A DNA stretch of 36,399 nt, taken from Candidatus Nitrosopumilus sp. Its GTDB lineage: Archaea > Thermoproteota > Nitrososphaeria > Nitrososphaerales > Nitrosopumilaceae. Shown piece by piece: positions 1 to 36,399 of the stretch; position 1 is the first letter of the stretch, and each line of letters opens with the position of its first letter. Location: assembly GCA_028343855.1 (NCBI GenBank), contig JAOLZN010000011.1:1-36399 (forward strand), in the 5' to 3' direction. Both the position numbers and the translations under genes were made by a program. Under the pieces are notes generated by a model. The model worked only from the letters and a program-made list of their open reading frames with translations. It was not told the DNA's origin and made no database searches.

Positions 1-557
1 TCAGTTCCAGGTCCACAGTTCACCATTTGTTGCACTACAGGTTCTGGTGTTGCAACTGGTTCTGGTTCTGGTGTTGCAACTGGTTCTGGTTCTGGTGTTG
101 CAACTGGTTCTGGTGTTGCAACTGGTTCTGGTGTTGCAACTGGTTCTGGTGTTGCAGTTGGTGCACTACCACCAGTATAAAGGAAAGTTGTAGTAATTTT
201 TTGAGCACCATATTGTGCTCGAATTTCATATTCACCACTATTAGTCATAGTTCCACCAGCCTTTAGAGTAGTGGAATAATTTCCAGATGAATCAGGTAAA
301 AATTGATCAATTGTAACGATATTTCCATCAGGGCTAACAACCATTACAGTTACAGATTGAGTATATTCTGCTAAATCTTTTACAAATCCAGAAATGATAA
401 TATTATCACCATTAGCATAAGTTGGCAACTCAGTTGAAACAGATAGAGGTAAAGTTAAACCATCAGATTGAGCATTGACTGCACCAGTTAGTCCAAATGA
501 CAAAAGTGTAATAGATAATAATGCAAAAGTTATGAATCCAGATACTTTCATTTTCAT
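1..557 (-). CDS. Secreted protein with VATPEP repeats (3' end outside window)
   Basis: Partial gene: the reading frame opens at ATG 557 (an in-frame ATG also lies at 551) and runs off the left edge with no stop. Residues 1-29 form a signal peptide with a hydrophobic core and an Ala-Gln-Ser cleavage region. A beta-rich domain of about 100 residues follows, containing YTQSVTVMVVSPDGN and SGNYSTTLKAGG; this looks like the Ig-like modules of thaumarchaeal surface proteins. Next comes a low-complexity linker of six (V/T)ATPEP units, two of them extended by an extra EP, and then a Cys-containing segment. The linker suggests a Pro-rich stalk outside the membrane. Such proteins often end in an archaeosortase PEFG signal, but the C-terminus is not visible. 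Function unknown. The start is supported by a TATA-like box about 25 nt upstream. Confidence 0.85.
   Translation of the reverse strand, partial: MKMKVSGFITFALLSITLLSFGLTGAVNAQSDGLTLPLSVSTELPTYANGDNIIISGFVKDLAEYTQSVTVMVVSPDGNIVTIDQFLPDSSGNYSTTLKAGGTMTNSGEYEIRAQYGAQKITTTFLYTGGSAPTATPEPVATPEPVATPEPVATPEPEPVATPEPEPVATPEPVVQQMVNCGPGT
43..160. repeat. 18-bp tandem repeat encoding VATPEP
   Basis: Six near-identical copies of an 18-bp unit (plus strand ggttctggtgttgcaact), two of them lengthened by an extra ggttct. All are multiples of 6 bp, so length changes keep the frame of the minus-strand gene. This is a likely slippage-prone, length-variable coding repeat. Confidence 0.85.
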
Positions 558-574
558 TTTGAATCATGCCTCAG

Positions 575-586
575 AGTATTTATGTT
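575..586 (-). promoter_or_regulatory. TATA box for the VATPEP secreted protein
   Basis: On the minus strand the sequence reads ACATAAATACTC. Its centre is about 25 nt upstream of ATG 557, the spacing expected for a leaderless archaeal transcript. Confidence 0.45.
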
Positions 587-758
587 TTAAATCAAATTAA
601 AATTGACTAATTTATGGTCTAATTTTCCTTTTTTTGACAAGATACTCACAAACGTAGAAAAATCAAACTAAACTTTGAAAAATAAATCAATTAGAATTAC
701 CATCAAATTATTAGTTATTTGAAAAACCTGTAATACCAGATTAAATCATTCAATATCA

Positions 759-2120
759 ATGGAAATATTTGCCCAAAGAACTAAAGTTTTACAAATTTCC
801 CTATTTGCCATTTTCTCAGCTTTTATTGTAGAATTAATTTTTGGTTTATTCTCTAACAGCCTTGCCCTTATCACAGATAGTATTCATGCACTATTAGATA
901 GTGTTGTAACACTTGTTTTACTTTTAGCAGCAAGATGGGCAATGAAACCACCAGATGCCGAACATACCTATGGACATGGGAAAATTGAATCTTTAGGAGG
1001 ACTAATTGGAGGAATAGCAATTTTTCTAATTGCATGTTTCTTTATTTATGAATCAATCAACAGATTACAAAGTCCACCACCAAGTGTTTTACCAGGACTA
1101 TTTGCCATAATTGGAGGACTATACACAATTGGAATTGATTTTTTCAGAATAATCTTACTTAGAAAAAGTATCAAAGCAATAGGAGGAACAACACTCAAAG
1201 CAGATTTCTATCATGCATTTATGGACCTAGGTTCAACATCTGTTGCAATAATAGGAATTGTTCTCGTCACATATGGAATCTATTTTGGAGATTTTGTTGC
1301 AGCCTTAATTTTAGGAGGATTACTAGCAATTCTCAGCATAAAATTAGTATACAAAACAGCAATGGATTTGACAGATGTCATATCACCAGAACTTGTAAAA
1401 AATGTGAGAGAAATCTCAAATTCAACAAAGGGCGTTATGGAAACAGGATCAATTTTAATGAGAAAATCAGGAGATATAATTTTTGCAGATGTAACAATTT
1501 CATTAAGAGGAGATACAAGTTTTGAAAAAGCTCATGAAATTAGTGATAGGGTTGAAAAAAATATTAAAAATAAAATTCCAAATGCAGGAATTACAATTCA
1601 TTTTGAACCAAACTGGAAAAACATTCCATTAGATGGAAAAATTTTAGAGATTGCAAAAAGTGTGAAAGGGGTCAAAGGAGTTCATAACGTAATCACACAC
1701 AAAACAAAAGGAAAATCATATTGTAATTTGCATGTAATGGTAAATAGAGAAATAAATTTGGTTTCAGCACATAAAATATCTGAAATTATTGAAGATAAAA
1801 TACAAAAAGAAATTCCAGAAATTACTCATGCTACAATTCATTTAGAACCATTTCTAACAGTTCCAAAAAATTTCAATATTGAAGATACAGTAACTGAAGA
1901 AAAAATTAAAAAAATTGTTGAAAACTATCCAGATGTCAAAAAAGTAGGTAGAATTTTATCGTTAAAATTTGAAAATATTCTTAAAATTGATATTGATTGT
2001 TCGTTTGATAAAGAACTATCAATTGAAAAAGTACACGATCTTACATCAGAAATTGAACATGTAATTAGATTAAAAATTAAAAATTCAGTAATTACAATTC
2101 ATCCTGAACCCGATGAATAG
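759..2120 (+). CDS. Cation diffusion facilitator (zinc efflux), triple C-terminal domain
   Basis: Membrane exporter that swaps cytoplasmic divalent metal for protons. Residues 1-200 carry the CDF transmembrane core. TM2 has H43xxxD47 (within SLALITDSIHALLD) and TM5 has H152xxxD156; in the CDF family, HxxxD in both helices is associated with zinc preference. The conserved H69TYGHGK loop is present. At 453 residues it is much longer than the usual 300 or so, because the cytoplasmic dimerisation domain occurs three times (about 205-285, 290-365, 375-453). Each copy ends in an IH-x-EP signature, with H281, H361 and H448. It stands alone and converges with the metal importer operon on the other strand, 10 bp away. 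Metal choice is inferred from motifs. Confidence 0.93.
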   Translation: MEIFAQRTKVLQISLFAIFSAFIVELIFGLFSNSLALITDSIHALLDSVVTLVLLLAARWAMKPPDAEHTYGHGKIESLGGLIGGIAIFLIACFFIYESINRLQSPPPSVLPGLFAIIGGLYTIGIDFFRIILLRKSIKAIGGTTLKADFYHAFMDLGSTSVAIIGIVLVTYGIYFGDFVAALILGGLLAILSIKLVYKTAMDLTDVISPELVKNVREISNSTKGVMETGSILMRKSGDIIFADVTISLRGDTSFEKAHEISDRVEKNIKNKIPNAGITIHFEPNWKNIPLDGKILEIAKSVKGVKGVHNVITHKTKGKSYCNLHVMVNREINLVSAHKISEIIEDKIQKEIPEITHATIHLEPFLTVPKNFNIEDTVTEEKIKKIVENYPDVKKVGRILSLKFENILKIDIDCSFDKELSIEKVHDLTSEIEHVIRLKIKNSVITIHPEPDE

Positions 2121-2130
2121 AGTATTCAAA

Positions 2131-3231
2131 TTAATTTGAATAATTTTCTACCTTTTTTAATCCAATATCAGTAAGTATAAAATTACCTTGAGTATTTTTT
2201 TCAACAAATTTTTGTTCTTGAATGAATTCACTTAATTTTTCAGAATATTCTTTGGTCCAACCTAAAGAATTTGATAAAGTTGATGTAGAAACTTGACGAT
2301 CTGAGCCCAATTCTTTTTGAATATGAGTTAAAAGGATACCTAAATTTATTTCAAATCGCTGTTTTGAAACTTGTCTCCATCTAGAGATTAATCCCCTATT
2401 TGGACCAAAGACCCAAATCAATCCAAAGATTATTCCAGTAATTGAAGCCATTGAACCAGATATTGATACATCAGCAAAAAGTGCAAACAAATAACCGATT
2501 ACAGCACTTATGATTCCAAGAAAAACTGAAAGAACTAACATTCGGGATAAACGATCTGTAAGTAAAAATGCTGCAGATGCAGGCACAATGAAAAATGCAA
2601 TCACTAGAATTGCACCAACGGATTCAAAAGCAACGACTGCAGTGGTTGCTACCATAATCATTAACAAATAATGAACTAATAGAGGCATCAATCCAGCACC
2701 CAATGCAAGCGACTTGTCAAAGGTGCTAATTTTTAGCTCCTTGTAAAGAATCACAATAAAGGATACATTTGAAATTGCCAAAATACCAAGTACCCATATC
2801 GATTTAGAACCAATGTCAAGTTCATCCAGATACAATGTATCAAATGGTGCAAATTCTATTGAGCCATACAAAACATGTTGTACGTCGATGTGGACATTAC
2901 CAGCTTGTGTAACAAGAATTACGCCAATAGCAAATAGGAAAGGGAAAATAATTCCAATTGAACTATCTTGTTTTAGTTTACCTGAACGATACAATAACTC
3001 AACCAAAGATATTGTAAGAATTCCAGAAAGTACACCCCCCACAATTACTGCAACAGGTTCTCTTCCACCTACAGCAAACACAGCAATAACTATTCCCAGT
3101 AGGACAGAATGACTAATGGCATCAGACATCATCGCCATTTTTCTCAATACCAAAAATACACCAATTGAAGCACAATTTGCTGCAACTAGTATAGCAGTAC
3201 CAATAATTATTAGATCACTAGATATTTCCAT
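2131..3231 (-). CDS. Zn/Mn ABC transporter permease 2 with C-terminal winged helix
   Basis: ABC-3 family integral membrane permease (TroD/MntC/ZnuB type), last gene of a four-gene importer operon. Residues 1-280 form about eight membrane helices with the family signature around LRKMAMMSDAISHSVLLG near the N-terminus. Residues from about 285 to 366 are a soluble extension that reads as a winged-helix domain (QVSTSTLSNSLGWTKEYSEKL followed by a wing and KKVE). Some TroD/MntC-type permeases carry such a DtxR-like tail. It starts 14 bp inside the 3' end of the first permease, implying translational coupling. Two different permeases, rather than a ZnuB homodimer, favour the TroCD arrangement. Confidence 0.92.
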   Translation of the reverse strand: MEISSDLIIIGTAILVAANCASIGVFLVLRKMAMMSDAISHSVLLGIVIAVFAVGGREPVAVIVGGVLSGILTISLVELLYRSGKLKQDSSIGIIFPFLFAIGVILVTQAGNVHIDVQHVLYGSIEFAPFDTLYLDELDIGSKSIWVLGILAISNVSFIVILYKELKISTFDKSLALGAGLMPLLVHYLLMIMVATTAVVAFESVGAILVIAFFIVPASAAFLLTDRLSRMLVLSVFLGIISAVIGYLFALFADVSISGSMASITGIIFGLIWVFGPNRGLISRWRQVSKQRFEINLGILLTHIQKELGSDRQVSTSTLSNSLGWTKEYSEKLSEFIQEQKFVEKNTQGNFILTDIGLKKVENYSN

Positions 3232-4177
3232 GATTCTCCTTTTCTGTATTTGAAATAGTTTTGATGTTATCTAGAGAAGTTTGAGATTTTCTTTGATTAC
3301 GGATATACCTGAATAGGTAACCTTGTTTTGGTGAAAAGACAAATGAGATTCCCAATATGGCGGTAATTGTTATTACAATTACCGGGCCAGTAGACATCCC
3401 TTCAGTTGTGCTGCTAATCATAGAACCAATAATTCCACTTAAACCTCCAAAGATTGCAGATAAAATAATCATATTTTTTAGATTTGAAGTCCATTGTCTT
3501 GCCGCAGCCGCAGGAGCAATTAGCATAGAAACCATCAAAACTACACCAACAGTATGTAATCCAATTACAACTGCTACAACAATTACTGATGTTAATAAGG
3601 CATTAAGATATTTGATTGGAAATCCTAGACTTTGACCAAATGAACTATCAAATGTTGTTATCTTGAATTCTTTATAGAATAAAATTAGAATAGTAAGGCA
3701 CAAGGCAGATAAGATTCCCAGATTAATGACATCAGATTCTATTAATGCAGCTGCCTGACCAAACAGAAATCTATCCAATCCTGCCTGACTAGCACCACCA
3801 ATACTTTGCAAATAACTCAGTAAAACAATGCCCAATCCAAAAAAGACTGAAAGTGTTATTCCCAGTGCAGCATCCTGTTTAATTCTAGTAGTGCTTGTGA
3901 TTGCAAGTGTGATCATCCCACCAAACCACGCAAAAATTGCAGCACCCAACATTAAAAAAAGTGAGTCTTTTGTTCCAGCAAACAAATAGGCAAATCCAAT
4001 TCCAGGTAGAGCTGCATGAGCAATGGCATCTCCAAACAAACTTTGTTTTCGCAATACAGTAAAACATCCTAAAGCACCACTAGTTATTCCTAAAATAGCT
4101 GAACCTAGAGCAACATACCTTAATGTGTAATCAGTAAAAATTCCCATAAAACTAGATAATATTTCTTCAAGAATCAT
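3218..4177 (-). CDS. Zn/Mn ABC transporter permease 1 (TroC-like)
   Basis: ABC-3 family permease of 319 residues with eight or so hydrophobic helices and the conserved LRKQSLFGDAIAHAALPG motif near residues 43-60, which contacts the ATPase in this family. It probably forms a heterodimer with the downstream permease to pass Zn2+ or Mn2+ across the cytoplasmic membrane. It follows the ATPase gene by 16 bp and overlaps the second permease gene by 14 bp. The C-terminus ends in a short charged tail. Confidence 0.93.
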   Translation of the reverse strand: MILEEILSSFMGIFTDYTLRYVALGSAILGITSGALGCFTVLRKQSLFGDAIAHAALPGIGFAYLFAGTKDSLFLMLGAAIFAWFGGMITLAITSTTRIKQDAALGITLSVFFGLGIVLLSYLQSIGGASQAGLDRFLFGQAAALIESDVINLGILSALCLTILILFYKEFKITTFDSSFGQSLGFPIKYLNALLTSVIVVAVVIGLHTVGVVLMVSMLIAPAAAARQWTSNLKNMIILSAIFGGLSGIIGSMISSTTEGMSTGPVIVITITAILGISFVFSPKQGYLFRYIRNQRKSQTSLDNIKTISNTEKENHGNI

Positions 4178-4193
4178 TTGACATCACATCCGT

Positions 4194-4961
4194 TTACTGA
4201 ATCGAGATACGTTGTTTTTCTTGATAGGTCCTGTCCAAATTTATTTTAGTAAACACTTCCTTTATTGGTCCATTAGCAATTAAATTTCTATTAACCATCA
4301 CAACCCAATCAAAATATTTGTCAACAGTCTGAAGTTCATGATGAACCATAACAATGGTTTTTCCTTCTTTTTTTAGATTCTCAAGAATAGAGAGAATTGT
4401 TTTCTCTGTAATAACATCCACTCCGTTTAATGGTTCGTCCATTAAGTAAATCTGAGCATCTTGTGCTAAAGCCCTAGCTAGAAAAACTCTTTGTTGTTGT
4501 CCTCCTGACAATTGTCCAATCTGTCTATCGGCATAATTGGATAATCCTACTTTATCTAGACATTCTCTTGCTAAATCCCGAGTTTTAGAATTAGGGCGAC
4601 GAAACCACCCAAGTTTTCCATACAATCCCATTTCAACTACATCTAATGCATCTGTTGGAAAATCCCAGTCAACAGAACCTCTTTGAGGAACATATGCAAC
4701 TTTGTCTCGATTCTTAGAATATGGTTTTCCAAAAATACTCACTTTACCAGCGGTAATTGGAACCAATCCCATTACAGCCTTAACTAGAGTAGATTTCCCT
4801 GCACCGTTTGGACCAACAATCGCAATCATTTTTCCTTTAGGAAAATTAAGATCAATATTCCATAATGCGGGTTCAGTTCGGTATGTAACTGAAAGATTCT
4901 TAATTATTACAGAGTATTCGTTTTCTACTTCAGAATTGTTCTTACTAGATTTTTGGTCCAT
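4194..4961 (-). CDS. Zn/Mn ABC transporter ATPase (TroB/ZnuC-like)
   Basis: Cytoplasmic ATPase of the metal importer. Walker A GPNGAGKST at residues 50-58, Q-loop VPQRGSVDWDFP near 91-102 (a pattern typical of Mn/Zn ABC ATPases), signature LSGGQQQR at 151-158, Walker B YLMDEP with E176, and a switch His in VHHELQ. Length of 255 is normal. Its ATG shares one base with the TAA of the substrate-binding protein gene (TAATG), so the two are translationally coupled. Confidence 0.95.
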   Translation of the reverse strand: MDQKSSKNNSEVENEYSVIIKNLSVTYRTEPALWNIDLNFPKGKMIAIVGPNGAGKSTLVKAVMGLVPITAGKVSIFGKPYSKNRDKVAYVPQRGSVDWDFPTDALDVVEMGLYGKLGWFRRPNSKTRDLARECLDKVGLSNYADRQIGQLSGGQQQRVFLARALAQDAQIYLMDEPLNGVDVITEKTILSILENLKKEGKTIVMVHHELQTVDKYFDWVVMVNRNLIANGPIKEVFTKINLDRTYQEKQRISIQ

Positions 4962-5923
4962 TATTTCAAAGCCTTTACTATTGTATCGATGTTATGAGTA
5001 AATGCTCCAATATAGGTTCCTTTAGTAGTTCCTTTTTCTCCAATAGCATCAGAAAATAATTCCCCACCAATCACAATATCATGACCTCTATCTTGAACAG
5101 CTGCCTTTAGTGCCTCAATTGTTGCTGGAGAAATAGAAGTTTCTACAAACAAAGCCTTGATTTTTCGTTTAGAAATTTCATCAGCTAAATTTTGGATTTC
5201 TCTAATTCCAGCTTCACTATCAGTACTCCATCCCTGAATAGCTAATTCTTCAAAACCATATGCGTGTCCAAAATATTGGAATGCGTCATGAGCAGTTACA
5301 AGAACTCTTTGTTCTGAAGGAATTGAATTAATCTTGTTTAAATTATTTGAATTGAGTGTATCCAATTGATTCAGATATTCTAAAAGATTGTTGTTATATT
5401 TTTCTGAATTTTTAGGATCATATTCTTTTAATCCAGTTGCTACAACTTTTGCAGCTTCTGTCCAAAGTTCTACATTCCACCAAATATGGGGATCAAAATT
5501 ACCATTAGTATCCAAAATCAATAGTGACTCTGAAGGAATATTTTCAGAGACCGCCAAAACGGAAGTTCCATCTCTTCCAATTTTAACAAAAATATCACCC
5601 ATCTTCCCTTCCAAGTCCAATCCATTGTAAAATATAATATCAGCATTCTGTAGTGCTTTAACATCACTTGCACTAGGTCTATACAAATGAGGATCTACAC
5701 CAGGACCCATTAATCCAGTAACAGAAACATGATCACCTCCGATATTTTCTACTAAATCTGTAATCACGTTAGTTGTAGTTGTAATAACAATTTTCTCAGA
5801 ATAAATATTGGAATTTTCAATATCATTAATTTTTACATTATCAATACCTTGAACAATGATAGTAGAAATTCCAATAATTATTGCGATAATAACAACGATT
5901 CCTGTTAAAACTGGTTTTTTCAT
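4961..5923 (-). CDS. Zn/Mn ABC transporter substrate-binding protein (TroA-like)
   Basis: First gene of the importer operon. An N-terminal hydrophobic segment (about residues 5-25) has no lipobox Cys, so the protein is probably held by an uncleaved membrane anchor or released. The cluster A-1 binding protein fold is indicated by four probable metal ligands: H79 (VDPHLYRP), H146 (DPHIWW), H212 (TAHDAF) and D292 (LFSDAIG). The His-His-His-Asp set matches TroA; Mn-specific PsaA has Glu at the third position. A long His-rich loop as in ZnuA is absent. Metal could be Zn or Mn. A DtxR-like palindrome upstream suggests metal-dependent repression of the operon. Confidence 0.94.
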   Translation of the reverse strand: MKKPVLTGIVVIIAIIIGISTIIVQGIDNVKINDIENSNIYSEKIVITTTTNVITDLVENIGGDHVSVTGLMGPGVDPHLYRPSASDVKALQNADIIFYNGLDLEGKMGDIFVKIGRDGTSVLAVSENIPSESLLILDTNGNFDPHIWWNVELWTEAAKVVATGLKEYDPKNSEKYNNNLLEYLNQLDTLNSNNLNKINSIPSEQRVLVTAHDAFQYFGHAYGFEELAIQGWSTDSEAGIREIQNLADEISKRKIKALFVETSISPATIEALKAAVQDRGHDIVIGGELFSDAIGEKGTTKGTYIGAFTHNIDTIVKALK

Positions 5924-5949
5924 GTCAATGAAAAATACTACGGTCAGGA

Positions 5950-5962
5950 TTATTTAAATTTA
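5950..5962 (-). promoter_or_regulatory. TATA box of the metal importer operon
   Basis: Minus strand reads TAAATTTAAATAA, about 27-35 nt upstream of ATG 5923. The position fits an archaeal TATA box with a very short leader. Confidence 0.5.
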
Positions 5963-5977
5963 GTATGAGCTAACTTT

Positions 5978-5993
5978 TTTAGCCTAGTCTAAA
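5978..5993. promoter_or_regulatory. DtxR-like operator palindrome
   Basis: TTTAGCCTAGTCTAAA is a 16-bp inverted repeat matching at 14 of 16 positions. It contains two overlapping TAGnCTA cores, the centre of the DtxR/IdeR/MntR consensus. It lies between the divergent importer operon (minus strand) and the gene at 6048 (plus strand), just upstream of the importer TATA box. Function as an operator is inferred; no regulator gene of this family is seen in the window. Confidence 0.5.
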
Positions 5994-6047
5994 TTTTAAT
6001 AAAAAATCAAAAATTAGGTTTAAAATAACGAAAACAAAACAAATCGT

Positions 6048-6554
6048 GTGCAAAAAACAGGATTAGTAATAGTAATTTTCGGAATACTGATAGTTGCAGG
6101 TCTAGCAACATCAGTAGTTGAAAATCAAGTTACATTAGAAGGAATAATTCAAGGGAATGGAAAAGTAAATTCATCAGAAATAGTTACAATTTCAGTTAAT
6201 TTAGATAAAAATGAAACACCAATTGGAATTTTTGCAGTTCAAGTAATGGACTTTAAAGAAAATACATTTTCTGCAAAAATTTTAGATCCTTCAGGTATTG
6301 AAATAATTTCAGAAAAAATTAACGAAGATACATTGGAACAAGAATTCAAAGTGTTTGATTCTGGAAATTATGAATTAATTATTGAGAGTTTAGACGATAA
6401 AGAAAGTTATGTAGCTGGTGCAATTGGCCCACTGCCAGATGGAGATAAAAAATTTATAATTTCAAGTGTTTCATCATCTTGTATAATTATAGGAATGGTG
6501 GGACTTGTAATATTAGCAATATACGAAATTAGAAATAAAAGAAAATCAGTTTAG
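6048..6554 (+). CDS. Small double-anchored extracellular domain protein
   Basis: Protein of 168 residues, start GTG 6048, with a TATA-like TTTAAAAT about 25 nt upstream. An N-terminal hydrophobic segment (residues 5-22) and a C-terminal one (about 138-160), followed by basic RNKRKSV, place the middle 115 residues outside the cell. That part is predicted to be all beta (repeated short polar/hydrophobic strands, FDSGNYELIIESLDD), resembling GOLD/p24-like or other beta-sandwich domains. I do not recognise a named family. It is divergent from the metal importer and shares its intergenic region. Its stop overlaps the stop of the next minus-strand gene by 9 bp. Confidence 0.8.
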   Translation: MQKTGLVIVIFGILIVAGLATSVVENQVTLEGIIQGNGKVNSSEIVTISVNLDKNETPIGIFAVQVMDFKENTFSAKILDPSGIEIISEKINEDTLEQEFKVFDSGNYELIIESLDDKESYVAGAIGPLPDGDKKFIISSVSSSCIIIGMVGLVILAIYEIRNKRKSV

Positions 6555-6857
6555 ATAACTATCCATTTTTTCTAAACCATTAATTGCACCATCAAATGCA
6601 TCACTATCTTCAAGTAAAGACCCAAGTTTTTCAGTATTTGCGGATATAGAACATTTATCATTTTCAACGGTTTTAATCAAGAACTTACATTCTATCAAAT
6701 ACTCTAATCTTACTAAAAGATCAGATTCAGACATAGAAAATTTTTGAGATAAAATAAAACATTCTTTTTTTCCATCTTCTAATTCTGCCAATATTTCAGA
6801 GTTTATAGGATCAAACATACAATCAATTATTTTTTCTCTATCAAAGGATTCAGTCAT
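6546..6857 (-). CDS. Small winged-helix (ArsR-like) protein
   Basis: Protein of 103 residues beginning at ATG 6857 (MTESFDREKI). The frame stays open upstream to 7076, but that part overlaps the opposite-strand Cys-rich gene and has poor composition, so the internal ATG is chosen. The pattern PINSEILAELEDGKKECFIL, followed by SMSESDLLVRLEYLIECKFL, is a helix-turn-helix of the winged-helix ArsR/MarR type seen in many small archaeal regulators. A short wing (TVENDKCSISANTEK) and a C-terminal helix follow. Probable DNA-binding regulator; target unknown. It converges with the membrane protein gene, overlapping it by 9 bp. Confidence 0.8.
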   Translation of the reverse strand: MTESFDREKIIDCMFDPINSEILAELEDGKKECFILSQKFSMSESDLLVRLEYLIECKFLIKTVENDKCSISANTEKLGSLLEDSDAFDGAINGLEKMDSYLN

Positions 6858-6943
6858 TATCTTAATGCAAGAAATTAGAAAGTAATAACGTTTTGAATAA
6901 ATTAAGACAATAGAATAATTAAGAAATAAAATCACTCTAGTAT

Positions 6944-7096
6944 ATGCAAAAACTCTGTAGCCAAGATCCATCAGGCAAGGGTGAACATTGTTTTTGTATA
7001 GACATAGACACTCAAAGAGGAGTGAAAAAATGTTGTAGATGTAACCAATGGAATGTTCAAGGAAATGATTGGACAAATGATGAAGACTTTACATAA
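6944..7096 (+). CDS. Cys-rich 50-residue microprotein
   Basis: Short complete frame, ATG 6944 to TAA 7096, 50 residues. It has six cysteines (C5, C16, C18, C30, C31, C33) and H15, grouped as HCxC and CCxC around a short IDIDTQRGVKK hairpin. This spacing is what a small zinc ribbon or zinc knuckle would show. The C-terminus is acidic (DWTNDEDFT). An AT-rich stretch 20-30 nt upstream could serve as a promoter. It is divergent from the winged-helix gene, 86 bp away. Function unknown; DNA/RNA or protein binding through zinc is a guess from the Cys pattern. Confidence 0.7.
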   Translation: MQKLCSQDPSGKGEHCFCIDIDTQRGVKKCCRCNQWNVQGNDWTNDEDFT

Positions 7097-7188
7097 ATTC
7101 AAGTGAAAAGATTCAAAATTAAGCACACAATAGTTCTGATCTATCAAAAAACCACATAATTAATCCAAAAAGGTTGACGCCTAGCAAT

Positions 7189-7198
7189 GGTTTTTATC
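7189..7198 (+). promoter_or_regulatory. TATA box of rps13-rps4
   Basis: GGTTTTTATC, about 25-30 nt upstream of TTG 7224. Spacing places transcription start near 7220, which favours TTG 7224 over TTG 7215 as the first codon of rps13. Confidence 0.5.
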
Positions 7199-7223
7199 GG
7201 GGTTTCTTAGAATTTTGGAATAC

Positions 7224-7799
7224 TTGAGTAGCCAAGAATATAGACACATTGTAAGAATCGTAGGTAACGACATTCCAGGAGAAAGAAAACTTCTCGTAGG
7301 GTTAACTCAAATCAAAGGTATAGGGTATAATTTTGCAACAGCCATTGCATCAACATTAAAAATTAATACAAATTCCAACATCGGTAATCTTACAGAAACA
7401 CATGTTCAAGCAATTGAAAAATTAATTTTAAATCCAATTGAATCAAAATTCCCATTATGGTTTCTTAACAGACAAAGGGATATTGAAACTGGAAAAGATT
7501 TGCATTTGTTAACATCAGACATTCCATTTACATTAAGAAATGATATTGAAAGAGAAAGAATAACTGCCAGCTGGAGAGGTTATCGTCATCTAAGTGGTCT
7601 AAAAGTTAGAGGACAGAGAACCAGAACATCTGGCAGAAAAGGTGGAGCAGTTGGTGTAGCAAAAGGTGGATTAGCAGCTCCAGTTAAGAAAGGAAGTGCA
7701 GGTGCACCAGCAGCAGAGGCAGCTCCAGCAGCAGCAGGTGATGCACCAGCAGCAGAGGCAGCTCCAGCAGCAGCACCTCCAGCGGAGAAAAAAGAATAG
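7224..7799 (+). CDS. rps13: 30S ribosomal protein S13 (uS13) with Ala/Pro-rich tail
   Basis: Small-subunit head protein contacting 16S rRNA, tRNA and the large subunit bridge. Recognised by [29 protein letters not shown] at the N-terminus, [14 protein letters not shown] in the middle, and the C-terminal [10 protein letters not shown]. The archaeal core is about 150 residues; here it is followed by an unusual 45-residue tail of [13 protein letters not shown] type ending in EKKE. TTG 7224 is preferred as start ([10 protein letters not shown]); TTG 7215 would add three residues but lies upstream of the predicted transcription start. Operon with rps4, 9 bp apart. The usual archaeal neighbours rps11 and rpoD do not follow. 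Confidence 0.95.
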
Positions 7800-7808
7800 G
7801 TGTTTTGA

Positions 7809-8495
7809 ATGGGAGATCCTAAATATCCACGTAAAGTTTGGCGTAAACCAAAACGACCTCTTAATTATGAATTAAAAATGGATGAGTTACAAACTCTTGG
7901 TACATTTGGATTAAGAACTAAAAGAGAATTATGGAAAGCTCATACAGAATTATCTCGTGTAAGACAACAAGCAAGATCATTACTTGCATTAACACAAAAA
8001 GTTAGAGATGAAAAAGAACCAATATTATTGAAATCACTTTCAAGAATTGGATTAATTTCAACTGAAGCAACATTAGATGATGTACTTAATTTGAAACCAA
8101 CAGATTTACTTGCACGAAGATTACAAACTATTGTTTCAAACAAATTAGGATTTAAAACACCATATCAAGCAAGACAAGCAGTAATTCATGGTCACATTAT
8201 GGTTGGAGATAGAAAAGTAGACATTCCATCATATACAGTTACAGTAGAAGAAGAAGGCACAGTTCATTTTAGTCCTGAATCAAAAATTCCAGAAATGTTA
8301 GAAAAATCTAAAGCAAAAGCACCTGAAGTTGAAGCTCTTGGTGAAGATGGTGCTGAAGCAACTCCTGCTGAAGCAACTCCTGCTGAAGCAACTCCTGCTG
8401 AAGCAACTCCTGCTGAAGCAACTCCTGCTGAAGCAACTCCTGCTGAAGCAACTCCTGCTGAAGCAGTAAAAGAAGAAAAACCAACATCAGACTAA
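7809..8495 (+). CDS. rps4: 30S ribosomal protein S4 (uS4) with AEATP repeat tail
   Basis: Primary 16S rRNA-binding assembly protein. Archaeal S4 features: MGDPKYPRKVWRKPKRP start, ELWKAHTELSRVRQQARSLLAL, and an S4 RNA-binding domain around residues 105-165 (RRLQTIV, ARQAVIHGHIMVGDRKVDIPSYTV). The core ends near residue 175. The remaining 50 or so residues are acidic and low complexity, with seven perfect AEATP pentads followed by AEAVKEEKPTSD. Such a tail is not part of the conserved fold and is probably disordered at the ribosome surface. Same operon as rps13. Confidence 0.96.
   Translation: MGDPKYPRKVWRKPKRPLNYELKMDELQTLGTFGLRTKRELWKAHTELSRVRQQARSLLALTQKVRDEKEPILLKSLSRIGLISTEATLDDVLNLKPTDLLARRLQTIVSNKLGFKTPYQARQAVIHGHIMVGDRKVDIPSYTVTVEEEGTVHFSPESKIPEMLEKSKAKAPEVEALGEDGAEATPAEATPAEATPAEATPAEATPAEATPAEATPAEAVKEEKPTSD
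8352..8456 (+). repeat. Seven perfect 15-bp repeats in rps4
   Basis: The unit gctgaagcaactcct is repeated seven times without a single base change and encodes AEATP each time. Identity at synonymous sites points to recent expansion by slippage or recombination rather than old conserved coding sequence. Confidence 0.95.
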
Positions 8496-8544
8496 TCAAA
8501 GCATCATTATCAGTAAATACCCCTAATTATCAAATAAAATTACA

Positions 8545-10302
8545 ATGTGTTCAATTATTGGATATATAGGAAATGAAACTGCGGCCCCAATTATCGTAAA
8601 GGGGTTAAAACGAATGGAGTATAGAGGATATGATAGTGTAGGAGTTGCAACAGAATCACAAAATCAAATTGAATTAAAAAAAGGAATTGGTAAAGTAAAT
8701 GAAGTAAATTCAAAAATTCAACTCGACACATTACCAGGTAAAACAGGAATAGGACACACAAGATGGGCAACTCATGGAAAAGTGACAGATCTTAATGCGC
8801 ATCCACATCCAAGTAATTCAGGAAAAATTGCAATAGTACACAATGGAATTATAGAAAATTTTGAAGAGCTAAAAAAACAATTAGAAAATGAAGGATATGA
8901 ATTCAAGAGTGAAACAGATAGTGAAATAATTGCAAATTTACTTGAAAAAAATTATGATTCAACAAAAAATATTAAAGATACGATCATGAAAACGGTTTCA
9001 GAAATTAAAGGTCATTATGCATTTGTTGCAATGTTTGAAAACGGTCAACTTGCAGCAGCAAGATTTCATGAACCATTAATTGTTGGAGTTGGAAAAGAAA
9101 ATATTTTCTTATCAAGTGATGTTTTAGGATTCATTGAATACACAGATAATGCAATATATATGAAAAGTGGAAATTTTATTATTTTAGACGAAAAAGGATT
9201 TGAAATTTTAGATTTTAAAGGTGAGAGAATCAAACATGAAATCACTAAAGTTTCAAAAGAATTTGGTGATGCATACAAAGGTGATTATGCACATTTTACA
9301 TTAAAAGAAATCTATGAACAGCCAGATGTAATCTTAAAGGCAGGGGAAACAACAATTGAAGGAATTGAAAAAGCTGTTGAATATATTAAAAATGCCAAAA
9401 ATATCTACATTACAGGCAGTGGAACAAGTTATAATTCGGCATTAATTGCAAAACAAATTTTATCAAAATATGCGAAGATCAAAGCAGAGCCAATCATAGC
9501 AAGTGAATTACAATTTGCACCAGATACAATCGAAGAAAATTCAACATTTATTGCAATTTCTCAAAGTGGTGAAAGTGCAGATGTTTTAGAAGCAGTAAGA
9601 ATTGCAAAAAAATTAAACTGTAAAATTATTTCTATTGTTAATTTACTTACATCCTCACTTACACGCAAAGGAGACGTAGTATTGGGAATGAATTGTGGGC
9701 CAGAAATAGGAGTAGCTGCAACAAAAAGTTTTACAGCACAACTAATAATATTATATAAAATTGTACAAAAATTAAGTAAAAATATTACAATTGATTTTGA
9801 ACAATTTTCTGAGTCAATTTCAAAAATGATTGAAAATCCAATTAAAATTCAAAAGATTGCAAAAGAATTGAAAAATGTTTCAGATATTTACATACTGGGT
9901 AGAGGAATAAACTATCCAATAGCAATAGAATCAGCATTAAAATTAAAAGAATTGACATACATTCATGCAGAAGGAATTCCAGGAGGGGAACTAAAACATG
10001 GTCCACTTGCATTAATGGATACAGATGTTTTTGTAATAATCATCAATCCAAATGATTCAACATATACGGATACATTAACGAGTGCAAGAGAAATTAAAGC
10101 TCGTGGAGCAAAGATTATTGGAGTATCAGACATTGAAAGTGATGTTTATGATTATTGGATGGAAATTCCAAAAATTAGTGAAATACTATATCCAATTTCA
10201 GAAATCATTCCAATTCAACTTTTAGCATATTATTCTGCATTAGAAAAAGATACAGATCCTGATTACCCTAGGAATCTAGCAAAATCAGTGACTGTAAAGT
10301 AA
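8545..10302 (+). CDS. glmS: Glutamine-fructose-6-phosphate aminotransferase (isomerising)
   Basis: Makes glucosamine-6-phosphate from fructose-6-phosphate and glutamine, the first step to UDP-GlcNAc for surface glycans. Class II glutaminase domain at residues 1-220 with the nucleophile Cys2 (MCSIIGYIGN), TRWATHGKV and HNGIIENF. Two SIS sugar isomerase domains follow (about 265-400 and 435-575) with GSGTSYNSAL, SQSGESADVLEA and a C-terminal ending in LAKSVTVK, the conserved end of GlmS. Length of 585 is normal. It lies 49 bp after rps4 and has its own TATA-like GTAAATAC near 8513-8520. Confidence 0.97.
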   Translation: MCSIIGYIGNETAAPIIVKGLKRMEYRGYDSVGVATESQNQIELKKGIGKVNEVNSKIQLDTLPGKTGIGHTRWATHGKVTDLNAHPHPSNSGKIAIVHNGIIENFEELKKQLENEGYEFKSETDSEIIANLLEKNYDSTKNIKDTIMKTVSEIKGHYAFVAMFENGQLAAARFHEPLIVGVGKENIFLSSDVLGFIEYTDNAIYMKSGNFIILDEKGFEILDFKGERIKHEITKVSKEFGDAYKGDYAHFTLKEIYEQPDVILKAGETTIEGIEKAVEYIKNAKNIYITGSGTSYNSALIAKQILSKYAKIKAEPIIASELQFAPDTIEENSTFIAISQSGESADVLEAVRIAKKLNCKIISIVNLLTSSLTRKGDVVLGMNCGPEIGVAATKSFTAQLIILYKIVQKLSKNITIDFEQFSESISKMIENPIKIQKIAKELKNVSDIYILGRGINYPIAIESALKLKELTYIHAEGIPGGELKHGPLALMDTDVFVIIINPNDSTYTDTLTSAREIKARGAKIIGVSDIESDVYDYWMEIPKISEILYPISEIIPIQLLAYYSALEKDTDPDYPRNLAKSVTVK

Positions 10303-10316
10303 TGTTTTTCCAATAA

Positions 10317-10712
10317 TTAAGAACCAGAAGTAGTACCAGAGATATCATGAATTTTTACTTCGTTGATAATTTTTTCCATTATTTGTTGTTGTCCTCCTGC
10401 ATTGTCGATAGTCACCAAAAGTAAATTTCCACTAGGTAAAGGGATTGTTGCACGTCTTAATTTCTCGTATACGGCTAGAGTGTATAGTCCTACTCCAATT
10501 TTTCCATAATGTTTTTCTCTAGATTTCCATGCATTGATTGCATGATGAATTGTTTCTTGAGTTTCTTCAGGAGACAAGAATAGATTTGTGTCAGATTTTG
10601 AACCCTTTGCTAAAATTTCTCCAGACTTATTTGCAACTGCAGCAAATCTAATGTTTTCATCCAAATCAAATAACCTATGTAAAAAATTCTCATACGCAAT
10701 AATTTGACTCAT
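10317..10712 (-). CDS. Roadblock/profilin-like small protein (thaumarchaeal hypothetical)
   Basis: Soluble protein of 131 residues. Alternating strands and helices, with ENIRFAAVANKSGEILAKGSK, KIGVGLYTLAVYEKLRRATIPL and NLLLVTIDN, resemble a roadblock/longin-like alpha-beta fold. Similar proteins recur in Nitrosopumilus genomes and may belong to DUF6659, though I cannot confirm that. No catalytic motif is visible. It converges with glmS (14 bp between stops). Role unknown; roadblock folds often serve as dimerisation platforms for small GTPases or regulators. Confidence 0.78.
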   Translation of the reverse strand: MSQIIAYENFLHRLFDLDENIRFAAVANKSGEILAKGSKSDTNLFLSPEETQETIHHAINAWKSREKHYGKIGVGLYTLAVYEKLRRATIPLPSGNLLLVTIDNAGGQQQIMEKIINEVKIHDISGTTSGS

Positions 10713-10857
10713 GAAAAATAATTTCTAAAGAAGAACATAACTATGATGAAAGAATTTCAAAAAAGATGTTTATTATTTTGTAATAATCTAAAAATTTATT
10801 TAATTTTTGAGATTAAATGAACAAAATTTTAAGTTAAAAAGAACAGATTTTTTAAAG

Positions 10858-10944
10858 ATTCAATTTTAATATAGTAAAATTTGAATTGAATTGTTTCTAG
10901 TGATACGTGCAAAGATGAGGATCTATATCGTGTCATTAGAGACA
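10858..10944 (+). ncRNA. Candidate structured RNA, two hairpins
   Basis: Intergenic region of 246 bp. Hairpin I: attcaatttta (10858-10868) pairs with taaaatttgaat (10875-10886) around a 6-nt loop, with one bulged base. Hairpin II: 10892-10907 pairs with 10929-10944 over 16 uninterrupted base pairs, 13 Watson-Crick and three G-U, closing a 5/4 internal loop and an inner AGAT-GAGG-ATCT stem-loop. All three wobble pairs are G-U on the plus strand; on the minus strand they become A-C mismatches, so a plus-strand RNA is favoured. A run of nine T at 10974-10982 could end it. No known family recognised; no box C/D or H/ACA layout. Confidence 0.4.
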
Positions 10945-10958
10945 TCATAAAATCAAAT

Positions 10959-11093
10959 TTAGTATTTTGTGGGTTTTTTTTTCTTTTTATTTTCTTGTTG
11001 CTTCTTTTTATAATTTCTAATCCTCTGATTTTGTTCAGCCTCTTTTTGACCTTTACGTTTTCTTGTATCTGGTTTTTTTTTAGAGCCACCCAT
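10959..11093 (-). CDS. Lys-rich 44-residue basic microprotein
   Basis: Short complete frame, ATG 11093 to TAA 10959, 44 residues, more than 40 percent Lys plus Arg: MGGSKKKPDTRKRKGQKEAE, then QNQRIRNYKKKQQENKKKKKPTKY. It looks like the basic unstructured tails of ribosome-associated or nucleic-acid-binding proteins. A TATA-like AATAAATTATG lies 20-30 nt upstream, fitting a leaderless transcript. A longer frame on the same strand (10829-11089) is shifted by one and is judged a shadow. Function unknown; RNA or DNA binding is inferred only from charge. Confidence 0.6.
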   Translation of the reverse strand: MGGSKKKPDTRKRKGQKEAEQNQRIRNYKKKQQENKKKKKPTKY

Positions 11094-11110
11094 ATTGATT
11101 ACTTAATTTT

Positions 11111-11281
11111 TCATAATTTATTGGCTATTTTTAATTGTACAATAGTAACTAATCCAATTATTATCAAAATACTACCAATTGCTAAAGAATATTCGAATGC
11201 AGGATATGCAAAATAAATTATCAATACAGCAATACCAATTATCAAAAAACTAGCTATTCCACCTACTGCCAAATTAGTCAT
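11111..11281 (-). CDS. Small two-helix membrane protein
   Basis: Starting at ATG 11281 the protein has 56 residues and two hydrophobic helices (about 7-28 and 31-50) with a YPAFEY turn between them and a short basic end KIANKL. The frame is open further upstream to 11374, but that would overlap the cobT-like gene by 47 bp in another frame, so the internal ATG 46 bp after its stop is preferred. Probably the last gene of the nnrE-MBL-cobT string. No function can be assigned. Confidence 0.65.
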   Translation of the reverse strand: MTNLAVGGIASFLIIGIAVLIIYFAYPAFEYSLAIGSILIIIGLVTIVQLKIANKL

Positions 11282-11327
11282 ACAACTAAGATATTTTAGA
11301 CTTGTATTAAGATGATGAAATACATCA

Positions 11328-12407
11328 TCACTTTTTTGACAAATTAGATAATCGATCATATTCTTGTTCTGCAAGATTCAAAAATTTGGTGGAATCATTA
11401 CCAGTTTTTAGCATAGATGAAATTATAGTTCCTCCAGCACCTACTCCTTCCTTTCCAAATCCTTCAGAAAATGCCTTTAATCCAGAATATTTTGAATTAT
11501 CTAATCCAGGGTTTACAGAAATTGCAGGGATATCTGCAATTTGTTTTATAATATTTGTAAAATTTGCATTTTGATCATTTGTGATATAGGAAGTAGTTCC
11601 AATTGCAGTATTTTCTTCATTAAATCCAATTTTAGATGCAAATGCCAAAACTGCTGTCATCTGTGTACCACCAGCTAACATTACTTTAGAAACAGCAGAT
11701 GCCGAACTTAACATTCCTGCAACAAAAGCAATCATAGGGTCACCAACCTTTGCCAGTATACTATACGGATGATCAGAATCAATTCTCTTTATTGCAGAAT
11801 CTACAACTTCATTTTTTAGTTTAATAGGATTTGTTGGAATACTAGAACTTGTTTTGGCATCAAAATCAAAAGCCTTCAATACAGCTAAAGCAGTTGTTGT
11901 TCCACCAGGAATTGATTCACCAATTACTAAACAATCAGTTAATGAAGCCATATTTCTTCCAACAATTCTACCAAATTCAACTGCACTAGAAACTTCTGAA
12001 TCAGTCATTGCAGGTTCAACAGATATATTTTTTCCAAAAGATAAACCAGTTTCAATGAAAGGTAATTGAGGGGTAATCTTACTTCCAGCATTAATTGTTA
12101 AATGAGGAATACTTGCAGATTCCAAAGCTGTTTTAGTTAATAGAGCTGGAGTAGGTTTTCCATCAGGTGTCATAGGAATACCATCAATAGTTTTACAATA
12201 TCCATAATGGAGATATTCTGCATCAGCAGGAGGAGTGTATTTCATAGAATTACTATCTGCACCTGCAATAGTAATTCCAGGAATTTCACAAGTTTGAGTA
12301 TATGACATTACAAAAGAAAGAAGAAATCTTCCAGATTTTATGGATTGAAGAAAATTTTGTGCTTGGTCAATATTTCCATGTAACTCAAAACCTTCCAAAA
12401 ATATCAC
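11328..12407 (-). CDS. cobT: Archaeal CobT-like nicotinate mononucleotide phosphoribosyltransferase
   Basis: Likely archaeal CobT (NaMN:base phosphoribosyltransferase, TIGR00303/UPF0284 type), which activates the lower-ligand base for cobamide assembly in the cytoplasm. Recognised by the overall sequence: ITIAGADSNSMKYTPPADAEYLHYG, GKPTPALLTKTAL, the Gly-rich ESIPGGTTTALAVLKAFDFDA, and KVMLAGGTQMTAVLAF. Length of 359 is normal. Its GTG start shares one base with the TAG of the upstream MBL hydrolase gene, so the two are coupled. Marine Thaumarchaeota are cobalamin producers, which fits, although no other cob genes are in this window. Confidence 0.88.
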   Translation of the reverse strand: MIFLEGFELHGNIDQAQNFLQSIKSGRFLLSFVMSYTQTCEIPGITIAGADSNSMKYTPPADAEYLHYGYCKTIDGIPMTPDGKPTPALLTKTALESASIPHLTINAGSKITPQLPFIETGLSFGKNISVEPAMTDSEVSSAVEFGRIVGRNMASLTDCLVIGESIPGGTTTALAVLKAFDFDAKTSSSIPTNPIKLKNEVVDSAIKRIDSDHPYSILAKVGDPMIAFVAGMLSSASAVSKVMLAGGTQMTAVLAFASKIGFNEENTAIGTTSYITNDQNANFTNIIKQIADIPAISVNPGLDNSKYSGLKAFSEGFGKEGVGAGGTIISSMLKTGNDSTKFLNLAEQEYDRLSNLSKK

Positions 12408-13015
12408 TAACCCATCATATCAAGAAACTGTTGTTCAGTTCGTTTTTGCATTATCATATTAGTCATTTTTTCTTTTCCTATAGTAGACACTTCAGTTGAA
12501 CCATAATTATGACCAGGATACAATACCAAATCATCATCTAAAGTATGTAATACATCAAAAAGACTATGATAAAGTTTAGAGGCACTACCACCAGGTAAAT
12601 CAATTCTTCCACAATTGCCAACAAATAATGTATCACCAGAAAAAATATTTCCATCACCTACCAAACAAATACTATCATTAGAATGTCCAGGTGTATGAAG
12701 AACTTTTAATTTTGAATTACCAAAATCAATAAAATCACCATCTTTTACAATGATGTCATTTTTTAATGTTGAAGATTCATGTTGGATAATAGGGGCTTTT
12801 GTAGATTCTACCATTTCTTCATTTCCTCTAGTATGATCATCATGATAATGAGTATTCACAATATATTTTATTTTCAAATTATTATTTTTAATTATTAATT
12901 CTAATTCCATTAGATTCCAAGATGGATCAATGATTATAGATTCACTAGTATCTTCATCAACTACAATATAAGAAAAATTTTGCATAGGTCCAACAGGTAT
13001 TTGATGTACGATCAT
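12407..13015 (-). CDS. Metallo-beta-lactamase fold hydrolase (glyoxalase II/ETHE1-like)
   Basis: Cytoplasmic MBL-fold enzyme of 202 residues. Metal ligands visible: H56-x-H58-x-D60-H61 (THYHDDH), H111 (HTPGHS), D128 (SGDTLF) and H169 (YPGHNYG). The GRIDLPGG stretch at 136-143 is typical of the glyoxalase II / persulfide dioxygenase branch. The substrate-binding C-terminal helical domain of true glyoxalase II is short, so the substrate may be another thioester or a persulfide. It is sandwiched between nnrE and cobT; its ATG would overlap the restored nnrE stop as ATGA. Confidence 0.9.
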   Translation of the reverse strand: MIVHQIPVGPMQNFSYIVVDEDTSESIIIDPSWNLMELELIIKNNNLKIKYIVNTHYHDDHTRGNEEMVESTKAPIIQHESSTLKNDIIVKDGDFIDFGNSKLKVLHTPGHSNDSICLVGDGNIFSGDTLFVGNCGRIDLPGGSASKLYHSLFDVLHTLDDDLVLYPGHNYGSTEVSTIGKEKMTNMIMQKRTEQQFLDMMG

Positions 13016-13033
13016 AGAATTCCCTCTTCAGCT

Positions 13034-13660
13034 TCAACAGGGATTCCAATTTTTTTCGGCATAAAGTTCACCAGTAAGATCCTTTCTTTTTGGAATACCT
13101 TCTTTCATTTTATGAAATGTAACGGTCATATCACATTTAGTGAAAATGTTAGCAGTATTTCCTGTTTGAGGATCTAATCCTGACGGAACATCTACAGCAA
13201 ATTTGTAGCAATCAATTGAATTGATATAATTAATTGCAGATGCGTATGGTTCTCTAATTTCACCTGAAATTCCAGTACCTAAAATTCCATCTATAATTAT
13301 ATCAGGTTTGAAATCAAATTCCAAAGAATTTCCGAACATTAATTTTACTGAGGGCATTTTTTGTAAAATAGACCAATTCCAATTACTTTCTTCAGTTTTA
13401 ATTTTTTCAGGATCACCAAGTAGCATTACAGTTACATTTGAACCGTAACCAGCTAAATGTCTAGCCATCACTAAACCATCACCACCATTATTTCCCAATC
13501 CTACAAAAATTAAGATGTTTTTTGAGGCTACATTATCGAATTTCGTTAGTAAACGTCTAACAGCTGCAGCTCCGGCATTTTCCATCATGAACTTTTTTAA
13601 AAAACCCATGTCATGACCTTTATTTTCAATTTGATACATTTGATCTACAGTTATTTCCAT
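13034..13660 (-). CDS. nnrE: NAD(P)H-hydrate epimerase, C-terminus frameshifted
   Basis: YjeF N-domain enzyme that epimerises damaged NAD(P)HX so that it can be repaired. Features: MEITVDQMYQIENKG start, MENAGAAAVR, GLGNNGGDGLVMARHL (nucleotide-binding loop), IDGILGTGISGEIREPY and AVDVPSGLDPQTG with the catalytic Asp. Start 13660 sits about 25 nt below a TATA-like CTTATTTTG; ATG 13669 is possible. The protein ends abnormally in YAEKNWNPC. Removing one base from the seven-base homopolymer at 13050-13056 gives YAEKIGIPVEAEEGIL and a TGA at 13012-13014, overlapping the next ATG. IGIP is the family's normal ending. So the true end is probably 13012. Confidence 0.88.
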   Translation of the reverse strand: MEITVDQMYQIENKGHDMGFLKKFMMENAGAAAVRRLLTKFDNVASKNILIFVGLGNNGGDGLVMARHLAGYGSNVTVMLLGDPEKIKTEESNWNWSILQKMPSVKLMFGNSLEFDFKPDIIIDGILGTGISGEIREPYASAINYINSIDCYKFAVDVPSGLDPQTGNTANIFTKCDMTVTFHKMKEGIPKRKDLTGELYAEKNWNPC

Positions 13661-13732
13661 ACAGTACATGAAAATGATTACCAAAATAAGAGTTTAGCAA
13701 ACGGCTTTATCCTAGTTTTAGATTATTGTAAC

Positions 13733-14347
13733 ATGACATTAAAAAACGTTAAACAGTCATTAAATAAAATAACAAAAGATTTAGCAGTAACTCAAGACTC
13801 TAGAGAGTTTTTACTAAAAAATACAAGAGAAATTATCATCCTATGCAGTAAATCAATAATAGCAGTTCATAAAGGAGAATTAGTAACTGCAAAAAATAAT
13901 TTAAAACAAGCTGATGTATTATTAAAAAAATATAAGAAAAAAGCAACAGGTCAACTAAGAAGATATCTAATCACACCAGAACAAGAATTTGTTGAGGCAG
14001 CATGTTTGATTGCAATTGTTGAAAAAAAAGATATTCCATCAGATAAAAAATTAGCAGTGATGCCAGAATCCTATGTTTTAGGATTACTAGATTGTGTTGG
14101 TGAATTAAAAAGAAGAGTATTTGATGAAATGAGAACTGGAGAGATAGATGAAGCAATAAGATTTTTTGAAATTATGGAAAACCTATACCTTCAACTTTAC
14201 ACTTTCTCATTATATGATAAAGTTGTAAAAGAAGCAAGAAGAAAAATTGATGTTAATAGAATTTTAGTGGATGATGTTAGATCGGCAATTACAGAAGAGA
14301 AAAGACGAATTGAATTAATCAAAGCATTAGAAAAAATAGAAAAATAA
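13733..14347 (+). CDS. Translin family RNA-binding protein
   Basis: Archaeal translin/TRAX homologue (COG2178), an all-helical protein of 204 residues that in this family binds single-stranded RNA/DNA and forms octameric rings; TRAX-type members are RNases acting on tRNA processing leftovers. Recognised by REFLLKNTREIIILCSKSIIAVHKGE, EQEFVEAACLIAIVEK, ESYVLGLLDCVGELKRRVFDEMRTGEIDEA and the C-terminal EARRKIDVNRILVDDVRS. ATG 13733 is chosen over an upstream open frame from 13613 because a TATA-like GCTTTATCC lies about 25 nt before it. It is divergent from nnrE and next to a tRNA gene. Confidence 0.88.
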   Translation: MTLKNVKQSLNKITKDLAVTQDSREFLLKNTREIIILCSKSIIAVHKGELVTAKNNLKQADVLLKKYKKKATGQLRRYLITPEQEFVEAACLIAIVEKKDIPSDKKLAVMPESYVLGLLDCVGELKRRVFDEMRTGEIDEAIRFFEIMENLYLQLYTFSLYDKVVKEARRKIDVNRILVDDVRSAITEEKRRIELIKALEKIEK

Positions 14348-14358
14348 TTTTAAAAGAA

Positions 14359-14446
14359 TGGTGCGGGCGATGGGATTTGAACCCACGAACTCCTGAGAGA
14401 CTAGCCCCTCAAGCTAGCGCCTTTGGCCAGGCTGGGCGACGCCCGC
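14359..14446 (-). tRNA. tRNA-Leu (anticodon GAG), CCA encoded
   Basis: Minus strand. Acceptor stem GCGGGCG pairs with CGCCCGC. The anticodon stem CTAGC/GCTAG closes the loop TTGAGGG, giving GAG at 34-36. A long variable arm (TCTCTCAGGAG) marks a class II tRNA, and the T-loop GGTTCAAATCC is intact. Discriminator A is followed by CCA in the DNA (14361-14359). No intron. It is convergent with the translin gene, 11 bp from its stop. Confidence 0.97.
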
Positions 14447-14466
14447 AACGAACGAATCTTGTATGG

Positions 14467-14476
14467 TTTTTATAAT
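14467..14476. promoter_or_regulatory. Shared two-way TATA box, rpoN and tRNA-Leu
   Basis: TTTTTATAAT reads as a TATA box on both strands (ATTATAAAAA on the minus strand). Its centre, 14472, is 25 nt from the GTG start of rpoN (14497) and 26 nt from the first base of tRNA-Leu (14446). Confidence 0.55.
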
Positions 14477-14496
14477 CCTTGACGACTTTTTTCATC

Positions 14497-14733
14497 GTGT
14501 TAATTCCTGTTAGATGTTTTACATGTGGAAACTTAATTGCAGATAAATTCGATGATTATCAAACTAAACTCAAAGCAGGAGAGGATCCTGAAAAAGTTCT
14601 AAATGATTTACAAATCAACAGATATTGTTGTAGAAGAATGCTTTTGACTACAGTTGAAACAATTCAACAAGTAATACCATTCTATGAATCAATTCAGAAA
14701 AGAAAACAAGAAGTTCAATCTGAATTAGATTAA
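14497..14733 (+). CDS. rpoN: DNA-directed RNA polymerase subunit N (Rpb10)
   Basis: Small zinc-binding subunit of archaeal RNA polymerase that helps assemble the RpoD-L platform. Start GTG 14497 gives MLIPVRCFTCGNLIADKFDDY, the universal Rpb10 N-terminus; an upstream in-frame TTG at 14479 lies too near the TATA box. Zinc ligands: CFTC near residues 7-10 and the CC pair in RYCCRRMLL. 78 residues, slightly longer than the usual 65-75. First gene of a long plus-strand run; the next gene, eno, begins one base after its stop. Confidence 0.96.
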   Translation: MLIPVRCFTCGNLIADKFDDYQTKLKAGEDPEKVLNDLQINRYCCRRMLLTTVETIQQVIPFYESIQKRKQEVQSELD

Positions 14734-14734
14734 T

Positions 14735-15973
14735 TTGTCCAAAATCACTTCTATTGAAGGACGTGTTTTATTCAATAGTAGAGGTAGTAAAACAATTGAA
14801 GTTGATGTAAAATCAGATAATAAATTTCTAGGAAGAGTATGTGCACCATCAGGTGCAAGTGTGGGAAAATATGAAGCAACTAGTTTTCCAAATGGGGGTC
14901 CAGAAGAGAGTCTCAAAATATTAACACAAAATTCTCAAAAATTTATTGGATTAGATTCATCAAATTTAAAATCAATTCACGATACTTTGAAAAGTTTAGA
15001 CAATTCCAATAATTATTCAGTTATTGGTGGTGCACTTGCATTTGCAGTAACAATTGCATCAATGGAATCTGCATCAAAATCATTAGAACAACCATTATTC
15101 AAAACACTATCACAAGATTCAGATGTAAAATGTCCATTTCCATTAGGAAATATTTTAGGTGGAGGTGCACATGCAGGTCCAGGAACTCCAGACATTCAAG
15201 AAATTTTAATTTGTGCAACAGGTTCAAAAACTATTGAAGATGCAATTGAAACAAATCTAGCAGTTCATAAAGAATTACGTAAAGTTTTAGAAAAAGAAGA
15301 TCCTAACTTTACAAACGGCAGAGGGGATGAAGGTGGATGGGCACCAAAATTAGAAAATCAAAAAGCATTAGAAGTATCAGCTAAAGCTTGTGAAAATTTA
15401 GGATTTACTTTAGGTAAAGAAGTTTCATTGGGAGTAGATTTTGCATCATCAACTCAATGGAATGAAGAAAAAGAAAAATATCTGTACGATAGAGCAGGAT
15501 TTCAAAATTCAACTGGAGAGCAAATTGATTTTGCAGCGAACATTATTGATAAATTTAAATTAATTTATGCTGAAGATGCAGTTCACGAAGAAGCATTTGA
15601 AGACATGGCAGAATTAACTGCAAAATTTCCAAACACACTTGTCACTGGAGATGATTTGACTGTTACAAGTAAAGATATCCTAACAAAAGCAATTGGAGTC
15701 AAAGCATGTAATGCAGCAATTTTGAAAGTTAATCAAGCAGGCAGTCTATTTGATGCTCTTGAATTTGCAAATGTTGCAAATCAAAATAATATTAAATTAA
15801 TTACATCACATAGATCTGGAGAATCAACAGATTCTCAAATTTCACATATAGGCATAGCCACAAAGTCAAAAATGCTCAAAGTAGGCGTGGTAGGTGGCGA
15901 AAGAGTAGCAAAATTAAACGAATTATTACGCTTATCAGGGCATGATTTTATATGTGGCATGGCGGAGATTTAA
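14735..15973 (+). CDS. eno: Enolase (phosphopyruvate hydratase)
   Basis: Interconverts 2-phosphoglycerate and phosphoenolpyruvate; in an autotroph it serves gluconeogenesis. Start TTG 14735, one base after the rpoN stop. 412 residues. Visible features: GRVLFNSRGSKTIEVDV, PSGASVGKYEA, the flexible catalytic loops, NGRGDEGGWAPKL, metal ligands in GVDFASS, YAEDAVHE and VTGDDLT, catalytic Lys in ILKVNQAGSL and TSHRSGES. The segment after SHRSGE is divergent (STDSQISHIGIATKSK instead of the common EDTxIADLAVG), but the later Lys and ERVAKLNELLRL are kept. Position between rpoN and rps2 is a classic archaeal order. Confidence 0.95.
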   Translation: MSKITSIEGRVLFNSRGSKTIEVDVKSDNKFLGRVCAPSGASVGKYEATSFPNGGPEESLKILTQNSQKFIGLDSSNLKSIHDTLKSLDNSNNYSVIGGALAFAVTIASMESASKSLEQPLFKTLSQDSDVKCPFPLGNILGGGAHAGPGTPDIQEILICATGSKTIEDAIETNLAVHKELRKVLEKEDPNFTNGRGDEGGWAPKLENQKALEVSAKACENLGFTLGKEVSLGVDFASSTQWNEEKEKYLYDRAGFQNSTGEQIDFAANIIDKFKLIYAEDAVHEEAFEDMAELTAKFPNTLVTGDDLTVTSKDILTKAIGVKACNAAILKVNQAGSLFDALEFANVANQNNIKLITSHRSGESTDSQISHIGIATKSKMLKVGVVGGERVAKLNELLRLSGHDFICGMAEI

Positions 15974-15980
15974 AATCGTC

Positions 15981-16604
15981 ATGAGTGAACAAACTGAAGC
16001 AGTAGACATTAAGAAGCTGATAGAGAGATCAGGACTTAGAGTAGGAACTAACGTCAAAACAAAATTCATGAAAGCATTTATCACAAAAACAACCGATGAA
16101 GGACTTTACATGCTAGATGGCGATATGACATTTGAAAAAATCATGACATCTGCCAAATTTATCAATAGAGTAGGTGCAGAAAACATCATTGTATGCTCAG
16201 GTAGACAATATGCAGGAATTCCAATTGAAAAATTCTGTGAAATGACTGGGGCCAAACACCATCTTGGTAGATTTATGCCAGGAACATTAACTAATCCATC
16301 ATTACCGTATTACATTGAACCAAAAATAGTGTTTATTTCAGATCCTGAAGTAGATGAACAAGCATTGATTGAAGCAACTAATGCAGGAATTCCAGTAATT
16401 GGACTTGCAAATACAGAAAACATTACATCAAAATTAGATATTATTATTCCAGCAAACAATAGAGGAAGAAGAGCATTAGCAACAATGTACTGGTTACTTG
16501 TTCGTCAAATTCTCATAGAAAAAGGAGAATTAAAAGAGAATGAATCAATGAAATATGAAATTGAGGATTTTGAAGCAAAACATACCGAAGAGGAAATCGA
16601 ATAA
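15981..16604 (+). CDS. rps2: 30S ribosomal protein S2 (uS2)
   Basis: Small-subunit protein of the ribosome head-body junction. Start ATG 15981 (MSEQTEAVDIKKLIERSGLR), 7 bp after eno; the upstream open frame merely overlaps the eno 3' end. 207 residues, normal for archaeal S2. Motifs: RVGTNVKTKFMKAFI, DGDMTFEKI, GRFMPGTLTNPSLPYYIEP, NAGIPVIGLANTEN and the acidic C-terminus. Confidence 0.97.
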   Translation: MSEQTEAVDIKKLIERSGLRVGTNVKTKFMKAFITKTTDEGLYMLDGDMTFEKIMTSAKFINRVGAENIIVCSGRQYAGIPIEKFCEMTGAKHHLGRFMPGTLTNPSLPYYIEPKIVFISDPEVDEQALIEATNAGIPVIGLANTENITSKLDIIIPANNRGRRALATMYWLLVRQILIEKGELKENESMKYEIEDFEAKHTEEEIE

Positions 16605-16622
16605 ACTATTTCAAGTGTTTAA

Positions 16623-17564
16623 TTGAAATCTAAAGCATCAGCTCCAGGAAAAGTTATTCTTTTTGGAGAACATTTTGTAGTATACGGAGTGAAGGCAATA
16701 TTATGTTCCATTGACAAAAGAGTTACAGTTACTGCAGAAAAAACTAATGAAAGAAAAATTTCTATTAATTCAAAAATAGGAAAATTGGATTTAGAAGCAG
16801 ATAAATCAATTTTTGAAATTAATTCACCATTAAAACCATTTTATTATTTAGCTAATAAAGCAATAAAAAATGAAAATTCAGGAATACATATCGAAATTGA
16901 TTCAGAAATACCATTGGGGGCAGGATTAGGTTCATCATCAGCATGTTGTGTTGCTGGTGCTGCTGCAATTTTCAAACTATTTGGAGAAATATCTAAAGAA
17001 AAAATCTTAGAATATGCCATAGAGGCTGAAAGAACAATTTTTGAAAATACATCAGGAGCAGATTGTACTGTTTGCACATATGGTGGAATTATGGAATATG
17101 ATAAAAATAATGGATTTAAAAAAATTGAAGATGAGCCTAATTTTCAATTAGTGATTGCAAATTCAAACATAGAACATTCGACACAGTCCATGGTTTCTAA
17201 TGTAAAAGAATTTGAAAATAAAAATAAAGAAAAATTTTCAGAATTATCAGAGTTAGAATCCAAATTAGTGGAAGATGTTTTGAAATTAGTTAAAGAAAAT
17301 AAAATAGATGAAATAGGAGAAAAAATAAATCAAAATCAAAAATATTTGGAAATTATAGGGATTTCCAATAATGAATTAACAAAGATGATAAAAATAGGCC
17401 AAGAATCATCATTTGGAGCAAAAATCACAGGTTCGGGTGGAGGAGGATGTATCTTTACATTAACAAATGAATCCAATTTACAACAAGTGTTAAAAAAATT
17501 CAAGGATAGTAATTATGAATGCTTTTCATCGAAAATTGATTTCAAAGGACTAAATACTTTTTAA
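16623..17564 (+). CDS. mvk: Mevalonate kinase
   Basis: GHMP kinase making 5-phosphomevalonate for isoprenoid lipid synthesis. TTG start 16623 (MKSKASAPGKVILFGEHFVV). ATP-binding PLGAGLGSSSACCVAG at about 97-112, catalytic Asp147 in SGADCTVCTYGG, and C-terminal KITGSGGGGCIF. 313 residues. It heads the lipid part of the run (mvk-ipk-idi-ggps). Phosphomevalonate kinase and decarboxylase genes are not in this window; the neighbouring ipk points to an archaeal alternative mevalonate route. Confidence 0.96.
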   Translation: MKSKASAPGKVILFGEHFVVYGVKAILCSIDKRVTVTAEKTNERKISINSKIGKLDLEADKSIFEINSPLKPFYYLANKAIKNENSGIHIEIDSEIPLGAGLGSSSACCVAGAAAIFKLFGEISKEKILEYAIEAERTIFENTSGADCTVCTYGGIMEYDKNNGFKKIEDEPNFQLVIANSNIEHSTQSMVSNVKEFENKNKEKFSELSELESKLVEDVLKLVKENKIDEIGEKINQNQKYLEIIGISNNELTKMIKIGQESSFGAKITGSGGGGCIFTLTNESNLQQVLKKFKDSNYECFSSKIDFKGLNTF

Positions 17565-17587
17565 TTGACTAAATAGTTTGGAACAAC

Positions 17588-18340
17588 ATGATTCTAATAA
17601 AATTAGGCGGTTCAATTATCACAAATAAAGAAAAGCCACTATCAGCAAGAAGAAAAACAATAGATAACTTAAGTAAAAATTTGAAAAAAATTAAAGAACC
17701 AGTAATAATTGTCCACGGAGGAGGATCGTATGGACATTATTGGTCTGTAAAATATGATATGCATACAAAAGAAAGGAAATACGATATGAGAGGAGTATCT
17801 ATAATTAAGAATTCAATGATAGAATTAAATAAAATTATTCTAGATTCATTATTAAAAAATAAATTAAGTCCATACTCTTTACCTCCTACAGATTTTATGT
17901 CAGGAAACAAACCAATTTCAAATAAAATTAAAGAAGTACAAAAAATTGCAAAATCAGGCTTAATACCAGTTACATATGGAGATGCATTATGGTTTGGGCA
18001 AAATAAAACATACATTCTATCAGGAGATAAAATTATGACACATTTTGCAAAAATTCTAAAACCAAGATTGTGTATCTTTGCATTAAACGAAGATGGATTA
18101 TATTCAGATCTAAAAACAAAAAAACTAATTCCAGAATTAAAAGGAAATATTCCATTAATGTCAGAAAATAAAATGGATGTAACAGGAGGAATGACTAGAA
18201 AAGTGGAAGAAGCAATTAAAATTTCAAAAATGGGAATGAATGTATTTTTTGTGAATGGAAAAAAACCTGAAAGAATTGTAAAAGCTGTTCAAAATAGAGA
18301 GTTTAAAGGAACCATGTTTAAAGGAAAAAGAAATGCCTGA
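17588..18340 (+). CDS. ipk: Isopentenyl phosphate kinase
   Basis: Amino acid kinase family enzyme phosphorylating isopentenyl phosphate to IPP. MILIKLGGSIITNK at the N-terminus and HGGGSYGH with His50, the residue that marks IPK activity within the family. Later features are TYGDALW, LSGDKIMTHFA and the ATP-site VTGGMTRKVEEA. 250 residues. Starts 23 bp after mvk and overlaps idi by 8 bp, so the lipid genes are probably cotranscribed and coupled. Confidence 0.95.
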   Translation: MILIKLGGSIITNKEKPLSARRKTIDNLSKNLKKIKEPVIIVHGGGSYGHYWSVKYDMHTKERKYDMRGVSIIKNSMIELNKIILDSLLKNKLSPYSLPPTDFMSGNKPISNKIKEVQKIAKSGLIPVTYGDALWFGQNKTYILSGDKIMTHFAKILKPRLCIFALNEDGLYSDLKTKKLIPELKGNIPLMSENKMDVTGGMTRKVEEAIKISKMGMNVFFVNGKKPERIVKAVQNREFKGTMFKGKRNA

Positions 18341-18983
18341 AGAATTTGTAATATTAGTAGATAAAAATGATAATCCAATTGGAGCAGAAGAGAAGGTAAA
18401 ATGTCATTTACCAAATGGAAAATTGCATAGGGCGTTTACTGCATTATTATTTGACAGAGATGGAAGATTAGTACTAACAAAAAGAGCAAAAGAAAAAATG
18501 TTATGGCCAGGAGATTGGGATGGAACATTTGCAAGTCATCCAAGAGAATCAGAAGGATATGTTTCGTCAGGTGAAAGAAGAATGCCTGAAGAATTAGGAA
18601 TTTCAGGAAAATTAGATTATTTTCATAAATTTGAATATCATGTACCATACAAAGATGTAGGTTCAGAAAATGAAGTTTGTGGAACTTTAGTTGGAGTGAT
18701 TGATAAAAATACAGAATTAAAAAAAATTGAAGGAGAAATTGATGAAATTAAATGGATTTCAGCTAAAGAACTAGTTGCTGAAATTAAAATAAATCCTCAA
18801 ATTTATTGTCCATGGATGCTAATTGCATTGGAATTACTTGAAAAATCAGACCAATCTATGCTCAAAAAACATGAAAATATCTTATCTACATGGATGAATA
18901 GTGAAATGCATGAAGGATTACAAGAAGCAATTAAAACCCATATTCCAACAGAAAAATGGAGATTAGTAAATGAAAAAAACTAA
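18333..18983 (+). CDS. idi: Isopentenyl-diphosphate delta-isomerase, type 1, Cys67 absent
   Basis: Nudix-fold enzyme converting IPP to DMAPP. Residue numbers match E. coli IDI closely: metal ligands H25 and H32 (CHLPNGKLHRAF), H69 in SHPR, and E112/E114 in SENEVC, equivalent to E114/E116. The catalytic Cys67 of E. coli is Ala67 here (WDGTFASHP). Similar FASHP/VASHP forms may exist in other archaea, so this could be a lineage trait and not a loss of function, but chemistry with a different acid would be needed. 216 residues. Overlaps ipk by 8 bp and ggps by 14 bp. Confidence 0.9.
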   Translation: MPEEFVILVDKNDNPIGAEEKVKCHLPNGKLHRAFTALLFDRDGRLVLTKRAKEKMLWPGDWDGTFASHPRESEGYVSSGERRMPEELGISGKLDYFHKFEYHVPYKDVGSENEVCGTLVGVIDKNTELKKIEGEIDEIKWISAKELVAEIKINPQIYCPWMLIALELLEKSDQSMLKKHENILSTWMNSEMHEGLQEAIKTHIPTEKWRLVNEKN

Positions 18984-19950
18984 ACAAATTGAAAATAATG
19001 CTAAAATTGTAAACAAATATCTTAATTCAAAATTAAAGGGCAATCCAAAAAAACTCTATGACGCAGCAGGACATCTTATTGTTAACGGTGGGAAAAGACT
19101 TAGACCATACATGGTAATTAGAAGTTGTCAAATTTTAGGTGGTAAGTCATCGACTGCAATGATTGCTGCAAGTGCAGTAGAAATGGTACACAACTTCACT
19201 CTAGTACATGATGACATAATGGATAATGATGAAATGCGTCATGGAGTTCCAACAGTACATAAAAAATTTGGTATGCCAATCGCAATTTTAGCAGGAGATG
19301 TACTATTTTCAAAAGCATTTCAAATTATTTCAGAATCAAAATTATCACCAAATGCAAATGCACATTTGATATCTAGACTTGCAAAAGCTTGTGTAGACGT
19401 TTGTGAAGGTCAATTATTAGATATCAAAATGGCAGATGAAAAAAGAATTCCAACAGAAGCTGAATACATAACAATGATAGGCAAAAAAACAGCAGCATTA
19501 TTTGACGTATCATGTGCAATGGGAGCAATTTGTGCAACAAACAAACCAAAGGATATTTCAAATCTTTCAACATTTGGAAGAAATTTAGGAATTGCATTTC
19601 AAATTACAGATGATTTGATAGGAGTTATGGGAGATCCTAAAGTTACAAAGAAACCAGTAGGAAATGATTTAAGAGAAGGTAAAAAATCTCTCCCAATTTT
19701 AATGGCGATTAAATTAGCAAGAGGTAATGAGAAAAAAATAATTCTAAAAGCATTTGGTAACTCTAAAATTTCAAAAAAAGATCTGAATAAGGCTGTTGAA
19801 GTAATTCGTTCATTAGGTATCGAAGAAAAAGTTAGAAATCAGGCTCTAAAATATGCTGAAAAATCAGAAAAATCACTAACAAAGTACAAAGGAACTTCCA
19901 AAATAGAATTAGTATCATTATTAGATTTTGTAGTCAAGCGAAGTGTATAG
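18970..19950 (+). CDS. ggps: Geranylgeranyl diphosphate synthase (polyprenyl synthase)
   Basis: Builds the C20 chain for archaeal ether lipids from DMAPP and IPP. First Asp-rich motif D81DIMD85 within VHDDIMDND, second D214DLIGVMGD222, plus GGKRLRP and GNDLREGKKSLP. Phe76, five residues before the first Asp motif, is the bulky chain-length stop known for archaeal GGPP synthases, so C20 product is likely. 326 residues. It begins 14 bp inside idi, consistent with a lipid precursor operon. Confidence 0.94.
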   Translation: MKKTKQIENNAKIVNKYLNSKLKGNPKKLYDAAGHLIVNGGKRLRPYMVIRSCQILGGKSSTAMIAASAVEMVHNFTLVHDDIMDNDEMRHGVPTVHKKFGMPIAILAGDVLFSKAFQIISESKLSPNANAHLISRLAKACVDVCEGQLLDIKMADEKRIPTEAEYITMIGKKTAALFDVSCAMGAICATNKPKDISNLSTFGRNLGIAFQITDDLIGVMGDPKVTKKPVGNDLREGKKSLPILMAIKLARGNEKKIILKAFGNSKISKKDLNKAVEVIRSLGIEEKVRNQALKYAEKSEKSLTKYKGTSKIELVSLLDFVVKRSV

Positions 19951-19970
19951 TTGCAATAGAGGGAACAATC

Positions 19971-21680
19971 ATGGATGAAGAGATTAAAAAAGAAATTAGA
20001 AAAATTACTCTTCAGAATGCATTTGAGCATGAGGGGGAAACTAGAGATAAAATAATTTTAGGAAAAATTCTTGGAACTAAACCAGAATTTAGAACCAAAG
20101 TAAAAGAAATTTCAATACAAATATCTGAAATTGTATCAAGCGTAAATAAATTATCAATTGAGGAACAAAAAAAAGAAATTGATGAAAATTTTCCAGAAAT
20201 TTTAGTACCTAAAGAAAAAATAAAAGAAAGAGAAGGATTACCGGAATTAAAAAATGCACAGCAAGGAAATGTGATTACAAGATTTCCACCAGAACCAAAT
20301 GGTTATCCTCACATAGGACATGCAAAAGCAGCTATCATTAATTCTGAATATGCAAAAATGTATGGAGGAAAATTCATTCTAAGAATGGATGATACAAATC
20401 CGGAAGCTGAAAGAATGGAATATCATGCAGCAATTAAAGTTGGATTAGAATGGCTTGGGATAGAATTTGACATAGTAAAAAGTACTTCAGATGATATGGA
20501 AATATTTTATGAAAAAGGAATGGAATTAATTAATTCGGGAAAAGCCTACGTCTGTAAATGTAAAAGAGATGACATTAGTAAAAATAGACGAGAGAGAAAA
20601 GCGTGTAAATGTAGTAAGGAAGATGTGGATAAAAATATCGATAATTGGGGCAAAATGGAATCTAAATTCAAACCAGGTGAAGCAATTGTCAGATTTCGTG
20701 GAGATATGAAAGCAGATAATGCAGTAATGAGAGATCCAGTACTATTCAGAATAATTGAAGGAAAACACTACACAATAGGTGAGAAATATAGAATTTGGCC
20801 AAGTTATGATTTTGCAGTGGCAATTGAAGATAGTATTGATGGAATTACACATGCTTTCCGTTCAAAAGAATTTGAATTAAGAGAAGAATTGACTGAAGCA
20901 ATTTTAGATTCATTAAGTATGAGAAAACCACAGCAAGGATTTTTCTCAAGATTAGAATTCAAAGGAATGCCAATTTCAAAAAGAATTATCAAACCACTAA
21001 TTGAAGAACGCAAAGTTTCATGGTATGATGATCCTAGATTACCAACACTAGAGGCATTAAAGAAAAGAGGAATCAAACCTGAAGCAATAAGAAAATTCAT
21101 CATGTCACTAGGTTTAACCAAAGCAAATACCCTTGCACCTTTTGACTCTCTTGAGGCATTTAATAGAAAATTTGTTGATGAAGATAGCATTAGATTGTAT
21201 ATGGTAAATAATCCAAAAAAACTTTCAGTAAAAAATTTCTCAATTACATCTGTTGAGATTTCAAATCATCCAGTAAATGATATGGGTAAACGTAAAATTG
21301 ATGTCAACGGGGATTTTTATATTTCTGGAGAGGATGCAAAAAATATCAAAGAAGGTGAACAGATCAGACTTTTAGGATTAGGAAATATTTTGATTACAAA
21401 ACAAGGTGAAGAACTAGAAGGAGAATATGTTAAGGATGGAGATATTAAAAATATTCCAAAGATACAATGGGTTTCACAAAAAACAGCACATCAAATTAAG
21501 ATAATTATTCCAAAAATATTGTTCATTGATGAAAAATTTAATGAAGATAGCTTAGAAGAAATGAATGTTTACTGCGAACCACATTACTTACAATTAAAAG
21601 AAGGAGAAGAAATACAATTTATTAGATTTGGATATTGTAGAAAAGATTCACAGAATCAAGCAATTTTTACACATAAGTGA
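19971..21680 (+). CDS. gltX: Glutamyl-tRNA synthetase (archaeal, GlxRS type)
   Basis: Charges tRNA-Glu, and in archaea usually also tRNA-Gln for later amidation. Class I features: RFPPEPNGYPHIGHAKAA at about 104-121 (HIGH motif), RMDDTNPEAE, and PISKRIIKP as the KMSKS equivalent. A Cys-rich patch (CKCKRDD...KACKC, about 193-217) may bind zinc. A beta-barrel anticodon-binding domain follows, as in the GlnRS-like archaeal enzyme. 569 residues. Start ATG 19971, 20 bp after ggps. Confidence 0.97.
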   Translation: MDEEIKKEIRKITLQNAFEHEGETRDKIILGKILGTKPEFRTKVKEISIQISEIVSSVNKLSIEEQKKEIDENFPEILVPKEKIKEREGLPELKNAQQGNVITRFPPEPNGYPHIGHAKAAIINSEYAKMYGGKFILRMDDTNPEAERMEYHAAIKVGLEWLGIEFDIVKSTSDDMEIFYEKGMELINSGKAYVCKCKRDDISKNRRERKACKCSKEDVDKNIDNWGKMESKFKPGEAIVRFRGDMKADNAVMRDPVLFRIIEGKHYTIGEKYRIWPSYDFAVAIEDSIDGITHAFRSKEFELREELTEAILDSLSMRKPQQGFFSRLEFKGMPISKRIIKPLIEERKVSWYDDPRLPTLEALKKRGIKPEAIRKFIMSLGLTKANTLAPFDSLEAFNRKFVDEDSIRLYMVNNPKKLSVKNFSITSVEISNHPVNDMGKRKIDVNGDFYISGEDAKNIKEGEQIRLLGLGNILITKQGEELEGEYVKDGDIKNIPKIQWVSQKTAHQIKIIIPKILFIDEKFNEDSLEEMNVYCEPHYLQLKEGEEIQFIRFGYCRKDSQNQAIFTHK

Positions 21681-21686
21681 TGAGAT

Positions 21687-22556
21687 ATGAGAATAGTTAG
21701 AGTAACAGATGGTACTAGTGAAACATATGGTTTTGTAAAAGGCGATAAAATTGCCATAAAAAGTGAAATTACAGAATTAACAGGCGTGCCAATACCATTC
21801 AATATCAAGGATTTTTTGTTTGATGGATGGTATGATGAAATCAAAAATAAGACAGACGAATTACAATTTAGAGAAAATATTTCAAAATACAAATTACTTG
21901 CACCAATTCCAGATCCAAATAAAATAATCTGTTTAGCATTCAATTATGTAGATCATGCTAAAGAGCAAGGATTACAAGCACCAGATGATCCAGCATTAGT
22001 AATAAAACCTAGAACTACACTTAATCATACAAAATCAGATATCATTTGTCCAGACTTTGTGACACAATTAGATTATGAAATTGAATTGGCAGTAATAATT
22101 GGCAAAAATTGTAAAAATGTTAGTATTGACGATGCATCAGAAATGATTTTTGGTTATATGATTTTCAATGATGTTTCTGCTAGAGACATTCAAAATAAAG
22201 ATAAACAATTTACTAGAGGAAAAGGATTTGATTCATTTGCACCATGCGGACCATGGATAACAACAATGGATGAAATACAAAATCCTCAGAATCTAAAAAT
22301 GACAACAAAAGTCAATGGAGAAATAAGACAAAATTCCTCAACAAGCAATATGTTTATCAAAATTCCAGAAATAATAGCAAAAATTAGTAAAGTTATGACA
22401 TTAGAAAAAGGAGATATAATTTCAACAGGAACACCAGCAGGTACAATGTTAAACAAACCAAATGCAGTGTATCTAAAAGATGGTGATCAAATTGAAATGG
22501 AAATTGAAGGTTTAGGAATTTTAAACAATACAATAAAAATTGTTAAATCAAATTAG
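21687..22556 (+). CDS. Fumarylacetoacetate hydrolase family protein
   Basis: 289-residue cytoplasmic enzyme of the FAH fold. It has the family pattern: KIICLAFNYVDHAKEQG, PALVIKPRTTLNHTKSDI, the metal-binding LDYEIELAVIIGK with its E-x-E, FNDVSARDIQ, RGKGFDSFAPCGPWI and STGTPAGT. Members are acylpyruvate hydrolases, oxaloacetate decarboxylases or isomerases, and the substrate here cannot be told. It starts 6 bp after gltX and closes the plus-strand run, overlapping the stop of the convergent GNAT gene by 9 bp. Confidence 0.92.
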   Translation: MRIVRVTDGTSETYGFVKGDKIAIKSEITELTGVPIPFNIKDFLFDGWYDEIKNKTDELQFRENISKYKLLAPIPDPNKIICLAFNYVDHAKEQGLQAPDDPALVIKPRTTLNHTKSDIICPDFVTQLDYEIELAVIIGKNCKNVSIDDASEMIFGYMIFNDVSARDIQNKDKQFTRGKGFDSFAPCGPWITTMDEIQNPQNLKMTTKVNGEIRQNSSTSNMFIKIPEIIAKISKVMTLEKGDIISTGTPAGTMLNKPNAVYLKDGDQIEMEIEGLGILNNTIKIVKSN

Positions 22557-23327
22557 AGATTTTTGCATTAAATTAAATGAAATTTTATAAGTTAAACAAT
22601 CAAGTGGTTTTATTTTTTGTTTAGTTAAAATTTGAATTCGTTGATAATTTTTTTCAAATGCATAATTTTGTAAATAAGATAAAATCTCAGATAATGAATC
22701 AACTGAGCCTGGAAATAGGGTAACAATCAATGTTTTAGCAAGATGCTTGTAATCACCAATTATAGCAAAAGAAGTTTCACCTTTGAAAGTAGATTTTATA
22801 ATTCTATTTTGCGCTGATAAATTAGCTAAAATTTTCTCTGTAAGTTTTATCCATCTCCATGAATCAACATAAAAAGGAAAAATAGAAAGATTAGATGACT
22901 TTTCAAAAGTAATTTTAAAATTTGATTTTTTTTTAGGAATTAATGAATAATAATTCCATATTTCAAATATTTCATATCCCAAAGATGTAGCCATAAAAAT
23001 TGATTTATCATTTTCAGTGTCTATTAACATATAAGAAAATAATTTCTCATTCTTTTTACCAATTGATTCAACATGAGTTACAAGTTTCGATGCGATCATT
23101 TGTCTACGAAAGTTTGGATCAATACGAATTCCCTCTATCCACATTTGATTTTCAAAATAAAATGCATGACAAATTCCAACCGGAAATTTTTTTTCAAACA
23201 AAAATAAATTTCCCTCATCTAACCAGGAAGACCAAACTGTATCAATGTAATCTCCCCAAGAAAAGGTATTTTTGCAAAATTTTAAAACTAAATTTTTATC
23301 AAAAGAGGTTGCTTCTCTAATTTCCAT
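22548..23327 (-). CDS. GNAT family acetyltransferase with C-terminal extension
   Basis: 259 residues from ATG 23327 (MEIREATSFDKNLVLKFCK); the frame opens nine codons earlier, but a TATA-like TTTTTATTTGATC about 25-30 nt upstream supports 23327. The N-terminal half has GNAT features: MWIEGIRIDPNFRRQMIASKLVTHVES (acetyl-CoA loop R-x-x-x-I/A) and SIFMATSLGYEIFEIWNYYSL. The second half (about 150-259) may be a degenerate second GNAT-like domain. Substrate unknown. Confidence 0.85.
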   Translation of the reverse strand: MEIREATSFDKNLVLKFCKNTFSWGDYIDTVWSSWLDEGNLFLFEKKFPVGICHAFYFENQMWIEGIRIDPNFRRQMIASKLVTHVESIGKKNEKLFSYMLIDTENDKSIFMATSLGYEIFEIWNYYSLIPKKKSNFKITFEKSSNLSIFPFYVDSWRWIKLTEKILANLSAQNRIIKSTFKGETSFAIIGDYKHLAKTLIVTLFPGSVDSLSEILSYLQNYAFEKNYQRIQILTKQKIKPLDCLTYKISFNLMQKSLI

Positions 23328-23348
23328 ATACGAAAAAATATTAAGAAT

Positions 23349-23361
23349 GATCAAATAAAAA
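23349..23361 (-). promoter_or_regulatory. TATA box of the GNAT gene inside the ferredoxin leader
   Basis: Minus strand TTTTTATTTGATC, about 27 nt upstream of ATG 23327. It lies only 6-18 bp before the plus-strand ferredoxin start at 23367, so the two divergent promoters overlap. Confidence 0.4.
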
Positions 23362-23366
23362 GGCTC

Positions 23367-23675
23367 ATGGGAAAAATTATTGCAGGCAAAACATCAGAAA
23401 TCCCTCCCGGAAAAATGATTAAAGTGTCAATTGATGGAAGAGACATACTAGTTGCAAATATTGATGGGCAATACTGTGCAACAGATGATTCATGCACTCA
23501 TTCTGGTTCCAGTTTATCTGAAGGGAAATTGAATGGATGCACAATTACTTGTGGATGGCATGCAGCAGAATTTGATTGTAAAACAGGAAAATTTTTAAAA
23601 TTTCCAATGAAACTAAGGGATTTAACATCATACAATGTGACAGTTGAATCAGATAGTGTTTTTGTAGAGATGTAA
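23367..23675 (+). CDS. Rieske [2Fe-2S] ferredoxin
   Basis: Small soluble Rieske-type electron carrier, 102 residues, no signal or membrane helix. Cluster ligands are in CTHSGSSLSEG (C-x-H) and CGWHAAEFD (C-x-x-H). The disulfide Cys residues of high-potential bc1 Rieske proteins are not in the usual places, so this is the low-potential, dioxygenase-ferredoxin or NirD-like type. Partner unknown. Divergent from the GNAT gene with only 39 bp between starts. Confidence 0.95.
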   Translation: MGKIIAGKTSEIPPGKMIKVSIDGRDILVANIDGQYCATDDSCTHSGSSLSEGKLNGCTITCGWHAAEFDCKTGKFLKFPMKLRDLTSYNVTVESDSVFVEM

Positions 23676-23710
23676 CTATATACTGCCAATTTTTAACGAA
23701 ATATGTAATC

Positions 23711-23980
23711 ATGGCAGATCAGGCTCAAAATAAACAAGCAATGAAAGAAGCAATAGATACACTAAATCTAATTGCGTCTACAAATTCAACACCAAAAACA
23801 ATTAAAAAATCAATAACTGATCTTGTTACAGATTTGGTTAAAGAAGAATATTCACTCTCAGTTAGAGCAGCAAATACAATCAGCCTACTGGATGACGTAA
23901 CACAAGACCCAAACATGCCATCATATGTAAGAACTCAGTTATGGCAAGCAGTGTCAAAATTAGAAAGTATAAGAGAATAA
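23711..23980 (+). CDS. UPF0147 family protein
   Basis: 89-residue all-helical protein, archaea-specific UPF0147. Recognised by MKEAIDTLNLIASTNSTPKTIKKSI, then EYSLSVRAANTISLLDDVTQDPNMPSYVRTQLWQAVSKLESI, a conserved pattern. Function not known. It lies 35 bp after the Rieske ferredoxin gene and 25 bp before the methyltransferase gene on the same strand. Confidence 0.92.
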   Translation: MADQAQNKQAMKEAIDTLNLIASTNSTPKTIKKSITDLVTDLVKEEYSLSVRAANTISLLDDVTQDPNMPSYVRTQLWQAVSKLESIRE

Positions 23981-24005
23981 ATTCTTGTTTAAAATAGTAT
24001 GATTA

Positions 24006-24764
24006 TTGAAATTTGAAGAATATTTAGATACACTTCCAAAAAATTTACTCAGTGGTGAAGACGTTCAATTACCTGAAAAATCACTTAGAGAAATTTTCAA
24101 ATTTTCAAATTTAGGAAAAAATGATATATTTTTTCATTTAGGATGTAATAATGAAAAAGGAATAGAAATTGCAATAAATGAATTTAAAGTAAAAAAAGCA
24201 ATCGGAATAGACAATAATTTAGAAAAAATTCAAAATGCACAAAAAAATATTAAAGAAAAAAATATCAATGCAAAAGTAATTCATCAAAACATAGAAGAAT
24301 CAGACATTTCAGATGCAACAGTGATATTATTTTGGTTTACTGATGAAAACATCATTAATGAAATGATTAAAAAATTTGAAAAATTAAAACCTGAAACAAA
24401 AATAATAACAATATGGGGTCCACTTCCAAATTGTCTACCAGACAAAGTGAATTTTCCTTACATAATTAATAAAATACCATTTAGAAAAGCAGAAAATTTG
24501 CAAGCACAATTGTTAGAAGTTTTTGGAGTAAAATGCATAGACTTTGTTACTGCATGGGAATTTGCAGAAAGGTATACCAAATCAATTTCTGGATCAGAAG
24601 TCAAAAATGATAGATTTCTTACAATTATTCAGACATTAATTATTTGGATTAATGCAAAAGAATTAGGGGTAGTTTGTACAGAAGAAATTCCAGAATCAAT
24701 TAAAACATACATTAGCATTATGAAAATGCATTTTGATATTGATTTTGAATATTTGTTAAAATAA
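24006..24764 (+). CDS. SAM-dependent methyltransferase-like protein
   Basis: 252 residues, TTG start 24006 (MKFEEYLDTLPKNLL). A Rossmann methyltransferase core is suggested by DIFFHLGCNNEKGIEIAINEF (motif I, with Asn where Gly is usual), IGIDNNLEKIQNAQKNI (acidic loop binding SAM ribose) and SDATVILFWFTDENIINEM. The C-terminal 100 residues are mainly helical, with KIPFRKAENLQAQL, and unlike common methyltransferase tails. Substrate unknown. The weakened Gly-rich loop leaves some doubt about activity. Confidence 0.8.
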   Translation: MKFEEYLDTLPKNLLSGEDVQLPEKSLREIFKFSNLGKNDIFFHLGCNNEKGIEIAINEFKVKKAIGIDNNLEKIQNAQKNIKEKNINAKVIHQNIEESDISDATVILFWFTDENIINEMIKKFEKLKPETKIITIWGPLPNCLPDKVNFPYIINKIPFRKAENLQAQLLEVFGVKCIDFVTAWEFAERYTKSISGSEVKNDRFLTIIQTLIIWINAKELGVVCTEEIPESIKTYISIMKMHFDIDFEYLLK

Positions 24765-24804
24765 TGAGTGTAAGCCTTTTATTTTGTATATCCATTAAAA
24801 AAAT

Positions 24805-25152
24805 ATGGAAAGCAGATTAAACATCAATGTATCTGCAATTGATTATGATAAAACAAGTAAGGCATTTACACAGCAACTTAGATTTTTAGAAGAAATGGTA
24901 CATGGAGAAGATGATTTTGTGATGACTGATTCAGAATTTGCTTTTGGATGGCACTTTTTCGTATTAAGTGTCAACAGAACGCTAATCCAAAAATTAGAAT
25001 CTATGATGGGAGATGACTTTGGGAAATTGAAAGGTAAAACAACAGACAAAAAATTCCTCACATGGTTAACAAATAAAGTTGAAAAGAAATCACCTAGATT
25101 CAAAATTGCCATAAAAGAAGAGATGGAATCAAGTAAATTCGGAATATTTTAA
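24805..25152 (+). CDS. Conserved hypothetical protein (115 aa)
   Basis: I do not recognise a family. 115 residues, mostly helical, soluble, with conserved-looking DSEFAFGWHFFVLSVNRTLIQKLESMMGDDFGKLKG and a basic C-terminus KKSPRFKIAIKEEMESSKF. A TATA-like CCTTTTATTTTG about 25 nt upstream of ATG 24805 supports a real, leaderless gene. It ends just before tRNA-His, which is on the other strand. Confidence 0.75.
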   Translation: MESRLNINVSAIDYDKTSKAFTQQLRFLEEMVHGEDDFVMTDSEFAFGWHFFVLSVNRTLIQKLESMMGDDFGKLKGKTTDKKFLTWLTNKVEKKSPRFKIAIKEEMESSKFGIF

Positions 25153-25160
25153 AAATACAG

Positions 25161-25233
25161 GGCCCTCGAGGGGAATCGAACTCCTGTCCGAGGATCCACA
25201 ATCCTCTATACTAACCACTGTACTACGAGGGCC
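25161..25233 (-). tRNA. tRNA-His (anticodon GTG), G-1 encoded
   Basis: Minus strand. Acceptor GCCCTCG pairs with CGAGGGC. An extra 5' G (G-1) faces discriminator C73, the histidine identity pair, and it is encoded in the DNA. Anticodon stem GAGGA/TCCTC closes the loop TTGTGGA, giving GTG. T-arm GTTCGATTC is normal. CCA is not encoded (the DNA continues CTG). Promoter-like GGATTAAAAAATTAA lies about 20 nt upstream and a T5 run follows the gene. Confidence 0.97.
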
Positions 25234-25352
25234 ACAAAAAAATTAATTTTTTAATCCTGTAATAATCTTTAACATTGGATGAAAATAGAAGTAATAAAAA
25301 ATTAGGCTCATTTTTAAATTAAGAATTATTTATGAAAAAGAATTAACGATCG

Positions 25353-25362
25353 CTTTAAATTC
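25353..25362 (+). promoter_or_regulatory. TATA box of corA
   Basis: GCTTTAAATT, centre about 28 nt upstream of ATG 25386; fits a leaderless transcript. Confidence 0.45.
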
Positions 25363-25385
25363 GTAAAATCTGGGTATTTTTTACC

Positions 25386-26408
25386 ATGAAACGAGGATTT
25401 ATCACCAACAGGCTACGTTCAGGAAAAAAATCATTAGAAATGCCCGTAAAGAGAAAAATAGAAACAATAGAAGGGAATGGTTTTACATGGATAGATTTAC
25501 AAAATCCAGATAGAGAGGATGTTGAAAAATTAGCTCCAAGTTATAATTTCAATGAATTAAACATAGAAGATTGTATGACAAAATTTGAACTTCCAAAACT
25601 TGATAGTTATGATGAACATTTCTTTGTAATTTTACAATTTCCTCCTCTTGCACAAAAAATTGGAATTTCAAAAAATAGTCAATTATCAATATTTGTTGGA
25701 AAAGATTTTCTAGTAACAGTACATCAAGGAGATCTTAAACCATTAGTACAATTAGTACAAACATGTATTCTAAATTCAGATGATGAATTAAAAAAAAGAC
25801 TATTAGATGAATCGTCAGGAGATTTACTTCATGAAATTATAGATGCATTAGTAGATGATCTTCTACATACATCAAGAAAAATTATTGCAAATTTAGATGA
25901 AATGGAAGATAATGTATTTGATGAATCAAAACCAGTTGCTAGAAGTATTGCATTACTTAGAAGAGAAATCAACAGATTAAGAAGAATATCAGTACCACTA
26001 AAGAGATTTGTAATAGAAATTGCAAAAAATGTTAAAAGATTTTCAGAGAATTCAGATGATGAGCTTACACTATATTTTGACGATGTTATTGATCACATTG
26101 ACAAAGTTATAGAAACATTAGAAGAATCAAGAGAAACTATGGAAATTTACAAAGATACGGATTTTGTATTAAGTAATGAAAAAACAAACAAGGTATTGGC
26201 TGTTTTAACTATGATTTTCACATTAGCTATTCCATCAACAGTAATTGGAACATTTTATGGAATGAATGTTAATCTACCTGGAGGAATAGGAGAAAATGTA
26301 ATGGTTTTAGGACCATTTACCACATTTATAGTCGTAATTATGGCATCGGCAATACCTGCAATTTTGATGTTCATTTATTTTAAAAAATTGGGCTGGATAA
26401 GTAGTTAG
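25386..26408 (+). CDS. corA: CorA-type magnesium/divalent metal channel
   Basis: 340-residue inner-membrane channel of the 2-TM-GxN family. Large cytoplasmic alpha/beta and helical domain (LDSYDEHFFVILQFP, RRISVPLKRFV), two C-terminal membrane helices and the signature G292-M-N294 (FYGMNVNLPGG) between them. Basic end KKLGWISS. Carries Mg2+, and in some homologues Co2+ or Zn2+. Monocistronic; converges with the secreted-protein gene 11 bp away. Confidence 0.95.
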   Translation: MKRGFITNRLRSGKKSLEMPVKRKIETIEGNGFTWIDLQNPDREDVEKLAPSYNFNELNIEDCMTKFELPKLDSYDEHFFVILQFPPLAQKIGISKNSQLSIFVGKDFLVTVHQGDLKPLVQLVQTCILNSDDELKKRLLDESSGDLLHEIIDALVDDLLHTSRKIIANLDEMEDNVFDESKPVARSIALLRREINRLRRISVPLKRFVIEIAKNVKRFSENSDDELTLYFDDVIDHIDKVIETLEESRETMEIYKDTDFVLSNEKTNKVLAVLTMIFTLAIPSTVIGTFYGMNVNLPGGIGENVMVLGPFTTFIVVIMASAIPAILMFIYFKKLGWISS

Positions 26409-26419
26409 TGAAATAAGTT

Positions 26420-27202
26420 CTAAATTTTTTCATGTAAATTCACTATAACTTTTGCTAAAGAACGATTCAAGTTATCAGGAATTAAAATAAGTAGTCCTGA
26501 TTCACCATCAATGTTTTCACAAACCCCACTGAAACTAGTGTAGGCTTTTCCATAACAACTATCATTGGTATAAAAATCAAATTTTTGATTTTCTAAATAA
26601 TTTTCAAATTGTTTTTTTGAATCAACAAAATAAACATCAAACCAGGAATTTTTATCATCAATTGAAATAGAATATTCATATGAAGTAATTTTTTTATCAG
26701 AGCAAATTGGAATAAACTGAACATAAAACTTAGATTCTATGGAATCAGTAGATTTAATGTTAGGAAAAGTTGAAACATAGGTATCAGCGTTTAATTCAGA
26801 ACCTTGAATCAATTCAATTTGATTTCTAACTGTATCAATTGCATATCTATATGTAATTGGTTTCCAGCTGGAGTTACAATCACTAAATTGATGTTTTAAT
26901 TCAACATAACCACGATTGTCTTGATATTGTAAATTATTAGAATTATAGTTATCAAAATCTGAAACATTAGAAAAATCAGTAGAATAAATTTGATCATTAG
27001 TGTTTGGATTAGACCAAACATTTGTTATTTCAAATAAAACATTTGTAGGAAAACTATTCCATTCTTCTTGAAAATGTACATAAATAGAATATTTGTTAAT
27101 GTCTTGATCATATGGTGATGAAAAAAGTAAGTGACCATAAAGTCCATTTGTAAAAACTACTACAAATGCAACTAGAGGTAATATTAAAAATATTTTCTTC
27201 AC
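26420..27202 (-). CDS. Secreted protein of unknown function
   Basis: 260 residues from GTG 27202. Residues 1-21 are a signal peptide or N-terminal anchor (MKKIFLILPLVAFVVVFTNG). The rest is polar, beta-rich and has four Cys (in SDCNSS, PICSDK, DSCYGK, GVCENI) that could form two disulfides outside the cell. GHLLFSSPYDQDINKYSIYVHFQEEW near the N-terminus is the most distinctive stretch. No family recognised. Its promoter carries the palindrome ATTAGTCTAAT between TATA box and start, resembling the element before the metal importer, so metal-dependent expression is possible. Confidence 0.75.
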   Translation of the reverse strand: MKKIFLILPLVAFVVVFTNGLYGHLLFSSPYDQDINKYSIYVHFQEEWNSFPTNVLFEITNVWSNPNTNDQIYSTDFSNVSDFDNYNSNNLQYQDNRGYVELKHQFSDCNSSWKPITYRYAIDTVRNQIELIQGSELNADTYVSTFPNIKSTDSIESKFYVQFIPICSDKKITSYEYSISIDDKNSWFDVYFVDSKKQFENYLENQKFDFYTNDSCYGKAYTSFSGVCENIDGESGLLILIPDNLNRSLAKVIVNLHEKI

Positions 27203-27215
27203 AAAAATTTGAAAG

Positions 27216-27226
27216 ATTAGTCTAAT
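27216..27226. promoter_or_regulatory. ATTAGTCTAAT palindrome, possible DtxR-like operator
   Basis: Perfect inverted repeat around one central base. It lies 14-24 bp upstream of GTG 27202 and directly downstream of the TATA-like CATAAAATT (27227-27235), the place where archaeal repressors usually block transcription. TTAGtCTAA equals the core of the DtxR/IdeR consensus. Confidence 0.45.
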
Positions 27227-27334
27227 TTTATGTTAATGAGAATTCACAAGAAAATTTAGAAAAAAAATATCAATAGTATCATAAAAGATAAAAATTATGA
27301 TATATTGTTTTTAGATAAAAATTATAGACATATC

Positions 27335-27343
27335 TTATAAAAG
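27335..27343 (+). promoter_or_regulatory. TATA box of the RG-repeat protein
   Basis: TTATAAAAG, a strong archaeal TATA match, centred about 29 nt upstream of ATG 27368. Confidence 0.55.
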
Positions 27344-27367
27344 CCCGTAGATGATTTTAGTAAAAAC

Positions 27368-27628
27368 ATGGTTAAAGTAAAAGTTAGAACAGGTAGAGGT
27401 ACTGGAACTATAGAAGTTGATGTAGGCGATCTCAAATTCTCAGGTGAAGAATTTAAAAAAATTCAAGCTGAAAGAAAGAAAGCTGCAGGCAGCAGATCAG
27501 TTTCTACAGGTAGAGGTACTGGTAGAAGAAAGCTTTCAGATACACCAGAACCAAAAGCTAGACCTTCAACTAAAGGCAAAACAAGAAGTACTGGTAGAGG
27601 TACTGGTTCAAGAAAAGGCACAACATAA
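27368..27628 (+). CDS. Basic TGRGTG-repeat protein (86 aa)
   Basis: No family recognised. Residues 1-40 look folded: strand KVKVRTGRGTGTIEVDVGDL and a helix SGEEFKKIQAERKKA. Residues 41-86 are basic and disordered, with TGRGTG at 8-13, 47-52 and 75-80 and many Arg, Lys, Ser and Thr. The three DNA copies of the hexapeptide match at 17-18 of 18 bases. RG-type repeats often bind RNA or DNA, so a nucleic-acid or ribosome-linked role is possible. It has a strong promoter and a T-rich end, so it is an independent unit, probably well expressed. Confidence 0.8.
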   Translation: MVKVKVRTGRGTGTIEVDVGDLKFSGEEFKKIQAERKKAAGSRSVSTGRGTGRRKLSDTPEPKARPSTKGKTRSTGRGTGSRKGTT

Positions 27629-27630
27629 AC

Positions 27631-27661
27631 TCCTTTTTGAATTTTATTTTTCTTATATTTT
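27631..27661 (+). terminator. T-rich termination region
   Basis: A series of T runs (cctttttg, attttatttttc, ttatattttt) right after the stop of the RG-repeat gene, as expected for an archaeal intrinsic terminator without a hairpin. Confidence 0.45.
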
Positions 27662-27672
27662 TCAAAGATTTC

Positions 27673-28338
27673 TTATATTTTAGTATCAGGATTTTTTTGT
27701 TTAAGTTTTTCCCAATCTGCAAGAAAATTATCCAGCCCAATTTTTGTCAAAGGATGTTGTAACATTTTATCTAAAACTCCGGGAGGTAATGTTACTACAT
27801 CTGCACCAATTTTTGCCGCATCAATTACATGTAGCGGATGACGAACACTTGCAACAAGAATTTGAGTATTGAAAGTATAATTTGAAAAAATTTCTTTTAT
27901 TTCTTTAATTAAATTCATTCCATCTTGGCCAATATCATCCAGTCTTCCAATAAATGGACTAACATATTTTGCTCCAGATTTTGCAGCAAGTAAAGCTTGA
28001 TTTGCAGAAAATATCAAAGTGACATTAACAGGAATTCCCTGAGATGAAAATGATTTACAGGCTTTAAGACCATCAGGAGTCATTGGAACTTTAACAACAA
28101 CGTTATCACCATATTCACGAAGACGTTTACCTTCCTCCATCATTCCAGAATACTCAGTACTAACAACTTCTAAACTTACATCACCTTGAATAATTTTTGT
28201 AATTTCTTCCATTGCATTTTTTGGATTACCACCTTCTTTTGACATTAAAGAAGGATTTGTTGTAATTCCATCTAACAATCCCATGTCATTGAATTTTTTT
28301 ATAGATTCTAAATTAGCAGTATCAAGAAAAATTTTCAT
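27673..28338 (-). CDS. tal: Transaldolase (small FSA/TalC type)
   Basis: 221-residue TIM-barrel aldolase moving a three-carbon unit between sugar phosphates. D6 (FLDTAN), N28 (ITTNPSLM) and Schiff-base Lys83 (VVVKVPMTPDG) are present, with SPFIGRLDD further on. Size matches the short transaldolase/fructose-6-phosphate aldolase subfamily, so either activity is possible; the transketolase context favours transaldolase. It overlaps the end of the transketolase C-subunit gene by 4 bp. Confidence 0.95.
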   Translation of the reverse strand: MKIFLDTANLESIKKFNDMGLLDGITTNPSLMSKEGGNPKNAMEEITKIIQGDVSLEVVSTEYSGMMEEGKRLREYGDNVVVKVPMTPDGLKACKSFSSQGIPVNVTLIFSANQALLAAKSGAKYVSPFIGRLDDIGQDGMNLIKEIKEIFSNYTFNTQILVASVRHPLHVIDAAKIGADVVTLPPGVLDKMLQHPLTKIGLDNFLADWEKLKQKNPDTKI

Positions 28339-29309
28339 ATTTTTTTACTCCTTAGTTCTTTTGCTTGTTTTGCCATATTAAAAGATGTAATTCCGTGCTT
28401 CTCTAAAAGTAAAGGAATTTCTGCATCACGTGCAGATTCTCCAAACATATCTTGGGCTCCAATTCTTTTGATAGGTACAGGATAAGATCCAGATATAGAT
28501 TCTGTTACGGCTGATCCCATGCCTCCAAAAATATTATGTTCCTCAGTTGTGACAATACAACCAGTTTCTCGTGCAGCTTTCTCTAAAATTTCATTGTCAA
28601 TAGGTTTGATTGAAAACATATCTAAAACTCTACAAGAAATTCCATCTTGTTGCAACATCTCTGCTGCCTCTAATGCCATTCTAACAGTAATTCCACATGC
28701 AGCAATAGTACAATCAGAACCATCCCTTACAGTAATTCCTTTGCCAATTTGAAATTCTTGAGATTCTGAATGTACAATAGGCGTTTTTGATCTTGCCATT
28801 CTCATGTAAAATGGCCCATATTCAGATGCCATCAATTGAGTTAATTTTGAAACAGAAATAGTGTCAGCAGGAATAAAAACACGAAAATTTGGAATTACTC
28901 TCATAATTGCAATATCTTCAATTTGTTGATGTGATCCACCATCAGGTCCAACAGATAAACCTCCATGAGATGTAACTAATTTTACATTTAGTCCTTTTTT
29001 ACCAGGAGGTGAAGGATATGCAATGTTATTTCGAATTTGATCAACAGCTCTTCCAGGTAAAAATATTGCATAAGTACTTGCAAAAGAAATTTTTCCAGAT
29101 ACAGCTAATCCAGCAGATACCGTAACAAGATTTGCTTCAGCAATACCAACATTGAAAAATCTATCAGGAAATTGTTTACCAAATCCAGAAGTTTTTAATG
29201 AATCAGTTGTATCAGCTCCTAAAACAACAACGTTAGGATTATCATGACCAGCTTGAATCAATGACTTTGAATATTCTGAACGCATGTCAGTCATAATTGG
29301 ATCATTCAA
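28335..29309 (-). CDS. tktB: Transketolase, C-terminal subunit
   Basis: 324 residues with the pyrimidine-binding and C-terminal domains of split transketolase. DRFFNVGIAEANLVTVSAGLA holds the catalytic Glu that activates thiamine pyrophosphate; TSHGGLSVGPDGGSHQQIEDIA and ARSKTPIV are typical. Works with the upstream N-terminal subunit to move two-carbon units between sugar phosphates. Overlaps both neighbours by 4 bp (start on the N-subunit side, stop on the transaldolase side). Confidence 0.94.
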   Translation of the reverse strand: MNDPIMTDMRSEYSKSLIQAGHDNPNVVVLGADTTDSLKTSGFGKQFPDRFFNVGIAEANLVTVSAGLAVSGKISFASTYAIFLPGRAVDQIRNNIAYPSPPGKKGLNVKLVTSHGGLSVGPDGGSHQQIEDIAIMRVIPNFRVFIPADTISVSKLTQLMASEYGPFYMRMARSKTPIVHSESQEFQIGKGITVRDGSDCTIAACGITVRMALEAAEMLQQDGISCRVLDMFSIKPIDNEILEKAARETGCIVTTEEHNIFGGMGSAVTESISGSYPVPIKRIGAQDMFGESARDAEIPLLLEKHGITSFNMAKQAKELRSKKI

Positions 29310-30973
29310 ATGTATCCAGACTCCTGTGCAATTTTTTTAATTTCTTCTTGTTTTGCACCAATGACATGTAATCCAATCCATTTATTGACCAAATCAGAAC
29401 CTCCTAATTGATTTGCTTTATCAAGCAACATACGTCTTCTTGATTTTAAAACTGCATTTCTAAAATCTTTAATTGCTGCTCTAACGTCTTGTTGTCCAAC
29501 AATAGCACCACCACCTACAAAAGCACGAGCACCGTCTAAGAATACAGAGCCAATATTTTCAATATTTACTCCTCCATCAGCTTCAATGCAGCCTGAAAAA
29601 TTATGTTCGTTAAGAGTAGAGTTTAGTCTTGCCATTTTATCATGAGTTTCTTCAATATATTTTTGACCAGATTTTCCAGGAACTACAGACATTACAATAA
29701 GTTGATCTAAAGTAGACAAAAATTTGTGAGACCATTCTGGTAATTCAGTGTCAGGATTAATTGCAAAACCAACACCAACTTGGTGTTGTTTTAAAATATC
29801 ATGAATTTCTCCAAAACTAGATTCATCAGTAACTTCTGCATGAACAGTTACAATATCACTTCCAGCATCAATGTAATCCTTAACATGTTTTACAGGTTCA
29901 TTAATCATAAGATGTGTATCAAATGGGATTACAGTTAAAGGTCTTAATTCTTTAATTTTGTTATGATCAAAAGTTTTGGTTGGAACAAATTGACCATCCA
30001 TCACATCAAGATGAATTAGATCAGATCTTCCAGTTACACATCTTTTAACTTCATTTTCTAGATTAGACATATCACCTGCAATAATTGAAGGAGCAATCAA
30101 AAATTGTGAATCTAATTCAGAATTAATTATAGGTACAACATCAGAGTCAGGTGCCTTGCCATGCCATTGAGGATTATCTTCCATATGTTCCAAAGATTTT
30201 CCTTTGATAGTTCTTGAAATAATTATTGTAGGAACTCCTTTAGTTGCATTAGCTTTAGTAATTGCTGCATCAATTTGTTCGACTCTATGACCATCAATTT
30301 CAAGAACATTCCAACCAAATGATCTCCACTTATCGCCAGTTTTCCATCGTGAAGCATCTTTCCACATTTCAGTGATATCATCACCCTCTAATTTTTCATC
30401 AAGTGGCATAATTTTTTCAGTATAGGAATCTTGTTGAATAAAATTTCTATCAAGAAAAGCAGTCAAATTATCAACCTTGTATTTTGAAGCTGTCATAGCA
30501 GCTTCCCAAACTTGGCCTTCATCAGATTCACCATCTCCAATAATTGTATAGACATGGTGATCTTTAGAATCAATTTTTGCAGCTAGTGCAATTCCAACTG
30601 AATATGATAGACCAGTACCTAATGAACCTCCACAAAATTCAACTCCAGGACATTTTAGATCAGGATGTCCCTGCAATTTACTACCGAATTTTCGTAAAGT
30701 TTCAATTTCAGATTCTGGAAAATATCCTGCAACTGCCATATTAGAAAATAATCCAGGAGCAGCATGGCCTTTTGACAGAACTAAACGATCTCTATCTCCC
30801 CATTGAGGATTTTTAGCATCAAATTTCAAATGTTTGTTAAATAAACAGCCTAAAATTTCAGCCATAGAAAAAGAACCACCAGGATGACCAGAACCAGCCG
30901 CATTAGTTCCCTTAATTACTAATTTACGAGCTCGTAGAATATTTTTTTTAATTTGATAATAATTAAGACCCAT
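29306..30973 (-). CDS. Transketolase N-subunit fused to ribulose-phosphate 3-epimerase
   Basis: 555 residues with two enzymes in one chain. Residues 1-285 are the transketolase N-half: GSGHPGGSFSMAE, LSKGHAAPGLF, and the TPP motif GDGESDEG...DRN at 147-177. Residues 291-507 are a complete ribulose-5-phosphate 3-epimerase: IAPSIIAGDMSNLE, H321-L-D323-V-M-D (metal and catalytic), H354 in FDTHLM, SVVPGKSGQKYIEE, and D467 in EADGGVN. A 48-residue helical tail follows. Both active sites look intact. First gene of the tkt-tal operon. Epimerase and transketolase catalyse consecutive steps, so fusion could pass xylulose-5-phosphate on directly. Confidence 0.93.
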   Translation of the reverse strand: MGLNYYQIKKNILRARKLVIKGTNAAGSGHPGGSFSMAEILGCLFNKHLKFDAKNPQWGDRDRLVLSKGHAAPGLFSNMAVAGYFPESEIETLRKFGSKLQGHPDLKCPGVEFCGGSLGTGLSYSVGIALAAKIDSKDHHVYTIIGDGESDEGQVWEAAMTASKYKVDNLTAFLDRNFIQQDSYTEKIMPLDEKLEGDDITEMWKDASRWKTGDKWRSFGWNVLEIDGHRVEQIDAAITKANATKGVPTIIISRTIKGKSLEHMEDNPQWHGKAPDSDVVPIINSELDSQFLIAPSIIAGDMSNLENEVKRCVTGRSDLIHLDVMDGQFVPTKTFDHNKIKELRPLTVIPFDTHLMINEPVKHVKDYIDAGSDIVTVHAEVTDESSFGEIHDILKQHQVGVGFAINPDTELPEWSHKFLSTLDQLIVMSVVPGKSGQKYIEETHDKMARLNSTLNEHNFSGCIEADGGVNIENIGSVFLDGARAFVGGGAIVGQQDVRAAIKDFRNAVLKSRRRMLLDKANQLGGSDLVNKWIGLHVIGAKQEEIKKIAQESGYI

Positions 30974-31048
30974 CTGGAACGTATCTCCATAAATCGAATA
31001 AAAATCTACTTCTGTAAAATTTTAATTTGATCGCAATTATAGATAATT

Positions 31049-31426
31049 ATGGAAATCAAAGACGAAATACCGATTGTGCTTTTTGATGATCAATGTTATG
31101 TGTGTATAAAATTTGCAACAATTGTAAATTTTTTGGCAAAAGGTAAAATTACAATGGTAGGACACTATTCAAATTTTGGAATAAAAATTAGAAATGAAAT
31201 TTTAGATGAATCAGCATTAGAGATGTTTTGGTTCATTGATAAAAAAAGGGCAAGTGGAGGAAGAGCAGCATTATTTCCTCTAATTAAAGCAATTTTTTCT
31301 ACAAAATCAAGAAAAACAAAGTTTGCTCAGATGAACAATATTTGTAGTGATAATTGTAAGAGTACCAAAGCAGTATTTGTTAGGTCATTTACACTCATTA
31401 CAAGTAGTAAAAAAATTGATTTATAG
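31049..31426 (+). CDS. DCC family thiol-disulfide protein (DUF393)
   Basis: 125 residues. N-terminal IPIVLFDDQCYVCIKF contains D13 with C16-x-x-C19, the D-x-x-C-x-x-C hallmark that names the DCC (YuxK/DUF393) family, a thioredoxin-like group of presumed redox function. A second Cys pair sits near the C-terminus (ICSDNCKS). The mid-region RASGGRAALFPLIKAI is also family-like. Divergent from the transketolase operon, with a TATA-like AAATTTTAATTTG about 25 nt upstream. Partner unknown. Confidence 0.85.
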   Translation: MEIKDEIPIVLFDDQCYVCIKFATIVNFLAKGKITMVGHYSNFGIKIRNEILDESALEMFWFIDKKRASGGRAALFPLIKAIFSTKSRKTKFAQMNNICSDNCKSTKAVFVRSFTLITSSKKIDL

Positions 31427-31463
31427 AAAATCTAAATAATGCTTTAAAAAACAAGATTTCATC

Positions 31464-32939
31464 ATGAAGATTAAAACTGAAAATTCTACTAAAAAGAAAA
31501 CAGAACTTCTATGTGGATTTGTATTAGAAGATTCTAACAAAGTTTTAGGATTACCAAAATTTGATACAAAGATATCATTTTCAATTAATCAATCATTAAA
31601 AGATATGAATGGCAAATTGGGAAAATTGACAATTATTCCAATACCAGGAAAAAAACAGGCGCAAAGAATACTTTTAGCAGGAATTGGTAAAAAAGAAAAT
31701 TTAACACAAGATACTATAAGATTTGTTTCAGGTAAAATTGCACAAAAAGCAAGAGAATTAAAATTAAAAGAATTTTCAATTATAGCACCTCCTACTTTTG
31801 TTATTGATTCAGTTTCATCAGTTTCTCAAATTATTGAAGGTGCAAAAATGTCACTATACAAATTTGACAAATTTAAGACAGATAAATCAGATAAAGCACC
31901 AGATATGACAATTATAATTTCCAAATCAAATAAAATTTCAAAGGCAATCAAAATTGCTGAATCTGTTGCAGAAGGTGCAATATTCACTAAAAGTATTGGA
32001 AATTTACCGCCAAACGAATGTACTCCTACAACACTAGCAAATTTTGCTAAAGATATTTCTAAAAAAAATAAAATGAAATGTACAATAATTTCACAACCTG
32101 AATTAAAGAAAAAAGGATTTGGAGGAATTACAGCTGTAGGTAAAGGAAGTAGAAATGAACCAAAATTAATGGTGATGGAACATAATCGTGGACCTAAAAA
32201 TCAAAAACCAATTGTTTTAGTTGGAAAAGCAGTTACATTTGACACGGGTGGAATTTCATTAAAACCAGGACAAAGTATGGATGAAATGAAATTTGATAAA
32301 TGTGGTGGATGTACAGTGTTAGGAATAATGAAATCAGTTTCGGAATTAAAATTACCAATTAACGTAGTTGGGATTATTCCATCAGTAGAAAATATGCCTG
32401 GTGGGGAGGCATACAGACCAGGAGATATCATAAAATTATACAATGGAAAGACTGCAGAAATTCTAAATACAGATGCTGAAGGTAGGCTCATTTTAGCAGA
32501 CGCTTTAGCATATGGTGAAAAACAATATTCACCAAAAGCAATTATTGATTTTGCAACATTAACAGGAGCATGTATTGTTGCATTAGGAAATAATGTGGCT
32601 GCAATAGTATCTAACAATGAACAATTAACAAAGAAAATTACAGAGTCATCCAAAACAACAACAGAAGAAATTTGGGAATTACCATTAACACAAGATTACA
32701 TGGATATGATAAAATCAGATGTTGCAGATATCAAAAATGTAGGTATAGGAAAAGCAGCAGGAACCATTACAGCTGCTGCATTTTTGAAAAGTGCAATAGA
32801 AAATACACCATGGGTACATCTAGATATTGCAGGGGTTGCATGGACTCAAGGAGCAGCAACAAAAGAAAAACCATACAATCCAAAAGGTGCTACAGGTTTT
32901 GGTGTCAGATTAGTTTTAGATTATTTACAAAAATTATAA
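31464..32939 (+). CDS. pepA: Leucyl aminopeptidase (M17)
   Basis: 491-residue cytosolic dizinc exopeptidase that releases N-terminal residues from peptides. The C-terminal catalytic domain has GKAVTFDTGGISLKPGQSMDEMKFDKCGG (Lys and Asp ligands) and NTDAEGRLILADALAYGEK (Asp, Glu ligands and the catalytic Arg). The N-terminal macro-like domain covers residues 1-165. Good match over the full length. 37 bp after the DCC gene. Confidence 0.96.
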   Translation: MKIKTENSTKKKTELLCGFVLEDSNKVLGLPKFDTKISFSINQSLKDMNGKLGKLTIIPIPGKKQAQRILLAGIGKKENLTQDTIRFVSGKIAQKARELKLKEFSIIAPPTFVIDSVSSVSQIIEGAKMSLYKFDKFKTDKSDKAPDMTIIISKSNKISKAIKIAESVAEGAIFTKSIGNLPPNECTPTTLANFAKDISKKNKMKCTIISQPELKKKGFGGITAVGKGSRNEPKLMVMEHNRGPKNQKPIVLVGKAVTFDTGGISLKPGQSMDEMKFDKCGGCTVLGIMKSVSELKLPINVVGIIPSVENMPGGEAYRPGDIIKLYNGKTAEILNTDAEGRLILADALAYGEKQYSPKAIIDFATLTGACIVALGNNVAAIVSNNEQLTKKITESSKTTTEEIWELPLTQDYMDMIKSDVADIKNVGIGKAAGTITAAAFLKSAIENTPWVHLDIAGVAWTQGAATKEKPYNPKGATGFGVRLVLDYLQKL

Positions 32940-32941
32940 AA

Positions 32942-33070
32942 TTAGTAACCTCTGCTATTTCTATCAGGTGTTCCAACATTTGGATTTCTCCATCCATGTT
33001 TCTCCATCATGTGATTTAGTAATCTAATATCATTGTCACATTTTTCTCCACAAACACTACAATTTGGCAT
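32942..33070 (-). CDS. C2H2 zinc-finger microprotein (42 aa)
   Basis: Short complete frame, ATG 33070 to TAA 32942. C4-x-x-C7 and H20-x4-H25 (NCSVCGEKCDNDIRLLNHMM then EKHG) form a classic C2H2 finger with a 12-residue spacer, followed by a Gly/Asn/Arg tail ending NSRGY. A TATA-like TCTTTTAATATCC lies about 30 nt upstream. It converges with pepA (2 bp between stops) and lies near the 5S gene. Single-finger archaeal proteins of this kind are probably DNA- or RNA-binding; its target is unknown. Confidence 0.72.
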   Translation of the reverse strand: MPNCSVCGEKCDNDIRLLNHMMEKHGWRNPNVGTPDRNSRGY

Positions 33071-33127
33071 TGAAATCAATTCAACCACAGAAAATGGATA
33101 TTAAAAGATTGATTGAGAATAGAAAAA

Positions 33128-33242
33128 TGCCAGCACTGTTGCTTCCCAAGAGCTCTCGCATCTTAGTAGCACAACAGCGACATCAGGTTTGACTTCTAAG
33201 TTCGGAACGGGATTAGGTCGCACCCTGACGCTATGGCCGGCT
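33128..33242 (-). rRNA. rrf: 5S ribosomal RNA
   Basis: Minus strand. The ends GCCGGC and GCTGGC pair (helix I, one G-U). The hallmark CCCGTTCCGAACTTAGAAGT of loop B/helix III is present, as is GATGCGAGAGCTCTTGGGAAGC of the helix IV-V arm. About 115 nt; exact ends uncertain by a few bases. It is not linked to 16S or 23S here, as in other Thaumarchaeota. TATA-like TTAATACATT lies about 26 nt upstream and a T5 run follows. Confidence 0.96.
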
Positions 33243-33304
33243 TGACAATCAGTCCATAATTCTAATGTATTAAGGTAACGACAGATTTGAAATCTACTCA
33301 AAAT

Positions 33305-33314
33305 AGGTATAAAG
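33305..33314 (+). promoter_or_regulatory. TATA box of the ABCE1 gene
   Basis: AGGTATAAAG, centred about 29 nt upstream of ATG 33339. Confidence 0.5.
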
Positions 33315-33338
33315 CAAAGAAAATATCGAATTACAACT

Positions 33339-35126
33339 ATGACACACAGAGTTGCAGTATTAGATCAAGATCTATGTCAGCCACAAAAATGTGGGTTAGA
33401 GTGCATAAAATACTGTCCAGTAAACAAATCAGGTGCAGAATGTGTTACAATTAATGAAGAATCAAAAAAAGCCCAAATTGATGAGGATATTTGTAATGGG
33501 TGTGGAATATGTGTCAAAGTATGTCCTTTTGATGCAATCACAATTGTAAATTTAGCAAGTGAGTTAGCTACTGATAAAATTCATCAGTATGGAACAAACT
33601 CCTTTAGATTATACAAATTACCAACTCCAAGAAAGGGGGAAGTTGTAGGACTACTAGGAAGAAATGGAATGGGAAAAAGTACTGTAGTCAATATTTTATC
33701 TGGAAAACTAAAACCAAATCTTGGTAGATATGAAAATCCACCAGAATGGGATGAGATTTTTAAACATTACAGTGGAACTGAGTTAAAACAACATTTTCAA
33801 AAAATTGAAAAAAATGAAATTCGTGCATCAATAAAACCACAACAAATTCATCATCTTGCAGAGGCATTTGATGGTACAGGAAATGAATTACTTGATAAAT
33901 ATGACGAAAGAGGAATAACCAGAGAATTAGTTAGAGAATTAGGATTACAAAATTCCATGGAACAAAGTTTGAAAGAACTTAGTGGTGGAGAATTACAAAG
34001 AATAGCAGTTGCTGCTGCTGCATCAAAAGATACAGAATTTTATTTTTTTGACGAACCTTCATCATACAATGATGTTTTTCAAAGAACAGGTGTTGCAAGA
34101 GTAATTCAAGGATTAGCTAAAATTGGAAAAAGCGTAATGGTTGTAGAACATGATTTAACATTACTTGATTTTCTTAGTGACTATATTGAAGTATTATATG
34201 GTGAACCAACAGCATATGGAATTGTTTCAAATATTTTATCAACTAAAATTGGAATCAATGTTTTCCTTGATGGATATTTACCAAATGAAAATGTTAGATT
34301 TAGAGAAAAGAAATTTTCTATGGATGTATCATCATCATCTACAGATATCTTCCAAGAAGGTACAGAGATTGTAAATTACCCAAAACTAGAGAAAAAATTT
34401 GATTCATTTTCGGTCTCAATTGAACCTGGAAAAGTAAGAAAAGGGGAAGTTTTAGGCATAATGGGTGCTAATGCTCTAGGAAAAACTACAATGATGAAAA
34501 TGATTGCAGGTGTTCAAAAACCAGATGTGGGCTCTGTGGATAAAAAAATCAAGATAGCATACAAACCACAATATCTACAAAATGATATTGATGTAGAAGT
34601 CATAGCGCTTTTAGAAAAAGCAAATGGAGGTCCCATCGAAGGAAGTCAAGAGGAAGAACAAATTCTTGATCCGTTAAAAATTAGAAAATTGTACAATAAA
34701 TCAGTAAAAAATCTTTCAGGTGGTGAACTTCAAAAGATTGCAGTTGCATCATGTTTAATTCAAAAAGTAGATTTGTATGCATTAGATGAGCCATCAGCAT
34801 TTTTAGATGTTGAAGATAGAATTGCAGTTGCAAAATTTTTACAAAAATTTGTTCGTTCTTTTGGAAAATCAGCAATTATTATTGATCATGATTTACAGTT
34901 AATGGATTTAATGTCAGATTCAATGATAATATTTGAAGGAGAATCAGGAAAAGCTGGAACTGCCACAGCACCTATGCCAAAATCAGAAGCAATGAATAGA
35001 TTCCTAAAATCTTTAGATATGTCATTTAGAAGAGATGAGAAAAGTCTAAGACCCAGAGTAAATAAAATAGAAAGTAGATTAGATAAGGATCAAAAATCAT
35101 CAGGAAATTTCTACTACAAGCATTGA
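33339..35126 (+). CDS. rli: ABCE1/Rli1 ribosome recycling ATPase
   Basis: Splits ribosomes after termination with aRF1/aPelota and acts again at initiation. Order: Fe-S domain with cysteines 13, 18, 22, 26 and 52, 55, 58, 62 (two [4Fe-4S]); NBD1 with Walker A GRNGMGKST (107-115), LSGGELQR and FFDEPSSY; then NBD2 with GANALGKTT, LSGGELQK and ALDEPSAFLDVEDR. The NBD1 D-loop reads SYND where SYLD is usual. 595 residues, full length. Overlaps the trm5 start by 4 bp, linking recycling to tRNA modification in one operon. Confidence 0.97.
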   Translation: MTHRVAVLDQDLCQPQKCGLECIKYCPVNKSGAECVTINEESKKAQIDEDICNGCGICVKVCPFDAITIVNLASELATDKIHQYGTNSFRLYKLPTPRKGEVVGLLGRNGMGKSTVVNILSGKLKPNLGRYENPPEWDEIFKHYSGTELKQHFQKIEKNEIRASIKPQQIHHLAEAFDGTGNELLDKYDERGITRELVRELGLQNSMEQSLKELSGGELQRIAVAAAASKDTEFYFFDEPSSYNDVFQRTGVARVIQGLAKIGKSVMVVEHDLTLLDFLSDYIEVLYGEPTAYGIVSNILSTKIGINVFLDGYLPNENVRFREKKFSMDVSSSSTDIFQEGTEIVNYPKLEKKFDSFSVSIEPGKVRKGEVLGIMGANALGKTTMMKMIAGVQKPDVGSVDKKIKIAYKPQYLQNDIDVEVIALLEKANGGPIEGSQEEEQILDPLKIRKLYNKSVKNLSGGELQKIAVASCLIQKVDLYALDEPSAFLDVEDRIAVAKFLQKFVRSFGKSAIIIDHDLQLMDLMSDSMIIFEGESGKAGTATAPMPKSEAMNRFLKSLDMSFRRDEKSLRPRVNKIESRLDKDQKSSGNFYYKH

Positions 35127-35959
35127 CTCGAATGTTAAAAAAATCACTAGAAAGTGTATTAACATCAAAAGAAAGTGACGAATTAATCTCAGCATTTGAT
35201 CAAATAGGCAATATCATAATTGTTAGAATACCAGATTCATTATTATCCAAGAAAAAAATTATTGGTGAAACTTTGTTAAATGAAGTTAAAATCGTTAGGA
35301 GTGTATTTTATCAATCATCAGCCGTAGAGGGTGACTTTAGAACAAGAAATCTTGAAATTCTGGCAGGTGAAGATAATACCGAAACTGAATACAAGGAATT
35401 TGGATGTAAGTTTATTGTGGATGTAGAAAATGCATTTTTTTCACCTCGCCTCTCAACAGAAAGAGAAAGAATTGCAAAATTAACTCAAGATGGAGAAGTG
35501 ATGACAAACATGTTTGCCGGTGTAGGAATGTTTTCAATTATGGCAGCAAAAAAGAAAAAATGTACTGTGTATAGTCTTGATTTAAATCCAATTGCATCAA
35601 AACTTTGTGAAAGGAATATTGGAATTAACAAACTTGCAGGAGAGGTAATTTCAATTAATGGAGATGCATCAAAAATAATTCAAGAACAATTAATTGATAA
35701 ATCAGATAGAACTTTGACATTATTACCTGAAAGATCAGATGAATTTTTAGATTCAGCAATAAGTACAACAAAAAGTGGAGGAATTATTCATTATTATTCT
35801 CATATTCATGCAGATAAAAAATCAGAAGCTGGAAAATTAACTGAAGAACATTATAAACAAGTTACATCAGTAAAATCAGAAATTCTGGGTTCAAAAATAG
35901 TAAGAGCTGTTGGTCCGAGATATTATCAAACAGTTGTAGATGTAAAAATTACTAAGTAG
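35123..35959 (+). CDS. trm5: tRNA (guanine37-N1)-methyltransferase Trm5-like
   Basis: Class I methyltransferase making m1G37 next to the anticodon, which prevents frameshifting. D2/D3 features: FFSPRLSTERERIA, SAM motif MFAGVGMFSIMAAK (130-143), LDLNPIASKLCERNI, and LLPERSDEFLD at 200-210. The Trm5 motif NLP is LLP here, so the conserved Asn is replaced by Leu200. 278 residues, lacking the extra N-terminal D1 domain found in some Trm5. Start TTG 35123 overlaps the rli stop (TTGA); ATG 35132 is an alternative. A Taw2/Taw22 role in wyosine synthesis is also possible. Confidence 0.9.
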   Translation: MTRMLKKSLESVLTSKESDELISAFDQIGNIIIVRIPDSLLSKKKIIGETLLNEVKIVRSVFYQSSAVEGDFRTRNLEILAGEDNTETEYKEFGCKFIVDVENAFFSPRLSTERERIAKLTQDGEVMTNMFAGVGMFSIMAAKKKKCTVYSLDLNPIASKLCERNIGINKLAGEVISINGDASKIIQEQLIDKSDRTLTLLPERSDEFLDSAISTTKSGGIIHYYSHIHADKKSEAGKLTEEHYKQVTSVKSEILGSKIVRAVGPRYYQTVVDVKITK

Positions 35960-36182
35960 ATGAATCATCAGCAGATGTAATTGTGGCAGATGTAGGTTTT
36001 GTTGTTGCCATAACATATCCAATCCAAGCAATAATTCCAAGAATACCGCCAACTGCCATTAACACAGATAGTTGTAGAACAATTGGAGACCATTCAGATA
36101 ACATGAGTAAATATGCATAAACAAAAAATCCACCAATACAAAGTATGAAAATTAAAGCTCCCATACCTTTACGCTTATCCAT
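35952..36182 (-). CDS. Small two-helix membrane protein (76 aa)
   Basis: 76 residues with two membrane helices (about 8-28 and 33-60), a basic N-terminus (MDKRKG) and a polar Ser/Thr-rich C-terminus (TKPTSATITSADDSST). No family recognised. It overlaps the stop of the convergent trm5 gene by 8 bp. The start is clear (ATG 36182), with AT-rich sequence upstream. Confidence 0.8.
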   Translation of the reverse strand: MDKRKGMGALIFILCIGGFFVYAYLLMLSEWSPIVLQLSVLMAVGGILGIIAWIGYVMATTKPTSATITSADDSST

Positions 36183-36221
36183 GTGAAAAAACTTTTTGTG
36201 AGTTATTTATCGTTTATCTTC

Positions 36222-36399
36222 TCATAAATTTTTTCTAATACTAATTATGACTATAGCTGGAAGTCCGATATACATTCCCAAATTCAATGCAATTACCGAG
36301 AGTCCAAGTCCCAAAACTTCTGACTCAGAGTCAGCGTTCTCCATGATTGCTAATGTTGAGAGCATTGGAGTAATTGCAAGTTTGACTGCTTCTTTGAAG
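36222..36399 (-). CDS. C-terminal end of a membrane protein (5' part outside window)
   Basis: Partial minus-strand gene whose stop TGA is at 36222-36224; the frame is open to the right edge (59 codons). The visible end reads LAITPMLSTLAIMENADSES, then one strongly hydrophobic helix LGLGLSVIALNLGMYIGLPAIVIISI and RKNL. Probable last transmembrane helix with a basic cytoplasmic end. Family not recognisable from this piece. Confidence 0.65.
   Translation of the reverse strand, partial: FKEAVKLAITPMLSTLAIMENADSESEVLGLGLSVIALNLGMYIGLPAIVIISIRKNL

Follow-up and report, generated by a model that had tools for sequence, protein, structure and literature searches.

Does the 246-bp intergenic gap of a Candidatus Nitrosopumilus sp. 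contig hold a structured RNA, and if so, from which strand would it be read and what could it do? The window examined here, i.e., the whole stretch of 36,399 nucleotides, had been described in an earlier note as having two neighbouring hairpins in this gap, which were proposed to form a new structured RNA of the plus strand, antisense to both flanking minus-strand genes. Judged from sequence comparison, the second of these hairpins is a real, new and genus-restricted structured RNA family. The features of the locus are given in Table 1.

Table 1. Positions of the hairpin, its putative promoter block and the surrounding features in the window
Feature	Position	Strand	Basis or remark
ORF, 131 aa	10317-10712	minus	One flank of the gap
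Intergenic gap, 246 bp	10713-10958		Flanked on both sides by minus-strand ORFs
Hairpin 1 as first proposed	10858-10890		Weak fold
Putative core promoter block, AT-rich, from TATA-like box to stem start	10860-10891	plus	Between-locus identity
TATA-like box TTTTAATATA	10864-10873	plus	Positions -28 to -19 relative to the stem; ungapped register
RNA hairpin (hairpin 2)	10892-10944	plus	Covariation, covariance model, folding
Arms of hairpin 2	10892-10907 with 10929-10944	plus	16 consecutive pairs, three of them G-U
Innermost pair of the family	10908-10928	plus	U-U in the window copy
Conserved apical sequence GATGAGGATCTA	10914-10925	plus	Alignment of 30 copies, folds
ORF, 44 aa	10959-11093	minus	Other flank of the gap; Lys-/Arg-rich, MGGSKKKPDTRKRK...
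Nine-T run	10974-10982	plus	Inside the 44-aa minus-strand ORF, in its lysine codons

A conserved hairpin of the plus strand

The long stem with its G-U pairs, which had been noticed in the letters alone, is borne out by folding: the plus strand of 10891-10944 folds at -23.6 kcal/mol (z -6.19), a value equalled by none of 200 shuffles, and the minus strand of the same segment at -10.8 kcal/mol (z -3.02). The proposal of two neighbouring RNA hairpins holds for this second one only. Hairpin 1 folds weakly (-4.5 kcal/mol, z -1.76; 12 of 200 shuffles equal it), and its 12 pairs are lost to varying degrees in five relatives, where 7, 5, 10, 9 and 10 of them form; this segment is instead the AT-rich block that we regard as a putative core promoter (see below).

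Covariation was examined in an alignment of 30 copies fitted to the covariance model R1 (described below), in which both arms are free of gaps in nearly all rows. Standard pairs occupy 98.0% of 508 stem cells, and changes on both sides were observed at 9 of the 17 pairs (57 cells). The covariation score was 0.489 compared with 0.293 in shuffles; among 500 shuffles none reached the observed number of paired cells, changed pairs or changed cells or the score, and one reached the number of pair types. When the pairing partners were slid, at most 11 double-change cells were obtained. To count change events rather than inherited cells, we inferred stem changes by parsimony on a tree of the 18 copies that share one type of locus (the ridA-type locus), built from the flanking genes only, with ties resolved toward paired states for real and slid versions alike. 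Standard pairs were retained in 47 of 53 changes, five of which were double, and the slid-partner controls retained pairing in 8-22 of 53-57 changes. Pairing is therefore preserved by compensatory change, as is required of a structured noncoding RNA, and the alignment and covariation check that had been proposed for Nitrosopumilus genomes came out in favour of the hairpin.

The same alignment also settles the strand. Read on the plus strand, the 30 copies contain 94 G-U cells and one A-C cell, which identifies the plus strand as the functional one under selection and extends to the whole family the G-U bias first seen in three pairs of the window copy.

The lower stem is 16-17 bp long across copies, and the length of the inner loop varies by a few nucleotides between groups. 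The sequence of the stem varies while the 12-base apex GATGAGGATCTA is identical in 29 of 30 copies, so that the apex is probably the working part of the RNA. Most predicted folds place in it three pairs (GAU with AUC) that close a GAGG loop, a possible substructure. The one exception to apex identity, L069 (1501-1551), has three bases absent within the apex. In L068 (1501-1551), three bases are absent just after it, and both losses may reflect decaying copies or assembly errors. A reading of the hairpin as a peptide, prompted by the ATG of the apex, was discarded because the frame that follows, inspected by eye, differs between copies and meets an immediate stop in some.

Distribution within and outside the genus

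When 95 genomes of the genus were searched with blastn, the hairpin was detected in eight additional genomes, among them G089 with two copies. Six ungapped copies were used for R1, with a 17-pair stem set by hand and the apex left unpaired, and this model identified 31 loci in the genus at E <= 8.0e-5. A second model, R2, for which 30 distinct copies served as input, again detected these 31 loci, at E <= 2.4e-12; they belong to 30 of the 95 genomes. Below them in the ranking come their own opposite strands, and the best match elsewhere (G054, E 6.8e-4) seems to lie inside a coding sequence. With weak matches included, R2 reached 49 of the 95 genomes at E <= 1; those in G054 (C1:137321) and G008 were rejected as coding-like or unpaired. 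R2 thus gave no convincing copy in 65 of the 95 genomes, so that the RNA is dispensable in many lineages. The stricter filters used in large screens may have missed diverged copies. Some carrier genomes are complete or close to it (one to eight contigs), and 29 of the 30 carrier assemblies have a single copy. In the exception, G089, the two copies (L032:4276-4331 and L033, on C65 and C17) comprise one identical to the window locus and one at the place occupied in G085; they may represent a real duplication or a mixed bin.

Outside the genus, R1 found only matches with E >= 0.286 in 250 genomes of the family, and R2 found only weak ones in samples of 400 order and 398 phylum genomes, samples that overlap with the genus set. 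Three of these weak matches (G180, G609 and G627) were inspected and are not homologs; the others include G260, G290, G416, G137, G154, G158, G160 and G161, with E values of 0.006-0.098. The match in G609, a distant relative within the phylum (L152, G609:C1:769585-769623), is a perfect palindromic hairpin (GTTTCTAGAAACATA...) that resembles the stem without the GATGAGG apex and may be a separate repeat element. When named genomes were scanned by pattern, 22 records were returned, 20 of which were loci already known, under the titles Nitrosopumilus, Nitrosopumilaceae, Nitrososphaerota or marine group I. The other two, from a Nitrospirales MAG (L078) and a cyanobacterial MAG (L089), were considered chance matches with no hairpin fold. 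The viral contigs searched contained no match.

No Rfam 15 family matched the hairpin at the gathering score, either in the window, where only a 5S rRNA and two tRNAs reached that score, all elsewhere, or at 29 related loci. Under relaxed thresholds the best matches had E values of only 5 and 9.9. Open-access literature, to which our search was confined, yielded no small RNA of this kind and no described regulatory small RNA for Nitrosopumilus; passages of one article mention Thaumarchaeota start sites without reference to the hairpin RNA (PMC5069720). Conservation and covariation, together with the lack of an Rfam family, uphold the proposal of a new structured RNA of the plus strand.

Genomic places and the promoter-like block

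The copies occupy seven kinds of neighbourhood, which were sorted by eye from the flanking ORFs: kind A (the window and L042), kind B (L041 and L044), kind C (L043), kind D (L045), kind E (L047, L048 and L009), kind F (L049, L061 and L067) and kind G, the ridA-type locus, where 18 copies lie between a RidA-like gene (so named from reading the sequences by eye) and a 201-aa ORF. Neighbour genes and their orientation vary between these kinds, and the hairpin is independent of them. Running antisense to both flanking genes, as the earlier note had it for the window, is therefore probably wrong as a function of the RNA. Relatives similar in sequence to the 44-aa ORF of the window adjoin other genes in several genomes.

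The presence and absence of the RNA could be compared at the ridA-type locus. We picked by hand, for their completeness, 24 genomes of the genus that lack a copy; the 201-aa protein is encoded in 14 of them. In two of these (L092 and L093) the RidA-like gene stands next to the 201-aa gene with gaps of 55 and 102 bp and no hairpin, whereas the gap is 162-184 bp in the 18 carrier copies. The RNA was thus gained or lost as one block.

TATA-like boxes (TTATAATA, TTTTAATATA, TTGTATATG and similar) are located about 28 nt upstream of the stem in all groups, and a comparable box (GATTATAAAAA) precedes the window's tRNA-Leu gene, equally far from the 5' end of that gene. Identity between loci is near 0.3 beyond position -45, 0.41-0.61 between -35 and the stem, and 0.32-0.34 just past it, with random windows at 0.31-0.32. 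The recurring unit thus appears to consist of promoter and hairpin and to end at the stem. A TATA-like block that stays in register with the hairpin at seven unrelated kinds of locus, and similarity that drops after the stem, are consistent with a small RNA gene that carries a core promoter of its own, as far as sequence can tell. In archaea the spacing from the TATA box sets the transcription start; by this rule the RNA would start close to the stem's base. With regard to the 3' end, no terminator is shared between loci. The nine-T run, which had been suggested as the end of the transcript, sits in sequence that the other loci do not share and so is not a conserved terminator; it may serve as the end in the window.

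Candidate function and comparison with known systems

We consider it probable that the locus is a small plus-strand RNA gene with its own promoter, whose hairpin acts in trans and makes contact through its apex. A TATA-type archaeal core promoter would drive transcription from about the stem base, and the RNA would fold into the hairpin supported by covariation, with the near-invariant ANGAUGAGGAUCUA apex on top. Because the stem is free to change, the apex is fixed and the unit is unchanged at unrelated places, trans action is the most likely mode, in which the stem would be the scaffold and the apex the contact site. The partner is most likely a protein, either within an RNP or as an RNA-binding protein that the hairpin titrates as a decoy, although we hold this choice tentatively. 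A reading in which a genus-specific, relocating mini RNA gene of some 55-60 nt, core promoter plus hairpin, uses its apex to recruit a dedicated RNA-binding protein or the ribosome, is possible at a lower level of confidence.

That the apex acts as a short base-pairing seed to several mRNAs is rather doubtful, and a trans-acting small RNA whose apex GAUGAGGAUC seeds short mRNA matches or binds the 16S anti-Shine-Dalgarno sequence (GAGG with CCUC) we judge unlikely. Such a seed would agree with the apex being the sole near-invariant part, and the 16S tail GGATCACCTCC, present in 8 of 8 genomes examined, can pair with it. However, this pairing (-7.7 kcal/mol) is equalled by 13.9% of 2000 shuffled apices, and the exact 12-base complement of TAGATCCTCATC has no site besides the hairpin itself in its own genome, nor elsewhere in G004, G010 and G012. 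For these reasons protein contact was placed first. The apex complement was matched in 53 of the 95 genomes, mostly by the hairpin itself in carriers, and no exact long mRNA target common to the genomes was found. A different kind of explanation is a miniature mobile element that retains a transcribed hairpin and is selected for spread rather than for the host. Seven kinds of location within a single genus, a gene pair that has the hairpin in some genomes and lacks it in others, and the two copies in the G089 assembly would all be expected of it; one copy in 29 of 30 carrier assemblies and long purifying change that preserves pairs at one place in 18 genomes would not, and we regard it as improbable.

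Readings that tie the hairpin to its neighbours or to duplex DNA are contradicted by those neighbours and by the strand bias. A leader acting in cis on the gene downstream, like a riboswitch or thermometer, could be imagined from L047 and L041, where a same-strand ORF starts 21 and 49 nt past the hairpin, yet similar ORFs start 336 and 246 nt away at L048 and L044, and in the window, in L042 and in the 18 ridA-type copies the gene that follows is encoded by the opposite strand. No class of gene thus recurs close downstream of the copies in the same orientation, and a leader is very improbable. In the window and at the ridA-type locus, the position of the hairpin 12-15 nt past a minus-strand stop codon in most of these copies might likewise point to a 3'-UTR or terminator hairpin of that gene, or else to a DNA palindrome such as a protein site or transposon end. 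At other loci there is no such gene, and with 94 G-U cells to one A-C cell on the plus strand, most of the changes break a minus-strand hairpin or a duplex-DNA palindrome; viral contigs had no match, and only G089 has more than one copy. This last group of readings is scarcely credible.

Ammonia-oxidising archaea of the sea occur in large numbers and have a central role in the nitrogen cycle. For the small RNA gene proposed here, the coordinates and a likely start site can be given, the structure has been tested by covariance, and the apex is short. The gene is also an uncommon example from nature of a unit, promoter plus hairpin, that is constant in form as its genomic address changes. If its apex does recruit a dedicated protein or the ribosome, an uncharacterised RNP system would be present in a group that ranks among the most abundant of marine cells.

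Among known systems, box H/ACA and C/D guide RNAs are likewise short, hairpin-rich archaeal RNAs, and AUGAUGA in the apex of most present copies recalls box C. Guide RNAs are defined either by a box D (CUGA) that pairs with box C or by a 3' ACA together with an internal guide pocket. The 30 aligned copies, inspected by eye, have no conserved CUGA and no internal pocket, the stem being fully paired, and gave no Rfam match at the gathering threshold; on this inspection they belong to neither class. Bacterial decoy RNAs of the CsrB/RsmZ type carry many GGA hairpins that bind CsrA/RsmA, proteins of bacteria. GGA at a hairpin apex and the idea of protein titration are common to both, with many hairpins there and one here. 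Haloferax sRNA132 (PMC6560208) is, like the hairpin RNA, short and intergenic, has its own promoter and is thought to act in trans. Compared with archaeal intergenic small RNAs of this sort, the present RNA consists of one long hairpin whose apex is near-invariant, found only in Nitrosopumilus, and the likeness seen is one of kind, not of sequence or structure.
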